A stretch of 64,000 bases of DNA from Luteibacter sp. Lineage in GTDB: Bacteria > Pseudomonadota > Gammaproteobacteria > Xanthomonadales > Rhodanobacteraceae. Each line of letters begins with the position of its first letter. The stretch's first letter is position 1. Shown here piece after piece: positions 1-64,000 of this stretch. The stretch covers positions 1-64,000 of the forward strand of contig NZ_WNDO01000003.1 of assembly GCF_009912395.1 (NCBI RefSeq), in the 5' to 3' direction. The translations under genes were made by a program, and so were the position numbers. The notes under the pieces were generated by a model, which worked only from the letters and a program-made list of their open reading frames with translations, was not told the origin of the DNA and made no database searches.

Positions 1-292
1 GCGCGAGCACCGCGCCCTGTTGGAGCAATACGCTTTGATCGCCAGCATGAGTGCCAGAGGCAACTGCTACGACAACGCAGCAATGGAGAGTTGGAACCAC
101 AGTCTGAAGGTCGAGGCCATCCATGGTGAACACCTCGCCACACGGGAGCAGGCCAAGGCTCATGTGTTTGACTACATTGAGGTTGACTACAATCGGATCC
201 GGCTGCACTCGACCCTGGGCTACCTCAGCCCAGAGCAGTACGAGCTGGCCAATGTCGCTTAGATAGGTGTCCGTAAATCAGGGGCAAGATCA
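1..292 (+). mobile_element. Right end of an IS3-family insertion sequence
   Basis: The window opens inside an insertion sequence. The transposase 3' end (stop at 260-262) is followed at once by TAGGTGTCCGTAAATCAGGG (264-283), continuing to about 292, which has the look of an IS3-family terminal inverted repeat ending in GATCA. The left end and target duplication lie outside the window, so the exact boundary is inferred. The reading frame downstream of the end stays open and belongs to a truncated gene, which suggests the element landed inside a coding sequence. Confidence 0.75.
2..262 (+). CDS. IS3-family transposase (OrfB), C-terminal part
   Basis: This is the C-terminal 86 codons of a DDE integrase-type transposase; the 5' part is cut by the window edge. 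Visible are the conserved SARGNCYDNAAMESW segment, whose glutamate is the last residue of the DDE triad, and the terminal YNRIRLHSTLGYLSPEQYE signature found in rve-domain IS3 transposases. The protein would act with OrfA to excise and insert the element. Frame and C-terminus look intact, so the copy could be active, but the first two catalytic Asp residues are not in view. Confidence 0.88.
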   Translation, partial: REHRALLEQYALIASMSARGNCYDNAAMESWNHSLKVEAIHGEHLATREQAKAHVFDYIEVDYNRIRLHSTLGYLSPEQYELANVA

Positions 293-718
293 GACTTTCA
301 TCCGGACGATCCAGGCCAGTTGAAAGATTCGCCTCATCCCCTATCCGACCACCGTCCGTCGTCAAGCTTCCCGGCACCGGGCGACGATCCGGTCTATACC
401 GCGATGCGCCTCCAGTTGCCGCTTGGAGTCTCTGACGACAAGGTCGCCGAGATGGCGGCGCAGGCGCGTCATATCGGCATTCATAACGAACGCCAGTTGG
501 CGGGCGTAAATATCGAAGGATCGCAGATCGTGTGCACGGGCGTGCGGCCGGAGACAGAGATCGCACTGCCGGTGGATGCGCCTGCGCCGCCAAAAGAGCA
601 AAGCATCGCTCTCGCCCAAAACCTCGACCAGCAGGCATTTGATCAAGCTCAGATGCGGGAGATGCAGCAGGCACAGCAGATGGCGATGCAGCAGAGCGGT
701 CCCGTCATGACGCTCTAA
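293..718 (+). pseudogene. IS-truncated C-terminal tail of a probable type IV secretion effector (XVIPCD-like)
   Basis: The frame is open from the IS border to the stop at 716-718, so this looks like the 3' remnant of a gene cut by the element. A TTG at 320 would give 132 residues but has no good ribosome site. The protein has a DDPVYTAMRLQLP-like start, a small alpha/beta segment, then a Pro-rich linker and a Gln-rich, Met-rich tail (QQAFDQAQMREMQQAQQ). That layout resembles the C-terminal secretion-signal domain (XVIPCD) of Xanthomonadales T4SS antibacterial effectors. The match is from memory of the family, not an alignment. An unrelated phage or Gln-rich protein remains possible. Confidence 0.5.
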
Positions 719-770
719 TGCTGTCGTGATTTAGCAAATCTATGCCACTGAGATGGTCATTAGCGACACC

Positions 771-904
771 GTCGTTCCTGCGCACGCAGGAACCCAGCGC
801 CTCGGTTTAACAGCGCGGCGATAGCGCATCATCGGCTTTAAGTAGGTGGCGCACTCTCGAAAACCGAACGCATCACACTGAGTTCCAGCGTTCGCTGGAA
901 CGAC
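771..904. repeat. Inverted pair of dispersed 30-bp GTCGTTCC repeats in a 312-bp non-coding gap
   Basis: The gap 719-1030 contains no convincing gene. It holds GTCGTTCCTGCGCACGCAGG followed by AACCCAGCGC (771-800) and, in opposite orientation, a variant ending GCTGGAACGAC (881-904). Each copy carries an internal GC-rich palindrome. The same unit occurs at 34608-34801 and 56063-56189, so it is a genome-dispersed family distinct from the GTAGGAGC repeats. Confidence 0.75.
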
Positions 905-1030
905 GTGAGGGGGATTGAGAGTGTTCGCTATAAGCGCGTTCGCGATGGCGATGCGGGAAGAAACATCGCAATTTTTTGGAACGCTGCCATCAAACCATCG
1001 AAACCAGCGCGGCAAGCTACGTTCGAGTCA

Positions 1031-3052
1031 CTACCATATCCGCACGCGGCGCTCGGGAGGCAAGTACAACGATTGCTCAGCCGTCACACGATACGCGTCG
1101 TACCATGGATCGAGATTCCTTACTGTCCAAACGCGCTGCACGGCCGGTGCGTGTCCATTGGTCAACAAGCGGCGGCGCAGGTCCGCATCACGATAGCTCA
1201 GGCGCCATAGCTGCGCCCAGCCAAGGAAGAAACGCTGGTCCGGCGTGAAGCCGTCGATGGTCTTCGCATTCCTGCTTTCAGGTGACGCCTTGTAGGCATC
1301 ATACGCGACGGTCAAACCGGCAAGATCCGCGATATTTTCCCCGAGCGTCAGCTTGCCGTCGATATGCATGCCGGGCAACGGCTCGTACGCCGAAAACTGC
1401 TTTACGAGTGCATCGGTACGCGCGTGGAAGGCATCAATGTCGGCCTGCGTCCACCATGTAGCGAGCCTCCCCTTCTCGTCGTACTTCGCCCCCTGGTCAT
1501 CAAACTGATGGCTCATTTCATGACCGATTACGGCACCGATGCCGCCGTAGTTGATTGCCGGATCGGCGTGCGGGTCGAAGAACGGCGGTTGCAGGATCGC
1601 CGCCGGAAAGGTGATGCCGATCGTCGGGTAATTGGCAAACGCGTCCACCGTCATCGGCGTGGCGGACCATTCCCAGCGATAGAGGGGCTTGCCGATGCGC
1701 CCCAGCTCCCAGTCGCGATGCCAGCGTCGGGCGCGTATCGCGTTGCCGAACAGGTCGTCGGCGCGCATCGTCAGGCCGTCGTAGTCGTGCCAGCGATCCG
1801 GATAGCCGATGCGCGGCGTGAAGGCGGCGAGCTTGGCATGCGCACGCGCCTTCGTCGCGGGCGTCATCCAGGCGAGCGCGTCAAGGCGCTTGTCCATCGC
1901 TGTGATGATGTTTTTCACCATCGCGAGCGCGGCGGCCTTGGTTTCGGGCGTGAACCAGCGCGCTACGTAGATACGGCTGACATCGTCGGGCATGGCCTCC
2001 ACGACGAAATCCGCCGCCCGCGCCTTGCGTGGTTCGCGCGCCTCGCTTCCATCGATCACCTTGCCGTAGAACGCGAAATCCGCATCACCCACGCGATCCG
2101 GCAAGAAGGATGCATAGGCATGCAGGCTTTGCACACGCAAGGCATCCTTAAGCACGTCCACAGGCGTCTTCGCCACGATGGCGGCGATCGCGGCGATGGC
2201 ATCGGGCTGCATGGCGACCACGGCATCGTCGGCGGGCGTATGGCCCGCGAACAAGGCAGCGATGTCGAAACCGGGGGCTTTCTTCGCCAGCTCGGCAAGC
2301 GTGGTCCGGTTGTAGGTCTTCGTCGCGTCGCGATTCTGCAACGGAGTCCAGCTCACCTTCGCGATGGCGGTTTCGAACGCCAGCACGGCTCGTGCACGTC
2401 GTTCGACATCGCGCTGCCCCGCGAAGGTCAGCGCCCGCGCGAGCCAGGTCACGTAGGCCTGTCGTACGGCGGGCATCGGCGCCTCGTCGGCGAGGTAGTA
2501 ACTGCGATCAGGCATACCCAGGCCGGACTGCGACACGATGGGTATGTAGGTATCGGGGTGACCGTCGTCAGGTCCCACTTCGACCGAGATCGGCAACACG
2601 ATGCCCATCGCCGCCGCGTCGGCCAGCAATCCGCGATACCCGGCCAGGTCGTGCACCGCGTCGATACGCGCCAGCCAGGGGCGGAACGGCAAGATGCCCA
2701 ATTTCTCGACATGCTCGACATCGAGATAACTCGTGTACGCGGCACCGATGCGACTGGAAGGATCCTTTGTCGCCGCCGTCAGGATCTCACCCACACGCGC
2801 GGTATTGATATCCGCCAGCCGCGCGAACTGACCGTAATTGGCTTTCGAGGCGGGAATCGGCGTGGCACGCGCCCATCCACCGCTGGCGTAGGCGTAGAAG
2901 TCCTGGCCCGGTGGCACGTTGCGGTCCATGCCAGCCGTGTCGAAGCCGAAGTCGCCGATGGTGGGGCGGGCGACGGCGTCCTGGGCCTGGATACCCATCG
3001 AAAGCCCTGCCGCCAACATGCCCACCAGGCATCGTGTCCGGAATCCCGCCAT
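1031..3052 (-). CDS. Secreted M13-family zinc metallopeptidase (PepO/neprilysin-like)
   Basis: This 673-residue M13 endopeptidase has an N-terminal signal peptide (about residues 1-28, ending near QAQDAVA), an M13_N helical domain, and the C-terminal gluzincin domain. The zinc motif HEMSH lies near residues 511-515, followed by the third ligand in GENIADLAG near 571. The preceding FANYPTIGITFPAAILQPPFF and the C-terminal RVRIW are family hallmarks. It would cleave peptides in the periplasm or outside the cell. It is monocistronic, with an IS remnant and repeats downstream and a REP pair upstream. Length is typical and no key residue is missing. Confidence 0.93.
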   Translation of the reverse strand: MAGFRTRCLVGMLAAGLSMGIQAQDAVARPTIGDFGFDTAGMDRNVPPGQDFYAYASGGWARATPIPASKANYGQFARLADINTARVGEILTAATKDPSSRIGAAYTSYLDVEHVEKLGILPFRPWLARIDAVHDLAGYRGLLADAAAMGIVLPISVEVGPDDGHPDTYIPIVSQSGLGMPDRSYYLADEAPMPAVRQAYVTWLARALTFAGQRDVERRARAVLAFETAIAKVSWTPLQNRDATKTYNRTTLAELAKKAPGFDIAALFAGHTPADDAVVAMQPDAIAAIAAIVAKTPVDVLKDALRVQSLHAYASFLPDRVGDADFAFYGKVIDGSEAREPRKARAADFVVEAMPDDVSRIYVARWFTPETKAAALAMVKNIITAMDKRLDALAWMTPATKARAHAKLAAFTPRIGYPDRWHDYDGLTMRADDLFGNAIRARRWHRDWELGRIGKPLYRWEWSATPMTVDAFANYPTIGITFPAAILQPPFFDPHADPAINYGGIGAVIGHEMSHQFDDQGAKYDEKGRLATWWTQADIDAFHARTDALVKQFSAYEPLPGMHIDGKLTLGENIADLAGLTVAYDAYKASPESRNAKTIDGFTPDQRFFLGWAQLWRLSYRDADLRRRLLTNGHAPAVQRVWTVRNLDPWYDAYRVTAEQSLYLPPERRVRIW

Positions 3053-3096
3053 ACGTGCACCTCCCCATGCATGAATGCTCGATTGTGGTGGCTATT

Positions 3097-3173
3097 GTAG
3101 GAGCGCGCCTTGCGCGCGACCGGAATGGTGGGAGCACCCGGTATCACCGGTCGCGCGCAGGGCGCGCTCCTAC
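3097..3173. repeat. REP inverted pair (GTAGGAGCGCGCC type)
   Basis: Two oppositely oriented copies of the REP unit flank a short loop: GTAGGAGCGCGCCTTGCGCG at the left and its complement ending CGCTCCTAC at the right. It is the most abundant repeat in the window and always lies between genes. This copy separates the M13 peptidase promoter side from the thx terminator. Confidence 0.9.
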
Positions 3174-3177
3174 AAAC

Positions 3178-3206
3178 AAAAAGCCCCGCAGATGCGGGGC
3201 TTTTTG
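3178..3206 (-). terminator. Rho-independent terminator after thx
   Basis: AAAGCCCCGCAGATGCGGGG is followed by CTTTTT: a perfect GC stem with a short loop and U tract on both strands. It sits 19 bp past the thx stop codon and would end transcription of the merC-CDF-thx direction. Confidence 0.88.
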
Positions 3207-3224
3207 CTTCACACGAAAGAGGCT

Positions 3225-3383
3225 TCAGGCCTTCTTGCGCGGAGCCGCCTTCTTGGCGGCGGTCTTGGCGGAGGCCGGCTTGGCAACGACGGCGCCGGTC
3301 ACGACGTCGACGTGCGGACGGGCGTTGCCATAGCTGGAACGGTAGATCTTGCCGCGACGGGTGCGACGATCGCCCTTGCCCAT
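3225..3383 (-). CDS. 30S ribosomal protein THX
   Basis: A 52-residue very basic protein beginning MGKGDRRTRRGKIYRSSYGN, the signature of the THX family that binds at the top of the 30S head. The C-terminal half is Ala/Lys-rich (AKTAAKKAAPRKKA). A longer frame extends to 3428, but the ATG at 3383 is preceded at good distance by AAGGAGTTT, and the family N-terminus starts here. It lies 78 bp downstream of the CDF exporter gene and is followed by a strong terminator. Confidence 0.93.
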   Translation of the reverse strand: MGKGDRRTRRGKIYRSSYGNARPHVDVVTGAVVAKPASAKTAAKKAAPRKKA

Positions 3384-3461
3384 GGGGAAACTCCTTGATT
3401 CGTAATGTTGGAGGAAACGGCCGGCCATCGTATCAGCGGCCGCGTAAAGCGCAAGACCCGT

Positions 3462-4448
3462 TCAATGAACGTGGGAGCCGCCCTTGCCGCAGCCTTCCAG
3501 TTCGTCGGGGCAGTGGTCCGGGTCGAACTGGATGGTCGCATGCCCCACCTTCCAGCGTTCGCTGAGCATAGTCTTCAGGGCGCGCAGCACCCTGCCCTGG
3601 TCGGTACCCGGCTTCAGCTCCGCGTGCAGCGTGGCCATGCGGGAGCCGGCCGTGACCTGCCAGACATGGACGTGATGGATGCCGGTGATGCCGGGATCGG
3701 CCAGCGCCAGCTCCTTCTCGATCTCGCTGAGATGGAGGCCTTCGGGGGTGCCTTCCAGGAGGATGTGGCCTGAACGACGCAGCAGCGACCAGGCGCTGCG
3801 CAGGATCAGCAGCGAAACGAGGATCGAGAGCACGGGGTCGGCCCAGAGCCAGCCCATCCAGCGTACGGCCAGGGCAGCCAGCACGGCGGCCACGGAGCCC
3901 AGCAGGTCGCCCAGCACATGCAGGCTCGCGCCGGCGATATTGACGTCGTCCGGATCGTGGCCGTGCAGCAGGCGCAGCACGAAAACATTCGCCAGCAGGC
4001 CGACGAGGGCCACGATGAACATCACGCCGGAAAGGATCGGCTCGGGCGAGAACAGGCGCTGCACCGCCTCGTAGACGATGAAGGCGACCAGGGCGAACTG
4101 GGTGAGCGCGTTGACGAAGCCCGCCAGCACCTCGATACGGCCATAGCCGTAGGTGCGTCGGGAATCGGCCGGCCGGGCGGCGAAACGCGCACCGAGGAAG
4201 GCGAGCAGCAGGGCCAGAGCGTCGACCAGCATGTGGCCCGCGTCGGCCAGCAGCGCCAGCGAGCCGGACACGAGGCCGCCCGCGGCCTCGATCACCAGCA
4301 TCAGCGTGGTGAGGACAAACGCGATGAGCAGCTTGCGCTCGCTGGTGCCCGCAAGGTGGTCGTGATCGTGCCCGTGGGCATGACCAGGGTCGTGATCGTG
4401 CGCGCCGTGCGAGTGGCCGGCGTGCGAGTGGTCGTGGTCGTGTGCCAT
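3462..4448 (-). CDS. Cation diffusion facilitator (Zn2+/Co2+-type exporter)
   Basis: A 328-residue CDF transporter. The N-terminal 35 residues are an extreme His/Asp-rich metal-binding stretch (AHDHDHSHAGHSHGAHDHDP). Six membrane segments follow, with the paired transport-site motifs HMLVD in TM2 and HVLGD in TM5, then a cytoplasmic ferredoxin-like domain with HHVHVWQV. It exports zinc or a similar divalent ion by proton antiport. The start at 4448 was chosen because the His-rich tail begins there; a longer in-frame extension looks non-coding. It is 37 bp downstream of the MerC-domain gene, so it may be co-transcribed from the Zur-box promoter, which is odd for an exporter. Confidence 0.92.
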   Translation of the reverse strand: MAHDHDHSHAGHSHGAHDHDPGHAHGHDHDHLAGTSERKLLIAFVLTTLMLVIEAAGGLVSGSLALLADAGHMLVDALALLLAFLGARFAARPADSRRTYGYGRIEVLAGFVNALTQFALVAFIVYEAVQRLFSPEPILSGVMFIVALVGLLANVFVLRLLHGHDPDDVNIAGASLHVLGDLLGSVAAVLAALAVRWMGWLWADPVLSILVSLLILRSAWSLLRRSGHILLEGTPEGLHLSEIEKELALADPGITGIHHVHVWQVTAGSRMATLHAELKPGTDQGRVLRALKTMLSERWKVGHATIQFDPDHCPDELEGCGKGGSHVH

Positions 4449-4485
4449 GGTTCGAAGGCTAGGGAATCGGCCAGCGGTTACACAA

Positions 4486-4932
4486 TCACGGGTGGACGCA
4501 GGAGGGCCCGTGGATGTGCCCCGCGTGGCCGCTGCGATCCACACGCAGGTTCACGAAGTGCGCCGACGCGACGAGCAGGCCGCCGCAGGTCACCAGCACG
4601 CTGTGCAGCAGTGGCGTGTTGCCGTGCAGGAAGGTGACGCCGAGCAGCAGCAGGATCAGGCCCGGTGCCGCCAGTAACAGCGGCAGGCGCCGGCGATGGC
4701 GGCGGTAGCCCGAGATCAGGGCCAGCGAGGCGAGCACGCTGGCGAAGGCCACGAACCCGGCCTCGAAGCGATGATCGGCCAGGAAGGACAGGCCCAGGAC
4801 CGGCAGCAGCGCGATCACGAACGGGAGTACGGCGCAGTGGATCGCGCAGAGAAAGGAGGCCGTGGCGCCCAGCCGGTCGGCGATATGCCACCAGCGGCGC
4901 GGGACTTCGGGATCGACGGGGGACTCGGTCAT
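4486..4932 (-). CDS. MerC-domain membrane protein
   Basis: About 148 residues with four predicted membrane helices and a MerC-like first helix containing CAIHCAVLPF (paired cysteines in the membrane). The C-terminus carries HAGHIHGPSCVH, likely metal binding. MerC proteins of mer operons carry Hg2+ inward, but stand-alone MerC-domain proteins near zinc genes have no settled function. Starts at 4932 (MTESPV) and 4941 (MHVMTES) are both possible; neither has a good ribosome site. It is divergent from znuD across a Zur-like palindrome, which suggests induction on zinc starvation. Confidence 0.82.
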   Translation of the reverse strand: MTESPVDPEVPRRWWHIADRLGATASFLCAIHCAVLPFVIALLPVLGLSFLADHRFEAGFVAFASVLASLALISGYRRHRRRLPLLLAAPGLILLLLGVTFLHGNTPLLHSVLVTCGGLLVASAHFVNLRVDRSGHAGHIHGPSCVHP

Positions 4933-4976
4933 GACATGCATAGCGTGACTAGTTGCACGGGTGTAGGCAAGTGATG

Positions 4977-4997
4977 GTACTTTATAATATTGTGAAC
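4977..4997. promoter_or_regulatory. Zur-box-like palindrome between merC-domain gene and znuD
   Basis: A 21-bp imperfect palindrome centred at 4987 contains TTTATAATATTGTGAAC. Its core TTATAATAT matches the central part of Zur operators as known from E. coli znu promoters. It includes a perfect TATAAT at 4983-4988 that could serve as the znuD -10 box, so Zur binding would occlude RNA polymerase. A zur gene lies 2.2 kb away. Binding is inferred from sequence and context. Confidence 0.75.
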
Positions 4998-5020
4998 ATG
5001 AATATGGAGCTACACCCCCG

Positions 5021-7036
5021 ATGCGCAGAATCTTTCTCGCCCTGACCCTTGCCGCCACCATCGGACCGGTGGCCCCGGCCATGGCCGACGATGCGACCCA
5101 GGACGCCACGGCGCCGACCGGCACTGCCAAGGAATCCCAGGGCAAATCCCGCAAGAACGCCAACAAGCTCGACGCCATCGTCGTCAACGCCGTTCCCCTG
5201 GGCCAGAGCGCCGACCAGATCGTCGCCCCCGTAGCCGTGCTGGCAGGTTCCGCCCTGGACGACGCCAAGGGCGTCTCCCTGGGCGAAACCGTCTCGGTCA
5301 TCCCCGGCGTGCAGACCTCCGCCCTCGGCACGGCCGTGGGTCGCCCGGTCATCCGCGGCCTCGACGGTCCGCGCGTGGCGGTGCTGGAGAACGGCCTGTC
5401 CTCGCAGGACGTGTCCAACGTCAGCCAGGATCACGCCGTCACCCTTGAGCCTTTCCTGGCCGACCAGATCGAGGTCCTAAAGGGCCCCGCCACCCTGCTC
5501 TACGGTTCGGGCGCCATCGGCGGCGTGGTCAACGTCGTCGACGGCCGTGTGCCGGAGAAGGCGCCGGAGAACGGCTTCGCCGGCCGCGCCGAGGTCCGTC
5601 ACGACTCCGTGTCCGACGGCAAGACCGGCCTGTTCCGCATGGACGCCGGCAACGACCAGTTCGCCCTGCACGTCGACGGCATGCACCGCGACAACGACGA
5701 CTACGACATCCCCGGCGGCACGCTGAAGAACAGCGCCGTGAAGACCACCTCGGGCTCCGTCGGCGCCTCGGTGCTGGGCTCGTGGGGCTATGTGGGCCTG
5801 TCGATCTCGCGCTTCATGGATCTGTACGGCAGCCCCGCCGAACCGGGCAACCCGGAAGAAGGCGAGGATCCGGTCCACATCAAGATGGCCCAGACCAACT
5901 ACAACCTGAAGGGCGGCCTCGTGCAGCCGTTCGAGGGCATCAGCAAGATCGAGTTCAACCTCGGCCACGGCGCCTACCAGCACGTGGAGTACGAAGGCAG
6001 CACGCCGGGCACCACGTTCTCGACGGACAGCAACCAGGGCCGCCTCGTCGTCACCCACGATCCGATCGCCGGCTGGGAAGGCGCCTTCGGCGTGCAGACG
6101 CAGCACCGCAAGTTCTCGGCCGTGGGCGAGGAAACCTTCGTGCCCGCCACCACCACCAAGGGCGTGGGCGTGTTCCTCACCGAGCAGCGCGAGTTCGGCC
6201 CGGTGAAGGTGGACTTCGGCCTGCGCCACGACAAGCAGAGTGTCGATGCCGACGGTCATCCCAAGCGCGACTACAACCCGAACAGCTTCTCGGCCGGCGT
6301 CGCCTGGCGCTTCGCCGAACGCTGGCACCTGTCGTTGAACCTCGACCACGCCGAGCGCGCGCCGTCGGAAGAGGAACTGTTCGCCCACGGTCCGCACGAA
6401 GCGTCCAACACCTACGAGATCGGCGGCGACCTGCAGAAGGAAAAGTCGAACCAGGCGGAACTGGGCCTGCATTTCCACGGCGACATCGTGGAGGGCAAGG
6501 TCGCGGTGTACTACAACAAATACAAGAACTTCATCTACCTGGCCGACACCGGCGAAGTGGAAGACAACCTGCCGGTGCGCATCTGGTCGCAGAACGACGC
6601 GACCTTCCGCGGCGCGGAAGCCGAAGCCACCTTCCATCTCGCCAAGGGCCCGTCGGGCAACTGGGACCTGCGCGTGTTCGGCGACACCGTGCGCGCGACG
6701 CTGTCCGACGGTGCGGGCAACGTGCCGCGCATCCCGGCCGGTCGCGTCGGCTCCACGCTCAGCTGGACGCGCGACACCCTGCGCGCCAACGTCGGCGCGG
6801 TGCGCTACATGAAACAGGACAAGGTGGCGTCGTTCGAGACCGACACCGCCGGCTACACGCTGGTGAACGCGCACTTCGGCTGGACCTTCGTCAACGACGA
6901 GCGCAGCCAGTGGGAAGCCTTCGTCGACGGCAACAACCTCACCAACAAGACGGCCCGTCCCGCCACGTCGCTGTTCAAGGACGTGGCGCCGCTACCGGGC
7001 CGCAATGTGTCTGTAGGCGTTCGCGCCTACTTCTGA
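5021..7036 (+). CDS. znuD: ZnuD-type TonB-dependent zinc receptor
   Basis: A 671-residue outer-membrane receptor: signal peptide (residues 1-22, ending AMA), a plug domain with LDAIVVNAVPLGQ and the ZnuD-like RPVIRGLDGPRVAVLENG and EVLKGPATLLYGSGAIGG blocks, and a beta-barrel ending in an aromatic residue (VSVGVRAYF). It would import zinc across the outer membrane using TonB energy. A TonB-box-like DAIVV lies near the start. The Zur-box palindrome 24 bp upstream and the convergent zur gene downstream support a zinc substrate. Confidence 0.9.
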   Translation: MRRIFLALTLAATIGPVAPAMADDATQDATAPTGTAKESQGKSRKNANKLDAIVVNAVPLGQSADQIVAPVAVLAGSALDDAKGVSLGETVSVIPGVQTSALGTAVGRPVIRGLDGPRVAVLENGLSSQDVSNVSQDHAVTLEPFLADQIEVLKGPATLLYGSGAIGGVVNVVDGRVPEKAPENGFAGRAEVRHDSVSDGKTGLFRMDAGNDQFALHVDGMHRDNDDYDIPGGTLKNSAVKTTSGSVGASVLGSWGYVGLSISRFMDLYGSPAEPGNPEEGEDPVHIKMAQTNYNLKGGLVQPFEGISKIEFNLGHGAYQHVEYEGSTPGTTFSTDSNQGRLVVTHDPIAGWEGAFGVQTQHRKFSAVGEETFVPATTTKGVGVFLTEQREFGPVKVDFGLRHDKQSVDADGHPKRDYNPNSFSAGVAWRFAERWHLSLNLDHAERAPSEEELFAHGPHEASNTYEIGGDLQKEKSNQAELGLHFHGDIVEGKVAVYYNKYKNFIYLADTGEVEDNLPVRIWSQNDATFRGAEAEATFHLAKGPSGNWDLRVFGDTVRATLSDGAGNVPRIPAGRVGSTLSWTRDTLRANVGAVRYMKQDKVASFETDTAGYTLVNAHFGWTFVNDERSQWEAFVDGNNLTNKTARPATSLFKDVAPLPGRNVSVGVRAYF

Positions 7037-7088
7037 GTTTCCGACCCGCCTGCCCTCCTCCCTCCCCTGGCGGGTCGGAACACCAAGC

Positions 7089-7122
7089 GGGGCGTCGCGC
7101 AATGCGGCGCCCCGCGCCTTTT
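7089..7122 (+). terminator. Terminator after znuD
   Basis: GGGGCGTCGC, a five-base loop, then GCGGCGCCCC, followed by a T-rich run (CCTTTTTGG). It lies about 50 bp after the znuD stop and separates it from the convergent zur gene. Confidence 0.75.
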
Positions 7123-7150
7123 TGGGGCACGAGTACGTTGGCGGGGTTAT

Positions 7151-7171
7151 CGCGCGCAAGCGCGCTCCTAC
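7151..7171 (-). repeat. Single REP unit
   Basis: CGCGCGCAAGCGCGCTCCTA plus C, one reverse-oriented REP unit between the convergent znuD and zur genes. Confidence 0.85.
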
Positions 7172-7186
7172 ACAGGAGCGCGTGGG

Positions 7187-7657
7187 TTAGCGGCAGTTTT
7201 TGCAGATGCCGTGGACTTCGAGGGTCTGTGCCTGGGGGCGGAAGCCCATGGCCTTGGCCTGGGCTTCGATCAGTTCCGCGACGCGCTCGTCGCAGACTTC
7301 CTGCGCGCACTGGCACTTGTCGCAGATGAGGAACGGCACCTGGTGCGACTCGGCCGGGTGATGGCACGAGACGAAGGCGTTGATCGACTCCAGCTTATGG
7401 ATGAAGTCGTTCTCGAGGAGGAAGTCGAGGGCGCGATACACCGTGGGCGGCGCGGCGTTGCCGTGCTTTTCGCGGAGCCGGTCGAGCAAGTCGTAGGCTT
7501 TTACGGGCTTGCCGGCGCTGGCCACCAGCTCCAGCACCTCGCGGCGGAGCGGCGTGAGACGAAGACCCCGTTCGTCGGAGGCCTTTTCGACGGCGGCGAT
7601 GAAATCGCGCGGATCGTCGTGGTGGTGTGCGTGGCGGCGGGCGGCGGAAGTAGTCAC
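7187..7657 (-). CDS. zur: Fur-family zinc uptake regulator Zur
   Basis: A 156-residue Fur-family repressor with a His-rich N-terminus (RRHAHHHDD), a winged-helix domain (AYDLLDRLREKHGNAAPPTVYRALDFL) and a dimerisation domain carrying the structural-zinc CDKC (112-115) and the C-terminal CKNC (152-155). The HHPAESHQVPFLICDKC pattern fits Zur better than Fur, and the adjacent znuD with an upstream palindrome supports this. The start is a GTG at 7655-7657 with GAGG upstream; an ATG two bases away is out of frame. It would repress znuD and the merC-domain gene when zinc is replete. Confidence 0.9.
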   Translation of the reverse strand: MTTSAARRHAHHHDDPRDFIAAVEKASDERGLRLTPLRREVLELVASAGKPVKAYDLLDRLREKHGNAAPPTVYRALDFLLENDFIHKLESINAFVSCHHPAESHQVPFLICDKCQCAQEVCDERVAELIEAQAKAMGFRPQAQTLEVHGICKNCR

Positions 7658-7697
7658 ATCGATATCCTCGTGTGCGCCATCCTAACATGAGGGCGCA

Positions 7698-7979
7698 TCA
7701 ACGTTTTTTCGAGCCCGGCAAGGGCGGCGGCCCGGCGGGGCGGCGTGGCAGGAAGGGAACGGCCCAGCCCAAGGGCCCCAGCAGCAAGGAGGCCAGCACG
7801 GTGGCCGTGAAACGCCCCTTCCACCAGCCCAGCAGGGCGCCCACCACGATGAACACGACCTGCCAGATGATCATCGCCTCCCAGGGCACGAGGGCCATGA
7901 GATTCAGGAAGATCTTAACGGAGGCCGCAGGGTCGTCGGGATCGACGCCTTGCAGGGCCCTGGCGAGCAGCTCATCCAT
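7698..7979 (-). CDS. Small two-helix membrane protein of unknown function
   Basis: 93 residues with a soluble N-terminus (MDELLARALQGVDPDDPAASVKIF), two hydrophobic segments (about 33-55 and 58-78) and a Pro/Lys-rich tail. No family is recognised. It lies 40 bp downstream of the zur start region on the same strand, separated from gltX by a REP hairpin. Confidence 0.65.
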   Translation of the reverse strand: MDELLARALQGVDPDDPAASVKIFLNLMALVPWEAMIIWQVVFIVVGALLGWWKGRFTATVLASLLLGPLGWAVPFLPRRPAGPPPLPGSKKR

Positions 7980-7995
7980 ACTGGATTCACCCCTT

Positions 7996-8021
7996 GTAGG
8001 AGCGCGCTTGCGCGCTCCTAC
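7996..8021. repeat. REP palindrome
   Basis: GTAGGAGCGCGCTTGCGCG followed by CTCCTAC: a compact perfect hairpin just past the gltX stop codon; it may also act as a transcript 3'-end structure. Confidence 0.88.
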
Positions 8022-8024
8022 AGA

Positions 8025-9422
8025 TCAGATGCGGGCCAGCGCGTCGTCGATGCGACCCAGCGCGCCATCACGGCCGGCGAGGTAGATCGTGTATTCGATC
8101 GACGGCGAGACCTGGGTGCCGGTCATCGCCACACGCAACGGCGCGGCGACCTTGCCCATACCCAGTTCCAACGCAGCGGCGACACGTTCGACGGCACCGT
8201 GCACGGCTTCCGGCGTCCACTCCGGCAGCGCGGCAAGTTCGGCTTTCGCTTTCTCCAGCGCGGCAGGCGCGCTTTCGGTGCGCAGGTGCTTCTCGATCGC
8301 CTTGTCGTCCCACTCCACGATCGGGCCGTACCAGATCTTCGCGCGCTCAGCCATGTCCTTGAAGTTTTGCACGCGGTCGCGCAGCGCCACCACGACATCG
8401 GCCGGTGCCGGGCCCGAAGCGGCATCGATGCCGATCTTCGCCAGATGCCAGGCCAGCTCGGGACCGAGCGATGCCGGGTCGTCCGTCTTCAGGTAATGCT
8501 GGTTGAGCCAGGAGAGCTTGTTCACGTCGAAGCGCGACGCCGCCTTGTTCACGTCGGCGACATCGAACAGCGTCGTCATGTCGTCCACCGAGAAGATTTC
8601 CTGGTCGCCATGGGACCAGCCCAGGCGAACGAGATAGTTCAGCAGCGCGTGCGGCAGGAAGCCGTCGTCGCGGTACTGCATGACGCTGACCGCGCCATGG
8701 CGCTTGGAGAGCTTCTGGCCGTCCGGACCGAGAATCATCGGCAGGTGCGCGAACTCCGGAACCGGCGCGCCGAGCGCCTTGTAGATGTTGATCTGGCGTG
8801 GCGTGTTGTTGACGTGGTCGTCGCCACGGATCACCTCGGTGACGCCCATGTCGATGTCGTCGACCACCACCGCGAAGTTGTAGGTCGGGAAACCGTCGGA
8901 ACGGAAGATCACGAGGTCGTCCAGCTCCTCGTTCGACCACTCGATACGACCCTTCACCTTGTCGTCGAACACGACACTGCCCGACGACGGGTTCTTGAAG
9001 CGGATGACCCGATTGGGATCGTCGCGATACGGCTCGTTGCGGTCGCGGTAGTAGCCGTTGTAGCGCGGCTTCACGCCCTCGGCCATCGCCTTGTTGCGCA
9101 TGGCCTCGATCTCGTCCTTGGTCTCGTAGGCATAATACGCCTTGCCCTCACGCAGCAGCTGCTCGGCCACCTCGCGGTAACGATCCATGCGCAGGGTCTG
9201 GTAGTACGGACCCTCGTCGTGGCCCAGGCCCAGCCAGGACATGCCGTCGAGGATGGCCTGCACGGCCTCCTGGGTGGAGCGTTCGCGGTCCGTGTCCTCG
9301 ATGCGCAGGATGAACTCGCCGCCACGGCGACGGGCTTCCAGCCAGCAGTACAGCGCCGTGCGGGCGCCGCCGATGTGCAGGTAGCCGGTGGGACTGGGGG
9401 CGAAACGGGTGCGGACGGTCAT
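8025..9422 (-). CDS. gltX: Glutamate--tRNA ligase
   Basis: A class I aminoacyl-tRNA synthetase of 465 residues that charges tRNA-Glu. It has the N-terminal [20 protein letters not shown] motif (HIGH-type) and KLSKRHG (KMSKS-type) near residue 236, with a C-terminal anticodon-binding domain. The start at 9422 ([11 protein letters not shown]) matches the family length; an upstream ATG at 9452 would add ten unconserved residues. The 210-bp gap upstream to the toxin gene holds no recognised gene. Confidence 0.97.
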
Positions 9423-9632
9423 GGGCGGGTCATCGGGTAAGCGGTCGGGCATTTTAGCGCAAGGATCCCAGGCCGCGCCCGTGGAGGCGCCGCCCGTGCC
9501 GCCATGTAGGCACCGGCCTACCTTCACTACAGGGAAATCCGTCACCAGCCGCCGGTATCGCCTGATAGGCGTGCAGGGGAAAAGCGACGACCCTTCTCAT
9601 CCCTCCCATCCCTCACAGGCAGGAAGCCTACG

Positions 9633-11660
9633 ATGATGAAACTCCCCCTCACCGCCGCGATCGCGGCCGCGATCTTCGCGATGGGCGCTTCGGCGACCCC
9701 GGCGCCAGGCGGCTCCCCCCAACCGGTCGATACCGCTGAAGCCATCGACATCGGCGCAAGCGTACTCAAGGTGCGATACGCCCCCTTGTCGCGACTGGCA
9801 GACATCCTGACGTCTACGGACGGCGATCCCTCTCGCTGGTCTCCCGTGGGTGATGAGAAGAACACGGTCTCCGCTGACGATTCGATGGTGGCATGGATAT
9901 CGGCAGCGGCCCTGGCGACAGACAGCGCAAGAGCCGCCGCAGAGAAGCTCGTGCGCGATGGCGTCAACGTCCTCGTCACACAAAGGCAGGACGGATCGAA
10001 CCATGAGGCCAAGACCTTCGGCATCCAGGTACCCGGCACGGCCGTGATGTACCAGGCACGCGCGGATGGATCACTGGATGTCCATTCGTCCAATGCCGCC
10101 AAGGGTGCCGACCGTGCCACCTGGCAGGCCCTTACCGAGCATGCGGCACAGACGCGGGAGTCCACCTCTGCCCAGCGAGTGACCGCCGAAGCCGAAGACA
10201 GGCCAACAGGGCCGTTCAAGCGATATCACACATGGGTGATTTCTCCGGCCAATACGGGAGCGGCCGTGGGCATGGATATCACCGTGGCCCGTGACACGTC
10301 AGGCAATAACGACCGGAAGGTCGTGACTGTCAAGGCACATGCCCGCGCCATTCCGTTCCGAAACGGACTGACCCCGTCTGGCTGGCCCCAGACGGGCATC
10401 GACAAGGAGTTTCCGTTCACCAATCACGGCATGAATAAACTCTTGTACACCGTGGACAACTACAAGCTGATAACGACCTTGTCGTGGCCGGCCGGGCAGA
10501 AGCCCAACGTCTCCGCCGCGCACCAGTATCCGCAGTCCACCTCGGCCACGGATATCACCTTCACGAACACCCAGGAGAAGACGACATCGTTCAGTTGGGG
10601 CATCAGCGGCGAGGTGGGAGGGAAAGTCAGTGCCAAGGGTATCGAACCTTACGGCAAACTGAAGACAACCGTGGGCGGCGGGAACAAATCGACAACGACC
10701 AACGAAATGTCGATGACCGTGAAGGACTACAGCACGGCCTTGTCCCTGCGCGACGACTCCAATTCGAAAAGGGTCACGTGGACATTCGACATCTCGCGCG
10801 CCATCAAGGGCGACGTCAAATATTTCAATGCACCCGAAAAATATCCCGGATACGTCGAGGTCACGAAATTGACACCGATGATGCGGGCAGCAGACCTTCA
10901 GGGGTACTCGGAATGGATCCTTGACGGAAGCTACGAAGGGTCGTTGACTATCGCTTCCATCGCGGAAATCTACGACACCGTGTGGAAGAACACGACAAAC
11001 ACCAATGACACCCACATGGACTGGCCACAGAAGGCATACGCACATCTGGCCAAGCCGGATCCTCAGTTTCCCGACACACACCAGCCCGTGACGCGCATTA
11101 CCATCGATCTCGGCGTGCCACAGCTAGCCCGTTACCCCGTTGTGCTCATCCAGAGCATGTCACCCAACAGCACATGTCTTACCCAGAGCGGTGCCGGCAC
11201 GGAAGACATCAAGCTCGCCCCCTGCGTCGCTACGGAGCAGAACCTCTCTCAGCAGTGGGAGTTCGATGAACTCGATCGTTATGTGAACCGCGGCAGCAGA
11301 ATGTGCCTCGCCGCGGTAGGTGGAAAGGCCGTGGCACAAATTTGCTCGACCAGCCAAGCACAGAAATGGGTATGGCGGGCTGATCGAATCCACCAGGTGA
11401 ACAACTTGCAGCATCGACTCTTCGTCGAGCTAGGGATCGTGCGGTCAGGCTTCATCCAAGGCGTGCATCAGGACCTTCCCGTGAACACCAGTCATGAGCT
11501 TCTGCCCCCTTGGAACAATTATCTGCTGGCGCCGTTCAAGGGCGACTTCATCCCCGGATTCGCCCTACCGACCGACGTTCCCGAATCGTATCTCGGTTAT
11601 CGGCAGATCGGCACTGACGAACGCTGGAAGACCATTCCCATGGTCAACGGACTTTACTGA
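9633..11660 (+). CDS. Secreted pore-forming toxin, VCC/leukocidin family with beta-trefoil lectin domain (copy 1)
   Basis: 675 residues: signal peptide (1-21, ending ASA), a pro-region with NVLVTQRQ and KTFGIQVPGTAVMY, a central leukocidin-type domain with a Gly/Thr-rich pre-stem stretch (SFSWGISGEVGGKVSAKG, then KLKTTVGGG) and MTVKDYS, and a ricin-type beta-trefoil beginning near Cys514 with QQW (about 540) and QKW (about 576) motifs. Order and motifs recall Vibrio cholerae cytolysin; the protein ends where that toxin's beta-prism would begin. It likely inserts beta-barrel pores in eukaryotic membranes after lectin binding. The ribosome site is AGGAAG; the paralogue starts 26 bp downstream. 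Family assignment is by eye. Confidence 0.8.
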   Translation: MMKLPLTAAIAAAIFAMGASATPAPGGSPQPVDTAEAIDIGASVLKVRYAPLSRLADILTSTDGDPSRWSPVGDEKNTVSADDSMVAWISAAALATDSARAAAEKLVRDGVNVLVTQRQDGSNHEAKTFGIQVPGTAVMYQARADGSLDVHSSNAAKGADRATWQALTEHAAQTRESTSAQRVTAEAEDRPTGPFKRYHTWVISPANTGAAVGMDITVARDTSGNNDRKVVTVKAHARAIPFRNGLTPSGWPQTGIDKEFPFTNHGMNKLLYTVDNYKLITTLSWPAGQKPNVSAAHQYPQSTSATDITFTNTQEKTTSFSWGISGEVGGKVSAKGIEPYGKLKTTVGGGNKSTTTNEMSMTVKDYSTALSLRDDSNSKRVTWTFDISRAIKGDVKYFNAPEKYPGYVEVTKLTPMMRAADLQGYSEWILDGSYEGSLTIASIAEIYDTVWKNTTNTNDTHMDWPQKAYAHLAKPDPQFPDTHQPVTRITIDLGVPQLARYPVVLIQSMSPNSTCLTQSGAGTEDIKLAPCVATEQNLSQQWEFDELDRYVNRGSRMCLAAVGGKAVAQICSTSQAQKWVWRADRIHQVNNLQHRLFVELGIVRSGFIQGVHQDLPVNTSHELLPPWNNYLLAPFKGDFIPGFALPTDVPESYLGYRQIGTDERWKTIPMVNGLY

Positions 11661-11686
11661 ACTCCTATCAGGCAGGATGCCATCAT

Positions 11687-13741
11687 ATGAAAAAGACCTT
11701 ACTCAGTATCGCTTTGGGCATGTTGATTGCTCCGTTCGGCGCGACCGCGGTCGCGACGGATATCCCGGCAACGCATCGACCATCCGTCGGCACGTCCGAC
11801 ATCCGGTTCGTACATCTTTCCGAACTACCCGAACTGCTTTCGGGGCAGGCAAAAAGCACCCAAGAAAACTCTTCGTCCTCAACGACAAACCAACGATCCA
11901 GCAAGACGAGTTCGGCCGGTCCGGACCCGCTGATCGCCTGGATGCCCTCTACCGCACTATCCAGTGAAGAAGCCCGTATTGCTGCAGCGGAGCTCGTGCG
12001 GAGTGGCGTAGGCATCCTTGTGTCCGTCACACACGGCGCGCCTCGATATGACACGAAGACCTTCGGCATCGAGGCAGCAGGGCAGACCGTGCTCTATCAG
12101 CAACTGGCCGACGGCAAACTGGATGTATATAGCTCGGACGCCGGCCCGAATAGCCAACCCGAGGACTGGCTTGCGATGGTGACCCACACGAGGCGTGCAA
12201 TGGCCGATGCGGCGGCCCACGTCGCATCCACCGCCTCGAGCGATGACCTTCTCCCGGGCCCGTATAAGGAATACTCGCTCTCCGCTGGTGGAACCGCCGA
12301 CAAGCCATCTTTCGTGAAGTTGCTAGTACGCATCGATCGCGATTCCGGACTCAATCGCGACAATAAGATCATTACCGTACAGACCCAAAGCCAGGCCAAG
12401 CCTTACCGGAATGGTGTCTCAGACTGTGGCTTCCCACACGACTCTGGCGAGTGCGCTTTCCGTAGCAACGGAGAAGGTGTCATCCTGCAAGCGCCGTCGT
12501 CGTATCGTCTCAAAACGATGTTGACCTGGCCGACACTCCAGGATCCCGGCGTGGTCAAGATCGACCACTATCCGACAGCCACCGCACAGACCGATGTCAA
12601 CCTGACCCACACGAGCACGTACACCACTTCTTTCGACTGGGGCATTTCGAGAGAAACCGCCGGTGAACTGGGCAACGTCAGCGGCCCAGGCGGATTGACG
12701 GATGCGCTCGGCAAAGGCACTGCAAGCGTGGGTTTCAACATTGGCGGCGGTTGGACCAAGACCAAGCGTGACTCCGTCAAGATGACGGTGAAGGATTATT
12801 CGATCCAGACGCATGAGCAGAAAGTGAGTCTTCCCATCGGACAGATAGGCGCGATACACGAGACTCGGTTCACAATTACACCGCAGGTGGTGCATCACGA
12901 CTACTTCTGGAAAAGCGACGGCCGTGTTTCGACACAGAGAATGACGCCAATGATGTCGTCGGCTTCGCTCGAATCGCTCACTCGCTGGAAGGTTCGCGGC
13001 GATTACGAAGGGGGAATAACACTTTCGGCAACGACCGATATCCACGATCTCGTGTGGGGAGGCGCAAATTCGAAGCAGGGCCCGGTCTACGTCCATGATC
13101 GACCGCTGTCCAAGAATGGAGGAAATGCTCCGGGCGACGACCCGTACTTCCCTGATCACTACCAGGCAATCGTCACGTTAAAGATTGATCTCAGCTCCCC
13201 TTATCTCACGCGTTCGCCGACGGTCATGATCCAGTCAAGGGCTGAAGACAATACATGTCTTACGGCGGTCAATGCCGCGGTGACCGCGACGCGCTGTAAC
13301 AAGAGCGAAGGCAACCGAGCGCAACAGTGGAACATCGACGCTCTCGGGCGATATGTGAACAGGTCGAACGGCAAGTGCCTCACACCCGTTAACGGGGCAA
13401 TGGTGACCTCCGATTGCTCGATGCAGCTCTCTCAAAGGTGGGAGTGGCGCCATGACCGTATCCATTCTATCCAGGAGGACGGAATGAAGAGGCTCACCCT
13501 CTCCAAGGGCGCGGTGCAGCTCTCCTCCTATCTTGATGGCATCTACCTCGACCCGCTGCCGACCAACCCGGTCCACGCCGCATTGATGCCGTGGAGTTCG
13601 TATCCCGCGAAACCCAAGGTGGGCGACATGGTGCCCGGCTTCGGGCGTTCGGTGCCCCTACCCCAGCGCTATCTCGATTTCCGCGCAGTAAGCGCAGAGG
13701 AACGCTGGAACACCATCCCCTTCGTCGCTGGCCTCCAGTGA
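11687..13741 (+). CDS. Secreted pore-forming toxin, VCC/leukocidin family with beta-trefoil lectin domain (copy 2)
   Basis: 684 residues, a diverged paralogue of the preceding gene. It has a signal peptide (1-23), the KTFGIEAAGQTVLYQQLADG pro-region block, a pre-stem stretch (SFDWGISRETAGELG, GKGTASVGFNIGGGWT), MTVKDYS, RMTPMMSSASLESLTRWKV and a trefoil starting near Cys522 with QQW, LGRYVNRSNGKCL and LSQRWEW; the last two closely recall VCC. A 60-base sample at 12301-12360 is 31/60 G+C, against 30/40 at 14041-14080, hinting at acquisition. Likely co-transcribed with copy 1, since only 26 bp separate them, and followed by a strong terminator. The pair could act singly or as a two-component pore. 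Confidence 0.82.
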   Translation: MKKTLLSIALGMLIAPFGATAVATDIPATHRPSVGTSDIRFVHLSELPELLSGQAKSTQENSSSSTTNQRSSKTSSAGPDPLIAWMPSTALSSEEARIAAAELVRSGVGILVSVTHGAPRYDTKTFGIEAAGQTVLYQQLADGKLDVYSSDAGPNSQPEDWLAMVTHTRRAMADAAAHVASTASSDDLLPGPYKEYSLSAGGTADKPSFVKLLVRIDRDSGLNRDNKIITVQTQSQAKPYRNGVSDCGFPHDSGECAFRSNGEGVILQAPSSYRLKTMLTWPTLQDPGVVKIDHYPTATAQTDVNLTHTSTYTTSFDWGISRETAGELGNVSGPGGLTDALGKGTASVGFNIGGGWTKTKRDSVKMTVKDYSIQTHEQKVSLPIGQIGAIHETRFTITPQVVHHDYFWKSDGRVSTQRMTPMMSSASLESLTRWKVRGDYEGGITLSATTDIHDLVWGGANSKQGPVYVHDRPLSKNGGNAPGDDPYFPDHYQAIVTLKIDLSSPYLTRSPTVMIQSRAEDNTCLTAVNAAVTATRCNKSEGNRAQQWNIDALGRYVNRSNGKCLTPVNGAMVTSDCSMQLSQRWEWRHDRIHSIQEDGMKRLTLSKGAVQLSSYLDGIYLDPLPTNPVHAALMPWSSYPAKPKVGDMVPGFGRSVPLPQRYLDFRAVSAEERWNTIPFVAGLQ

Positions 13742-13747
13742 CCTGAC

Positions 13748-13779
13748 GGCGAAGGCGGGATACCCGCCTTCGCCCTTTT
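13748..13779 (+). terminator. Strong terminator after the toxin pair
   Basis: GGCGAAGGCGGG, a three-base loop, CCCGCCTTCGCC and then CTTTT: a 12-bp perfect stem starting six bases after the second toxin's stop codon. Confidence 0.92.
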
Positions 13780-13875
13780 CGTGCCACGCCGTCACACCAC
13801 GGTCATATCCCCATAACCACCCGGACACGCCCCCGCGCGAGCATGCGTCAAGCCAGGGCCAGAAGGGGCACCGCC

Positions 13876-15033
13876 ATGCGAGTCGGCATCGTCACCGAGA
13901 CCTATGCACCGGACGTCAACGGGGTCTCCCTTACCGTCCAGGCGCTTGCCCGCGGACTCGTCCGCAAGGGCCATGACGTCGATCTCATTCGCCCCGTCCA
14001 CCCGAACACGCCCCCGCTCGCCGAAGCCGGCATGGACGTGCTCGCCGTCGAGGGTGCCACAGTCCCGCGCTATGCCGGCCTGCGCTTCGGCTTCCCTTCC
14101 CGCTTCCGCATCGAACGCCGCTGGCGCCTTGACCGCCCGGACGCGATCTACGTGGCAACCGAAGGTCCGCTAGGCTGGAGCGCCGTCAGCGCCGCCCGCC
14201 GCCTCGGCATTCCGGTGGCTACCGGCTTCCATACTCGCTTCGATTTCTACGTGGGCCACTACGGCTTCGGCGCCCTCACGCCGCTGGTGCGCCGCTACCT
14301 GGCCCGCTTCCATCGTCGTGCCCAGGTCACCCTGGTGCCGACCGGCCAGCTCGCCAGCGAACTCAACGACCTTGGCGTCCACGACGTGCGCGTGCTTCGT
14401 CGCGCGGTGGACACCCTGCGCTTCCAGCCCGACCGTCGCGACGACGACCTTCGGCAATCCTGGGGCGCCGACACGAATACGCCGGTCGTACTCAGCGTGG
14501 GCCGCGTGGCGCCGGAGAAGAACCTGCACGTGGTGATCGAGGCCTACCGTGCCCTCGCCCGCCGCGTACCCCACGCCCGCTGCGTAATCGTCGGCGACGG
14601 TCCGGAACGCGCGGCCCTCGAAGCCGCCCATCCCGACGTCATCTTCGCCGGCACGCGCCGTGGTGACGAGTTGGCCGCCTACTACGCCAGCGCGGACCTG
14701 TTCGTGTTCCCGAGCCTCACCGAAACCTTCGGCAACGTGGTGCTGGAAGCCATGGCCTCCGGCATCCCGGTCGTCGCCTACGCCGAGGCCGCAGCCCGGG
14801 AATTCATCCGCAACGGCCAGAACGGCATCCGCGTGGCACCGGGCAACGAGGCCGGGCTCGTCGAACGCGCAGCCATGCTCGGTGCCGACGCCACAGCTCG
14901 CCAAGCCATGGGACGCGCCGCGCGCGCCTCGGTGGCGGGCCTTTCGCCCGACTCCGTCATCACCGAATTCGAATCCATCATGCAGTCACTGGCCGGGGAG
15001 AACGTCCATGAGCGCACCGCCGTCGCGGCGTAA
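13876..15033 (+). CDS. Glycosyltransferase family 4 protein
   Basis: 385 residues with the GT-B fold pattern of family 4: an N-terminal acceptor domain beginning MRVGIVTETYAPDVNGVS and a C-terminal nucleotide-sugar domain with VVLSVGRVAPEKNL, VIVGDGPE and the ExFG-type ETFGNVVLEAMASGIPVV. It resembles lipid mannosyl/glucosyltransferases (MgtA- or SQD2-like), but the acceptor is not visible. The start at 13876 follows GAAGGGG and matches the family N-terminus; an ATG at 13843 would add eleven unconserved residues. It overlaps the PAP2 gene by 26 bp, so the two products may act on one lipid-linked substrate. Confidence 0.88.
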   Translation: MRVGIVTETYAPDVNGVSLTVQALARGLVRKGHDVDLIRPVHPNTPPLAEAGMDVLAVEGATVPRYAGLRFGFPSRFRIERRWRLDRPDAIYVATEGPLGWSAVSAARRLGIPVATGFHTRFDFYVGHYGFGALTPLVRRYLARFHRRAQVTLVPTGQLASELNDLGVHDVRVLRRAVDTLRFQPDRRDDDLRQSWGADTNTPVVLSVGRVAPEKNLHVVIEAYRALARRVPHARCVIVGDGPERAALEAAHPDVIFAGTRRGDELAAYYASADLFVFPSLTETFGNVVLEAMASGIPVVAYAEAAAREFIRNGQNGIRVAPGNEAGLVERAAMLGADATARQAMGRAARASVAGLSPDSVITEFESIMQSLAGENVHERTAVAA

Positions 15034-15541
15034 CCTCGATTCACGCATGTGCGTGGCCGCCAACCGCTGGGGCGCGCGACGCGCCATCGGCGTTTTCTTT
15101 GGCATCGTCAGCCGACTCGGCGATGGCGTCTTCTGGTATGCGCTGATGACCGTCATCGCGCTGGTCGGCGGCTGGCACGGCGTGGCCGTGGCGGCGCAGA
15201 TGGCCGTCACCGGCCTGACCGCCCTGATGCTCTATCGCGTGCTGAAGCGCTGGACCAAGCGCCCCCGCCCCTTCCGCGCCTGCCCGGGTGTGATCGCCCA
15301 TGTGCCGCCGCTGGACGAGTTCAGCTTCCCTTCCGGCCACACTCTGCAGGCGGTGGCGTTCACCGTCGTGGCCGTGGCCCATTACCCGGTGCTCGGCCCC
15401 TTCCTGATCGGCTTCGCGGCGCTTATCGGCGCGTCACGCGTGGTCCTCGGCTTGCACTATCCAAGCGATGTCGCGGCGGCCACGCTCATCGGCGGTTCGC
15501 TGGGCACGCTTTCGCTGTGGGTGGAGCGCGTGCTGCTCTGA
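15008..15541 (+). CDS. PAP2-family membrane phosphatase
   Basis: 177 residues with all three phosphatidic-acid-phosphatase motifs: K80 to RP at 87-88 (KRWTKRPRP), PSGH at 108-111, and SRVVLGLHYPSD at 143-154 with the catalytic His150. Hydrophobic helices place it in the inner membrane, where it would remove phosphate from a lipid phosphate or pyrophosphate. The start ATG lies inside the glycosyltransferase gene with GGGGAG upstream (translational coupling). Its last 85 bp overlap the convergent lanM 3' end. Confidence 0.9.
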   Translation: MSAPPSRRNLDSRMCVAANRWGARRAIGVFFGIVSRLGDGVFWYALMTVIALVGGWHGVAVAAQMAVTGLTALMLYRVLKRWTKRPRPFRACPGVIAHVPPLDEFSFPSGHTLQAVAFTVVAVAHYPVLGPFLIGFAALIGASRVVLGLHYPSDVAAATLIGGSLGTLSLWVERVLL

Positions 15542-18405
15542 GCCACTGCACGATCCGTCGGCACCAACACCGACGGCAGGACACAACGCGGATCCATGCG
15601 CAGCAACTGGTAGGCGACACCACCCACGCCTGCCATCAGGCCGGGCGACAAGGTTTCGCCCACCGTGCCGCAGTAAGGGCCATGCGTTTCCAGGCTCTGG
15701 ATGATCGCCGCCTCCAGCGTCTCGCGTGACAGGTCCGCGGGCGCCCACCCCTCCTTCAGGGCGTGATCGAACAACTCCCACGTACCGAGATCGCCGTGGC
15801 ACAGGCCGTGGTGATTCACGCCCATGCCCTTGCGCCACAGCGTTTCCGTCGCGCGGCGCAGCATGCCTTGCCGGGGACCCTGGGAGAAACCCAGGTCCAC
15901 CCACGCCAGGCCGATACCTGTCGCACCGTGGCACCAGGCCACCGAAAACTTATCGACGCCGACACCGCGCAGATCGCGCCAGTTGCCTTCCGCGTCGTCG
16001 AACAAGGCATCTTCGAAAGCGAAGGCCGCGTCCGCCATCGTCTGATAGCGCACGTGCCCCGTCACCGCCGCCAGCTTGTGCAGCGCCCAGCCGATACCCG
16101 TCACGCCATGCCCGAAGCCGCCGAGACCATGAGCCCAGCGCTCGTGTGGCCAGCATGCCTTGCCATCGCCGACCTTGGCGCGATCGCAAAGGCGGTCGCC
16201 GATGCCGCGCGCGACATCCAGCCAGGTGGCTTCACCGCTCGCACGGTAGAGGTGCAACAGCGGTACGATGCCGCCCGCCGCTCCCGTCAGCAGGTCATCA
16301 ATGTCGTCGGCCTCGACCGCTTCCGGCATCAACGCCGCCAGCTCGCCAGCTCGCTCGATACCTTCACCGTGCGTCGCACCCAGTGCGTCCAGCGAAAGCC
16401 ACGTCCATATCTGTGAGCCGAGTCCGATGTAACCGCCCGGCGGTGTCGGCCGCGGTCGCGTCACACGTGCACGACGCACGAACAGCTCGGTCTGCGTCAT
16501 GCGCATCGAGCGGACGATGGCGTCACGCAACGACGCGATGCCGTCGACGGCGTCGGCCCGCCCCGCCTCCATTTCGACGGCATAGCCTGCCGTCAGAAGC
16601 GCCAGCCCGGAAAGACCGCCATACAGATCCTGCGCCAGCGGCTGGACGCTGCGCCCATTCGGGCCCAGCACCGAGGCGATCCATGTCGCGCTGGCGTCGT
16701 CGGCGCGTATCGCGCGCGATATCAGCGAGCGCATGACGGACCCGGCAAGCGAACGCCGCCGTGTATCCAGGTCATCGCGGCGAGGTTCGGTTACCCATAG
16801 CGACCGCTCGGCCGACGTCCAGGCGTCCGACGCATACGCGCTGGAGAGCGCGCCATGGATCACCCGGCGCTCCAGACCAAGGTCCGCCTTGCGCCAGTGG
16901 GCAAGTGCCTCGTCGGCGAGTTGTTTCGGTTCCAGCCAGTGCGTTCCGCGTGGGCCATCGAGGCGCCCCTGCGAAACCGTCGTGGAAAAATAGGGAATAT
17001 CGCCATCCAGCAGGTCGGCGATCTCTCCCGCGATCACGGTGTCGTCATCCGGCGAGAGTGCGCGAGTCTCCCCGGACTTGTGCAACAACGACGCGGCGTG
17101 GGTGATCGCCGTCTCGGGATCGTGCAACGACACGGGGTGCCACAACATGCGGGCCAGCTCCGCGTACGTCTCCGTGGCGCGCAGTACCACGCGCACCAGG
17201 CAACGATCGAACGCCCGCAACCGGGGTGCCAATCCACCGCGTGCATCGAGTGTACGCAATGCGTCCGTCAGCGTGTCGAAGCCGGCGAGGACATCCGCCC
17301 AGTAGCGAGAAAGCTCGGGATGTTCGCTCGGGTGATTGCGCGCACGCTCGACCTCCACCGCGACGCTGCCCAGGCGGGCGCGATCCGTGCCGCCGTCGAC
17401 GATGGTGGATATGGTCACCTTCGGCTGTTCGCCGGGCAACGCACCGATACCCGAGGTATCCACGCCACGCCAGCCCAGGCCACCGCCCCGCCCCGGCAAC
17501 ATGCCCATGGCGAGCACGGTGCCATCGATCATCGCCCCGGCACGATCCTGCGCACCGCCCATGCCCGACGGCTTCGCTTCGACACGCGGCGTGAACAGCG
17601 TCTCGCAATCGATGACGAAGGGATGCGGTCCATGCGCGATGAGGTTTTCGGCATGCAGATCGGTACCGCCGAGCAACCGCATCAGGGCGAGCCACTCACC
17701 GGTGCCGCGGTAGAACGCGGCCAGTTCGTCGGGACTCGACGCATAGCGGTGCTCGACAAACGTCGTCCATCCATAGCCATCGCGCTCGATCGCCTCGGGC
17801 ACGCGCATGGACGTATCGACACCCAGTTCCTGGATGAAGCGCCGCAGTTCGACATCGATGGCGACAGAACGTGGCTTGTAGACCACGCGTGCCTGCTCAC
17901 AGCGGAGTAAGGCCACCGTCTGTCCACCGGCATGACTATCGCCTGCCCCCAGTTCCAGCCCGGTCAGTTCGCCAAGCGGCGTGCCGACAAGCGCCTGCAA
18001 CGCATCCCGATCGGCGGCAAACCGCTGGGCAAGTTCCAGCCCGCGGACGAAGCGCGCATCAACGAGGGTACGGACACGCTCCGCCATCGTCGGGTAATGC
18101 TCGTCCAGGCTACGCCAGTAAGCCGGCGTCGAGGACAAGGCGATGAATTCGTGCCAGCGCGCCACGCTGTCGGGCGCCACCAGCAAGCCGTCTTCGACGG
18201 CCGCATGCAACTCCAGCAAAAGCACGCGGCAAAGTCGCCCGTGCAAGCTGGCCACCGCGGTGTCGTGCACGCTGCGATGGATGACCTGCTGCTCGTTGGC
18301 GGAAAGGTCCTGTACTTCGGCGAGCTGGGCTACCAAGTGGGCCGACGCATCGGCGACCAGGCAGCCCAGCGATTCGCTGAAATCGGCGTCCATGCCCGAC
18401 GTCAT
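15457..18405 (-). CDS. lanM: Class II lanthipeptide synthetase LanM
   Basis: A bifunctional 982-residue LanM. The N-terminal DUF4135 dehydratase has VVYKPRS near residue 176, GGTDLHAENLI near 246-255 and DCETLF near 265, the kinase-like residues that phosphorylate and eliminate Ser/Thr. The C-terminal LanC-like cyclase has the zinc ligands in AWCHGATG (Cys about 824) and GLCHGDLG (Cys-His about 867). It would dehydrate the precursor cores and close (methyl)lanthionine rings. The start at 18405 lies 10 bp after the lanA1 stop, without a clear ribosome site; 18393 is an alternative. The last ~28 residues are unconserved and read antisense through the PAP2 3' end. Confidence 0.93.
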   Translation of the reverse strand: MTSGMDADFSESLGCLVADASAHLVAQLAEVQDLSANEQQVIHRSVHDTAVASLHGRLCRVLLLELHAAVEDGLLVAPDSVARWHEFIALSSTPAYWRSLDEHYPTMAERVRTLVDARFVRGLELAQRFAADRDALQALVGTPLGELTGLELGAGDSHAGGQTVALLRCEQARVVYKPRSVAIDVELRRFIQELGVDTSMRVPEAIERDGYGWTTFVEHRYASSPDELAAFYRGTGEWLALMRLLGGTDLHAENLIAHGPHPFVIDCETLFTPRVEAKPSGMGGAQDRAGAMIDGTVLAMGMLPGRGGGLGWRGVDTSGIGALPGEQPKVTISTIVDGGTDRARLGSVAVEVERARNHPSEHPELSRYWADVLAGFDTLTDALRTLDARGGLAPRLRAFDRCLVRVVLRATETYAELARMLWHPVSLHDPETAITHAASLLHKSGETRALSPDDDTVIAGEIADLLDGDIPYFSTTVSQGRLDGPRGTHWLEPKQLADEALAHWRKADLGLERRVIHGALSSAYASDAWTSAERSLWVTEPRRDDLDTRRRSLAGSVMRSLISRAIRADDASATWIASVLGPNGRSVQPLAQDLYGGLSGLALLTAGYAVEMEAGRADAVDGIASLRDAIVRSMRMTQTELFVRRARVTRPRPTPPGGYIGLGSQIWTWLSLDALGATHGEGIERAGELAALMPEAVEADDIDDLLTGAAGGIVPLLHLYRASGEATWLDVARGIGDRLCDRAKVGDGKACWPHERWAHGLGGFGHGVTGIGWALHKLAAVTGHVRYQTMADAAFAFEDALFDDAEGNWRDLRGVGVDKFSVAWCHGATGIGLAWVDLGFSQGPRQGMLRRATETLWRKGMGVNHHGLCHGDLGTWELFDHALKEGWAPADLSRETLEAAIIQSLETHGPYCGTVGETLSPGLMAGVGGVAYQLLRMDPRCVLPSVLVPTDRAVAQSSTRSTHSESVPSEPPMSVAAATSLG

Positions 18406-18415
18406 GTCAGCGCGA

Positions 18416-18622
18416 TCAGGCGCACTGGATGATGCGCGTCGTCTTGATCGAGCCGGTACAGGTGGCGCAATCGGTGACGGCGATGTCCGTGCCGCCCACG
18501 ATATCCGCCTCGGCGAAGGCATTGGCGAACAGGTCGCCCGCCGGGTTGCCGTTGCCGGCCTGCTTGCGCCACTCGGCGGCGCGGCTGACGGACTTCGACG
18601 AATAGCCCATTTCATTGCTCAT
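18416..18622 (-). CDS. Class II lanthipeptide precursor LanA1
   Basis: A 68-residue precursor immediately upstream of lanM. The leader (MSNEMGYSSKSVSRAAEWRK, then a Gly/Asn stretch and LFANAFAEADIVGG) ends in a double glycine at 43-44. The 24-residue core begins TDIAVTDCATCTGSI and has Cys at 52, 55 and 67, with Thr 45, 50, 54, 56, 61, 62 and Ser58 as dehydration candidates, so up to three rings are possible. The ATG at 18622 is preceded by AAAGGGAG. The leader matches that of LanA2 in length and in the FAEADIVGG block. Ring pattern and bioactivity cannot be read from sequence. Confidence 0.9.
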   Translation of the reverse strand: MSNEMGYSSKSVSRAAEWRKQAGNGNPAGDLFANAFAEADIVGGTDIAVTDCATCTGSIKTTRIIQCA

Positions 18623-18665
18623 CCGAACACTCCCTTTGCACAGTTTCGTTGATGGAAAAACTGAA
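18623..18665 (-). promoter_or_regulatory. Upstream block of lanA1 shared with lanA2
   Basis: The 5' region of lanA1 contains CTCCCTTTGCACAGTTTC followed by a GATGGAAAAACTG stretch; the equivalent lanA2 region (19130-19170) has CTCCCCATTGCACAGTTTC and GATGAAAGGACTG. The shared block covers the ribosome site (GGGAG on the coding strand) and about 30 bp beyond it, so the precursor duplication included 5' control sequence. No -10/-35 pair is called. Confidence 0.55.
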
Positions 18666-18752
18666 CTTCCGTGGCGGTGCTGACAGAACGGCATGGCGAA
18701 GGGGCACACGATGCATCGACCATCGTTCCGACAACCCTCCCGATTCTTTTCA

Positions 18753-18771
18753 TGTGAACACCAGGTTCACA
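18753..18771. promoter_or_regulatory. Perfect inverted repeat upstream of lanA1 (candidate operator)
   Basis: TGTGAACACCAGGTTCACA is a perfect 7-bp inverted repeat with a five-base spacer, 131 bp upstream of the lanA1 start. Its size and spacing fit a dimeric repressor or activator site. No regulator gene is adjacent, so the binding protein is unknown. Confidence 0.5.
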
Positions 18772-18849
18772 AGAGGCCCTGCGCTATCGGCCACGCACGC
18801 ATGTCGTTTCGAAGGAAACTTTTTTCAGCTGTCGTCGACGATTACACCG

Positions 18850-18882
18850 TTACGCACATATGCCAAAAAGTTATATGCGTAA
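18850..18882. promoter_or_regulatory. Imperfect inverted repeat between lanA2 and lanA1
   Basis: TTACGCACATAT (18850-18861) faces ATATGCGTAA (18873-18882) across an A-rich loop. The arms match apart from a two-base insertion. It lies 35 bp past the lanA2 stop and could be a weak transcript-end hairpin or a second regulator site for lanA1. The surrounding 18790-18900 is visibly more AT-rich than the flanks. Confidence 0.4.
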
Positions 18883-18916
18883 TCGGCAATTGGCGCCGAA
18901 GGCCTTTACATGATGC

Positions 18917-19129
18917 TCATGCACCGCACTGGATATGACGCGTGCGGGTATCGATGGATCCCGTACACATCAGGCAGTCGGTCACGACGATGTCGGTGCC
19001 ACCGACGATATCGGCCTCGGCGAACTCGGAGGCGAACAGCGCTCCCGCCGGGCTTTCGGCAGAGGCATTCGAGCGCCAGAACGCAGCGCGAGCGGAAGAC
19101 TGCGAAGCACGCATGGATTCAACGATCAT
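18917..19129 (-). CDS. Class II lanthipeptide precursor LanA2
   Basis: A 70-residue precursor, paralogous to LanA1. The leader ends LFASEFAEADIVGG with the double glycine again at 43-44. The 26-residue core begins TDIVVTDCLMCTGSI and ends RHIQCGA, with Cys at 52, 55 and 68. ATG 19129 has GGGGAG seven bases upstream; the in-frame ATG at 19144 overlaps that site and is less likely. The two cores share the TDC, CTGSI and IQC positions but differ in charge between them (Asp60 and Arg/His here; Lys/Thr in LanA1), as in two-peptide or variant lantibiotics. Confidence 0.9.
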   Translation of the reverse strand: MIVESMRASQSSARAAFWRSNASAESPAGALFASEFAEADIVGGTDIVVTDCLMCTGSIDTRTRHIQCGA

Positions 19130-19306
19130 CTGGATACTCCCCATTGCACAGTTTCATGGATGAAAGGACTGCGCCGGCGGAGCGGATGTCACATGCGTTG
19201 GAAAAGGCCACCCCTGCCTGGCCGAAGGATTTTTCGGCATCCGGGGAACGGCGGTGACGCGGATTCGGCAAGGGGTAACACCACCCTTGCACGTCGTCAC
19301 GAACCT

Positions 19307-19372
19307 GTAGGAGCGCGCTTGCGCGCGATGGGTGCTTGCGGCAACTCCCATCGCGCGCAAGCACGCTCCTAC
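19307..19372. repeat. REP inverted pair
   Basis: GTAGGAGCGCGCTTGCGCG at the left and its complement ending GCACGCTCCTAC at the right (one base changed), enclosing a short loop. It lies between accD's 3' end and the lanA2 upstream region. Confidence 0.9.
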
Positions 19373-19383
19373 AACAGCAGGGA

Positions 19384-20256
19384 TCAGGCGGCGGCGCGCG
19401 GGGCCTTTTCGAGGATGCCGAGCATCGCACCGAGCTTCTCGCGCATCTCGCGACGGTCGACGATCACGTCGACCGCGCCGTGGTCCACGAGGAACTCCGA
19501 GCGCTGGAAGCCTTCCGGCAGCGTCTCGCGCACGGTCTGCTCGATGACGCGCGGACCGGCGAAGCCGATCAGGGCCTTCGGCTCGGCCACATTGAGGTCA
19601 CCCAGCATGCCCAGGCTGGCGGACACGCCACCCGTGGTCGGATGGGTGAGCACCGAGATGTACGGAACGCCGGCGTCGCGCATGCGAGCGAGCGCGGCGG
19701 AGGTCTTCGCCATCTGCATGAGGGAGAACAGGCCTTCCTGCATGCGGGCACCGCCGGTGGCGGAATAACAGACCAGCGCGGACTTCTCGGCCAGGGCCTT
19801 CTCGGCGGCGCGGGTGAACTTCTCACCCACCACCGAACCCATCGAGCCGCCCATGAAGGAGAACTCGAAGGCCACGGCCACCAGCGGACGCTCCAGCAGC
19901 GTGCCGGACATCGCGATCAGCGCGTCCTTCTCGCCCGTGGACTTCTGCGCCGCGGCGACGCGATCCTTGTACTTCTTCTGGTCCTTGAACTTGAGCGCGT
20001 CGACGGCTTCCAGCTTCGGCCACAGTTCGGTCGTGGAACCGGCGTCGAAGAAGGCGTTCAGGCGCGCACGCGCGGAGATCGCGTGGTGGTGGCCGCACTT
20101 GGGGCAGACCATGAGCGACTTCTCGAGCTCCGGCTTGTACAGCACGGTGCCACAGCCGGCGCACTTCTCCCACACACCCTCGGGCACCTTGCCCTTGCCG
20201 CCGGCCGCGCTCGGTGCGCGGGTCTTCGGCGTCATGATCTTTTGCAGCCAGTTCAT
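19384..20256 (-). CDS. accD: Acetyl-CoA carboxylase carboxyltransferase subunit beta
   Basis: 290 residues. The N-terminal zinc ribbon has CAGC (about 33-36) and CPKC, followed by the carboxyltransferase core with [25 protein letters not shown] and the [15 protein letters not shown] stretch that binds acyl-CoA. With AccA it transfers carboxyl from biotin to acetyl-CoA in the first step of fatty-acid synthesis. It lies downstream of trpA with a 38-bp gap, the usual trp-accD arrangement in gammaproteobacteria lacking a unified trp operon. Confidence 0.97.
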
Positions 20257-20294
20257 CGTGTCTCTCCGAGTATCTGTACTAACGCGCCAACCGC

Positions 20295-21095
20295 TCAGCG
20301 CGCGTCGAGCGCGGCGCGGATTGGGGCGAGGAATTCCCTTGCCCTGCCGACGGCCTTGTCGGCCGAGGTCGCGTCCTTGAGACGATCGACCAGGGCGCTG
20401 CCAATGACCACGGCATCGGCGAATTCGCCGATGGCTTTCGCCGACGCCGCATCGCGAACACCGAAGCCGACGGCGACAGGCGCCTTCGACCGGGCACGGA
20501 TGCTGGCCACCCGCTCCGCGATATCCCCGGTGCTGAGCTGGGCGGCACCGGTGATGCCATTGAACGACACATAGTACAGGAAGCCGGCGGCGGCCTCGCA
20601 GAGCTTGCCCAGGCGGCGCTCAGCCGTGGTCGGCGAGGCCAGCAGGATCTGGTCGAGACCGGCATCCTTCAGCGGGGCCAGGACGTGCGATTCCTCCAGC
20701 GGGCAATCCACCATCAGGACGCCATCGACGCCAGCTTCGGCCGCATCTTCGGCGAACGACGCGTAACCATACATTTCGACGGGATTGAGATAGCCCATCA
20801 GCACGATGGGTGTCTCGTTATCCGTCTCACGAAAGGCTGCGATCCAGGCGAGGACGTTGCCGAGCCCCACGCCCCTGGCGATGGCGCGTTCGGACGAATG
20901 CTGGATGACCGGACCATCAGCCATGGGGTCCGAGAACGGTACGCCCACCTCGATCAGGTCCACGCCGCTGGCCACCAGGCCATGCAACAGGGATACCACG
21001 TGTTCGTGCGACGGATCGCCCGCGGTGACAAAGGTGACCAGGCCGGTGCGACCGGCCTCCTTGAGTGCCGCGAAACGGCGTTCGATGCGGCTCAT
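20295..21095 (-). CDS. trpA: Tryptophan synthase alpha subunit
   Basis: 266 residues with the TIM-barrel signature [20 protein letters not shown], whose Glu and the later Asp of [10 protein letters not shown] are catalytic in cleaving indole-3-glycerol phosphate. The start ATG shares one base with the trpB stop (TGATG), giving tight translational coupling for the alpha2-beta2 complex. Length is standard. Confidence 0.97.
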
Positions 21096-22306
21096 CAGAG
21101 TTCGATTCCTTCGCGGGCGGCGATGGTGTGCACGTCCTTGTCGCCACGACCGGACAGATTGGCGAGGACGATGGCATCCTTCGGCAGTTCGCGGGCCAGC
21201 TTCATCGCCTGGGCGATGGCGTGGCTGGATTCCAGCGCGGGAAGGATGCCTTCCGTGCGCGCCAGTAGGTGGAAGGCTTCCAGCGCTTCGTCGTCAGTGA
21301 CGCCGACGTACTCCGCGCGACCGGCGTCCTTCAGGAAGGCATGCTCGGGGCCCACGCCCGGGTAGTCCAGGCCGGCCGACACCGAATGCGTCTCGATGAT
21401 CTGACCGTTGGCGTCCGACAGCACGTAGGTACGGTTGCCGTGCAGCACGCCCGGCTTGCCGGCGGCCAGCGACGCGGCGTGGCGACCGGTCTCGATACCA
21501 TCGCCCGCCGCCTCGGCGCCGACGATGCGGACATCGCGGTCGTTGAGGAAGGCATGGAACAGGCCGATGGCATTGGAGCCGCCACCCACGCAGGCCGTGA
21601 TGACATCCGGCAGGCGGCCGAACTGCTCAAGCACCTGTGCGCGGGCCTCGCGACCCACGATGGCGTTGAAGTCGCGCACCATCTGCGGATACGGATGCGG
21701 ACCGGCGACGGTGCCGATGATGTAGAAGGTGTCCGCGACGTTGGTGACCCAGTCGCGCATCGCCTCGTTCAGGGCGTCCTTGAGCGTCTTCGAGCCGGAG
21801 GTGACCGGTACCACTTCGGCGCCCAGCAGGCGCATGCGGTAGACGTTGATCTTCTGGCGCTCGATATCGGTGGCGCCCATGTAGACCACGCATTTCAGGC
21901 CGAGGCGCGCAGCGACCGTGGCGCTGGCCACGCCATGCTGGCCCGCACCGGTCTCGGCGATGATGCGCGGCTTGCCCATGTGCCGTGCGACCAGCGCCTG
22001 GCCCACGGTGTTGTTGATCTTGTGCGCGCCCGTGTGGTTCAGGTCTTCGCGCTTGAGCACGATGCGCGCGCCGCCCACATGCTTCGACAGGCGCTCGGCG
22101 TGGTACACGGGACTCGGACGGCCCACGTAGTACTTCAGGTCACGGTCCAGCTCGGCGATGAAGGCAGGATCGTTGCGCAGCTTCTCGTAGGCGGCGGTGA
22201 GTTCGGCGAGCGGCTCCATGAGCGTCTCGGCCACATAGATGCCGCCGAAGTCGCCGAAGCGCCCATGGGCGTCGGGATAGGCGTGGAAATCCGCGATCTC
22301 GGTCAT
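21095..22306 (-). CDS. trpB: Tryptophan synthase beta subunit
   Basis: 403 residues. The PLP lysine is in [15 protein letters not shown], the phosphate-binding loop is [10 protein letters not shown], and [10 protein letters not shown] is also present. It condenses indole with serine. Its gene lies between trpF (29 bp upstream) and trpA (one-base overlap), so the last steps of tryptophan synthesis are co-expressed. Confidence 0.97.
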
Positions 22307-22335
22307 TGCCTTTGGTCTACCTTCTGGTTGCCGCG

Positions 22336-22959
22336 TCAGGCGCTGGGGACGGCGCGTACGGCGGAGATGAACCGTTCCATCTTAGCCCCATCCTTGATCC
22401 CCGGCGATGCCTCGATACCGCTGGAAACGTCCACGCCCCAGGGCCGGGCGATGCGAATGGCCTCGCCCACGTTCTCCGCAGTGAGCCCTCCGGCGAGGAC
22501 GAGCGGTTGAGCCAGGTCCTTCGGCATCAGCGACCAGTCGAAACGCTGGCCGCTGCCGCCCAGCTCGCCCAGGCCGTGACCGTCGAGCAGGAGGCCGACA
22601 GCGCGTGGATACGCGCGCAGGCGCGGTAGCGCGGACGCCCCCTCCCCCATCGCCACCGCCTTCAGGTAGCGCACGCCGAAGGAGGCGCAGAAGTCGTCGG
22701 TCTCCTCGCCGTGGAACTGGAGGAGATCCGGACGCAACACCCGCAGGATCTCGTCGATGTAGGCGCGGTCGTCGTCCATCACCAGCGCCACGGTGGTGAC
22801 GAAGGGCGGCACGACGTCGCGCAGGGTCGCCGCGGCGACCGGATCGACGAAGCGCTTGCTGCGCCGGGTCATCACGAAGCCCACCGCGTCGGCACCGAGG
22901 CGCGCGGCGCGCTGCACGTCGTCGATGCGGGTAAGGCCGCAGCACTTGATCCGGGTCAT
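22336..22959 (-). CDS. trpF: Phosphoribosylanthranilate isomerase
   Basis: 207 residues with the N-terminal [11 protein letters not shown] and the phosphate-binding end [10 protein letters not shown] and GVDVSSGIE. It catalyses the Amadori rearrangement in tryptophan synthesis. The start ATG overlaps the truA stop by four bases (ATGA), giving the frequent truA-trpF coupling. A longer in-frame extension upstream reads through truA and is not coding. Confidence 0.95.
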
Positions 22960-23723
22960 AGGGTGACTTCCGATGGCAGCCCCCAATGGGCCTCGTACTT
23001 CGGACCGAGGAAGGTCAGGCCTTCCGCCGGTGCGGTGGCGCCGGCCACGTCGCGATCGAGGCCTGCGAGCAGTTCGGCCATCCAACCGATGTCCTGCTCG
23101 CCACGTCCGATGGGAATGAGCGAGCCGACGATGTTGCGGACCATGTGATGCAAAAACGCGTTGGCTTCAATCTCCACCACCACATGAATGTCGTCACGGA
23201 ACACGCGAATGGAGCGCACGTTCCGGCGCGCATGTGCCGCCTGGCAGGCGATCGCGCGGAAGGCGGAAAAATCGTGTTCGCCAATCAAGGCCTGCGCTGC
23301 TTCGTGCATGCGGTCGGCGTCCAGCGGCTTGCGCTCCCAGGCAACGAAGCGCGCGTCGAGTGCCGGGCGCACGTAACGCGGCAGCAGGCGGTAGCGGTAC
23401 TGGCGTGCACGCGCGGAAAAGCGCGCGTGGAAATCGTCAGCGACCGGCTGTGCCCAGGTCACCGCAACGGTACGCGGCAGGTTGGAGCACGCCCCGAGCA
23501 CCCAGCCGCGCATGTCGCGCACGATGTCGGTGTCGAAGTGCACCACCTGGCAGCGACCATGCACACCTGCATCGGTGCGACCCGCGGCCGTCACCTCGAT
23601 CGGCGTATCCGCGACCTTGGTGAGCGCGTTCTCAAGGGCACCCTGCACGGTCTTCGCGTGACTGAGCCGCTGCCAGCCGAGGAAGTCGGTGCCGTCGTAT
23701 TCGACGCCAAGTGCGATGCGCAT
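22956..23723 (-). CDS. truA: tRNA pseudouridine(38-40) synthase
   Basis: 255 residues. The catalytic Asp lies in [19 protein letters not shown], preceded by [13 protein letters not shown] and followed by [13 protein letters not shown]. It modifies uridines 38-40 in the tRNA anticodon arm. It is the first gene of the truA-trpF-trpB-trpA-accD run; a long REP pair lies upstream. Confidence 0.96.
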
Positions 23724-23770
23724 GGGGTTATTCAGTGAATCGGGAAACGGTAAAGGGTACCACTCCCCCC

Positions 23771-23835
23771 GTAGGAGCGCGCTTGCGCGCGATGGGGGTC
23801 ACCGCAGCCCCCATCGCGCGCAAGCGCGCTCCTAC
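23771..23835. repeat. Long REP inverted pair
   Basis: Two REP units in opposite orientation form an almost perfect 65-bp hairpin: GTAGGAGCGCGCTTGCGCG and CGATGGGGG on the left pair with CCCCCATCG and the complement on the right. It lies between truA and fumC. Confidence 0.92.
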
Positions 23836-23847
23836 AAGGAGATCCGG

Positions 23848-25245
23848 TCAGCCGCCGGAGCCGCCACCGCCGTGGATGCCACCCTTGGTCAGGGCGGCGG
23901 GGTCGAGCAGCTTGGCCAGCTCGGCCTTCGACAGGCCGGTGGTCTCCAGGGCGACGTCCAGGATGGGACGCTTTTCCTTGTAGGCCTGCTTGGCCGTCGC
24001 CGCGCCCTTCTCGTAGCCGATGACCGGATTCAGGGCCGTGACCAGGATCGGATTCTTGTCGAGCGCCTCGCGCACGTGGTCCTCGTTCACCTTGAACCCG
24101 GCGATGGCCTTGTCGGCCAGCAGCACGCACACGTTGGCGAGGATCTCGATCGACTGCAGCACGTTATAGGCGATCACCGGCAGCATGACGTTGAGCTGGA
24201 AATTGCCGGATTGGCCGCCGATGGCGATCGTCGCGTCGTTGCCGATCACCTGCGCGGCCACCATCGTCGCCGCCTCCGGAATCACCGGATTGACCTTGCC
24301 CGGCATGATGGACGATCCTGGCTGCAACGCCGGCAGCTCGATTTCGCCCAGGCCGGCCAGCGGACCCGAATTCATCCAGCGCAGGTCGTTGGCGATCTTC
24401 ATGATCGCTACCGCGAGGCCGCGCAATTGGCCGGAAAGCTCCACCGGAGCGTCCTGGGCCGCCATGCCCGAGAAATAGTTGTCCGAGGACTCGAACTTCA
24501 CGCCGGTGAGCTTGGCGAGCTCGACTGCCACGGCCGGACCGAACTTCGGGTCGGCGTTGATACCGGTGCCGACGGCACTGCCACCCTGCGGCAGGCGACG
24601 CATGCGCTTGAGGGTGTCGCCGATGCGCTCTTCGGCGTCGCCGATCTGCGCGGACCAGCCGGACAGCTCCTGGCCAAAGGTGATCGGCATGGCGTCCATG
24701 AGATGGGTGCGCCCGGTCTTGACCACCTTCTTCAGCTCCTTGGCGCGGATGTCGATGGTCTTGCGAAGGTGCTTGAGCGCCGGCAGCAGCTTCTCGCTGG
24801 TGGCGAGCGTGGCGCTGACCAGGATCGCGGTGGGAATGACGTCGTTGGAACTTTGCCCGGCGTTGACGTGGTCGTTCGGATGCACCTTGGCGCCGGCCGC
24901 CTCGGCGAGGTGGGCGATGACCTCGTTGGCATTCATGTTGGAGCTGGTGCCCGAACCCGTCTGGAAGACGTCGATGGGGAAATGCTCGTCGACCTCCCCC
25001 GCCGCCACTTTCGCCGCCGCCTCGCGGATCGCCTTGGCGGCGCCCTTGTCGAGATGACCCAGCTTCACATTGGCTTCGGCGGCCGCCGACTTGATGAGAC
25101 CCAGCGCACGGATGAACTCGCGCGGCATGGTCAGGCCGGAGATGGGGAAGTTGTCCACCGCCCGCTGCGTCTGGGCGCCGTAAAGGGCCTTGGCGGGTAC
25201 CTTCAACTCGCCCATGCTGTCGCGTTCGGTGCGGAACTTGCTCAT
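23848..25245 (-). CDS. fumC: Class II fumarate hydratase
   Basis: 465 residues of the oxygen-stable fumarase that interconverts fumarate and malate in the TCA cycle. It has the signature GSSIMPGKVNP, the TGSGTSSNMNANEVIA block and GRTHLMDAMP. The C-terminus ends in a Gly-rich GGGGSGG tail. It is monocistronic between repeats, with no oxidative-stress regulator or sod gene nearby. Confidence 0.96.
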   Translation of the reverse strand: MSKFRTERDSMGELKVPAKALYGAQTQRAVDNFPISGLTMPREFIRALGLIKSAAAEANVKLGHLDKGAAKAIREAAAKVAAGEVDEHFPIDVFQTGSGTSSNMNANEVIAHLAEAAGAKVHPNDHVNAGQSSNDVIPTAILVSATLATSEKLLPALKHLRKTIDIRAKELKKVVKTGRTHLMDAMPITFGQELSGWSAQIGDAEERIGDTLKRMRRLPQGGSAVGTGINADPKFGPAVAVELAKLTGVKFESSDNYFSGMAAQDAPVELSGQLRGLAVAIMKIANDLRWMNSGPLAGLGEIELPALQPGSSIMPGKVNPVIPEAATMVAAQVIGNDATIAIGGQSGNFQLNVMLPVIAYNVLQSIEILANVCVLLADKAIAGFKVNEDHVREALDKNPILVTALNPVIGYEKGAATAKQAYKEKRPILDVALETTGLSKAELAKLLDPAALTKGGIHGGGGSGG

Positions 25246-25322
25246 CGGGGAACTCCGGTTGGGGGGATTTCCCTAAGGTAAGGCCTGCCCAAGCGCTTTG
25301 ACAGGAGGCGCCGGAAAAAAGC

Positions 25323-25352
25323 AAAAAGCCCGCGATCGCTCGCGGGCTTTTT
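25323..25352 (-). terminator. Terminator of the rpsP-rimM-trmD-rplS operon
   Basis: AAAAAGCCCGCGATCGCTCG then CGGGCTTTTT: a strong GC stem with U tracts on both strands, 24 bp after the rplS stop codon. Confidence 0.92.
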
Positions 25353-25376
25353 GTTGAAGCGTTGCTTCCGGCCGGA

Positions 25377-25781
25377 TTATTCGGCAGCGGCGGCGGTAGC
25401 AGCGGCCTTCTTGGCGGCCTTGGCGGCAGCGGCGGCGGCCACGTCTTCCTTGATGCGGGCGGCCTTGCCTTCCAGACCACGCAGGTAGTACAGCTTCGCG
25501 CCGCGAACCTTACCCTTACGCTTGACCTCGACCGAGTCAATGGCGCGGCTGTGGGACTGGAACACGCGCTCGACGCCGGTGCCGTGCGAGATCTTGCGCA
25601 CGGTAAAGGCGGAGTGCAGACCGCGGCTACGCTTGGCGATGACGATACCTTCGAACGCCTGGACGCGCTCGCGGTTACCTTCCTTCACCTTCACGTTCAC
25701 GACCACGGTGTCGCCAGGGCCGAAATCCGGCAGCTGGCGGGTGATCTGCTCGGCTTCGAACTGTTGGAGGAGTTTGTTCAT
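25377..25781 (-). CDS. rplS: 50S ribosomal protein L19
   Basis: 134 residues at the 30S-50S interface. It contains [20 protein letters not shown], the [14 protein letters not shown] block and [20 protein letters not shown]-like C-terminus (here [14 protein letters not shown]). An Ala/Lys-rich tail ([20 protein letters not shown]) extends beyond the usual end. The start at 25781 (MNKLLQQFE) follows GGTGCGC; longer in-frame starts are not conserved. Last gene of the rpsP operon. Confidence 0.97.
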
Positions 25782-25791
25782 GGCGCACCTG

Positions 25792-26574
25792 TCAATTTGT
25801 GTTGCGGCGGTCGTTGCCAGCCGCTCCGTTTGGCCGTGCATATTCACGGCGGAATTCATCCAGCAATGCCCGCGATTCATCATCGAGTGCACGCTGCGTT
25901 AGCAAGTCCGGCCGGCGTAGCCAGGTTCGACCTAGCGACTGCTTGCGACGCCAGCGGCGAATCGCCGCGTGGTCACCGGAAAGCAGCACCTCCGGCACGC
26001 CGCCCCACGCATCGTGATGCACAGGACGGGTGTAATGCGGGCAATCCAGAAGGCCGTCCGAGAACGAGTCCTGCTGGGCGGATTGCGCGTCGTTCAACGC
26101 GCCTTCCTGTAGACGACCCACCGCATCGATGACCACCGCTGCGCCAAGTTCCCCGCCAGACAGCACATAATCGCCGATTGAAAGCTCTTCGTCGACCTCG
26201 TGCTCGATCAGGCGTTCGTCCACACCCTCGTAACGTCCGCAGATGAGGGCGATTCGCGGCATGTTTGCCAGCGCTTCCACCCGTTTCTGCGTCAGCCGCG
26301 CACCTTGCGGGCTGAGGTAAATCACATGCACCGGCTCCGGTGCCGCTTCACGAATCGCCGCAAGCGCCGCCCGAAGCGGTTCGATCAGCATCACCATGCC
26401 CGGTCCACCGCCGAAGGGGCGGCCGTCCACAGTGCGGTAATTGTCGGTGGCAAAGTCACGCGGGTTCCAGGTTTCCACCTGGAGCAGCTCACGCTGCTGC
26501 GCCCTTCCCACCACCCCGATCCCGGCCGACTGACGGACGAAATCAGGAAACAGCGAAACCACATCGATACGCAT
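25792..26574 (-). CDS. trmD: tRNA (guanine-N1)-methyltransferase
   Basis: 260 residues, SPOUT family. It has [25 protein letters not shown]-type N-terminus and the knot segment [16 protein letters not shown] followed by [11 protein letters not shown], which bind S-adenosylmethionine. It methylates G37 of tRNAs to prevent frameshifting. It lies between rimM and rplS with short gaps (19 and 10 bp). Confidence 0.97.
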
Positions 26575-26593
26575 GATCTTCAGTAGCCGCCGC

Positions 26594-27109
26594 TCAGAAC
26601 TCGGGATCCCAGTCCACTACGATGCGCCTGGCGTCGAAATCGACCGATTGCACGTAAGGGCCCTGGACGAACGGAACCAATCGCTCCTTTTCGCCGTCCT
26701 TCACCACCATGACGTCGTTGGCGCCGGTGGAAAAAAGATGGCTCACCCGACCGAGGTTGACGTTTTCCGTGGTCACCACCTCGAGGTCCTCGAGGTCTGT
26801 CCAGTAGAACTCGCCCGGTGCGGGCGGCGGCAGCACGTCGCGCGAGACCGTGATCTCGCAACCGACCAGCGCAGCCGCCTGGTCGCGATCCTCGATGCCC
26901 GGCAGGGAGGCGACGATGCCCTTGCCCTGCGCGTGCCCGCGGATTCCGCTCATCTCCCGTTCCATACCCGGCGCGGTGAGCAGCCAGGGCTGGTAACGGA
27001 AGATCTGGATGCGGGGCTCGGTCCAGCTTTCGAGCTTGACCTGCCCCTGCACGCCATGGAGCCCGACAATGCGTCCAACGCGGACGCGCTTGACGGACCC
27101 TGTCGACAT
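26594..27109 (-). CDS. rimM: Ribosome maturation factor RimM
   Basis: 171 residues with the N-terminal barrel [17 protein letters not shown] and the PRC-type C-terminal domain ending [20 protein letters not shown]. It assists 30S head assembly by binding S19. The ATG at 27109 shares a base with the rpsP stop (TGATG); a TTG one codon upstream is not needed. Confidence 0.95.
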
Positions 27110-27360
27110 CAAGCAGCCAGCTTGCCGGCTTCCTTCACGAGGGCGCGGACCTTATCGGTCAGCTGCGCACCCTTGGCGACCCAGGCCTGGACCTTGGCGA
27201 CGTCCAGCTCGAGGCGCTTGTCGGCGCCCGAAGCGACCGGGTTGTAGTAACCGACGCGCTCGATGTTGCGACCGTCGCGCGGGGCGCGCTGGTCGGTCAC
27301 GACGACGTGATAAAACGGACGGCCCTTGGCGCCACCGCGCGAAAGACGAATCTTAACCAT
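27109..27360 (-). CDS. rpsP: 30S ribosomal protein S16
   Basis: 83 residues, beginning [20 protein letters not shown] with the conserved [19 protein letters not shown]. It is the first gene of the rpsP-rimM-trmD-rplS operon. The 213-bp gap upstream toward ffh presumably holds the promoter, though no clear boxes are called. Confidence 0.97.
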
Positions 27361-27573
27361 AAGTTACGAGCTCCAGAGTGCCGGATATCGGCAAGGCGCG
27401 CGCGAGAAGCGGGCGCGGTAAAGCGGTGAATTTTAGGGCCCCTGACATAGGGCGTCAAGGGGTCGAAACCTTCGGATTGGTGACTTAAGGGTCGGGAGTT
27501 AAAAGCAAATCCGCCAGCGGACGCCCCGACTCCCTCACAACCACCCTTCTCCAGCCGAATGGGACCGTCGCGC

Positions 27574-28953
27574 TCAGCGCGGCGGCATCATCCCGCCCAT
27601 GCCGCCCATGCCCTTCATGGCGCCACGCATCTGGCGCAGAAGGCCCTTGCTGCCGCCCTTGGACAGCTTGGACATCATCTTTTCCATCTGCATGTACTGC
27701 TTGAGCAGACGGTTCACGTCGGCCGGCTGGGTGCCGGAACCACGGGCCACACGGGCCTTGCGCGAGCCGTTCAGGAGATCCGGGTGGCGGCGCTCCTTCT
27801 TGGTCATCGAACCGATGATGGCGACCATCTTCTTCAGCTCGCCGTCGTTGACCTTGGACTTCACGCTGTCGGGAATGCTCGACATACCGGGCAGCTTGTC
27901 CATGAGACCAGCCAGGCCGCCCATGTTGTTCATCTGCTCGAGCTGGTCACGCATATCGTTGAGATCGAAGCGCTTGCCCTTGATGACCTTTTCGGCCAGC
28001 TTCTGGGCTTTTTCCTGGTCGACCTTGCGCTCGACTTCCTCGACCAGCGACAGCACGTCGCCCATGCCGAGGATGCGCTGGGCGACGCGATCCGGATGGA
28101 ACGGCTCCAGGGCGTCGGACTTCTCGCCGGCGCCGAGGAACTTGATCGGGCGACCGGTGACGTAGCACACCGACAGGGCGGCACCGCCACGGGCGTCGCC
28201 GTCGGTCTTGGTCAGCACGACACCGGTGAGCGGCAGCGCGTCGGAGAACGCCTTGGCGACGTTCGCGGCGTCCTGGCCGGTCATCGAGTCGACAACGAAC
28301 AGGGTTTCGATCGGGTCGATCGCGCCGTGCAGGGCCTTGATCTCCTGCATCATCGCTTCGTCGACGTGCAGGCGGCCGGCGGTATCCACCAGCAGCACGT
28401 CGATCACCTCGCGGCGAGCGGCGGCCACGGCGGCCTTGGCGATCTCGACGGGATCCTGCCCGGCTTCGGACGGGAAGAACGACACCTCGACCTGCGAGGC
28501 CAGGGTGCGCAGCTGCTCGATGGCGGCGGGACGGTAGACGTCGCAGCTCACCACCATCACACGCTTCTTCTTACGCTCCTTGAGGAAGCGGGTGAGCTTA
28601 CCGACCGTGGTGGTCTTGCCCGCGCCCTGGAGGCCGGCCATGAGGACGACGGCGGGCGGCTGGGCGGCGAGATTCAGTTCGCTGTTGGCCGCACCCATGA
28701 CGGCGGTGAGCTCGTCGCTAACGACCTTCACCAGCGCCTGGCCCGGCGACAGGCTCTTCAGGACTTCCTGGCCGACGGCGCGCACCTTCACGCGCTCGAC
28801 CAGCGCCTTGACCACCGGCAGGGCCACGTCCGCCTCGAGCAGGGCGATACGCACCTCGCGCAGGGTTTCGCGGATGTTTTCCTCGGTCAGCCGACCGCGA
28901 CCACGCAGGCGGTTGACGGTATCGGAGAGGCGTTGGCTGAGGGATTCAAACAT
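27574..28953 (-). CDS. ffh: Signal recognition particle protein Ffh
   Basis: 459 residues: the N-terminal four-helix N domain, the GTPase G domain with GLQGAGKTTTVGKL (P loop), DTAGRLHVD and TKTDGDARGGAAL, and the Met-rich M domain ending MKGMGGMGGMMPPR that binds 4.5S RNA and signal peptides. It targets inner-membrane proteins. Single gene, divergent from the ccsA-like gene. Confidence 0.97.
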   Translation of the reverse strand: MFESLSQRLSDTVNRLRGRGRLTEENIRETLREVRIALLEADVALPVVKALVERVKVRAVGQEVLKSLSPGQALVKVVSDELTAVMGAANSELNLAAQPPAVVLMAGLQGAGKTTTVGKLTRFLKERKKKRVMVVSCDVYRPAAIEQLRTLASQVEVSFFPSEAGQDPVEIAKAAVAAARREVIDVLLVDTAGRLHVDEAMMQEIKALHGAIDPIETLFVVDSMTGQDAANVAKAFSDALPLTGVVLTKTDGDARGGAALSVCYVTGRPIKFLGAGEKSDALEPFHPDRVAQRILGMGDVLSLVEEVERKVDQEKAQKLAEKVIKGKRFDLNDMRDQLEQMNNMGGLAGLMDKLPGMSSIPDSVKSKVNDGELKKMVAIIGSMTKKERRHPDLLNGSRKARVARGSGTQPADVNRLLKQYMQMEKMMSKLSKGGSKGLLRQMRGAMKGMGGMGGMMPPR

Positions 28954-28994
28954 GGCGACCAGGCAATAGGCTGCGAAAACGCCCGATTATAACT

Positions 28995-29106
28995 GTAGGA
29001 GCGCGCTTGCGCGCGATTTGGGGCGGAGCGATGCGTCGGCCGCTGGCGCGGGCTGCGAAGTGGCCGGCGCATCGCTCCGCCGCATCGCGCGCAAGCGCGC
29101 TCCTAC
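28995..29106. repeat. REP inverted pair with long arms
   Basis: GTAGGAGCGCGCTTGCGCG at the left and the complement ending CGCTCCTAC at the right. Between them GGCGGAGCGATGCG and CGCATCGCTCCGCC-like arms extend the pairing, forming a 112-bp structure in the ffh/ccsA-like divergent region. Confidence 0.88.
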
Positions 29107-29172
29107 AGAAACGGCGGCAATGCCACTGTGTCGCATTCACGATATCGGGCCGCTATGCCACACTGCGCGTCC

Positions 29173-29970
29173 ATGACCGTTACCGCCCTCTCGCTGGCCG
29201 CCATCGTCCTCTACCTGTCCTCTGCGGGCGTACTCGCGCGGCCACTGGTTACCGGGGCGCAGCCGCTTGCCCGCGCGGGCATGACCCTGGCCGGACTGGC
29301 CGCGCTCGCCCACGCCGCCGTACTGCTCAGCACCCATCGCGGCACGCTCGACCTGCACTTCTTCGCCGCGCTCTCCCTGGTGGCCTGGATCGCCTCGGCC
29401 CTCACCCTCGTGGTGAACCTGTCGCGACCGGTGGCCGGCCTGGGCATCCTGGTCTTCCCCCTGTCCGCGGCCTTCGTCGCCATCGACAGCTTCCTCGCGC
29501 CACGCACGGCGCCGGAGGCAATGACCTGGCAGATCGAACTGCACGTCACCATCGCGGTGTTCGCCTTCGGCATCCTCTCCATCGCCGCGGCGCTGGCGAT
29601 CCTGCTGGCGATTCAGGAGCGAGCACTGCGGCGTAGTCGCTTCGGCCACTGGCTACGCGCCCTGCCCCCGCTAACCCTCACCGAGGTGCTGCTGTTCCGC
29701 CTGATCGGCGTGGGCTTCATCCTGCTCACCCTCACCCTGGTCACCGGCGCCCTGTTCGTGGGCGACCTGTTCGGCCAGCACCTCGTGCACAAGACTGTGC
29801 TGTCGATCATCGCCTGGGTGGTCTTTGGCGTGCTGCTCTGGGGCCGCTGGCGTCACGGGTGGCGTGGCATCCGCGCGGTGTACCTGACTCTCGCCGGCAT
29901 GGGCATCCTGCTGCTGGCGTTCTTCGGGACCAAGCTGGTGCTGGAGCTGATCCTGCATCGGACGCCGTAG
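29173..29970 (+). CDS. CcsA/HemX-like inner-membrane protein (cytochrome c assembly family, YpjD type)
   Basis: 265 residues with about eight hydrophobic segments. Position beside and divergent from ffh is typical of the YpjD/CcsA-like protein in Xanthomonadales and Pseudomonas. Paired histidines (ELHVTIAVFAFGILS and LVHKTVLSIIAW) occur where family members place haem-handling residues. Its role is uncertain; no ccm genes are nearby. The ATG at 29173 (MTVTALSL) is preferred over an upstream GTG because the first helix begins there. Confidence 0.8.
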   Translation: MTVTALSLAAIVLYLSSAGVLARPLVTGAQPLARAGMTLAGLAALAHAAVLLSTHRGTLDLHFFAALSLVAWIASALTLVVNLSRPVAGLGILVFPLSAAFVAIDSFLAPRTAPEAMTWQIELHVTIAVFAFGILSIAAALAILLAIQERALRRSRFGHWLRALPPLTLTEVLLFRLIGVGFILLTLTLVTGALFVGDLFGQHLVHKTVLSIIAWVVFGVLLWGRWRHGWRGIRAVYLTLAGMGILLLAFFGTKLVLELILHRTP

Positions 29971-29980
29971 CCATCGTGTG

Positions 29981-30050
29981 GGTCGCGCGCAGGGCGCGCT
30001 CCTACATGGCGAGCGAGAGATGTATGTAGGAGCGCGCCTTGCGCGCGACC
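29981..30050. repeat. Tail-to-tail REP pair
   Basis: GTCGCGCGCAGGGCGCGCTC then CTAC (to 30005), followed by GTAGGAGCGCGCCTTGCGCG (from 30026). Here the units point away from each other, opposite to most pairs in the window. Located between two convergent genes. Confidence 0.85.
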
Positions 30051-30053
30051 GCC

Positions 30054-31442
30054 CTACTCCCGACTGGCGTCGATCGCCTGCGACAGGCGCTCCACGCCGA
30101 TCACTTCCATCTCGCCTACACGCCCACGCTTCGGCGCATTGGCGGCCGGGACCACCGCGCGACGAAAACCGTGCGTCGCCGCCTCCTTCAGGCGCTCCTC
30201 GCCGTTGGGCACGGGACGGATCTCGCCAGACAGGCCGACCTCGCCGAAGGCGATGGTCTTCTCCGGTAGCGGACGGTAACGCAGACTCGACAGCACCGCC
30301 ATCAGCACCGGCACGTCCGACGCGGTCTCCTGCACGCGAATGCCGCCCACGACGTTGACGAAGACGTCCTGATCGTACGCGGCGACGCCGCCATGGCGAT
30401 GCAACACCGCCAGCAGCATCGCAAGGCGATTCTGTTCGAGACCCAGCACCACGCGGCGCGGGTTGCCCAGCGACGACTGATCGACCAGCGCCTGCACCTC
30501 GACAAGCAGTGGGCGAGTGCCCTCGCGCGTCACCATCACGGCACTGCCAGGCGTCGGCCCCGCATGCGCGGACAGGAAGATCGCCGACGGATTGGGGACT
30601 TCGCGCAGCCCCTTTTCCGACATGGCGAACACGCCAAGCTCGTTCACCGCGCCGAAGCGATTCTTGAAGGCGCGCAACACACGGAACCGGCTACCCGATT
30701 CGCCCTCGAAATACAGCACCGCGTCGACCATGTGCTCAAGGACGCGCGGACCGGCGATGCCACCCTCCTTCGTGACATGCCCGACCAGGAAAACCGACGT
30801 ACCGGTCTCCTTCGCAAAGCGGGTGAGCTTGGCCGCGGACTCGCGCACCTGGCTCACCGACCCGGGCGCCGCCGTGAGCAGTTCGGTCCAGATGGTCTGG
30901 ATGGAGTCGATGACAAGCACACGCGGCCGCGCGGAAGCGGCCTGCTCCAGGATGCGTTCGATGCAGGTTTCCGCCAGCGCATGCAGCGGACCGAGCGGCA
31001 GGTCGAGGCGCTGGGCACGGCCGGCGACCTGGGCGAGCGATTCCTCGCCGGTGACATAGAGACTGGGTAGCGTCACGCCCAGGGTGCCCAGCATCTGCAA
31101 CAGCAGCGTCGACTTGCCGATACCCGGATCGCCACCGATCAGCACGACGGAGCCATCGACAAGGCCGCCACCCAGCACGCGGTCCAGTTCGCCGATGCCC
31201 GTATGCGTGCGCGCCTCGGCCGTCAGCAGGACTTCCGTGAGCGGCGTGATCTTCGGCGAGCCGGCCGCACCACCCGCGTAGCCGCCACGACGCGCACCAG
31301 TCGACGCCACGGCGGGACCCGCCGGCTTGACGACGAATTCGGACAGCACGTTCCATTCGCCGCATTCGGCGCACTGGCCCTGCCACTTACTGTGCTCGGC
31401 ACCACACTGGGTGCAGACGTAGGCGGTCTTCGCCTTGGCCAT
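30054..31442 (-). CDS. radA: DNA repair protein RadA
   Basis: 462 residues. The N-terminal zinc finger has Cys10, 13, 24 and 27 (CTQC, CAEC). The RecA-like ATPase has GGDPGIGKSTLLLQ and the RadA-specific KNRFG motif; the C-terminal Lon-like domain contains the block around NVVGGIRVQE. It promotes branch migration in recombination. The ATG at 31442 gives the conserved MAKAKTAYVC start; a GTG five codons upstream is an alternative. Confidence 0.96.
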   Translation of the reverse strand: MAKAKTAYVCTQCGAEHSKWQGQCAECGEWNVLSEFVVKPAGPAVASTGARRGGYAGGAAGSPKITPLTEVLLTAEARTHTGIGELDRVLGGGLVDGSVVLIGGDPGIGKSTLLLQMLGTLGVTLPSLYVTGEESLAQVAGRAQRLDLPLGPLHALAETCIERILEQAASARPRVLVIDSIQTIWTELLTAAPGSVSQVRESAAKLTRFAKETGTSVFLVGHVTKEGGIAGPRVLEHMVDAVLYFEGESGSRFRVLRAFKNRFGAVNELGVFAMSEKGLREVPNPSAIFLSAHAGPTPGSAVMVTREGTRPLLVEVQALVDQSSLGNPRRVVLGLEQNRLAMLLAVLHRHGGVAAYDQDVFVNVVGGIRVQETASDVPVLMAVLSSLRYRPLPEKTIAFGEVGLSGEIRPVPNGEERLKEAATHGFRRAVVPAANAPKRGRVGEMEVIGVERLSQAIDASRE

Positions 31443-31512
31443 CGGATGTTCCGCCACTAAATCGAAAGGAAGCTATATACCCCGCCCCTGTCGCAGGAAG
31501 CGATACACGGCC

Positions 31513-32601
31513 TCAGCTTTCGTCCTCGACGAAGAGTACGCGCCGCGTCATGCCGCAGGTCAGGTCATAGGAAATGGTACCTGCGGACGCCGCTACCGTC
31601 TCGACGGGCAAGCCCTCGCCCCACAACGTCACGCGATCGCCGATACGAGCCGCCGGCACGTTGCGCAGGTCGATGGTGATGAGGTCCATCGACACGCGGC
31701 CCACGATCGACGCCCGCAGCCCATTGACCAGCACCGGCGTGCCGATCGCGGCGCTGCGCGGGTAACCGTCGCCGTAACCGATCGCAGCCACGCCCACCGC
31801 CATGTCCTCGGGGCACTCGTAGGTGCCGTTGTAACCCACGCGCTCACCCTTCGCGAGACGATTGATCGCCACCAGGCGCGTGGACAGCGTCATCGCCGGA
31901 CGAAAGCCGAAATCCGCACCGGATTGACCTTCCACCACGGAAAGCCCGTAGAGGATGCCGCCCGTACGCACCCAGTCACCGCGAGCATCCGGCCAGCCGA
32001 GCACGGCCGCGGAATTCGACAGCGCGCGCGGACCCGGCAGACCTTCCGTGACCTCGCGGAAGCGTGCGATCTGCAATGCGGTGTCTTCGTCCTGGAAGGC
32101 CTCCGACGACGCGAAATGCGTCATCAAGCCCACCTCGTCGTCGACGGCAGGCATGGCGCGCAGGGCCGCGTGCACGTCGTGCACGCGCGCGGGAGCGAAG
32201 CCAAGGCGGTGCATGCCGGTGTCGACCTTCACCCACACGCGCAACAGCCCACGCGCCGGGTCCGCCTTGGCCAGCCACGGCAATTGCTCGTCGTGATGAA
32301 TCAGCGCTTCCAGGCGCAGGCGCTGCATTTCCGCGATATCGGACGGCGTGTCCGGACCGGACAGCACCACGATGTGCTGCCGATGTCCCGCCGCACGCAA
32401 GCGCAGGCCATCGGCGATGGCTGCCACCGCGAAGGCTTCCGCATCGGCATCCAGCGCCCGGGCGACGCGTTCGAGCCCATGTCCGTAGGCATCGGCCTTC
32501 ACCACGGCCATCACCCGCGCGTCGCCCGCGAGCTTGCGCACCCGGGCAAGGTTGTGGCGCAGGGCGCCCATATGGATGGTGGCGACAGTGGTGCGGCTCA
32601 T
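31513..32601 (-). CDS. alr: Alanine racemase
   Basis: 362 residues, fold-type III PLP enzyme giving D-alanine for peptidoglycan. The PLP lysine is in VVKADAYGHGL near residue 35, and the opposite catalytic tyrosine is in the VGYNGTYEC / AIGYGDGYPR region. It is in the same direction as radA (70-bp gap). The start at 32601 (MSRTTVATIH) is preferred over a GTG two codons upstream. Confidence 0.95.
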   Translation of the reverse strand: MSRTTVATIHMGALRHNLARVRKLAGDARVMAVVKADAYGHGLERVARALDADAEAFAVAAIADGLRLRAAGHRQHIVVLSGPDTPSDIAEMQRLRLEALIHHDEQLPWLAKADPARGLLRVWVKVDTGMHRLGFAPARVHDVHAALRAMPAVDDEVGLMTHFASSEAFQDEDTALQIARFREVTEGLPGPRALSNSAAVLGWPDARGDWVRTGGILYGLSVVEGQSGADFGFRPAMTLSTRLVAINRLAKGERVGYNGTYECPEDMAVGVAAIGYGDGYPRSAAIGTPVLVNGLRASIVGRVSMDLITIDLRNVPAARIGDRVTLWGEGLPVETVAASAGTISYDLTCGMTRRVLFVEDES

Positions 32602-32717
32602 GGGCACAGGCGATATGGCGAACGACGACGCAGTCTAGCGGCAACCCCCGGGCCACCGCATGGCACGATTATGGCGACCGACGGACAGGGCCTATCGGGC
32701 GCCGCTATGCTTGCCCC

Positions 32718-33044
32718 ATGACACGCGTCCTGTTCCTGTGCGGAAAGAACCGCTTGCGCAGCCCTACGGCCGAGCAGGTGTTTGCCTCGTGGCCCGGCGT
32801 CGAGACCGATTCCGCTGGCGTGAACCACGATGCGGATTGCCCCGTCGGCATGGATCAGGTCCGCTGGGCGGACCTGATCGTGGTCATGGAGAAAAGCCAT
32901 CTTGCGAAACTACGCAAGGGATTTCGTGCGGGGCTCGGCAGGGCACGCCTGGTGTGCGTCGATATCCCGGACGACTACGACTACATGCAGCCCGAGTTGG
33001 TGGCGCTACTGGAGCAACGCGTAGGCCCTTACCTCGACCGGTAA
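32718..33044 (+). CDS. Low-molecular-weight protein tyrosine phosphatase-like protein
   Basis: 108 residues with the phosphate loop C8-GKNRL-R14 followed by SPTAEQVF, a CX5R(S/T)-type active site, and the general acid region VDIPDDYDYM near the C-terminus. It is shorter than classical LMW-PTPs and fits the small predicted-phosphatase group (COG4551-like). It stands alone between alr and dnaB; its substrate is unknown. Confidence 0.8.
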   Translation: MTRVLFLCGKNRLRSPTAEQVFASWPGVETDSAGVNHDADCPVGMDQVRWADLIVVMEKSHLAKLRKGFRAGLGRARLVCVDIPDDYDYMQPELVALLEQRVGPYLDR

Positions 33045-33063
33045 CCGCACGCGCAGGACCCGC

Positions 33064-34488
33064 TTACTCGAAGGTACCGACGTACGAATCCGGCGCCCAG
33101 TTCTCGAACTTCGTGTAGTGACCCAGGAAGGCCAGCTTCACGGTGTCCGTCGGGCCGTTACGCTGCTTGCCGATGATGATCTCGGCCAGGCCTTTGTCCG
33201 GGGATTCCTTGTTGTAGTACTCGTCGCGGTAGATGAACATGATGACGTCCGCGTCCTGCTCGATAGCGCCGGATTCGCGAAGGTCGGACATCATGGGGCG
33301 CTTGTCGGCACGCTGCTCCAGCGATCGGTTCAACTGCGACAGCGCGATCACCGGCACGTTCAGCTCCTTCGCCAGCGCCTTCAGACCACGCGAGATTTCC
33401 GAGATTTCCGTCGCACGGTTTTCGCTGTGCCCGGGTACCTGCATGAGCTGCAGGTAGTCGATCACGATCAGGCCAAGGCCATGCTCGCGCTGCAGGCGAC
33501 GCGAACGCGAGCGCATTTCCACCGGCGACATCGCGGGCGTGTCGTCGATGAAGATCTTCGCGTCGGACAGCATGGTGATGGCGGACGTGACGCGCGGCCA
33601 ATCCTCTTCGGCAAGGTCGCCGTTACGCAGATGCTGCGCGTGGATGCGGCCAAGGGAGGAAATCAGACGGAAGGCCAGCTGCGAGGCCGACATTTCCATC
33701 GAGAACACGGCTACGGCCTTCTTGCCGCGCATCGCGGCGGCCTCGGCCAGGTTCAGCGCGAACGCGGTCTTACCCATCGAGGGTCGCGCGGCGACGATGA
33801 CCAGGTCGGAAGGCTGGAGGCCCGAGGTGAGTTCGTCGAGGTCGGTGAACCCCGTGGAGAGACCCGTGAGCTGGCCGCGCTTTTCGTAGCGCTCACTCAG
33901 CTGGCGGAAAGCCTCACCCACCGCCTCGCGCATGGAGACGATGTCCTTCTTGCCGCGCGCACCGGATTCCGTGATGCGGAACACGCGCTGCTCGGCCAGC
34001 TCCATTACTTCCTGGACGCTCTTGCCCTCGGGGCGGAAGCCATCCTCGGTGATGGACGTGCCGGCGTCGATCAGCATGCGCAGCACCGACTTCTCGCGAA
34101 CGATATCGGCGTAAGCCGCGATGTTCGCCGCGCTGGGCGTCGAGTTGGCCAGTTCGATCAGGTAGGCCGCACCACCGACCATCTCGTCCATGTCGTTGGA
34201 TGCGAACCACTCGCCGAGCGTGATGGCGTCGCAAGGCATGCCCTTGCCAGCCAGTTCGTTGATGGCGCGCCAGATGAGGCGATGGTCGCGACGGTAGAAG
34301 TCGTCGTCCGTCAGCTTGTCGGCGACCTTGTCCAGCGAATCCGGCGACAGCATGAGACCACCGAGCACGGCCTGCTCGGCCTCGATTGAATTGGGCGGTA
34401 CGCGCAGCGCGTCGATCGGAGAAGGCTCACGGCGACGGCGGCGCTCGCCGCGCTCGCCCCGCTCACCGCGCTCGGGATTGAAGGACAT
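33064..34488 (-). CDS. dnaB: Replicative DNA helicase
   Basis: 474 residues. The N-terminal helical domain (IEAEQAVLGGLMLS) mediates hexamer and primase contacts; the RecA-like domain has ARPSMGKTAFALN near residue 230, GLIVIDYLQLM and the arginine-finger region SQLNRSLEQRADKRP. It unwinds DNA at the fork. The N-terminus carries an RGERGERGERRRRRE repeat of unusual basic/acidic composition. No intein is seen at the common GKT site. Confidence 0.97.
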   Translation of the reverse strand: MSFNPERGERGERGERRRRREPSPIDALRVPPNSIEAEQAVLGGLMLSPDSLDKVADKLTDDDFYRRDHRLIWRAINELAGKGMPCDAITLGEWFASNDMDEMVGGAAYLIELANSTPSAANIAAYADIVREKSVLRMLIDAGTSITEDGFRPEGKSVQEVMELAEQRVFRITESGARGKKDIVSMREAVGEAFRQLSERYEKRGQLTGLSTGFTDLDELTSGLQPSDLVIVAARPSMGKTAFALNLAEAAAMRGKKAVAVFSMEMSASQLAFRLISSLGRIHAQHLRNGDLAEEDWPRVTSAITMLSDAKIFIDDTPAMSPVEMRSRSRRLQREHGLGLIVIDYLQLMQVPGHSENRATEISEISRGLKALAKELNVPVIALSQLNRSLEQRADKRPMMSDLRESGAIEQDADVIMFIYRDEYYNKESPDKGLAEIIIGKQRNGPTDTVKLAFLGHYTKFENWAPDSYVGTFE

Positions 34489-34607
34489 GGATTACCTCGT
34501 TTGCTGCTGGCGCCGACCCGGGACAGGGTGGCGTGAGGACGATGATACGCGGGCTGGGGGTGAAGCGAAGCGCCGATGGGGCTTATTCACGAAAATCGGG
34601 AACCTGG

Positions 34608-34801
34608 GCGCTGGGTTCCTGTTTTCACAGGAACGACAAGCTAAAAGCCGCCGCACCCCACCTACCGTCGTTCCAGCGAACGCTGGAACCCAGCGCGGGG
34701 CGATCGGTTGTCGCGTCGAGGTCCCCTACGTAAAAGCCGATGCGACGCTCTCGCCTTACTGGCGAACCGGGGCGCTGGGTTCCTGTTTTCACAGGAACGA
34801 C
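34608..34801. repeat. Three GTCGTTCC-family repeats in a 401-bp non-coding gap
   Basis: The gap 34489-34889 contains no supported gene. It holds reverse copies at 34608-34637 and 34772-34801 (GCGCTGGGTTCCTGTTTTCA then CAGGAACGAC) and a forward copy at 34667-34696 (GTCGTTCCAGCGAACGCTGG then AACCCAGCGC). Flanking words such as AAGCTAAAAGCC also recur, so the repeat unit is longer than 30 bp. Confidence 0.82.
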
Positions 34802-34833
34802 GAGCTAAAAGCCTTCGCGGCCTCCTGCGCACC

Positions 34834-34864
34834 AAAGAAAACGGGCGCCCCAGGGGGCGCCCGC
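34834..34864 (-). terminator. Terminator of the rpsF-rpsR-rplI operon
   Basis: On the minus strand GCGGGCGCCCC, a short loop and GGGGCGCCCG are followed by TTTTCTTT. It begins 26 bp after the rplI stop. Confidence 0.85.
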
Positions 34865-34889
34865 TTCTGAATCAACGGTGGTGCGGAGC

Positions 34890-35336
34890 TTACGCGCCGA
34901 CGACCTTGACCTTGACCGTCTGCTGCACGTCGGCGTGCAGGCTGACGACGACTTCGAACTCGCCGACATTACGGAACGGGCCTTCGCTCTGGATGACTTC
35001 GCTCTTGTCGACTTCCTGACCCTGCGCGGTGAGGGCTTCGGCGATGTCGCGGGGCGTGACCGAGCCGAACAGCTTGCCTTCCGGCGAGGCGTTCACGGCG
35101 ATCGTCACTTCGACGCCTTCGAGCTTGGCGGCACGACCCTCGGCACCGGAGAGCTGCTCCTTGGCCTTGGCTTCGTACTCGGCGCGACGGGCTTCGAACG
35201 CGGCGATGTTCTGGGCGTTGGCGCGAGCGGCCTTGCCGGTCGGGAGGAGGTAGTTACGACCGTAACCCGGCTTGACGGTGACCTTGTCGCCGAGGTTGCC
35301 GAGGTTCTTTACCTTCTCGAGGAGAATGAGTTCCAT
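34890..35336 (-). CDS. rplI: 50S ribosomal protein L9
   Basis: 148 residues, starting [19 protein letters not shown] with [17 protein letters not shown], then the long connecting helix and C-terminal domain. It binds 23S rRNA near the L1 stalk. Last gene of the operon; a 106-bp gap separates it from rpsR. Confidence 0.97.
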
Positions 35337-35442
35337 GGGATATTCCTTCTTTCGTTAGCACGGGTGTGGCCCCGCGCAGCCAGGACGGTTGTCCGAAAAT
35401 GCCTGAGGGATGCCCCCAACCTTGCGGAGGGGGCGTCCTGAA

Positions 35443-35673
35443 TCAGACGTCGTGGTTGTCGGTGTACGGCAGCAGCGACAGGTAGCGGGCGCGCTTGATG
35501 GCGGTCGCCAGCTGACGCTGGTAGCGGGCCTTCGTACCCGTGATGCGGCTCGGGACGATCTTGCCGTTCTCGGTGATGTACTGGCGGAGGGTGTTGAGAT
35601 CCTTGTAATCGATCTCTTTCACGCCTTCAGCGGTGAAACGGCAGAACTTGCGGCGACGGAAAAACTTGGACAT
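35443..35673 (-). CDS. rpsR: 30S ribosomal protein S18
   Basis: 76 residues. [22 protein letters not shown] and the [29 protein letters not shown]-type C-terminus are diagnostic. It pairs with S6 on the platform of the 30S subunit, matching the adjacent rpsF 17 bp upstream. Confidence 0.97.
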
Positions 35674-35690
35674 GGCTTCAGATCCCCGGA

Positions 35691-36095
35691 TTAGTCGTCG
35701 CTGTCGCGATCGTTGTCGTTGTCGCTATCGCGGCTCTCGTCGTCACGGCGACGCGAACCCTTCTGCTCGTCCTTTTCCTTGCTCTTGAGGATGAAGGACG
35801 GCTCGGTGTCGGCTTCGTCACGACGGATCGTCAGATGGCGCAGGACGGCGTCGTTGAAACGGAAACCCGTCTCGAGCTCGTTCAGGGCGTTCTGCGAAAC
35901 CTCGATGTTCAGCATCACGTAGTGAGCCTTGGCGAGGTTGTCGATCGGGTAGGCCAGCTGGCGGCGGCCCCAATCTTCGAGACGGTGGATCTTGCCGTTG
36001 TCGCCTTCGATCAGCGTCTTGTAACGCTCGATCATGGCGGGCACCTGTTCGCTCTGGTCCGGGTGGACCAGGAACACGACTTCATAATGACGCAT
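35691..36095 (-). CDS. rpsF: 30S ribosomal protein S6
   Basis: 134 residues, beginning [20 protein letters not shown] with the conserved [17 protein letters not shown]. The last ~30 residues form a low-complexity charged tail of Asp, Asn, Arg and Ser ([12 protein letters not shown]); in E. coli S6 the C-terminus is polyglutamylated, and here the acidity is genome-encoded. Start 36095 has AGGAGCC upstream. Confidence 0.96.
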
Positions 36096-36232
36096 GGTGG
36101 CTCCTTGTGGATGCACCCCTTTCGGGGATGGCAGCCTCCCGGGGTTACCGGTGAGGCAAGAAACCCCTCCGGACGGAGAGGTAGCCGTGCATTGTAAGGA
36201 GAAACCAGAACTTAAGGCAAGCCCACGCTGTT

Positions 36233-36298
36233 GTAGGAGCGCGCTTGCGCGCGATGGGGGCTAGCGGCAGGCCGGATCGCGCGCAAGCGCGCTCCTAC
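36233..36298. repeat. REP inverted pair
   Basis: GTAGGAGCGCGCTTGCGCG and the complement ending CGCTCCTAC bracket a short loop between rpsF's promoter side and the IscA-type gene. Confidence 0.9.
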
Positions 36299-36308
36299 CA
36301 GGGCAGGC

Positions 36309-36635
36309 TCAGGCGACCGTGAACGACTCCCCGCAACCGCACTCGCCCGTGGCGTTGGGGTTGTGGAACACGAAGGAGGCGTTGAGGCCCTGGCGCTCGA
36401 AGTCGATGACCGTGCCGTCGACCAGAGGCAGGCTCTTGGGGTCGACGACCACGCGAATGCCGTCGAGGTCCATGACCTCGTCGTCGGCGGCGACGGCGCC
36501 GGCCAGGTCAACCACGTAGCCGAAGCCCGAGCAGCCCATCCGCTTCACCGAAAAACGGACGCCCACGGCGTCGGGCGACTTCGCGAGGAAGGCGCGCATG
36601 CGGTCGGAGGCGGCGGGGGTGATCTGGATGGTCAT
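36309..36635 (-). CDS. IscA/ErpA-type iron-sulfur cluster carrier
   Basis: 108 residues of the HesB/IscA family with the three conserved cysteines Cys35 (GCSG) and Cys99, Cys101 (ECGCGES). It would hold and deliver Fe-S clusters to target enzymes. It stands alone, divergent from asnS, so it is probably the housekeeping A-type carrier and not part of an isc or suf operon. The exact subtype (ErpA, IscA or SufA) cannot be settled by eye. Confidence 0.9.
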   Translation of the reverse strand: MTIQITPAASDRMRAFLAKSPDAVGVRFSVKRMGCSGFGYVVDLAGAVAADDEVMDLDGIRVVVDPKSLPLVDGTVIDFERQGLNASFVFHNPNATGECGCGESFTVA

Positions 36636-36754
36636 GAAAGCGTTTTCCGTGCGTGGTACATCGGCGAACGGTGCCGTTCAGCCGACCGTTACACTATCAT
36701 GCCGGGTCGGCTCATATGCGCCTATGTGTGGCGCCTTTTCTGGAGTTTCAATCG

Positions 36755-38158
36755 ATGACGGTGGTAAGCGTCAAGCAGGCCCTCGCCGGTGGCACGTCCG
36801 CGGCGGATCAGGAAGTCACGGTTCGCGGCTGGGTCCGTACCCTGCGCGAGTCCAAGGGCGGCCTGTCGTTCGTGAATGTGAGCGACGGCTCGTGTTTCGC
36901 CCCCATCCAGGTCGTCGCCACCGCCGATCTCTCCAATTATGAGACCGAGGTGAAGCACCTCTCGGCCGGCGCCGGCCTCATCGTCACCGGCAAGCTCGTC
37001 CCCTCGCAGGGCAAGGGCCAGGCCTTCGAGATCCAGGCCACGAAGATCGAAGTCACCGGCTTCGTCGAGAACCCGCTCACCTACCCCATCCAGCCCAAGC
37101 AGCACTCCATGGAGTTCCTGCGCGAGGTCGCCCACCTGCGTCCGCGCACCAACCTGTTCGGCGCCGTGACCCGCGTGCGCCACACGATGATGACGGCGAT
37201 CCACCGCATCCTCACCGAGCAGGGCTTCTTCTGGATCAACACCCCGATCATCACCACGTCCGACGCCGAAGGCGCGGGCGACATGTTCCGCCTGTCCACG
37301 CTCGACCTGGCCAACCTGCCGCGCGACGACAAGGGCGGCATCGACTGGAAGAAGGACTTCTTCGGTCGCGAGGCTTTCCTCACCGTGTCCGGCCAGCTCA
37401 ACGTCGAGGCCTACGCCTTGGCCATGAGCAAGGTGTACACGTTCGGGCCCACCTTCCGTGCCGAAAACTCGAACACCACGCGCCACCTGGCGGAGTTCTG
37501 GATGGTCGAGCCCGAGGTGGCCTTCGCCGACCTGAACGACAACGCCGATCTCGCCGAGCTGTTCCTGAAGGGCATTTTCAAGGCCATCCTCGACGAGCGC
37601 CCCGACGACATGGCGTTCTTCGACGAGCGTGTCATGCCGGGCACGATCAAGCGCCTGGAAGACTTCATCGCCAAGCCGTTCGAGCGCATCGATTACACCG
37701 ACGCCGTCGAAATCCTCAAGAAGTCGGGCAAGAAGTTCGAGCACCCGGTCGCCTGGGGCATCGACCTGCAGACCGAGCACGAGCGCTACCTCGCCGAGGA
37801 ACATATCGGCCGTCCTGTGGTCGTCATGAACTATCCCGAGGCGATCAAGGCGTTCTACATGCGCCTGAACGACGACGGCAAGACCGTGGCCGCCATGGAC
37901 GTCCTGGCTCCGGGCATCGGCGAGATCATCGGTGGCGCGCAGCGCGAGGAGCGCCTCGACTACCTCGACCGCCGCATGGACCAGTTCCACCTCGACAAGG
38001 ACACCTACAACTGGTATCGCGACCTGCGCCGCTACGGCACCGTGCCCCACGCCGGCTTCGGCCTGGGCTTCGAGCGCCTGCTGGTCTATGTCTGCGGCTT
38101 GGCCAACATCCGCGACGCCATCCCGTATCCCCGTGCGGCAGGGAGTGCCGAGTTTTAA
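36755..38158 (+). CDS. asnS: Asparagine--tRNA ligase
   Basis: 467 residues, class IIb synthetase. It has an N-terminal OB-fold ([20 protein letters not shown]), motif 2 [21 protein letters not shown] and motif 3 [13 protein letters not shown]. Family-specific MFRLSTLDL and [14 protein letters not shown] are present. The start at 36755 has TGGAGT upstream. Confidence 0.97.
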
Positions 38159-38175
38159 AGCCCCTCAAGACGCCC

Positions 38176-38979
38176 ATGCTCCCTTCCGCCCCCCGTATCG
38201 TCCTTCTCACCGCCGCCCTGGTTGTCCTGGGCGCGTGCCGCACGATCGTGCCGCCCAACTTCCGTCCGCCCGAGAATCCCAACGGCGGCATCACCACGGC
38301 GCGGAAGACGCTGGAAGACGCGTCGCCGTGCTGCGGCAGCTTCGCCGACCTGTCCTACCAGGACATGTTGCCGTGGCAGCCGCAGCGCTTTGAACTGAGC
38401 AAGGACAGCCCGGTCGCCAACCTCAACGGCGACCGCAGCTACTTCCTGGCCTTCCGGTTGCCGCAAGGCGCTCAACTGCCCTACACCATCGCGCTCAAGT
38501 CCGAACTCAACGGTCGCTGGCTGAGTTCCAGCTACCTGTTCGCGCCGACGATGGTGGTGCTCGACGACGCGTTCCAGCCGCTGCGCTCGGAAGACATCCA
38601 GCTCTGCGAATACATCGGCTGGACCAGCGAGACGACGGGCGCCTTCGGCAAGTTCAAGGTCGATGACGACAAGGCCCGCTACCTGGTGGTGTATTCCTCC
38701 GCCAAGCAGCAGCAGAGCCAGACCTACTGGGAGCAATCGCCCACCACCTTCTCGGCCGAGGCGCCCGTGAAGATGAACTCGGCGGGCAGCTTCAAGATTC
38801 CCCATGGCCCGGACGGCGTGCTGTTCGTGGGCATGCAGAACGACACCTACAAAAAAGCCATCAATAACGCGGTCTGCGCCAAGGCGCAGCAAGGCAATGG
38901 CGTCATCTCCACCCTTCGCGACGTCGTCACCACCGATCTCCTCGGCGACGACAAGAAGAAGAAAGAAAAAGGCGGCTGA
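38176..38979 (+). CDS. MalM-like lipoprotein
   Basis: 267 residues. A lipoprotein signal ends at LGAC (Cys20). The mature part starts near a CCGSFADL motif and continues with RSYFLAFRLPQ, a pattern matching the MalM (maltose operon periplasmic protein) family. The C-terminus is Lys-rich (DDKKKKEKGG). No maltose genes are nearby; it lies 17 bp after asnS and 7 bp before the next gene. Function in envelope or polysaccharide handling is a guess. Confidence 0.7.
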   Translation: MLPSAPRIVLLTAALVVLGACRTIVPPNFRPPENPNGGITTARKTLEDASPCCGSFADLSYQDMLPWQPQRFELSKDSPVANLNGDRSYFLAFRLPQGAQLPYTIALKSELNGRWLSSSYLFAPTMVVLDDAFQPLRSEDIQLCEYIGWTSETTGAFGKFKVDDDKARYLVVYSSAKQQQSQTYWEQSPTTFSAEAPVKMNSAGSFKIPHGPDGVLFVGMQNDTYKKAINNAVCAKAQQGNGVISTLRDVVTTDLLGDDKKKKEKGG

Positions 38980-38986
38980 TCCAGCC

Positions 38987-39319
38987 ATGCAGACCACGGT
39001 TATTTTCTATCTCCTGCTGCTGCTCGGCGCCATCGCGTTCTTCGTGCTGCACTTCATCGCGCAGTGGCGCTTCACCGCCGTGCTGCGCAAGCGCTATCCG
39101 GAGCACTGGAAGACCATCGTCGAAGCGGACACCGGTCGTCCGAACGGTATGGCCAACTGGCTGCGCGTCCGTCGCGTGCTGCGCTCGGATGCCCCCGCCC
39201 TGTTCGACGACGCGACGCTCACCCGCTGGCAGGGATGGTGGCAGCGCACCCCATGGCTGGCGTGGCCGTGCTGGTTCGCCGCGATGGCGCTACAGTGGTG
39301 GGCGATAAAACAGGGCTGA
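38987..39319 (+). CDS. Small membrane-anchored protein of unknown function
   Basis: 110 residues with an N-terminal hydrophobic helix (TTVIFYLLLLLGAIAFFVLH), a soluble middle and a Trp-rich second hydrophobic stretch (WLAWPCWFAAMALQWWA). No family is recognised. It follows the MalM-like gene by 7 bp, so the two are probably co-transcribed. Confidence 0.72.
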   Translation: MQTTVIFYLLLLLGAIAFFVLHFIAQWRFTAVLRKRYPEHWKTIVEADTGRPNGMANWLRVRRVLRSDAPALFDDATLTRWQGWWQRTPWLAWPCWFAAMALQWWAIKQG

Positions 39320-39344
39320 CCCGCCCGCCACCGAGGGAGTTCGC

Positions 39345-40133
39345 ATGGATCTTCGCCTCACCGGTCGTCACGCGCTGGTCTGCGGCGCATCGCAAGGGAT
39401 CGGCCGCGCCACGGCTTTCGAGCTGGCCGAGCTGGGCGCCAGCGTCACCCTGCTCTCCCGTTCCGCCGAGGCCTTGAAGGCCCTCGCCACGGAGCTGCCC
39501 GCCACGCACGCGGGACAACGTCATCGCCACGTCGCCGTGGACATGCTCGACACCGACGCCCTCACCGCCGCCGTCACGGAGGTGGTGAAGGACAACGCGG
39601 TGCACATCGTCGTGAACAACAGCGGCGGACCGCCGGGAGGCCCGCTCTGGAGCGCGGAACCCGACACCTTCCTCACCGTGTTCCGGCAGCACCTCGTCTC
39701 CGCCCAGGTCATCACCCGCGCCTGCCTGCCAGGCATGCGCGACGCGCACTACGGTCGGGTACTCAACATCATCTCCACGTCGGTGAAGGAGCCCATCCCC
39801 AACCTGGGCGTCTCCAACACCATTCGCGCCGCGGTGGCCGGCTGGGCGAAAACCCTGTCCGGCGAAGTCGCGGCCGATGGCATCACCGTCAACAACGTGC
39901 TGCCCGGCTATACCCGCACCGATCGCCTCGAATCGCTGGTGGAAGCCAGCGTGAAGTCGGGACGTACGCGTGACGAGGTGGAACGCGGCCTGCTCGCCAG
40001 CGTGCCCGCGGCCCGCTTCGGCGATCCCGCCGAGGTCGCCGCGCTCGTCGCCTTTCTCGCGAGCCCGGCGGCCGGCTACATCAATGGCACCAGCATCGCC
40101 GTGGACGGCGGCCGCACGCGCAGCCTGAGCTGA
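39345..40133 (+). CDS. Short-chain dehydrogenase/reductase lacking the YxxxK motif
   Basis: 262 residues with the NAD(P) loop GASQGIGRAT and NNSGG. Where classical SDRs carry YxxxK, this one reads VSNTIRAAVAGWAKTLSGE, so the catalytic Tyr and Lys are replaced; the Ser in IISTS is kept. This variant motif appears to define a subgroup, not a mutation, since the rest of the fold is intact. It heads an SDR-ALDH-RidA run and may act on an intermediate of 2-aminomuconate metabolism. Confidence 0.85.
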   Translation: MDLRLTGRHALVCGASQGIGRATAFELAELGASVTLLSRSAEALKALATELPATHAGQRHRHVAVDMLDTDALTAAVTEVVKDNAVHIVVNNSGGPPGGPLWSAEPDTFLTVFRQHLVSAQVITRACLPGMRDAHYGRVLNIISTSVKEPIPNLGVSNTIRAAVAGWAKTLSGEVAADGITVNNVLPGYTRTDRLESLVEASVKSGRTRDEVERGLLASVPAARFGDPAEVAALVAFLASPAAGYINGTSIAVDGGRTRSLS

Positions 40134-40146
40134 AGGGAGATATGCC

Positions 40147-41598
40147 ATGCTGATGCTCGCCAACCTCATCGACGGCCAGGCGCGCGCTCCTCGCGAAGGC
40201 CGATACCTCGACATCGTCGATCCATCCATCGGCCGCACCTTCGCCCGCTGCCCCGACTCGGACGCGACCGATGTCGCCGACGCGGTGGACGCCGCCACGA
40301 GGGCCGCACCCGGCTGGGCCGCCACGCCCGCCGAGACGCGCGCTCGCTGCCTGTATCGGCTGGCGGACCTCATCGAAACGCGCTTGGAGGCTTTCGCCGC
40401 CGCCGAATCGCAGGACAGCGGCAAACCGCTTGCCCTCGCCCGCTCGCTCGACATCCCGCGCGCCATCGCCAACCTGCGCTTCTTCGCCGCCGCCATCGGC
40501 CAGTGGCCCGGCGAATCCCATGCGATGGAACAAGGCGCCATCAACTACACGTTGCGCTTGCCGCTGGGCGTGGTGGGCTGCATCAGCCCCTGGAACCTGC
40601 CGCTTTATCTGTTCACCTGGAAGGTCGCGCCAGCGCTGGCCGCCGGCAATACCGTGGTCTCCAAGCCTTCCGAGATCACGCCGTATACCGCATGGCTGCT
40701 CGGCACCCTCGTCGCCGAGGCCGACTTTCCGCCAGGTGTGTTCAATATCGTGCACGGCACCGGCCCCGCCGTCGGCGAGGCAATCGTCATGCACGATACG
40801 GTGAAGGCGATTTCGTTCACGGGAAGCACGCGCACCGGCGTGGCCATCGCCAAGGCGGCGGCGCCAAAACTCAAGAAGGTGTCGCTGGAACTGGGAGGAA
40901 AGAATCCCACCATCGTCTTCGACGATGCCGACCTCTCCGATGCGTCGATGGCGACCATCGTCCGTTCAGGCTTCGCCAACCAGGGCGAGATCTGCCTGTG
41001 CGGATCGCGCCTTCTCGTGCAGCGCGGCATCTACGAGCGCTTCCGCGACGACTATCTGCGCCGCGTGCGTGCGCTTCGCGTCGGCGACCCGGCATCACCG
41101 AATAGCGATCTCGGCGCCCTCGTGTCCCGGGCGCATTTCGACAAGGTCATCGCCTGTATCGAACGCGCACGAGACGAAGGCGGTCGCATCCTCACCGGCG
41201 GCCAGCGCGCGACGGTCGAGGGTCGCTGCGCCGAGGGCTGGTTCGTGGAACCCACCGTTATCGAGGGCCTGCCGCCCGGGGCGGCGACGAACCAGGAGGA
41301 AATCTTCGGCCCCGTCGTCACGCTCATTCCGTTCGAAGACGAAGCCGAGGCGCTGGCAATCGCCAACGGTACGCCCTACGGTCTCTCCGCCTCGGTGTGG
41401 ACACAGGACCTCTCGCGGGCGCATCGTGTAGCGGCCAGGCTCGATGTCGGCATCGTCTGGGTCAACTGCTGGATGCTTCGCGACCTGCGCACGCCGTTCG
41501 GAGGCAGCAAGCAGTCGGGCGTCGGCCGCGAAGGCGGTGTCGAAGCCCTTCGATTCTTCACAGAAGCCAGGAACGTCTGTATTTCCCATGGCCAATGA
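40147..41598 (+). CDS. Aldehyde dehydrogenase, probably 2-aminomuconate/2-hydroxymuconate semialdehyde type
   Basis: 483 residues with the ALDH signature LELGGKNP (general base Glu), the catalytic Cys in FANQGEICLCGSRLLV, and the substrate-class segment ISPWNLPLYLFTWKVAPALA typical of muconic-semialdehyde dehydrogenases. It would oxidise a semialdehyde with NAD+. It is 13 bp after the SDR gene and overlaps the RidA gene by 11 bp, the arrangement of the lower 3-hydroxyanthranilate pathway. Betaine-aldehyde-type activity is an alternative. Confidence 0.87.
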   Translation: MLMLANLIDGQARAPREGRYLDIVDPSIGRTFARCPDSDATDVADAVDAATRAAPGWAATPAETRARCLYRLADLIETRLEAFAAAESQDSGKPLALARSLDIPRAIANLRFFAAAIGQWPGESHAMEQGAINYTLRLPLGVVGCISPWNLPLYLFTWKVAPALAAGNTVVSKPSEITPYTAWLLGTLVAEADFPPGVFNIVHGTGPAVGEAIVMHDTVKAISFTGSTRTGVAIAKAAAPKLKKVSLELGGKNPTIVFDDADLSDASMATIVRSGFANQGEICLCGSRLLVQRGIYERFRDDYLRRVRALRVGDPASPNSDLGALVSRAHFDKVIACIERARDEGGRILTGGQRATVEGRCAEGWFVEPTVIEGLPPGAATNQEEIFGPVVTLIPFEDEAEALAIANGTPYGLSASVWTQDLSRAHRVAARLDVGIVWVNCWMLRDLRTPFGGSKQSGVGREGGVEALRFFTEARNVCISHGQ

Positions 41599-42013
41599 CA
41601 TCATCCGCGCCGATCGCGCGCCGGCTCCGGTCGGCGCCTATCCTCATGCCCGACGCGTCGGCGACCTGATCTTCCTTTCGGGCGTGGGGCCGCGCATGCC
41701 GGGCAACAATGGCATCCCGGGCAACGTGTCGGACGCGCACGGCCACCTGCTTTCCTACGATATCGAGGCGCAGTGCCGGCAGGTGTTCGCCAACGTGCGC
41801 GCCGTGCTGGAGGCCAGTGGCGCGCGCTGGGAAGATTTGGTCGACGTCACCGTGTTCCTCACCGACATGAAGCGCGATTTCGCGGTCTACAACCGGTTGT
41901 ACGCGGAGGCATTCAAGGGCGTGGACGCGTGCCGGACCACCGTCGAGGTGAATGCGCTGCCGACGGAGATCGCCATCGAACTCAAGTGCATCGCGGCGAT
42001 CTCTGCGTCGTAG
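41588..42013 (+). CDS. RidA-family protein, possible 2-aminomuconate deaminase
   Basis: 141 residues of the YjgF/RidA fold with the pocket residues PVGAYPHA, LIFLSGVGP and CRTTVEVNALP (the arginine binds substrate carboxylate). Its length and coupling to a muconic-semialdehyde dehydrogenase suggest 2-aminomuconate deaminase, the AmnD/NbaF type, and not housekeeping RidA. The stop codon TAG is the first TAG of a REP element, so the present C-terminus may have been set by repeat insertion. Confidence 0.8.
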   Translation: MANDIIRADRAPAPVGAYPHARRVGDLIFLSGVGPRMPGNNGIPGNVSDAHGHLLSYDIEAQCRQVFANVRAVLEASGARWEDLVDVTVFLTDMKRDFAVYNRLYAEAFKGVDACRTTVEVNALPTEIAIELKCIAAISAS

Positions 42014-42053
42014 GAGCGCGCTTGCGCGCGATCGCGCGCAAGCGCGCTCCTAC
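42010..42053. repeat. REP inverted pair supplying stop codons to both flanking genes
   Basis: GTAGGAGCGCGCTTGCGCG, then GATCGCGCGCAAGCGCGCTC and CTAC. The left TAG (42011-42013) ends the RidA gene; the right CTA (42050-42052), read on the minus strand as TAG, ends hutG. Two convergent genes are thus closed by the two arms of one repeat. Confidence 0.92.
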
Positions 42054-42835
42054 ACGAGGCATGTTTTCAGAAGTGCCTCGATCAACACCTGCACCCTCGC
42101 CGCCTTCTTTGGCAGATAGGCGAAGCTGTCCTCGTCCATGTAGTTGATCTGCGACAACTCCAACTGCACGGCGTCGACACCCTCTTCCGGCCGTCCGTAG
42201 TTGCGCGTGATGTAGCCACCCTTGAAGCGACCGTTCACCACCCACGAGTAATCGTTCTGCGCGCCCAGCAGCGCCGTGATGCGCTCCTGCAGGGCGGACG
42301 AGCAGCTTGCGCCATCGGCGGTGCCGAGGTTGAAGTCCGGCAGCCGGCCATCGAACAGCATGGGCACATGACTGCGGATGGAGTGGCCTTCCCACAGCAC
42401 CACGCGACCATGCTTCTTGCGAAGCCGGCGAACCTCGTCGAGCAGCGCCGCGTGATATGGCTTCCACCACTGCTTGACGCGCTCGCCGACCTCGTCCGCC
42501 GTCGGCTCCGCGCCGGGGCGGTAGATGTCGTTGCCGTCGAACTGGATGGTCGGCACCAGGCCGGTTTCCTTGCGGCCCGGATAGAGCGCATGCCCGTCGG
42601 AAGGCCGGTTGAGGTCGATCACGTAGCGTGACGCCACCGGCACGAGGATGCTGGCGCCAAGGCCGCGCGCCACCTCGTAGAGTTCCTTCACGTGCCAGTC
42701 GGTGTCGGCCGAATGGCGCGCCGGGCGCTTCATGCGCGCCTCGATGTCCTTGGGAATGAAACTGCCGTTGTGCGGCAGGCTGACCAGGAGCGGCGCGGTG
42801 CCGCGATGAAGGGTATAGGAGTCCATGACCGCCAT
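42050..42835 (-). CDS. hutG: N-formylglutamate deformylase family protein
   Basis: 261 residues of the N-formylglutamate amidohydrolase family: SLPHNGSFIP near the start, RHSADTDWHVKELY, VIDLNRPSDG and LWEGHSIRSHVP carry the usual metal-site His/Asp/Glu. It would hydrolyse N-formyl-glutamate to glutamate and formate at the end of histidine degradation. No other hut genes are nearby. The start at 42835 has GAGGAG five bases upstream and lies 8 bp after the gor stop. The stop codon comes from a REP repeat. Confidence 0.87.
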   Translation of the reverse strand: MAVMDSYTLHRGTAPLLVSLPHNGSFIPKDIEARMKRPARHSADTDWHVKELYEVARGLGASILVPVASRYVIDLNRPSDGHALYPGRKETGLVPTIQFDGNDIYRPGAEPTADEVGERVKQWWKPYHAALLDEVRRLRKKHGRVVLWEGHSIRSHVPMLFDGRLPDFNLGTADGASCSSALQERITALLGAQNDYSWVVNGRFKGGYITRNYGRPEEGVDAVQLELSQINYMDEDSFAYLPKKAARVQVLIEALLKTCLV

Positions 42836-42843
42836 TTTACTCC

Positions 42844-44205
42844 TCAACCGGGGACGCGATCGCCCATGAGCACCATTTCCTCCGCCGAGGTCGGGTGGAT
42901 GGCCAGCGTGGCGTCCAGGTCGGACTTGCGGGCGCCCATCTTGATGGCCACGGCGAAGCCCTGGAGGATTTCGTCCACCCCCGGGCCCAGCATCTGCATG
43001 CCCACGATCCGCGAATCCTCGCCGACGCAGATGAGCTTGAAGCGCGTGGTGATCGGCCGCTGGGCCAGCGCCAGCTGCATCGGCACAAACGACTGCTTGT
43101 ACAGGTGTACGTCGGCGCCGTAGCGCTCGCGCGCCTGCTGCTCGGACATGCCGCAGGTGCCGAGCGGCGGATGCGAGTAGACCACGCTGGGGATGTTCTC
43201 GTAGTCGAGTTTCGCGTCCTTCTTGCCGCCGAACAGGCGATCGGCCAGCTTGCGCCCTGCGGCCACCGCGACGGGCGTGAGCGCCATACGCTGGGTCACG
43301 TCGCCCACGGCGTAGACACCCGGCACGTTCGTGTTCTGCCAGTCATCGATCTGGACGTGACCGTTTTCGTCCGTCACCAGACCGATGCGGTCGATACCCA
43401 GGGAATGCGTGTTGGCGTGGCGTCCTACCGCCCAGATCAGCGCGTCGTACGGACCCGGATGATCGCCACGGCTGCAATCGAGCAGGAGCATGCCGTCCTT
43501 TTCATGCACGGCCTCGATCTCGCAGGTGTAGTGCACGCGGATGCCGTGCTGCCCCATTTCCTCGCCGAGACCATAGGCCATCTCCTCGTCGAAACCGCCC
43601 ATGAGGCGCCCGCGCACGTACATGTCGACATCGCTACCCAGCGCGCGAAGCACACCGGCCAGCTCCACGGCGATGTAGCCGCCACCGACGATCGCGGTGC
43701 GTCGAGGACAGGCGCGCAGGTCGAAGAAGCCGTCCGAGGTCATGCCGAGATCGAACCCGGGCTTGTCGAGACAGTTCGACGATGAACCCGTGGCAATCAC
43801 GATATGCGGCGCCGTCAGCTCACGCTCGCCGGCCTGGATGCGGTCCGGTGCGAGGAAGTGTCCCATGGCCTTCACCAAGGTCACGTGGCCGTTGTCCAGC
43901 GCGCGCTGGTAGCTCACGTGGATGCGATCGATATAGGCCTGCCTGCGCTCGATGAAGCGCGGCCAGTCAAGCTTGCCCGGTTCGTCGGTGAAACCGTAGT
44001 CGGCCGCGATGTACTGCGCCTCGGCCATCTGCGCGGCATACCACATCGCCTTTTTCGGCACGCAACCGACATTGACGCAGGTACCGCCCAGGTCCTTGGG
44101 TTCAAGCAGCGCGACCTTCGCGCCATGCTTCGAGGCCCGGATCGCCGTCGCGAGTCCACCCGAGCCACCGCCGATCACGATGAGATCGAAGGCTTCCACG
44201 GTCAT
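42844..44205 (-). CDS. gor: Glutathione-disulfide reductase
   Basis: 453 residues of the FAD/NADPH pyridine nucleotide-disulphide oxidoreductase family. It has the FAD loop GGGSGGLATA, the redox pair in GGTCVNVGCVPKK, the NAD(P)-binding VGGGYIAVELAG, and the C-terminal active-site ATLAIHPTSAEE. The GSSG-reductase identity is supported by the overall pattern, including CVNVGCVPKKAMW. It keeps glutathione reduced. It is upstream of hutG in the same transcript. Confidence 0.93.
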   Translation of the reverse strand: MTVEAFDLIVIGGGSGGLATAIRASKHGAKVALLEPKDLGGTCVNVGCVPKKAMWYAAQMAEAQYIAADYGFTDEPGKLDWPRFIERRQAYIDRIHVSYQRALDNGHVTLVKAMGHFLAPDRIQAGERELTAPHIVIATGSSSNCLDKPGFDLGMTSDGFFDLRACPRRTAIVGGGYIAVELAGVLRALGSDVDMYVRGRLMGGFDEEMAYGLGEEMGQHGIRVHYTCEIEAVHEKDGMLLLDCSRGDHPGPYDALIWAVGRHANTHSLGIDRIGLVTDENGHVQIDDWQNTNVPGVYAVGDVTQRMALTPVAVAAGRKLADRLFGGKKDAKLDYENIPSVVYSHPPLGTCGMSEQQARERYGADVHLYKQSFVPMQLALAQRPITTRFKLICVGEDSRIVGMQMLGPGVDEILQGFAVAIKMGARKSDLDATLAIHPTSAEEMVLMGDRVPG

Positions 44206-44255
44206 GCGTCGCTCCTTGGGGAATGGGGATACCCCACCCTAGCAAATACGATGTG

Positions 44256-44350
44256 GATCGCGCGCAAGCGCATTTCGTGGCCGCGTCGTCGAATCGCGCG
44301 CAAGCGCGCTCCTACAAACGCCGCCCTGTAGGAGCGCGCTTGCGCGCGAT
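44256..44350. repeat. Cluster of three REP units, one decayed
   Basis: A degenerate unit (GATCGCGCGCAAGCGCATTT, about 44256-44275), a reverse unit ending CGCTCCTAC (to 44315) and a forward unit GTAGGAGCGCGCTTGCGCG (44328-44346 onward). It lies between gor and the DadA-like gene and shows one copy losing its head. Confidence 0.85.
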
Positions 44351-44353
44351 CGC

Positions 44354-45613
44354 CTAGAGGCCGAAGCGTGCCGGCGAATACGGTGTCGGATCGAGCGCAG
44401 GCGCCGGGCCGGCGAGCAGGTTCGCCACCAGTTCACCCGTCGCCGCCGACATGCTGATGCCCAGCATCCCGTGCGCGGTGGCGTAGACCAGGTTCGACCA
44501 CACCGAACTCGGGCCAATGATCGGCACCTCGTCCACGCTCATCGGGCGCCAGCCCCACCACGGCGTGACCTCGCCCTGCCCCTCCGGCTCATGCAGATAG
44601 GACGCGGCGGCGCGTCGCAAAGCGCCGAGACGAATCTCGTTGAGGCCTTCGGCGAAACCGGAAAATTCCATCGTGCTGCCGAGACGGTAACCCGAAGCCC
44701 ACGGCGTGACGCACACCGCGGCGTCGCGCAGCACCAGCGAGTGATGCGGCGGACGTTCCGGCGGACGCTCCCAGGTCAGCGAATAGCCCTTGCCTGGCTG
44801 CATGGGCAAGCGAATATCCAGCAACCGCCCGATCAAGGGCGACCAGGCTCCCAGCGCCATCACGACACGGTCGCCGCTGAAGACACCGCCCGTGGTGCGC
44901 ACATGCGACACCCGGGGGCCGTCGAATACGAATTCGTCCACGCGCGCGCCGGTCTCAATGGCGCCGCCCAGTTCCCGTACGCGACGGGCCAGCTCGGCAA
45001 CATAGCGATCGGGGCGCAGCCGAGCATCACCCGGATGCATCAACCCTCCGACCACGCCCTCGCGCAAAGCAGGCTCCAGGCCCAGCACCTCGTCGCCATC
45101 CAGCACGCGCACATCCATGCCCAGCTTGCGCAGCAGGTCGACATGGGCGCGGTCGCTTCGCAGCGTGGCCTGTTCGCGGTAGACATAGAGTTCGCCCACC
45201 TCCTCGAACTCGCAAGCCAGGCCATCGTTGGCGATGAGATCGCCGAGCAAGGCCTGGGAACGGGCCAGGATGGCCCCACGCGCCTCGCCTGCCCGCTGGT
45301 AATCGCCCCAGGTGCAGCGTCGCGCGAAACCCAGCAGCCACGCCGCCCGGGTCACGTCGGGACGGGGATTCACGTACAGCGGTGCATCGCGACGGAACAT
45401 CGATCGTAACGCCGTGCCGACCATGCCCGGCATGGTCAGGGGGCCGGCGTGGCTGGGCGTGATGGTGCCGCAATTGCCATGCGAGCTGCCGTTGCCGGGC
45501 AGCCCCTGCTCGAGGACACGGACGGAGGCGCCCGCCTTGAGCAGGTAAAGCGCACAGGCCAGGCCGATCACGCCGCCGCCCATGATCAATACGTCGCTTC
45601 GGGATCTATCCAT
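44354..45613 (-). CDS. DadA-like FAD-dependent amino acid oxidoreductase
   Basis: 419 residues of the DAO family with the FAD loop VLIMGGGVIGLACALYLLKAG, SSHGNCGTITPSHAGPLTMP near residue 45, and the C-terminal ATAHGMLGISMSAATGELV. These fit D-amino-acid dehydrogenases, including the D-hydroxyproline dehydrogenase group. It would pass electrons from a D-amino acid to the quinone pool. It stands alone, so the substrate is unclear. Confidence 0.85.
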   Translation of the reverse strand: MDRSRSDVLIMGGGVIGLACALYLLKAGASVRVLEQGLPGNGSSHGNCGTITPSHAGPLTMPGMVGTALRSMFRRDAPLYVNPRPDVTRAAWLLGFARRCTWGDYQRAGEARGAILARSQALLGDLIANDGLACEFEEVGELYVYREQATLRSDRAHVDLLRKLGMDVRVLDGDEVLGLEPALREGVVGGLMHPGDARLRPDRYVAELARRVRELGGAIETGARVDEFVFDGPRVSHVRTTGGVFSGDRVVMALGAWSPLIGRLLDIRLPMQPGKGYSLTWERPPERPPHHSLVLRDAAVCVTPWASGYRLGSTMEFSGFAEGLNEIRLGALRRAAASYLHEPEGQGEVTPWWGWRPMSVDEVPIIGPSSVWSNLVYATAHGMLGISMSAATGELVANLLAGPAPALDPTPYSPARFGL

Positions 45614-45745
45614 CCCCCCAGTTTAACGTTCCGGCCGTCTACGGCGGGCTGTCCGCGACCTGAATTCGTGCATTTTACGAGGTGTTCCATGCAACCTATT
45701 GATTTGATAACCTCCCCATGCCGATCCTGACAGGGGAAACGCCCG

Positions 45746-46318
45746 ATGCGTGCCACCACCACCTTCCGTAGCTCACTCCGTCCGCTGGGCGTCCTCGTCC
45801 TCGCGACCGGGGTCGCGCTGCTGGCCGCGTGTGGCAGCAGCCCGCATCGTCCGTCCTCCTCGCAGCGCAACAACCCGGCCTCGGCCGTGCCCCTGGCCAA
45901 GAACCTCAACTGGTCCACCAAGGCCGCCCTCGCGCCGCCGCCGGACGCGGCCAACGACGTCCTGTTCCGAGCCATCGGCCTGGTCGGCACGCCTTATCGC
46001 TGGGGCGGCAACACCCCCGCGGGCGGTTTCGATTGCAGCGGACTCATCAACTACATCTACCTGACCTCCACCGGCATGAAGCTGCCGCGCACGTCGTCGG
46101 AAATGGCCGCCCTGGACAAGCCGAAAATCCGTGAAACGGAGTTGGCCAGCGGCGACCTCGTGTTCTTCGGCCGTAGTCACGTCACCCACGTGGGCGTCTA
46201 CGTGGGCAAGGGTCGCTTCGTTCACGCGCCCAATTCGGGCGGTACGGTACGACTCGACAACCTCGACGGCGCCTACTGGAAGGACAACTTCGTCTACGGA
46301 CGCCGCGTCCTTAACTGA
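45746..46318 (+). CDS. NlpC/P60-family lipoprotein hydrolase
   Basis: 190 residues. A lipoprotein signal ends at LAAC (Cys29). The NlpC/P60 domain has catalytic Cys97 (GGFDCSGL), His148 (HVTHVGVYVG) and His160 (FVHAPNSGG), the Spr-like set for cleaving peptidoglycan peptides. The GTPYRWGGNTP segment is diagnostic. It is likely anchored in the outer membrane and helps murein growth. Monocistronic. Confidence 0.93.
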   Translation: MRATTTFRSSLRPLGVLVLATGVALLAACGSSPHRPSSSQRNNPASAVPLAKNLNWSTKAALAPPPDAANDVLFRAIGLVGTPYRWGGNTPAGGFDCSGLINYIYLTSTGMKLPRTSSEMAALDKPKIRETELASGDLVFFGRSHVTHVGVYVGKGRFVHAPNSGGTVRLDNLDGAYWKDNFVYGRRVLN

Positions 46319-46349
46319 ACGGTTGGCAACAACGAGACATGTGTCACAT

Positions 46350-46377
46350 CAATTAAATTGCACGCGATTTAATTGCG
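46350..46377. promoter_or_regulatory. OhrR-like double inverted repeat upstream of ohr
   Basis: CAATTAAATTG (46350-46360) followed by CGATTTAATTGCG (46364-46376): two AT-rich imperfect palindromes about 68-95 bp before the ohr start. This is the usual shape of MarR-type OhrR operators in Xanthomonas. No ohrR gene is in this window, so the regulator would act from elsewhere. Confidence 0.6.
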
Positions 46378-46444
46378 TACTTAGATATTACCCATGGCCC
46401 GGCAAACGCCGACGCCCTCCTCCCTGACGACAAAGGACCACGAC

Positions 46445-46897
46445 ATGAGCAACCTCTCGAAAGTGCAGAAGATCGTCTACACCGCCCACGCCAAGGTCGC
46501 CGGTGGCCGCGAAGGTCACGTCAAGAGCGACGACGGCCTGATCGACCTGCAGCTGCGCCTGCCGAAGGAAATGGGCGGCGCCGGTGGCGGCAGCAACCCG
46601 GAGCAGCTCTTCGCCGCCGGCTACGCCGCCTGCTTCGAAGGTGCCGTGCGGTTCGTCGCCGGCCAGAAGAAGGTCAAGGTCGACGACGCCTCGGTGTCCA
46701 GCAGCGTCGGTATCGGTCCGCGCGAAGGCTCGGGCTTTGCCATCCAGGTCAAGCTCGAAGTGAGCCTGCCGGGCGTGGACGACGCCACCGCCCACGACAT
46801 CGTGAAGACCGCCCACCACGACGTCTGCCCGTACTCGCACGCCACCCGCGGCAATGTCGACGTGGACGTGTCGGTCAACGGCAAGGCCGTGGCGTAA
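46445..46897 (+). CDS. ohr: Organic hydroperoxide resistance protein Ohr
   Basis: 150 residues of the Ohr/OsmC family. The peroxidatic Cys63 (AACFEGA) and resolving Cys128 (DVCPYSHATRGN) are present, along with GGSNPEQLFAAGYAACF. Ohr reduces organic and fatty-acid hydroperoxides using lipoylated partners. The start at 46445 (MSNLSKVQK) has AAGGA upstream; an earlier in-frame ATG at 46394 adds an unconserved stretch. Confidence 0.94.
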   Translation: MSNLSKVQKIVYTAHAKVAGGREGHVKSDDGLIDLQLRLPKEMGGAGGGSNPEQLFAAGYAACFEGAVRFVAGQKKVKVDDASVSSSVGIGPREGSGFAIQVKLEVSLPGVDDATAHDIVKTAHHDVCPYSHATRGNVDVDVSVNGKAVA

Positions 46898-46920
46898 GCC
46901 TGCCTTTCCTGGTGAGATCG

Positions 46921-46947
46921 AAACGGCGCCCTCGGGCGCCGTTTTTC
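46921..46947 (+). terminator. Terminator after ohr
   Basis: AAACGGCGCCCTCGGGCGCC then GTTTTTC: a perfect stem with U tract 24 bp after the ohr stop. Confidence 0.9.
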
Positions 46948-47055
46948 ATTTCTGAATCGATGCCACGCCGTGCGTGACATCCCCGACTTCCGGCACACCC
47001 CAGCGATCCCGACCCGGCGCACATTGCCGCGCACCGCCATGCGAAAGGATCCGTC

Positions 47056-47748
47056 ATGCACCCCTCAAGCCGGCAGGCCCGGATCGCAGGCTCGCTGTTC
47101 CTGCTGCTCATCCTGGTCGCGCCGATCCGGCTGATCTACATCCCCGACACCTTGTTCGTCGGCGGCGATCCCGCCGCGACCGCGCGCAACATCGCCGAAC
47201 AGGCAACGCTGTTCCGACTGGGTATCGTGGCCGACATGGCGGCTGGCCTGCTGATGATCTTCATCACCCTCGCCTTGCGCCGATTGCTGCTGTCGGTGGA
47301 CGAAGGCATGAGCCGTGCCGTCGTGATCCTGGGGGGCGTGTTGCCGGCGGCGCTGTACTTCGCCAACACCGTCAACGATGCCGCCGCGCTGACGCTCATC
47401 CATGCGCCACCTTATCTGGATGCCTTCAGCCAGGCGCAACGCGAAGCCTTGGCGCTGTTCTTCCTGCGCCTGCATGGCCAGACCGTGTACGCGGCGGAAA
47501 TGTTCTGGGGTGCCTGGCTGCTACCGTTGGCGCTGTTGGTCTATCGCTCGGGCTTCCTGCCCCGATTGCTGGGCGCGTGGCTTTTCGTCAACGGCCTGGC
47601 CTACATCGCGCAGAGCGTCGTCGCCTTCCTCGCGCCGTCCTGTCTGGACTCGCTGTCCGACATCTGTTCGCCCATCCAGTTCGGCGAGATCGCCTTCACC
47701 CTGTGGCTGCTTCTCATGGGCGTGAAGCCTCGCGCCAACCCTTTGTAG
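47056..47748 (+). CDS. DUF4386-family membrane protein
   Basis: 230 residues with about seven hydrophobic segments. The early RIAGSLFLLLILVAPIR and the HGQTVYAAEMFWGAWLLPLALLVYRSGFLPRLLG segment match the DUF4386 family of multi-pass proteins of unknown role. Its TAG stop (47746-47748) is supplied by the head of a REP element, so the C-terminus ends abruptly after KPRANPL. Confidence 0.82.
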   Translation: MHPSSRQARIAGSLFLLLILVAPIRLIYIPDTLFVGGDPAATARNIAEQATLFRLGIVADMAAGLLMIFITLALRRLLLSVDEGMSRAVVILGGVLPAALYFANTVNDAAALTLIHAPPYLDAFSQAQREALALFFLRLHGQTVYAAEMFWGAWLLPLALLVYRSGFLPRLLGAWLFVNGLAYIAQSVVAFLAPSCLDSLSDICSPIQFGEIAFTLWLLLMGVKPRANPL

Positions 47749-47810
47749 GAGCGCGCTTGCGCGCGATGGGGGTTACGCTCCCCCCGGATCGCGCGCAAGC
47801 GCGCTCCTAC
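47745..47810. repeat. REP inverted pair (provides the stop codon of the DUF4386 gene)
   Basis: GTAGGAGCGCGCTTGCGCG and the complement ending CGCTCCTAC around a GGGGGTTACGCTCCCCC hairpin core. The left TAG at 47746-47748 is the stop codon of the upstream gene. Confidence 0.92.
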
Positions 47811-47811
47811 A

Positions 47812-47843
47812 AAAAAACGGCCGGGTTTCCCCGGCCGTTTTTC
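47812..47843. terminator. Bidirectional terminator between DUF4386 and slyD-like genes
   Basis: AAAAAACGGCCGGGTTTCCC then CGGCCGTTTTTC: a GC stem with A and T tracts on the two sides, able to stop both convergent transcripts. Confidence 0.9.
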
Positions 47844-47863
47844 ATGCGTCGAGCGTTGGCGGC

Positions 47864-48352
47864 TCAGTGCTCGCCGTCGCCCTTCGGATGCGCGTGGCCG
47901 TGGGCGATTTCCTCTTCCGAGGCGTCGCGGACGGTCTGCACGTCGATGTTGAAGTTCAGCGTCTTGCCGGCCATCGGGTGGTTGAGGTCGATGTCGACCA
48001 CGCTGGAACCGACCTTCTGCACCACCACCACGCGCTGACCGCCTTCCTTCAAGGAGAGGATCGTGCTGTCGCCGGCCTTGAGGCCCTTGCCCTGCTTCGG
48101 GAAGTACTTCTTCGGCACGCGCTGAGTCTGGCCTTCCTGGCGCGGACCGTAGCCCTGCTCCGGGGCGATCTCGAGATCGAACTTGTCGCCCACCGACTTG
48201 CCTTCCAGGCCGGCTTCCATGCCCGGGATCAGCTGGCCGTGGCCGAGCAGGATCCACAGCGGTTCGCCGCCTTCGACCGAGCTTTCGACCTGCTGGCCGT
48301 CGACCGAGAGGGAGTAGTGGAACGAGATGACCTTGTCCTTGCCAGCCTGCAT
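47864..48352 (-). CDS. FKBP-type peptidyl-prolyl isomerase, SlyD-like
   Basis: 162 residues with the FKBP half-domain (VEGGEPLWILLGHGQLIPGME), an inserted IF chaperone domain (residues about 75-120) and LNHPMAGKTLNF, diagnostic of SlyD. The C-terminal HGHAHPKGDGEH is a short metal-binding His stretch, weaker than the E. coli SlyD tail. It would help fold proteins and perhaps deliver nickel. The start at 48352 is chosen because MQAGKDKVISFHY matches the family start. Confidence 0.92.
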   Translation of the reverse strand: MQAGKDKVISFHYSLSVDGQQVESSVEGGEPLWILLGHGQLIPGMEAGLEGKSVGDKFDLEIAPEQGYGPRQEGQTQRVPKKYFPKQGKGLKAGDSTILSLKEGGQRVVVVQKVGSSVVDIDLNHPMAGKTLNFNIDVQTVRDASEEEIAHGHAHPKGDGEH

Positions 48353-48405
48353 GTTGGTTTCTACCGAAGGAAAACGGGGCATTTTAGCGGCCGCCCCGGT
48401 CGCCG

Positions 48406-49641
48406 TCACGCCGCCCCGCGATCCTTGCCAAAACCGACGCCCCGGGCCTCGGGGCCCAACCAGGTCAGCACGGCCAACAGGACCGCCACGGCGGCGATCC
48501 AGACCGACATGGAGAAGGCCAGACCGGTGCCGTGGTAATCGGCCAGCCGGGTCTGCGCCGTGGCCGTGATCGCGGCCAGCAGGTTGCCCATCTGGTAGGC
48601 GAAGCCGGGCAGCGTCCCGCGAACGGCGTCGGGCGAGAGTTCATTGAGATGGGTCGGAACCACGCCCCAGGCACCCTGCACCATCACCTGGATCAGGAAG
48701 GCGCCCAGTCCTAGCAGGAGCAACGAGCCGCCGTAGGTCCACAAGGGAATGACCGGGATGGCCAGCACGGCCGCGATCATGATGGTCCGGCGCCGGCCGA
48801 TGCGCTCGGAGAGCGAACCGAAGGTCAGGCCACCCACCAGCGCACCCAGGTTGAGCAGCGCCGTCAGCAGGAAGGCCTTCGCCGAGCCGCCCGGGATATG
48901 CAGGCTGTCCTGGACGAAGGTGGGGTACATGTCCTGCGAGCCGTGGCTGAACATGTTGAACGCCGCCATCAGCAGCATGAGGTAGACGAAGAGCTTCCAG
49001 TGCCCGCGCATGGAGACGAAGACGCTCTCGCGCACCTGGGAACGGCGCCCTTCCCACACCGGCGACTCGGGCACCTTGCGGCGGATGTACAGCACCAGCA
49101 GGGCGGGCAGCGCGCCGACCACGAACAGGCCCCGCCAGCCGATATGGTCCACGAGGAGCCAGTTGGCCAGCGCGGCAAGGAAGAAGCCGCAGGGGTAGCC
49201 GCTCTGAAGCAGGCCGGAGACGAAGCCGCGCGACTTCGCCGGGATGGACTCCATCGCCAGCGACGCGCCGATACCCCACTCGCCGCCCATCGCCACGCCG
49301 AACAGGAAGCGCAGGCCCAGCAGCACGGTGATCGACGGCGCGAAGGCGCAGGCGACCTCGAGCACCGAGAACAGCACGATGTCGAACATCAGCACCGGGC
49401 GGCGTCCGTAGCGGTCGGCCAGTCGCCCGAAGATCAGGGCGCCGATCGGGCGTGCCGCCAGGGTGAGGAACAGGCCGTAGGTGACTTCCTCGCGCTGGAC
49501 GTGGAATTCGCTCGTGATGGCCGTGATCACGAAGGTGAGCAGGAAATAATCGAAGGCGTCGAGGGTCCAGCCGAGGAAGCTGGCGAGGACCGTATGCCGC
49601 TGCGTGGAATCGAGTTCTCGCAGCGCGGCGGGCAAAGGCAT
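48406..49641 (-). CDS. MFS transporter, carboxylate/sialate:proton symporter type
   Basis: 411 residues with 12 membrane segments, the DYFLLTFVI-type first helix (GWTLDAFDYFLLT), RLADRYGRRPVL between helices 2 and 3, and GSLSERIGRRRTI as the mirrored motif in the second half. The pattern fits the lactate/sialic-acid/aromatic-acid symporter group. Its substrate cannot be read from sequence, and no metabolic genes accompany it. Confidence 0.85.
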   Translation of the reverse strand: MPLPAALRELDSTQRHTVLASFLGWTLDAFDYFLLTFVITAITSEFHVQREEVTYGLFLTLAARPIGALIFGRLADRYGRRPVLMFDIVLFSVLEVACAFAPSITVLLGLRFLFGVAMGGEWGIGASLAMESIPAKSRGFVSGLLQSGYPCGFFLAALANWLLVDHIGWRGLFVVGALPALLVLYIRRKVPESPVWEGRRSQVRESVFVSMRGHWKLFVYLMLLMAAFNMFSHGSQDMYPTFVQDSLHIPGGSAKAFLLTALLNLGALVGGLTFGSLSERIGRRRTIMIAAVLAIPVIPLWTYGGSLLLLGLGAFLIQVMVQGAWGVVPTHLNELSPDAVRGTLPGFAYQMGNLLAAITATAQTRLADYHGTGLAFSMSVWIAAVAVLLAVLTWLGPEARGVGFGKDRGAA

Positions 49642-49770
49642 CAGAAATTCCTCAAACTATCGGCGGCGCCGAGGCTAGCACAGCACCGGTGCCCACCACG
49701 CTCCGTCGACGGAGCGATAACGCGCCCTGGCTACACTGCAAGGGCATCCAAAGGCAAAGGGAGGACTCAC

Positions 49771-50127
49771 ATGCAGCACGCACGCTTCATCGGTTCCATC
49801 GCCCTCACCGCGTTTCTCCTCGCTGGCGCCGCCAGCGCTCAACCCGACCAACAAACCGGCGCCAGTGGCGCACCTGCGCCACGCGGCGCGCAAAGCGCCG
49901 CCCAGTCCACGCCGACAGCCGGCGACCAGGGCGACGCACCGTCGTTCGCCGACCTGGACAAGGACAACAAGGGCTATATCAAGCGCGGCGACGTGCCCAA
50001 GGACAACGAAGCGCTGAAGCAGCTTCGCGCCCACTTCAACGAAGCCGACCAGAACCACGACGGCCGTGTCGACAAGGGCGAGTACGACGCCTACGTCAAC
50101 AAGAACAAGGCGCCAACGCAACACTGA
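49771..50127 (+). CDS. Secreted EF-hand calcium-binding protein
   Basis: 118 residues: signal peptide (1-23, ending ASAQ), a low-complexity Pro/Ala/Gln linker, then two EF-hands. The second loop, D93-QNHDGRVDKGE104, is canonical; the first (D63 to D74, DKDNKGYIKRGD) is a weaker version. It would bind Ca2+ in the periplasm. GGGAGGA lies just upstream of the start. No partner gene is apparent. Confidence 0.88.
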   Translation: MQHARFIGSIALTAFLLAGAASAQPDQQTGASGAPAPRGAQSAAQSTPTAGDQGDAPSFADLDKDNKGYIKRGDVPKDNEALKQLRAHFNEADQNHDGRVDKGEYDAYVNKNKAPTQH

Positions 50128-50183
50128 TATCTTGCGGTCGGGCGTGCATCCACGCCCGACCCTTCCGACATCAAGGACGAACC

Positions 50184-50849
50184 ATGCTTCCCGACGCCCG
50201 TACGCGGCGCCTGATCGCCTCACGCTTCACCCGCCCCGGCGATCGCTATTACATCCTCGGCAAGCTCGCCAGCGACCCGGTCTACGGGGCCACGGCACGC
50301 GCCATCGCGGGGCGTCGCATGCCGCTGCTGGATATCGGTTGCGGCCTGGGCATCCTCGGCCACTACCTGCACGCCTGCGACGTGCTCGACGGGTACCGAG
50401 GCCTCGACAGCGACGAAGCGAAGATCGCCCGGGGACGGATCGCGGCACGGGACGCGGATCTGGGCCACCAGCTCGAACTGCACGAAGACGACGCCACCAC
50501 GCCCCAGCCCATGCGCGGCCACGTCGCCCTGCTCGACGTGCTGCACTACCTGCCCCGCGAGCGCCAGCCCGACCTCCTGCGTTACGCCCTAGACCACCTC
50601 GCCGACGACGGCGTGCTGGTCCTGCGCACCGTCCTGCGCGACGGATCCTGGCGGTTCCGCGCCACCGTCTGGGAGGAACGATTCATCAAGGCGGTGGGCT
50701 GGATCCCCGGAGGGGCGCAGCACTTTCCCTGCGCCGAGGAGATCCGCCAGGCCCTGGAACCGCACGGCATCACGGTGGCCTTCCAGCCGATGTACGGCCG
50801 CACCCCCTACAACAGCTGGCTGATGACAGCCTCCAAAAAACCCATGTAG
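50184..50849 (+). CDS. Class I SAM-dependent methyltransferase
   Basis: 221 residues. The SAM site LLDIGCGLGILGHYL is at about 48-62, followed by YRGLDSDE (acidic end of beta2) and VALLDVLHYLP. The C-terminal part has VGWIPGGAQHFPC. The acceptor is unknown. Its TAG stop (50847-50849) comes from the head of a REP element, and the last residues (ASKKPM) look unconserved, so the C-terminus may have been shortened or reset. Confidence 0.85.
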   Translation: MLPDARTRRLIASRFTRPGDRYYILGKLASDPVYGATARAIAGRRMPLLDIGCGLGILGHYLHACDVLDGYRGLDSDEAKIARGRIAARDADLGHQLELHEDDATTPQPMRGHVALLDVLHYLPRERQPDLLRYALDHLADDGVLVLRTVLRDGSWRFRATVWEERFIKAVGWIPGGAQHFPCAEEIRQALEPHGITVAFQPMYGRTPYNSWLMTASKKPM

Positions 50850-50920
50850 GAGCGCGCTTGCGCGCGATGGGGGACGGTCGACTCACCGCCCCGGACCATC
50901 GCGCGCAAGCGCGCTCCTAC
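50846..50920. repeat. REP inverted pair (provides the stop codon of the methyltransferase gene)
   Basis: GTAGGAGCGCGCTTGCGCG on the left and the complement ending CGCTCCTAC on the right with a 30-bp loop. TAG at 50847-50849 is the stop codon of the preceding gene. Confidence 0.92.
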
Positions 50921-50940
50921 AAGGGCGCCCCTTTGTGCGA

Positions 50941-50959
50941 TGCAATATGGTATATTGCA
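50941..50959. promoter_or_regulatory. Palindrome in the upstream region of the DEAD-box helicase gene
   Basis: TGCAATATGGTATATTGCA is a perfect 8-bp inverted repeat with a three-base spacer, 186 bp before the helicase start. The AT-rich TATGGTATATT could double as an extended -10 region, leaving a leader of about 170 nt, as is common for cold-shock-controlled helicase genes. The binding factor is unknown. Confidence 0.5.
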
Positions 50960-51144
50960 CAGGTCGTGCCGCCGCTATCGACTCCCTTGCGGAGCTTCAG
51001 GCAGGGATTCCATCCCTCCCCGTTCCCCCACCCCCGACAAGCGCACGCGACACCGGTCAGCCCAGCCCCATGCGCTGCGCGGCCGCCGAATTCATCACTC
51101 GCAGCGCGGTTCCAGGGAACGCTCGGGTAACGCAGGAGTTTTCC

Positions 51145-52571
<1,427 letters not shown>

Positions 52572-52575
<4 letters not shown>

Positions 52576-53126
52576 CCTTCCGCGCGGACCTTCGCGGTGA
52601 GGACGTGGTCCTCCCAGAGGCCGTCGATCTTCAGGTAACGCTTCGCATAGCCCTCCTTCTCGAAACCCAGACGGTCGAGAAGGCGGGCACTGCGTTCGTT
52701 GCGCGGAATGTAGTTCGCCATCACCCGATGGAAATCCAGCGGACCGAAGGCGTAGCGCACCGCGGCGTCCAGCGCCTCGTACATGTATCCCTGCCCCTCG
52801 TGGCGATGCGAGATGCCATAGCCGAGGTGGCAGGCCTGGAACACGCCACGGACGACGTTGCCAAAGGTCAGGCTGGCGATCATCTCGCCGCTGTCGGGTG
52901 AGAGCACCACGAACGGATAACCCCGGTCGGCGCGGGCCGCTTCGAGGCCAGCCTCAATCGTGAGCCGCGCGCCTTCCAGCGAGAAATGCGATTCCGTGCG
53001 CAAGGGCTCCCAGGGGCCGAGGTGCTCGCGGTTCTCGACGCGATAGCGCCGAAGCAGCTCCGCCTCCTCGACATCGAGCAGGCGGATGATCGTGCGCTGG
53101 GTGCGTATCCGTACCGGTTCGCTCAT
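52572..53126 (-). CDS. RimJ-like GNAT acetyltransferase
   Basis: 184 residues of the RimJ/RimL group: RTIIRLLDVEEAELLRRYRVEN near the start, LGYGISHRHEGQGYMYEAL for acetyl-CoA binding, and MANYIPRNERSARLLDRLGFEKEG. Such enzymes acetylate ribosomal-protein N-termini (S5 for RimJ) or small substrates. Its start overlaps the fghA stop by four bases (ATGA), so the two are co-translated. Confidence 0.9.
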
Positions 53127-53971
53127 CGCGCCAGCGCTGCCGCATGATGGCGCAGGTGATCCTCGACGAAGCTCTGGATGAAGTAGTAACTGTGGTCGTA
53201 GCCCGGACGCATGCGCAGGTCGAGCGTTTGCCCGGCGTCTTCGCAGGCGGCCTCGAAACGTTGCGGCTGCAACTGGTTCAACAGGAAACCATCCGCCTCG
53301 CCCTGATCGATCAGGATCGTGCCGTCGAAACGGGCGCCGTCCTTCACCAGTTCGGTCGCGTCGTAACGCTTCCATGCCTTGCGGTCGTCGCCGAGATAGC
53401 GCGGAAAGGCCTTCTCGCCCCAGGGCACGCTCGCCGGTGCCACGATAGGTGCGAAGGCGGATACCGAACGGAAACGGCCCGGGTTGCGCAGAGCGATCGT
53501 CAGCGCGCCATGGCCGCCCATGGAGTGTCCGAAGATGCCTTGGCGTCCCATATCCAGCGGAAAGTGCTCCGCGACGACGCGGGGCAGTTCGTCCACCACA
53601 TAGCTGTACATGCGGAAGCGTTCCGCCCAGGGTGCCTCGGTGGCGTCCAGGTAAAAACCGGCACCTTCACCGAACTCCCAGTCCCCGGTGGCGCCGGCGA
53701 TACCGGTCTCCCGGGGGCTCGTATCCGGCATGACCAGGGCCAGTCCCAGCTCTGCGGCCAGGCGCTGGGCACCGGCCTTGATCGTGAAGGTCTCGGCGGT
53801 GCAGGTCAGGCCTGCCAGGTACCAGAGCACCGGTACCGGGCCCTGCTCCGCCGCTGGCGGCAGATAGACCGCGAAGCGCATGGGGCCGCCGCAGGCCTCG
53901 GATTCATGGGTGTAGAAGCCCTGGGTTCCGCCGAAGCAACGCTGCCCGGAAACCGTCTCGATTGTCGTCAT
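53123..53971 (-). CDS. fghA: S-formylglutathione hydrolase
   Basis: 282 residues of the esterase D family. The nucleophile is in GIFGHSMGGHGAL, with the acid in IDQGEADGFL and the catalytic His in GYDHSYYFI near the C-terminus. YLAGLTCTAETFTIKAGAQR is family-specific. It completes glutathione-dependent formaldehyde detoxification, but the usual frmA partner is not adjacent. An ATG at 53980 (three codons earlier) is equally possible; neither has a strong ribosome site. Confidence 0.94.
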   Translation of the reverse strand: MTTIETVSGQRCFGGTQGFYTHESEACGGPMRFAVYLPPAAEQGPVPVLWYLAGLTCTAETFTIKAGAQRLAAELGLALVMPDTSPRETGIAGATGDWEFGEGAGFYLDATEAPWAERFRMYSYVVDELPRVVAEHFPLDMGRQGIFGHSMGGHGALTIALRNPGRFRSVSAFAPIVAPASVPWGEKAFPRYLGDDRKAWKRYDATELVKDGARFDGTILIDQGEADGFLLNQLQPQRFEAACEDAGQTLDLRMRPGYDHSYYFIQSFVEDHLRHHAAALAR

Positions 53972-54117
53972 ACCTGCCATCCCAACTGAAGCTGACCCGG
54001 AAGTCTAACCTCGTTCATGAATTCGTTCGAAAACCAAGGCGTAACACTTACTTCACTGCTACAATGGCATTACTGCCCGGCGCCGAACGTCGCCGCCGCG
54101 CCCCCCCTGAGGTCGCC

Positions 54118-55974
54118 ATGACATCCCCCGATACAGACAACGCTCCGGCCCTGCCCGGTTTCAGCGCGCTTGCGCTCGACGAGAAAGTCGTCCGCGCCCT
54201 GACCGAAGTTGGCTACGAGACACCCTCCCCCATCCAGGCCGCCACCATTCCGCCGCTGCTCGACGGCCGCGACGTGATCGGCCAGGCCCAGACCGGCACC
54301 GGCAAGACGGCCGCCTTCGCGCTGCCCGTGCTGTCGCGCATCGACACCAAGCCGGGCAAGCCCCAGGCGCTGGTGCTCGCCCCCACGCGCGAATTGGCCA
54401 TCCAGGTGGCCGAGGCGTTCCAGAAGTACGCCACGTACATGCCGGGCTTCCAGGTCCTGCCGATCTACGGCGGCCAGAGCTACGGTCCGCAGTTGCAGGG
54501 CCTCAAGCGCGGCGCGCAGATCATCGTCGGCACGCCGGGTCGCGTGATCGACCATCTCGACAAGGGCACGCTCGACCTGTCGGCGCTGCGCTTCATCGTG
54601 CTCGACGAAGCCGATGAAATGCTCCGCATGGGCTTCATCGACGACGTCGAGAAGCTGCTCCAGGCCACGCCGGAAGGCCGCCAGGTGGCGCTGTTCTCCG
54701 CGACCATGCCGGCGCCGATCCGCCGCATCGCGCAGACCTACCTGAAGGACCCGGTCGAGGTCACGATCAAGAACAAGACCACCACCGCGGCGAACATCCG
54801 CCAGCGTTACTGGTGGGTCAGCGGCGTGCACAAGCTCGACGCCCTCACGCGCATCCTCGAAGCCGAAAGCTTCGACGCGATGATCGTCTTCGCGCGCACC
54901 AAGTCGGCCACCGAAGAACTCGCCAGCAAACTGCAGGCGCGCGGTTTCGCCGTCGCCGCGATCAACGGCGACATGGCCCAGGCCCAGCGCGAGCGCGTGA
55001 TCGACCAGCTGAAGACCGGCAAGCTCGACATCCTGATCGCCACCGACGTCGCCGCGCGCGGCCTCGACGTGGAGCGCATCAGCCACGTGCTCAACTACGA
55101 CATCCCGCACGACACCGAGTCGTACGTGCACCGCATCGGCCGCACCGGCCGCGCGGGTCGCAACGGCGAGGCGATCCTGTTCGTCACCCCGCGCGAGCGC
55201 AACCTGCTCCGCCAGATCGAGCGCGCCACGCGCCAGCCGATCGAGCAGATGCAGCTGCCGACCATCGAGGCAGTGAACGATACGCGCGTCAACAAGTTCA
55301 ACCAGAAGATCACCGACACGCTGGCCACCGGCGACCTCGGACTCTTCCAGCAGTTGGTCGAGAAGTACGAGCAAGAGCACAACGTGCCGGCGATCGAGAT
55401 TGCCGCCGCGCTGGCGAAGATCGCCCAGGGCGACCAGCCGCTGCTGCTCGAACCGCCGGCCAAGCGCGAATACACCGAGCGTCCGCCGCGTGAATACGAT
55501 CGCGAGCGCGAACACCGCGGTCCGCGCGACAACGGCGATTTCGCCGATCGTCGCCCGGTGCGCGAGGGCATGCGCCAGCCGCGTCCTCACGTCACCGAGA
55601 ACGGCAAGAAGACCTACCGCATCGAAGTCGGCCACGACCATGGCGTAAAGCCGGGCAACATCGTGGGCGCCATCGCCAACGAAGGCGGCGTCGAAGCCAA
55701 GTTCATCGGCCGCGTCAGCATCCGTGACGACTACAGCCTGATCGACCTCCCGGACGGCATGCCGGCCGAGACCTTCAACCACCTGAAGAAGGTGTGGGTC
55801 GCGCAGCAGCAGTTGCACATCAAGGAGTGGGACGGCACCGAACAGCCGCAGAGCGGTAACGGTGGTGGCGGCAATGGCGGCCAGCGTCCGCGCGGCAACT
55901 TCCGTCCGCAGGGCGGTCGCCCCGGTGGCAACGGCGGCGGTGGCAAGCCGCCGCGCCGCAAGCGCGACTACTGA
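54118..55974 (+). CDS. deaD: DEAD-box RNA helicase, DeaD/CsdA type
   Basis: 618 residues. Two RecA domains carry AQTGTGKT, PTRELA, TPGRVIDHL, VLDEADEMLRMGF, SATMP, RGLDV and HRIGRTGRAG. The C-terminal part has the DbpA-type RNA-binding domain (YRIEVGHDHGVKPGNIVGAI, then FIGRVSI) followed by a Gly/Arg/Pro tail. This is the domain order of CsdA, which helps 50S assembly and RNA decay at low temperature. The start at 54118 was chosen by the family N-terminus; an ATG at 54064 is in frame. Divergent from fghA. Confidence 0.95.
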   Translation: MTSPDTDNAPALPGFSALALDEKVVRALTEVGYETPSPIQAATIPPLLDGRDVIGQAQTGTGKTAAFALPVLSRIDTKPGKPQALVLAPTRELAIQVAEAFQKYATYMPGFQVLPIYGGQSYGPQLQGLKRGAQIIVGTPGRVIDHLDKGTLDLSALRFIVLDEADEMLRMGFIDDVEKLLQATPEGRQVALFSATMPAPIRRIAQTYLKDPVEVTIKNKTTTAANIRQRYWWVSGVHKLDALTRILEAESFDAMIVFARTKSATEELASKLQARGFAVAAINGDMAQAQRERVIDQLKTGKLDILIATDVAARGLDVERISHVLNYDIPHDTESYVHRIGRTGRAGRNGEAILFVTPRERNLLRQIERATRQPIEQMQLPTIEAVNDTRVNKFNQKITDTLATGDLGLFQQLVEKYEQEHNVPAIEIAAALAKIAQGDQPLLLEPPAKREYTERPPREYDREREHRGPRDNGDFADRRPVREGMRQPRPHVTENGKKTYRIEVGHDHGVKPGNIVGAIANEGGVEAKFIGRVSIRDDYSLIDLPDGMPAETFNHLKKVWVAQQQLHIKEWDGTEQPQSGNGGGGNGGQRPRGNFRPQGGRPGGNGGGGKPPRRKRDY

Positions 55975-55980
55975 TCGACG

Positions 55981-56009
55981 AAAAGCCCGGCCATGTGCCG
56001 GGCTTTTTG
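55981..56009 (+). terminator. Terminator after deaD
   Basis: AAAAGCCCGGCCATGTGCCG then GGCTTTTTG: a strong stem six bases after the deaD stop codon. Confidence 0.9.
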
Positions 56010-56062
56010 CATGTGAACGCCGGAAACGCCGCATCACCTCTCTCGCGACAACCGATCACCCC

Positions 56063-56189
56063 GCGCTGGGTTCCCGCTTTCGCGGGAACGACGTGAGGGG
56101 TAGGCGTGCTTGCGCAGATGGTGGCGTCGGATTGTTGCGTACCACCCAAGTCGACACTCGTCGTTCCCGCGAAAGCGGGAACCCAGCGC
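56063..56189. repeat. Inverted pair of GTCGTTCC-family repeats
   Basis: A reverse copy at 56063-56092 (GCGCTGGGTTCCCGCTTTCG then CGGGAACGAC) and a forward copy at 56160-56189 (GTCGTTCCCGCGAAAGCGGG then AACCCAGCGC), in the deaD/ykgJ convergent gap. The internal palindromes differ from the 771-904 and 34608-34801 copies while the outer words are conserved. Confidence 0.85.
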
Positions 56190-56233
56190 CGGGCGGCAGG
56201 TTATCGCCAGGCGTTCGCTACGGCTCTACACCG

Positions 56234-56578
56234 TCAACCGAAATCCGCCGGGGTCAATGGCGCCATCCCATGCCGCACGCGCGCCTTGTCGCATTGCGGG
56301 CTCGGGGTGACCCCGTCTTCCCACGCCGGCTTCAGGTCGTGGCACGGCGAGGGCCGCACCGCGTAGATGCCGCAATGCGCAGCCACGCCTACCTCGCCGA
56401 CCAGCGAGCGGCAGCGCGGTTCCTTCTGGTTGGTGCCATGCATGTTGACCCGGTGCGGGTCGAGGTGTTCGGTGAGCGAGGCAGGGGTGATGCCCCCGGC
56501 CTCGTCGGTTTCCATCCAATGGAAGGCGACGCGATAGGTCGCGCAGCAAGCGCCGCAGCGCAAGCAAGGGTGGGTCAT
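56234..56578 (-). CDS. YkgJ-family cysteine cluster protein
   Basis: 114 residues with a cysteine pattern for metal or Fe-S binding: CLRCGACC near the N-terminus, then Cys in RCRSLVGEVG, AHCGIYAVRPSPCHDL and PQCDKAR. It resembles the YkgJ/UPF0153 family. The role is unknown. It lies 4 bp downstream of the metallopeptidase gene and is probably co-transcribed. Confidence 0.87.
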   Translation of the reverse strand: MTHPCLRCGACCATYRVAFHWMETDEAGGITPASLTEHLDPHRVNMHGTNQKEPRCRSLVGEVGVAAHCGIYAVRPSPCHDLKPAWEDGVTPSPQCDKARVRHGMAPLTPADFG

Positions 56579-56582
56579 ACGG

Positions 56583-57452
56583 TCAGATCGAACCTGAGAA
56601 GGTGTTGCACTTGCCGATGTCGCCGGTCTGGAAACCGGTCTTGAACCAGCGCACGCGCTGGGCGGAGGTACCATGGGTGAACGAATCGGGCACCACCCTG
56701 CCCTGCGCCTGCTCTTGCAGCGCATCGTCGCCGATCGCCGTGGCCGCGTGCAATGCCGATTCGATATCGCCCGCCTGGAGCCACTGCTGGCGCTGCTGCG
56801 AATGGTTGGCCCACACGCCCGCGAAGCAATCGGCCTGCAGTTCCTGGCGCACCGACAGGCCGTTGGCCCCTTCCATGCGGGCACCGCGGCGGCGGGCCTC
56901 GTCCACCTTGGCGAAGACGCCCACGAGGTTCTGCACGTGGTGGCCCACCTCGTGCGCAATCACATAGGCACGGGCGAAATCGCCCGATTCATGGAAGCGA
57001 CGCTGCATTTCCTGGAAGAAACCGAGATCGAGATAGACCTTGCGGTCGCCGGGACAATAGAACGGCCCCACCGCCGAGGACGCCGAACCGCAGGCGGTTC
57101 GCACCCCGCCCCGGAACAGCACCAGGTGCGGCTGCTCGTAGCGCTGGCCGTTGGCGGCGAAGATCTCGCCCCAGGTGTCCTCGGTCTCGCCGAGGATGGC
57201 GCGAACGAAATCCACCTGCGGGTCGGTCGCCTCCGCCGGCCGGGTGGCCTGGGTCCGCTGCGGCGCCGGAGCGCCCTGCTCCGCCTGGCCCAGAAGTGCG
57301 GTGGGGTCCTTGTAGAAGACCGCGCCGAGGATCGCCAGGATGATGATGCCGCCGATCCCGAGCCCACGACCGCCGCCGAACGAAGGGCCGCCGCCACCGC
57401 CTTCGCCGGCGTCTTCCACGTTGTCGCTTCTACGTCCTTTCTGCCAGAGCAT
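56583..57452 (-). CDS. Neutral zinc metallopeptidase, KPN_02809 family
   Basis: 289 residues. An N-terminal Gly-rich stretch is followed by a single membrane helix (GIGGIIILAILGAVFY), then a periplasmic domain with HEVGH at 167-171 and the third-ligand region LQADCFAGVWANHS. PFYCPGDRKVYLDLGFF and TFTHGTSAQRVRWF-like blocks (here SFTHGTSAQRVRWFKTGF) define the family. The start at 57452 has GGAGGG upstream. Substrates are unknown. Confidence 0.9.
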   Translation of the reverse strand: MLWQKGRRSDNVEDAGEGGGGGPSFGGGRGLGIGGIIILAILGAVFYKDPTALLGQAEQGAPAPQRTQATRPAEATDPQVDFVRAILGETEDTWGEIFAANGQRYEQPHLVLFRGGVRTACGSASSAVGPFYCPGDRKVYLDLGFFQEMQRRFHESGDFARAYVIAHEVGHHVQNLVGVFAKVDEARRRGARMEGANGLSVRQELQADCFAGVWANHSQQRQQWLQAGDIESALHAATAIGDDALQEQAQGRVVPDSFTHGTSAQRVRWFKTGFQTGDIGKCNTFSGSI

Positions 57453-57556
57453 CGCCTTTCCCTCCTCCCGGCATGTCCCCACGAGACACGGTCGGCATGA
57501 TCGCATGGACGGTTGCCGGTAAACTCCCGCGCTGTCGTCGTACCACGGATCAGTTC

Positions 57557-58003
57557 ATGACCAGTCAGCTCCCCGCCGTCGTCACCCTGCTTACCCTACT
57601 GCTGATGTTCTACACGGTGTTTATCGTAGGCAAGGCGCGTGAACGCTATGGCATCAAGGCGCCCTCCATCTCGGGCGACCCGCAGTTCGAGCGTGCCTGG
57701 CGCGTGCAGATGAACACGCTGGAAAACGCCGTGATGTTCATCCCGGCCCTGTGGCTCGCCGCCCAGTACGTGGACCCCCTCTGGGCCGGCATCGCCGGCA
57801 TGGTCTGGCTTGTCGGCCGCGTCTGGTACGCCGTGGCCTACCTGCGCGACCCGACCCGCCGCGGCCCCGGCTACATCGTCTCGATGGTGGCCTGGGGTGC
57901 CCTCATGCTGATGGCGGCCGGTGGCATGGGCATGGCCATCATGGAGAACAGCTCGGCCAACGCCGCCCAGGCGGAAGACGCCAGCGGCGACGGGCAGAGC
58001 TGA
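57557..58003 (+). CDS. MAPEG-family membrane protein
   Basis: 148 residues with four membrane helices. FERAWRVQMNTLENAVMFIPALWLAA is the MAPEG signature, with Arg, Asn and Glu at the glutathione-binding positions. Members include microsomal glutathione transferases, but bacterial homologues are poorly defined. The start at 57557 (MTSQLPAVV) places the first helix at the N-terminus; a longer frame from 57473 is unlikely. Confidence 0.88.
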   Translation: MTSQLPAVVTLLTLLLMFYTVFIVGKARERYGIKAPSISGDPQFERAWRVQMNTLENAVMFIPALWLAAQYVDPLWAGIAGMVWLVGRVWYAVAYLRDPTRRGPGYIVSMVAWGALMLMAAGGMGMAIMENSSANAAQAEDASGDGQS

Positions 58004-58023
58004 GGACCCTCGCCCTAGGAAAC

Positions 58024-58057
58024 GTGAGCCGTCGGCCTGTTGAGGCAGGCGGCTCAC
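58024..58057. terminator. Hairpin between convergent MAPEG and terC-like genes
   Basis: GTGAGCCG and CGGCTCAC pair across an inner GCCTG/CAGGC stem. No U tract follows, so its function as a terminator is uncertain; it sits exactly between two convergent stop codons. Confidence 0.5.
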
Positions 58058-58067
58058 CCTTAACGCT

Positions 58068-59639
58068 TTACTCGTCCGTCGGCAGCGCCAGAACGCGTAC
58101 GCGCTGGATGCGCGCCCCATCCATCGCCGTCACCTCGAACGAGAGGGCACCGCTGTCGAAGCGATCGCCCACGCCCGGCAGGCGACCCAACCGCTGCAGC
58201 ACGAAGCCGGCCAGCGTGGAGAAGTTGCCCTCCCCAGCGCCCGGCAGGCGATGGCCCAACAGGTGCTCCACGCGGCGCGCGTCGAGGCTGGCGTCCAGCA
58301 ACCAGGCACCGTCCGGCTCGCTGACCGCCGAGGGATCGCCTTCGCGGGTCTCGTCGGGGAATTCCCCTGCGATGGTCTCCAGCACGTCGGCCGGGGTCAC
58401 CAGGCCGAGGATGCTGCCGTATTCGTCGACCACAAGGGCCACCTGCAGGGAGGCACGGCGGAATTCGTCGATGAGGCGGAGCACGCTCAGTGACTCCAGC
58501 ACCGTGATCGGCTTGCGCACTACCGACTCGTGCAGGCGGCCATTGTCACTCAGGCTGGCCAGCAGGTCGCGCGAGGACACCACGCCCACCAGTTCGTCGA
58601 GGTCGCCGTTGGCGACCAGCATCCAGTGGTGCGAAGATTCCCGCGCTTCTTCCAGCAGGTTGCCCAGTTCGTCGGACGGATCGATCCAGACGATCTCGGT
58701 CCGCGGCGTCATGATCGACCGCACGGGACGCTGGGACAGGTCGAGCACGCCCTGCACCATCTCCAGCTCGTCCTTGCCGAACACCGCCATCTCGGCGGTC
58801 TCGGTCGGCGCGTTGCCCTTGCCGTTGCCGTCCACCTCGTCTTCCGGCGTGCCGCCCAGCAGGCGCAGCACAGCCTTGGCGGTGCGGTCGCGCATGGTGC
58901 GGCCGCCCACCAGCAGGGAGCGGCGACGGTTGCGACGCATCGTCTGGTTGAACACCTCGATCATGATCGAGAAGCCGATCGCGGCGTACAGGTAGCCCTT
59001 CGGGATATGGAAGCCGAAGCCCTCGGCGATCAGGCTGAAACCGATCATCAGCAGGAACGACAGGCAGAGGATCACCACCGTCGGACGGGCGTTGACGAAG
59101 GCGGTGAGCGGCTTGCTGGCGGTGATCATCAAGGCCATGGCGATCACCACGCCGATCATCATGATCGACAGGTGATCGACCATGCCCACGGCCGTGATCA
59201 CCGAGTCGAGCGAGAACACCGCGTCGAGGATCACGATCTGCAGCACGGTAAGCCAGAAGCTGCCGCGGCGGGCGCCCTTGCCGTCGTGGTCGTCGTCGGC
59301 CTCGAGCCGTTCGTGTAGTTCCAGCGTGGCCTTGAACAGGAGGAAGGCGCCGCCGATCACTAGGATCAGGTCGCGCCACGACAGGCCGAAGCCGTTCCAC
59401 TCGAACAGGGGCTTGGTGAGGGTGACCAGCCAGGACATGGCGGCCAGCAGGCCCAGGCGCATGAGCAGCGCGAGGCCAAGACCCACTAGGCGCGCGTGGT
59501 CGCGCTGGCGGGCGGGGAGCTTGTCGGCGAGGATCGCGACGAAGACGAGGTTGTCGATACCGAGAACGATCTCCAACACGATCAGCGTGAGGAGTCCCGC
59601 CCAGGCGGAAGGGTTGGCTAGCCAGTCGAATGCGAACAT
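58068..59639 (-). CDS. TerC-family membrane protein with CBS pair and CorC_HlyC domain (YoaE/YegH type)
   Basis: 523 residues. The N-terminal TerC domain (about 1-230) has [15 protein letters not shown] and [19 protein letters not shown], with the paired acidic residues of metal-transporting TerC proteins. Two CBS repeats follow ([28 protein letters not shown]), then the CorC_HlyC domain ([20 protein letters not shown]). The whole is like E. coli YoaE/YegH, possibly Mn2+ or other metal efflux. No yybP-ykoY riboswitch was recognised in the short upstream region. Confidence 0.92.
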
Positions 59640-59759
59640 GGGTAGGCGCGTTGGCGCCCGTTTTCCTCCTTAAGGGACGTGACACTATACAGGCCCCGCG
59701 TGACGGTCTGTGCCGCAAGCGCCATTGCGCCGCCGTCGCGCCGTCGGCTAGGGTGCGCC

Positions 59760-60533
59760 ATGCCTCACGATACCGCCCCTGCCGCCGTCGCCCTTCCTGT
59801 CGAACCGTCGCCGCTGCCGGCCCGCGCGCCCGGCCTGCTCGAGACGATCGCCTGCATCATCGCGTATTTCGTTCTGCAGCTCGGTTTCGGAGCGCTGTTC
59901 GGGCTTATCTCGCAATTCATCACCCAGCACTACCCCGACCAGGTGCCCGCCTATCCGGATCGCCTGATCGTGGTCGTGATCCTTACGCTGCTGTGTGCCG
60001 CGGGGGTCACCACCGCCCTGCTGGTCAGGCGCTGGGGCCCGCGCAGCCTGGACGGCGGCGCGCTGGGCCTGGGCTTCACTCCGCCACAGGGCAAGTACAT
60101 CGCCATCGCCACGGGCCTGGGCCTTGCCGCCCCCATCGTTGGCGGCCTGCTTACCCAGTTCCTGGCCGGCAACCACGAGGTGAGCCAGTCGGTGAGCGAA
60201 ATCGCCGGCAAGGCCCATATCGGCATGCGTTTCGCCTTGCTACCCGCGGTGGTCCTGGTCGGTCCGCTGGTGGAGGAGACGCTCTTTCGCGGTGCCCTGC
60301 TCGCCGTGCTGCGCCACCGGTTGGGCGACGGCTGGACCATAGGTATTTCCGCGACGATCTTCGGGCTGGTCCACCTGCCCGACCTGGCCTGGCTCTGGTA
60401 TGCGGTGCCGAACCTGGCCCTCATCGGACTGATCTGCGCCTGGCTGCGCGTACGAAGCGGCTCGATCTGGCCCGCCTTCGTCGCCCACGCGGTCAACAAC
60501 TCGCTGGCGACGCTGGGCTGGTTCACCGGCTAG
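59760..60533 (+). CDS. CPBP-family intramembrane glutamic endopeptidase
   Basis: 257 residues with about six to seven membrane helices and the Abi/CPBP motifs: VEETLFRGALL (motif 1, the paired Glu and Arg), FGLVHLPDL (motif 2) and FVAHAVNNSLAT (motif 3). It is likely an intramembrane protease; substrates are unknown. Its TAG stop is inside CTAG, shared with the convergent methyltransferase gene. Confidence 0.9.
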   Translation: MPHDTAPAAVALPVEPSPLPARAPGLLETIACIIAYFVLQLGFGALFGLISQFITQHYPDQVPAYPDRLIVVVILTLLCAAGVTTALLVRRWGPRSLDGGALGLGFTPPQGKYIAIATGLGLAAPIVGGLLTQFLAGNHEVSQSVSEIAGKAHIGMRFALLPAVVLVGPLVEETLFRGALLAVLRHRLGDGWTIGISATIFGLVHLPDLAWLWYAVPNLALIGLICAWLRVRSGSIWPAFVAHAVNNSLATLGWFTG

Positions 60534-61126
60534 ATCGTCTCCAGCGCCGCCACCTGACGGGCCAGTCGCGGCCCGGCATAGCACTGCGAACCGACGGGTA
60601 GCAGGCCCACGTCGGAGAAGGCGCCCCGGTACCAGCGGGCAGGCCGCGCATGGAAGCCCTCGCGATCGCCGCCGGGATCGTCCTCGCGGGTATACACCTC
60701 AAGAAAAGCCAATCCCTCAAGCATCTCGCCGATGCCGGTGAGACCGGCGCGGATCTCGGCCGGCTTCAGGTAATGCAGTACGTCCGTGCAGACGATCAGG
60801 TCGAAGCGGGTATCGAAACGCAGCTCGGCCAACTGGCCGAAACGGGCGTAACCGATGTTGCGGCTACGGCCATAACGGGCCACGGCGTACTCGCTGGCCT
60901 CCAGCCCCTGGTAGACGACGCCCGGACGCAGGCGCCGCAACTCGGCGCGCCAAGGCGCTTCGCCGCAGCCCACATCGAGCACGTTGCGGATGGGATGCCC
61001 GAGGTAGAACTCGGCCTGCCCCACCACCATGGCCACCTTGCGGCGCAGCTCCGCCGGCGAACGCACCGCATGCCCAGCGCTGCGATACCACTTGTCGAAA
61101 TAGGCCTGATCGTAGGTCTTGGACAT
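60530..61126 (-). CDS. Class I SAM-dependent methyltransferase
   Basis: 198 residues. VLDVGCGEAPWRAEL near residue 50 is the SAM loop, with YQGLEASEYA after beta2 and FDLIVCTDVLHYL as the post-motif. The N-terminal YDQAYFDKWYRSAGHAV resembles small-molecule or RNA-cap methyltransferases of unknown function. The start at 61126 (MSKTYDQ) is preferred; upstream in-frame ATGs extend over the promoter region. Its stop overlaps the CPBP gene's stop. Confidence 0.85.
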   Translation of the reverse strand: MSKTYDQAYFDKWYRSAGHAVRSPAELRRKVAMVVGQAEFYLGHPIRNVLDVGCGEAPWRAELRRLRPGVVYQGLEASEYAVARYGRSRNIGYARFGQLAELRFDTRFDLIVCTDVLHYLKPAEIRAGLTGIGEMLEGLAFLEVYTREDDPGGDREGFHARPARWYRGAFSDVGLLPVGSQCYAGPRLARQVAALETI

Positions 61127-61226
61127 GGCGAGCCGCCCCGTGAAAACCGCCATGTTAGCCGGGCGTACACCTCGGGCATACATGACCCGTCGCAGCATCG
61201 TGCGCTATCGATGCAAGGAGACTCCC

Positions 61227-61523
61227 ATGCCCCTCATCCGCCTGCGCATTACCGGCGACCGCGACATCTTCGACGACGTGGTCAATGCCCTCCACGGTAT
61301 CGACCGGGTGGAGCGTGTCGAGGAGATCGACGACTTCATGAGCGATTTCCGTGACGACTCCAGCTCGCAGAACCTCTCCGACGACATGAGTTCGCGTGCG
61401 TTCACGGTCGAGGTGGAGGCACCGAAGAATCGCCTGGAGCGCGTGCGCGAGGTCGCTGAGGAGGCTGCCGGCAGCCGCGAGGCGACGATCGAGTTCGTCG
61501 ACGAAGACGAATTCAAAAACTGA
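61227..61523 (+). CDS. Small acidic protein of unknown function
   Basis: 98 residues, strongly acidic, with an alpha/beta look: MPLIRLRITGDRDIFDDVVN, a loop rich in Asp and Ser (DDFMSDFRDDSSSQNLSDDM) and EATIEFVDEDEFKN at the end. The pattern recalls a ferredoxin-like (ACT-type) fold, but no family is recognised. The ATG at 61227 has AAGGAG upstream. It has no obvious operon partner. Confidence 0.72.
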   Translation: MPLIRLRITGDRDIFDDVVNALHGIDRVERVEEIDDFMSDFRDDSSSQNLSDDMSSRAFTVEVEAPKNRLERVREVAEEAAGSREATIEFVDEDEFKN

Positions 61524-61542
61524 CCTCCTACGGCCAGCTCCT

Positions 61543-61565
61543 GTAGGAGCGCGCTTGCGCGCGAT
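61543..61565 (+). repeat. Single REP unit
   Basis: GTAGGAGCGCGCTTGCGCGC followed by GAT, a lone forward-oriented unit with no inverted partner within 100 bp. Confidence 0.85.
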
Positions 61566-61659
61566 ACCACCCGAATCGCAAGTTCCAACGGTCAGCCAAA
61601 AGTAAACCTCGCACCCCGGACTCCGTTTAAGGTGGCGTCGCGCCTTCCACGGAGGTCCC

Positions 61660-63168
61660 ATGCGCCCGCTCGCCGCCGCGTTACTGATCGCCCTGCTGCC
61701 CCTCCCCGCGCTCGCCGCGGATGAGCCCCTGTCGAAGGACGATGTCGCCTGGCTGGACCGGGTAACGTTCGGCATCGACACCGCCACGGTCGCGAGCTTC
61801 CGCGACCTGGGCAAGCGACGCTTCCTCGATCACCAGTTGCACCCGCGCGACGACGGCCTTCCGGCCGAGATCCGCCAGCAGATCGCCGGCTTCGACGTGA
61901 TGAAGACGCCGCCTGCCACGATGATGGCGCAGATGCGCGACCAGTATCGCGACATCAACCAGATGCCCGACGGCGACGCCAAGCAGGCGGCACGCCAGGC
62001 CTTGCAGAAGCAAGGCAACGAGTATGCGCAGGAGGCCCAGGCCACCGAACTGCTCTACGCGATCTACGACGAAAACCAGTTGCGCGAGCAGATGGTGTGG
62101 TTCTGGCTCAACCATTTCAGCGTGTTCAAGGACAAGGGCCGCGTGCGCTGGCTGGTGGCCGACTACGCACAGAACACCGTACGTCCGCACGCGCTGGGCA
62201 AGTTCCGCGATCTGGTCATGGCGACGCTGAAAAGCCCCGCCATGCTGGAATACCTGGACAACGCCCAGAACGCCCGAGACAAGATCAACGAGAACTACGC
62301 GCGCGAGCTGATGGAACTGCATACGCTCGGCGTCAACAGCGGCTATTCGCAGGCCGACGTGCAGAACCTCGCACGCATCCTCACCGGCGTGGGCGTCAAC
62401 TTCGACGGCCAGCCTCGCAAGTTCCGCAAGGACCTCCAGCCGTATTACCTGCAGGAAGGCGTCTTCGAGTTCAACCCGAACCGCCACGACTTCGGCGACA
62501 AGGAACTGCTGGGCAAGACGATCAAGGGCGGCGGCTTCGACGAAGTCGAGAAGGCCGTGGACCTGATCGTGAGCCAGCCGGCCTGCGCGACGTTCATTTC
62601 CACCAAGCTGGCGAAGTACTTCGTATCCGACAACCCGCCGCCGGAGCTGATCAAGGCCATGGCGAAGACCTTCCGCCGCAGCGATGGCGATATCGCGGAA
62701 GTGATGAAGACGATGCTGACCTCAAAGGAATTCGCCGCGTCGCTGGGCAGGCGCTACAAGGATCCCACCCAGTTCCTGGTGTCCACCATGCGTGTCGCTT
62801 ACGACGGCAAGCCCGTCACCAATCCGCGTCCGCTGGTGAACTGGATCAACCAGCTCGGCCAGGCGCCGTACGGTCGCATCACGCCCGATGGCTGGCCCGT
62901 GGCCGACGTGGAATGGTCCAGTTCCGGGCAGATGGCCAAGCGTTTCGAGATCGCCCGCTCGATCGGCAGTGGCGCCAACCACCTGTTCGATCTCGACGAG
63001 GAAGGCAAGCGCCAGCGCGGCGGCTTTCCCCAGCTAACCACCCCGACCTACTACGCCACGCTCGATCCCCTGCTCGGCCAGAAGACGCGCGACGCGCTGT
63101 CGCAAGCCACCTCGCAGCAGGAATGGAACACCTTCCTGCTCTCCTCCCCCGAGTTCAACTACCGCTGA
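61660..63168 (+). CDS. Secreted DUF1800-family protein
   Basis: 502 residues with a signal peptide (1-19, ending ALAA). It has WLDRVTFGIDTATV near the start, MVWFWLNHFSVF, NARDKINENYARELMELHTLGV and LARILTGVGV, all typical of DUF1800. The family is almost always paired with DUF1501, as here (next gene 8 bp downstream), and is thought to work with it on an extracytoplasmic substrate of unknown nature. Confidence 0.92.
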   Translation: MRPLAAALLIALLPLPALAADEPLSKDDVAWLDRVTFGIDTATVASFRDLGKRRFLDHQLHPRDDGLPAEIRQQIAGFDVMKTPPATMMAQMRDQYRDINQMPDGDAKQAARQALQKQGNEYAQEAQATELLYAIYDENQLREQMVWFWLNHFSVFKDKGRVRWLVADYAQNTVRPHALGKFRDLVMATLKSPAMLEYLDNAQNARDKINENYARELMELHTLGVNSGYSQADVQNLARILTGVGVNFDGQPRKFRKDLQPYYLQEGVFEFNPNRHDFGDKELLGKTIKGGGFDEVEKAVDLIVSQPACATFISTKLAKYFVSDNPPPELIKAMAKTFRRSDGDIAEVMKTMLTSKEFAASLGRRYKDPTQFLVSTMRVAYDGKPVTNPRPLVNWINQLGQAPYGRITPDGWPVADVEWSSSGQMAKRFEIARSIGSGANHLFDLDEEGKRQRGGFPQLTTPTYYATLDPLLGQKTRDALSQATSQQEWNTFLLSSPEFNYR

Positions 63169-63176
63169 GGCCAGCC

Positions 63177-64000
63177 ATGGATCGCCGCCAGTTCCTCCTC
63201 GCCCTCGCCGCCACCGTTCCTGCCCTCACGCTCGGGGGCAAGGTCTTCGCCGCCCCGGCGAACACGCCGCGCTTCCTGCTCGTATTCCTGCGTGGAGGCT
63301 ACGACGCGAACAACATGCTCGTGCCGTACGCCAGCGACTTCTATTACGAGTCGCGGCCCAGCATCGCGCTGGCAAAGCCGGATCCCTCCAATCCCAAGTC
63401 GGTACGCGCGCTCGATGCCCACTGGGGCCTCGCGCCCGTGCTCGCCAATTCGATGGGGCCGCTGTGGGACAAGCGCCAGCTCGCCTTCATCCCCTTCGCC
63501 GGCACCGACGATCTTTCGCGTAGCCATTTCGAAACGCAGGACAACATCGAGTCCGGCGAAGCCGGTGAAGCGCGCAGCTACGCATCGGGCTTCATGGGCC
63601 GCCTCGCGGACGTACTGCGCGGTTCGACGCCGATCGCCTTCACCGATGCCCTGCCCCTGTCGTTCCGCGGCGCAGGCGATGTACCCAACGTCTCGCTGAA
63701 GGGCGGCGGCAAGGCCGTATTCGACGATCGCCAGTCGAAGATCCTCGCCAGCATGTACGCGGGCACGCCACTGCAAGCGGCCGCCACCGATGGCCTGCAA
63801 TTGCGCCAGGAAGTGGCCCAGGACCTCCAGAACGAAATGGTCGCCGCCAGTCGCGGCGCGGTGAACGCGCGCGGTTTCGCGCAACAGGGCCAGCGCATGG
63901 CGACACTGATGCGCGATCGCTTCCGCCTCGGCTTCGTGGATGTCGGCGGCTGGGACACCCATGTGAACCAGGGCGGCGCCGAAGGCCAGCTCGCCAACAA
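63177..64000 (+). CDS. DUF1501-family protein with Tat-type signal (3' end outside window)
   Basis: At least 274 residues, cut by the window end. It starts MDRRQFLLALAATVPALTLG, a twin-arginine (RRxFL) signal ending near KVFAAP. The DUF1501 marks FLLVFLRGGYDANNMLVPYA, DDLSRSHFETQDNIE and VDVGGWDTHVNQG are present; the family is related to alkaline-phosphatase-fold sulphatases. It forms an operon with the DUF1800 gene and would be exported folded, consistent with a cofactor-bearing enzyme. Confidence 0.92.
   Translation, partial: MDRRQFLLALAATVPALTLGGKVFAAPANTPRFLLVFLRGGYDANNMLVPYASDFYYESRPSIALAKPDPSNPKSVRALDAHWGLAPVLANSMGPLWDKRQLAFIPFAGTDDLSRSHFETQDNIESGEAGEARSYASGFMGRLADVLRGSTPIAFTDALPLSFRGAGDVPNVSLKGGGKAVFDDRQSKILASMYAGTPLQAAATDGLQLRQEVAQDLQNEMVAASRGAVNARGFAQQGQRMATLMRDRFRLGFVDVGGWDTHVNQGGAEGQLAN

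Follow-up and report, generated by a model that had tools for sequence, protein, structure and literature searches.

A stretch of 64,000 nucleotides from a Luteibacter genome, hereafter the window, carries a class II lanthipeptide locus (15457-19129) that is real and intact, and that serves well as a further example of a described peptide type, not as a new kind of antibiotic. We consider it highly probable (about 0.92) that this type is the already described rhodanocin, the window locus being rhodanocin-type with two paralogous precursors, A1 and A2. What remains new here is the fixed A2 variant and also the absence of a C39 exporter in the window genome.

Layout of the locus and its LanM synthetase

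The locus is transcribed on the minus strand in the order lanA2, lanA1, lanM. The first gene, lanA2 (18917-19129, minus strand, ATG at 19129), encodes a DUF6229 precursor of 70 amino acids with the core TDIVVTDCLMCTGSIDTRTRHIQCGA, 26 residues past the double glycine, and lanA1 (18416-18622, minus strand, ATG at 18622) encodes one of 68 amino acids with the core TDIAVTDCATCTGSIKTTRIIQCA, 24 residues past the double glycine. The class II lanthipeptide synthetase gene lanM (15457-18405, minus strand, 982 amino acids) likely starts at the ATG at 18405, ten bases past the stop codon of lanA1; the start given in the list of open reading frames is 18615. Against the PF19740 (DUF6229) profile, the two precursors scored 45.9 and 39.8 bits (Pfam cut-off 25), and A1 as a query retrieved A2 at an E value of 1e-19 (62% identity), so their likeness is not a matter of chance. 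NCBIfam precursor models gave no match to A1 or A2 at E values up to 10. The FAEADIVGG block and the TDC..CTGSI stretch match exactly between the two precursors. The spacing to IQC is unequal, A2 being one residue longer (C11-C24 vs C11-C23 in A1). The preliminary description, made from the letters of the window, was therefore right about the shared block, TDC and CTGSI spacing and wrong about a common IQC spacing; its two small genes of 68 and 70 codons followed by a LanM hold in reading frame, strand and coordinates.

The LanM protein scored 570.8 bits on TIGR03897 (cut-off 304). Its alignment with LicM2 (6st5) covered nearly the whole protein, and that with CylM (5dzt) the dehydratase half plus weak stretches of the cyclase. 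The dehydratase motifs are unchanged (GDSH from 155, YKPR from 176, TDLHAEN with HAEN from 251, and IDCET from 265), R405 and T411 are present within LVRVVLRAT, and the cyclase motifs GFGHG (from 763), WCHG (from 824) and LCHG (from 868) are unchanged as well. We take the individual residues of these motifs to have the catalytic and zinc-binding roles familiar from LanM enzymes. Alignment and profiles thus find a DUF4135 dehydratase and a LanC-like cyclase with catalytic and zinc motifs in one LanM, as in class II. The reading of this protein as a full LanM with kinase-like and cyclase zinc residues is borne out, none of these residues being mutated in the LicM2/CylM alignment, and PF19740 and TIGR03897 matches support a class II locus made up of two precursor genes and a single lanM.

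Eight neighbouring genes were scanned (13873 to 25245), encoding a glycosyltransferase, a PAP2-family phosphatase, AccD, TrpA, TrpB, a TrpF-like protein, a tRNA pseudouridine synthase and a fumarase-like protein; no exporter or protease gene was found among them. The conserved PAP2 gene (15008-15541, plus strand) overlaps the 3' end of lanM; since genomes without the locus have it too, it probably plays no role in the biosynthesis. The two genes are convergent, with an 85-base overlap at 15457-15541, in which the final LanM residues are read opposite the PAP2 3' end. The conserved upstream neighbour accD (19384-20256, minus strand) bounds the variable site on the opposite side. A long inverted repeat lies between accD and lanA2 (19306-19373), with outer arms equal at 25 of 26 positions; its end words GTAGGAGCG and CGCTCCTAC occur in 12 copies each in the 64-kb window, mostly as close pairs, which points to a REP-like family. 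Farther off, at 9633-13741, a tandem gene pair encodes secreted-looking proteins (675 and 684 amino acids) that each have a ricin-B lectin domain match, and one relative of these proteins adjoins the glycosyltransferase gene in genome G149.

Correspondence with the published rhodanocin

A DUF6229 class II lanthipeptide from 'Dyella' sp. 333MFSha has been produced from a refactored cluster and its structure solved, with rhodanocins as the proposed name; the precursor of this peptide, LanII, is the DUF6229 protein WP_043693394.1 (PMC9576775). That report describes four dehydrations and three (methyl)lanthionines (LL-lanthionine and DL-methyllanthionine), with rings Thr6-Cys11, Cys8-Ser14 and Thr12-Cys23 and Dhb18, in a 23-mer made with AspN (PMC9576775). 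The activity on Klebsiella was weak (K. pneumoniae MIC 126 uM), the AspN product being probably not the native one, so that it may understate rhodanocin activity (PMC9576775). LanII and LanII-23 were called the first characterised gammaproteobacterial lanthipeptides in 2022 (PMC9576775). Strain 333MFSha has been placed among Luteibacter mycovicinus strains (PMC11165876).

Counted from the residue after the double glycine (Thr = 1), A1 has T6, C8, C11, T12, S14, T18 and C23, i.e., all seven modified positions of rhodanocin, and these are matched by A1 in all five carriers among 23 Luteibacter genomes. A2 agrees with these positions up to Ser14, beyond which one inserted residue moves the matches to Thr19 and Cys24. 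Residue 2 of A1 is Asp in the window strain and in G149, in which AspN would yield D2-A24, a product of 23 residues, and Glu in the other three carriers. The likeness of the window locus to rhodanocin thus extends over the genus (after reclassification, PMC11165876), the DUF6229 leader and a possible double-glycine block, and for A1 also over three rings' worth of cysteines, the seven modified positions and the 23-residue AspN product. Residue positions, product length and genus are the grounds for putatively equating A1 with the published precursor. On the other hand, one precursor is spoken of in the rhodanocin report (PMC9576775), whereas the window strain has two, and A2 differs from rhodanocin in an outer ring that would be one residue larger and in its Gly-Ala tail. 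Compared with A1 of G149, window A1 carries extra Thr10 and Thr17, which could alter dehydration.

The window's cores had been described at the outset as unlike known lantibiotics, and their product as possibly new. The first statement is reasonable as regards the mersacidin, lichenicidin and haloduracin types. It does not extend to rhodanocin, and a new product mostly falls away, since rhodanocin is published with its ring pattern, stereochemistry and weak anti-Klebsiella activity (PMC9576775). Judged by residue positions, an already characterised core homologue exists for A1, and largely for A2.

Maturation and the role of the second precursor

By analogy with published rhodanocin, the rings would form in the same way. 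LanM would bind the DUF6229 leaders of A1 and A2, phosphorylate and then eliminate core Ser/Thr residues, and close three thioether rings in A1 (Thr6-Cys11, Cys8-Ser14 and Thr12-Cys23). A2 is probably modified by the same LanM, with an outer ring Thr12-Cys24 that would be one residue larger, and one Thr would stay as Dhb (position 18 in A1, 19 in A2). The leader would then be removed, and the mature peptide is expected to leave the cell by a route other than a C39 exporter (LanT/PCAT) dedicated to the locus. Any activity of the products is presumed from that of the published relative.

A Pfam PF03412 search of the window genome, with an estimated completeness of 100%, returned no C39-ABC exporter (LanT/PCAT); its single C39 match is a protein of 226 amino acids closest to FapD and FilB. 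This contig 11 protein was rejected as a leader peptidase: it scored 134.7 bits for FapD (cut-off 330) and 133.0 for FilB (cut-off 475), two nearly equal scores that each fall short of the cut-off, and similar C39 matches (70.7 to 79 bits) occur in 22 of the 23 genus genomes regardless of the locus. ABC-sized C39 frames are present elsewhere in other carriers (four in G148, three in G149, one in G143), so C39 export is possible there; G152 has a weak one. The nine window-type precursors carry the FAEADIVGG block; the 39 other DUF6229-type precursors compared with them lack it. Given this and the lack of a C39-ABC exporter in the window genome, a double-glycine cleavage site in the A1 and A2 leaders is doubtful, and the GG probably should not be equated with a proven C39 site here: the shared block of the preliminary description stands, its role as a processing site much less so. 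The C39 protease LahT150 is reported to have failed to cut the rhodanocin peptide despite a possible double-glycine motif (PMC9576775).

A2 is present in four of the five carriers, G149 having A1 only. In all four, A2 has its extra residue after Ser14 and before the conserved Thr, carries Cys24 and ends in Gly-Ala; such a maintained A2 variant was not found in print in the open-access literature searched. We somewhat favour A2 as a dosage or diversity copy, giving two similar products with overlapping targets. This would agree with the 62% identity, the same leader block and the same ring residues, and with the tandem precursor pairs that other DUF6229 types also have (L019, L030 and L033 are examples), although A2-specific features fixed over four species would be needless for mere dosage.

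Two-peptide lantibiotics of the known alpha/beta kind have dissimilar cores, and a CTxTxEC motif is typical of them. A1 and A2 are instead close paralogues. Haloduracin and lichenicidin share with the window locus two precursors and a class II synthetase, whereas the window locus has one LanM, paralogous cores and no CTxTxEC motif; the cores likewise fit neither a mersacidin nor an alpha/beta two-peptide type, and both were set aside. The LanII-2D and LanII-57 cores are described as dissimilar in the rhodanocin report (PMC9576775). A true two-peptide system, in which modified A1 and A2 act jointly and are weak alone, is accordingly improbable. It could account for the retention of A2 in four of five carriers with its own fixed features (dN/dS 0.10-0.32 over six pairs) and for the weakness of the published single peptide (126 uM), of which the AspN form may understate the activity (PMC9576775), but the paralogous cores have the same ring residues and one common LanM, and G149 carries A1 alone. 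The proposal of a new two-peptide lanthipeptide is thus unsupported. Equally unlikely, in our estimate, is a cooperating pair in which A2 is the fixed partner of A1, both are matured and exported without a C39 peptidase, and the GG takes part in LanM recognition, not cleavage.

Distribution in Luteibacter and related DUF6229 loci

Window-type precursors were found in 5 of 23 Luteibacter genomes, namely the window genome (G000), G148, G143, G149 and G152. Among named relatives, Luteibacter anthropi comes closest (locus L004; A1 93% identical) and was the only one found in the contig scan. The order accD, precursor(s), lanM, PAP2, glycosyltransferase is common to three further Luteibacter (G148, G143 and G149), and G152 has accD, A2, A1 and lanM, with the contig end inside lanM. 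In the 18 genus genomes without the locus, the distance between accD and the glycosyltransferase gene is 525 to 2576 bases, PAP2 is present throughout (18/18), and no A1 or A2 match was found at this site at E values up to 1e-4. Short LanM matches (27 to 39 amino acids) in the survey of the accD-PAP2 site are antisense to the PAP2 3' end. Across the order, a profile search scoring 15 candidates per genome gave some match in 18 of 398 genomes, with scores over 130 bits only in four Luteibacter carriers (carrier G152 is missing among the matches listed); the other 14 lay between 33 and 52 bits, a range that reflects general likeness to DUF6229. As a family, DUF6229 was detected in 34 of the 147 genomes from the bacterial family, and none of the 14 control genomes had it.

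Between the window and L. anthropi, dN/dS was 0.09 for A1, 0.10 for A2, 0.10 for LanM and 0.09 for accD. Over all pairs it ranged over 0.09-0.44 for A1 (n=10), 0.10-0.32 for A2 (n=6), 0.10-0.29 for LanM (n=6, the incomplete G152 left out) and 0.06-0.10 for accD (n=10); several of the underlying dS values exceed 1 and are rough. A separate leader and core ratio for A1 was left unused (24 core codons, one pair above 1). These low ratios, with intact reading frames and motifs, speak against a decaying locus without a product, which we hold to be very unlikely even though the locus is absent from this site in 18 of 23 genus genomes and no exporter or protease gene stands among the eight neighbours. 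In a weakly resolved tree of AccD and the glycosyltransferase (G152 without the second gene), the carriers take up three neighbouring positions: G000, G148 and G143 together, G149 beside non-carrier G133, and G152 beside non-carriers G062 and G153. This is compatible with one gain followed by losses or with several gains.

A text pattern caught 48 distinct DUF6229-type precursors in the loci examined, uncaught ones being left out of this count; five fit the A1 pattern, four the A2 pattern and 39 neither. These 39 have 2, 4 or 5 cysteines in the last 30 residues, never 3, and differ from the window type in this count, in a mostly CC end and in being without FAEADIVGG. The likeness of other DUF6229 precursors to the window type, including a Lysobacter set (PMC11451712) and those of the C19 and C35 loci, is one of leader family. 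C19 and C35 also have a LanM in the same locus. Together with the window locus they account for the three genes for LanM and the four for DUF6229 precursors in the window genome. The C35 locus (L040:5557-8785) combines a DUF6229 precursor with core end GGCGTACTGSRTRFCC and a LanM 51% identical to the window LanM. The C19 locus (L039:8174-10241) combines a LanM with a DUF6229 precursor whose core ends in CSSCTASRPGACC. A divergent ABC exporter adjoins the C19 precursor gene (TIGR01194, cyclic peptide export, 322.9 vs a cut-off of 286.2), and it does so, in opposite direction, in 8 of 8 genus genomes with a C19-type precursor (G000, G010, G047, G062, G076, G101, G112 and G133). It is a good candidate for export of the C19 lanthipeptide. 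It was rejected as an exporter serving the window type in general, because three carriers, G143, G149 and G152 (the last only 80% complete), gave no match to it at E values up to 1e-40.

Gammaproteobacterial lanthipeptides have hardly been characterised so far. The window locus supplies two natural variants of rhodanocin with a one-residue difference in a ring, and the search of its genome returned no C39 exporter that could take off the leader. Two questions thereby become testable: whether the two products as a pair surpass the weak activity of the published peptide, and what protease and what exporter complete the maturation of DUF6229 lanthipeptides.
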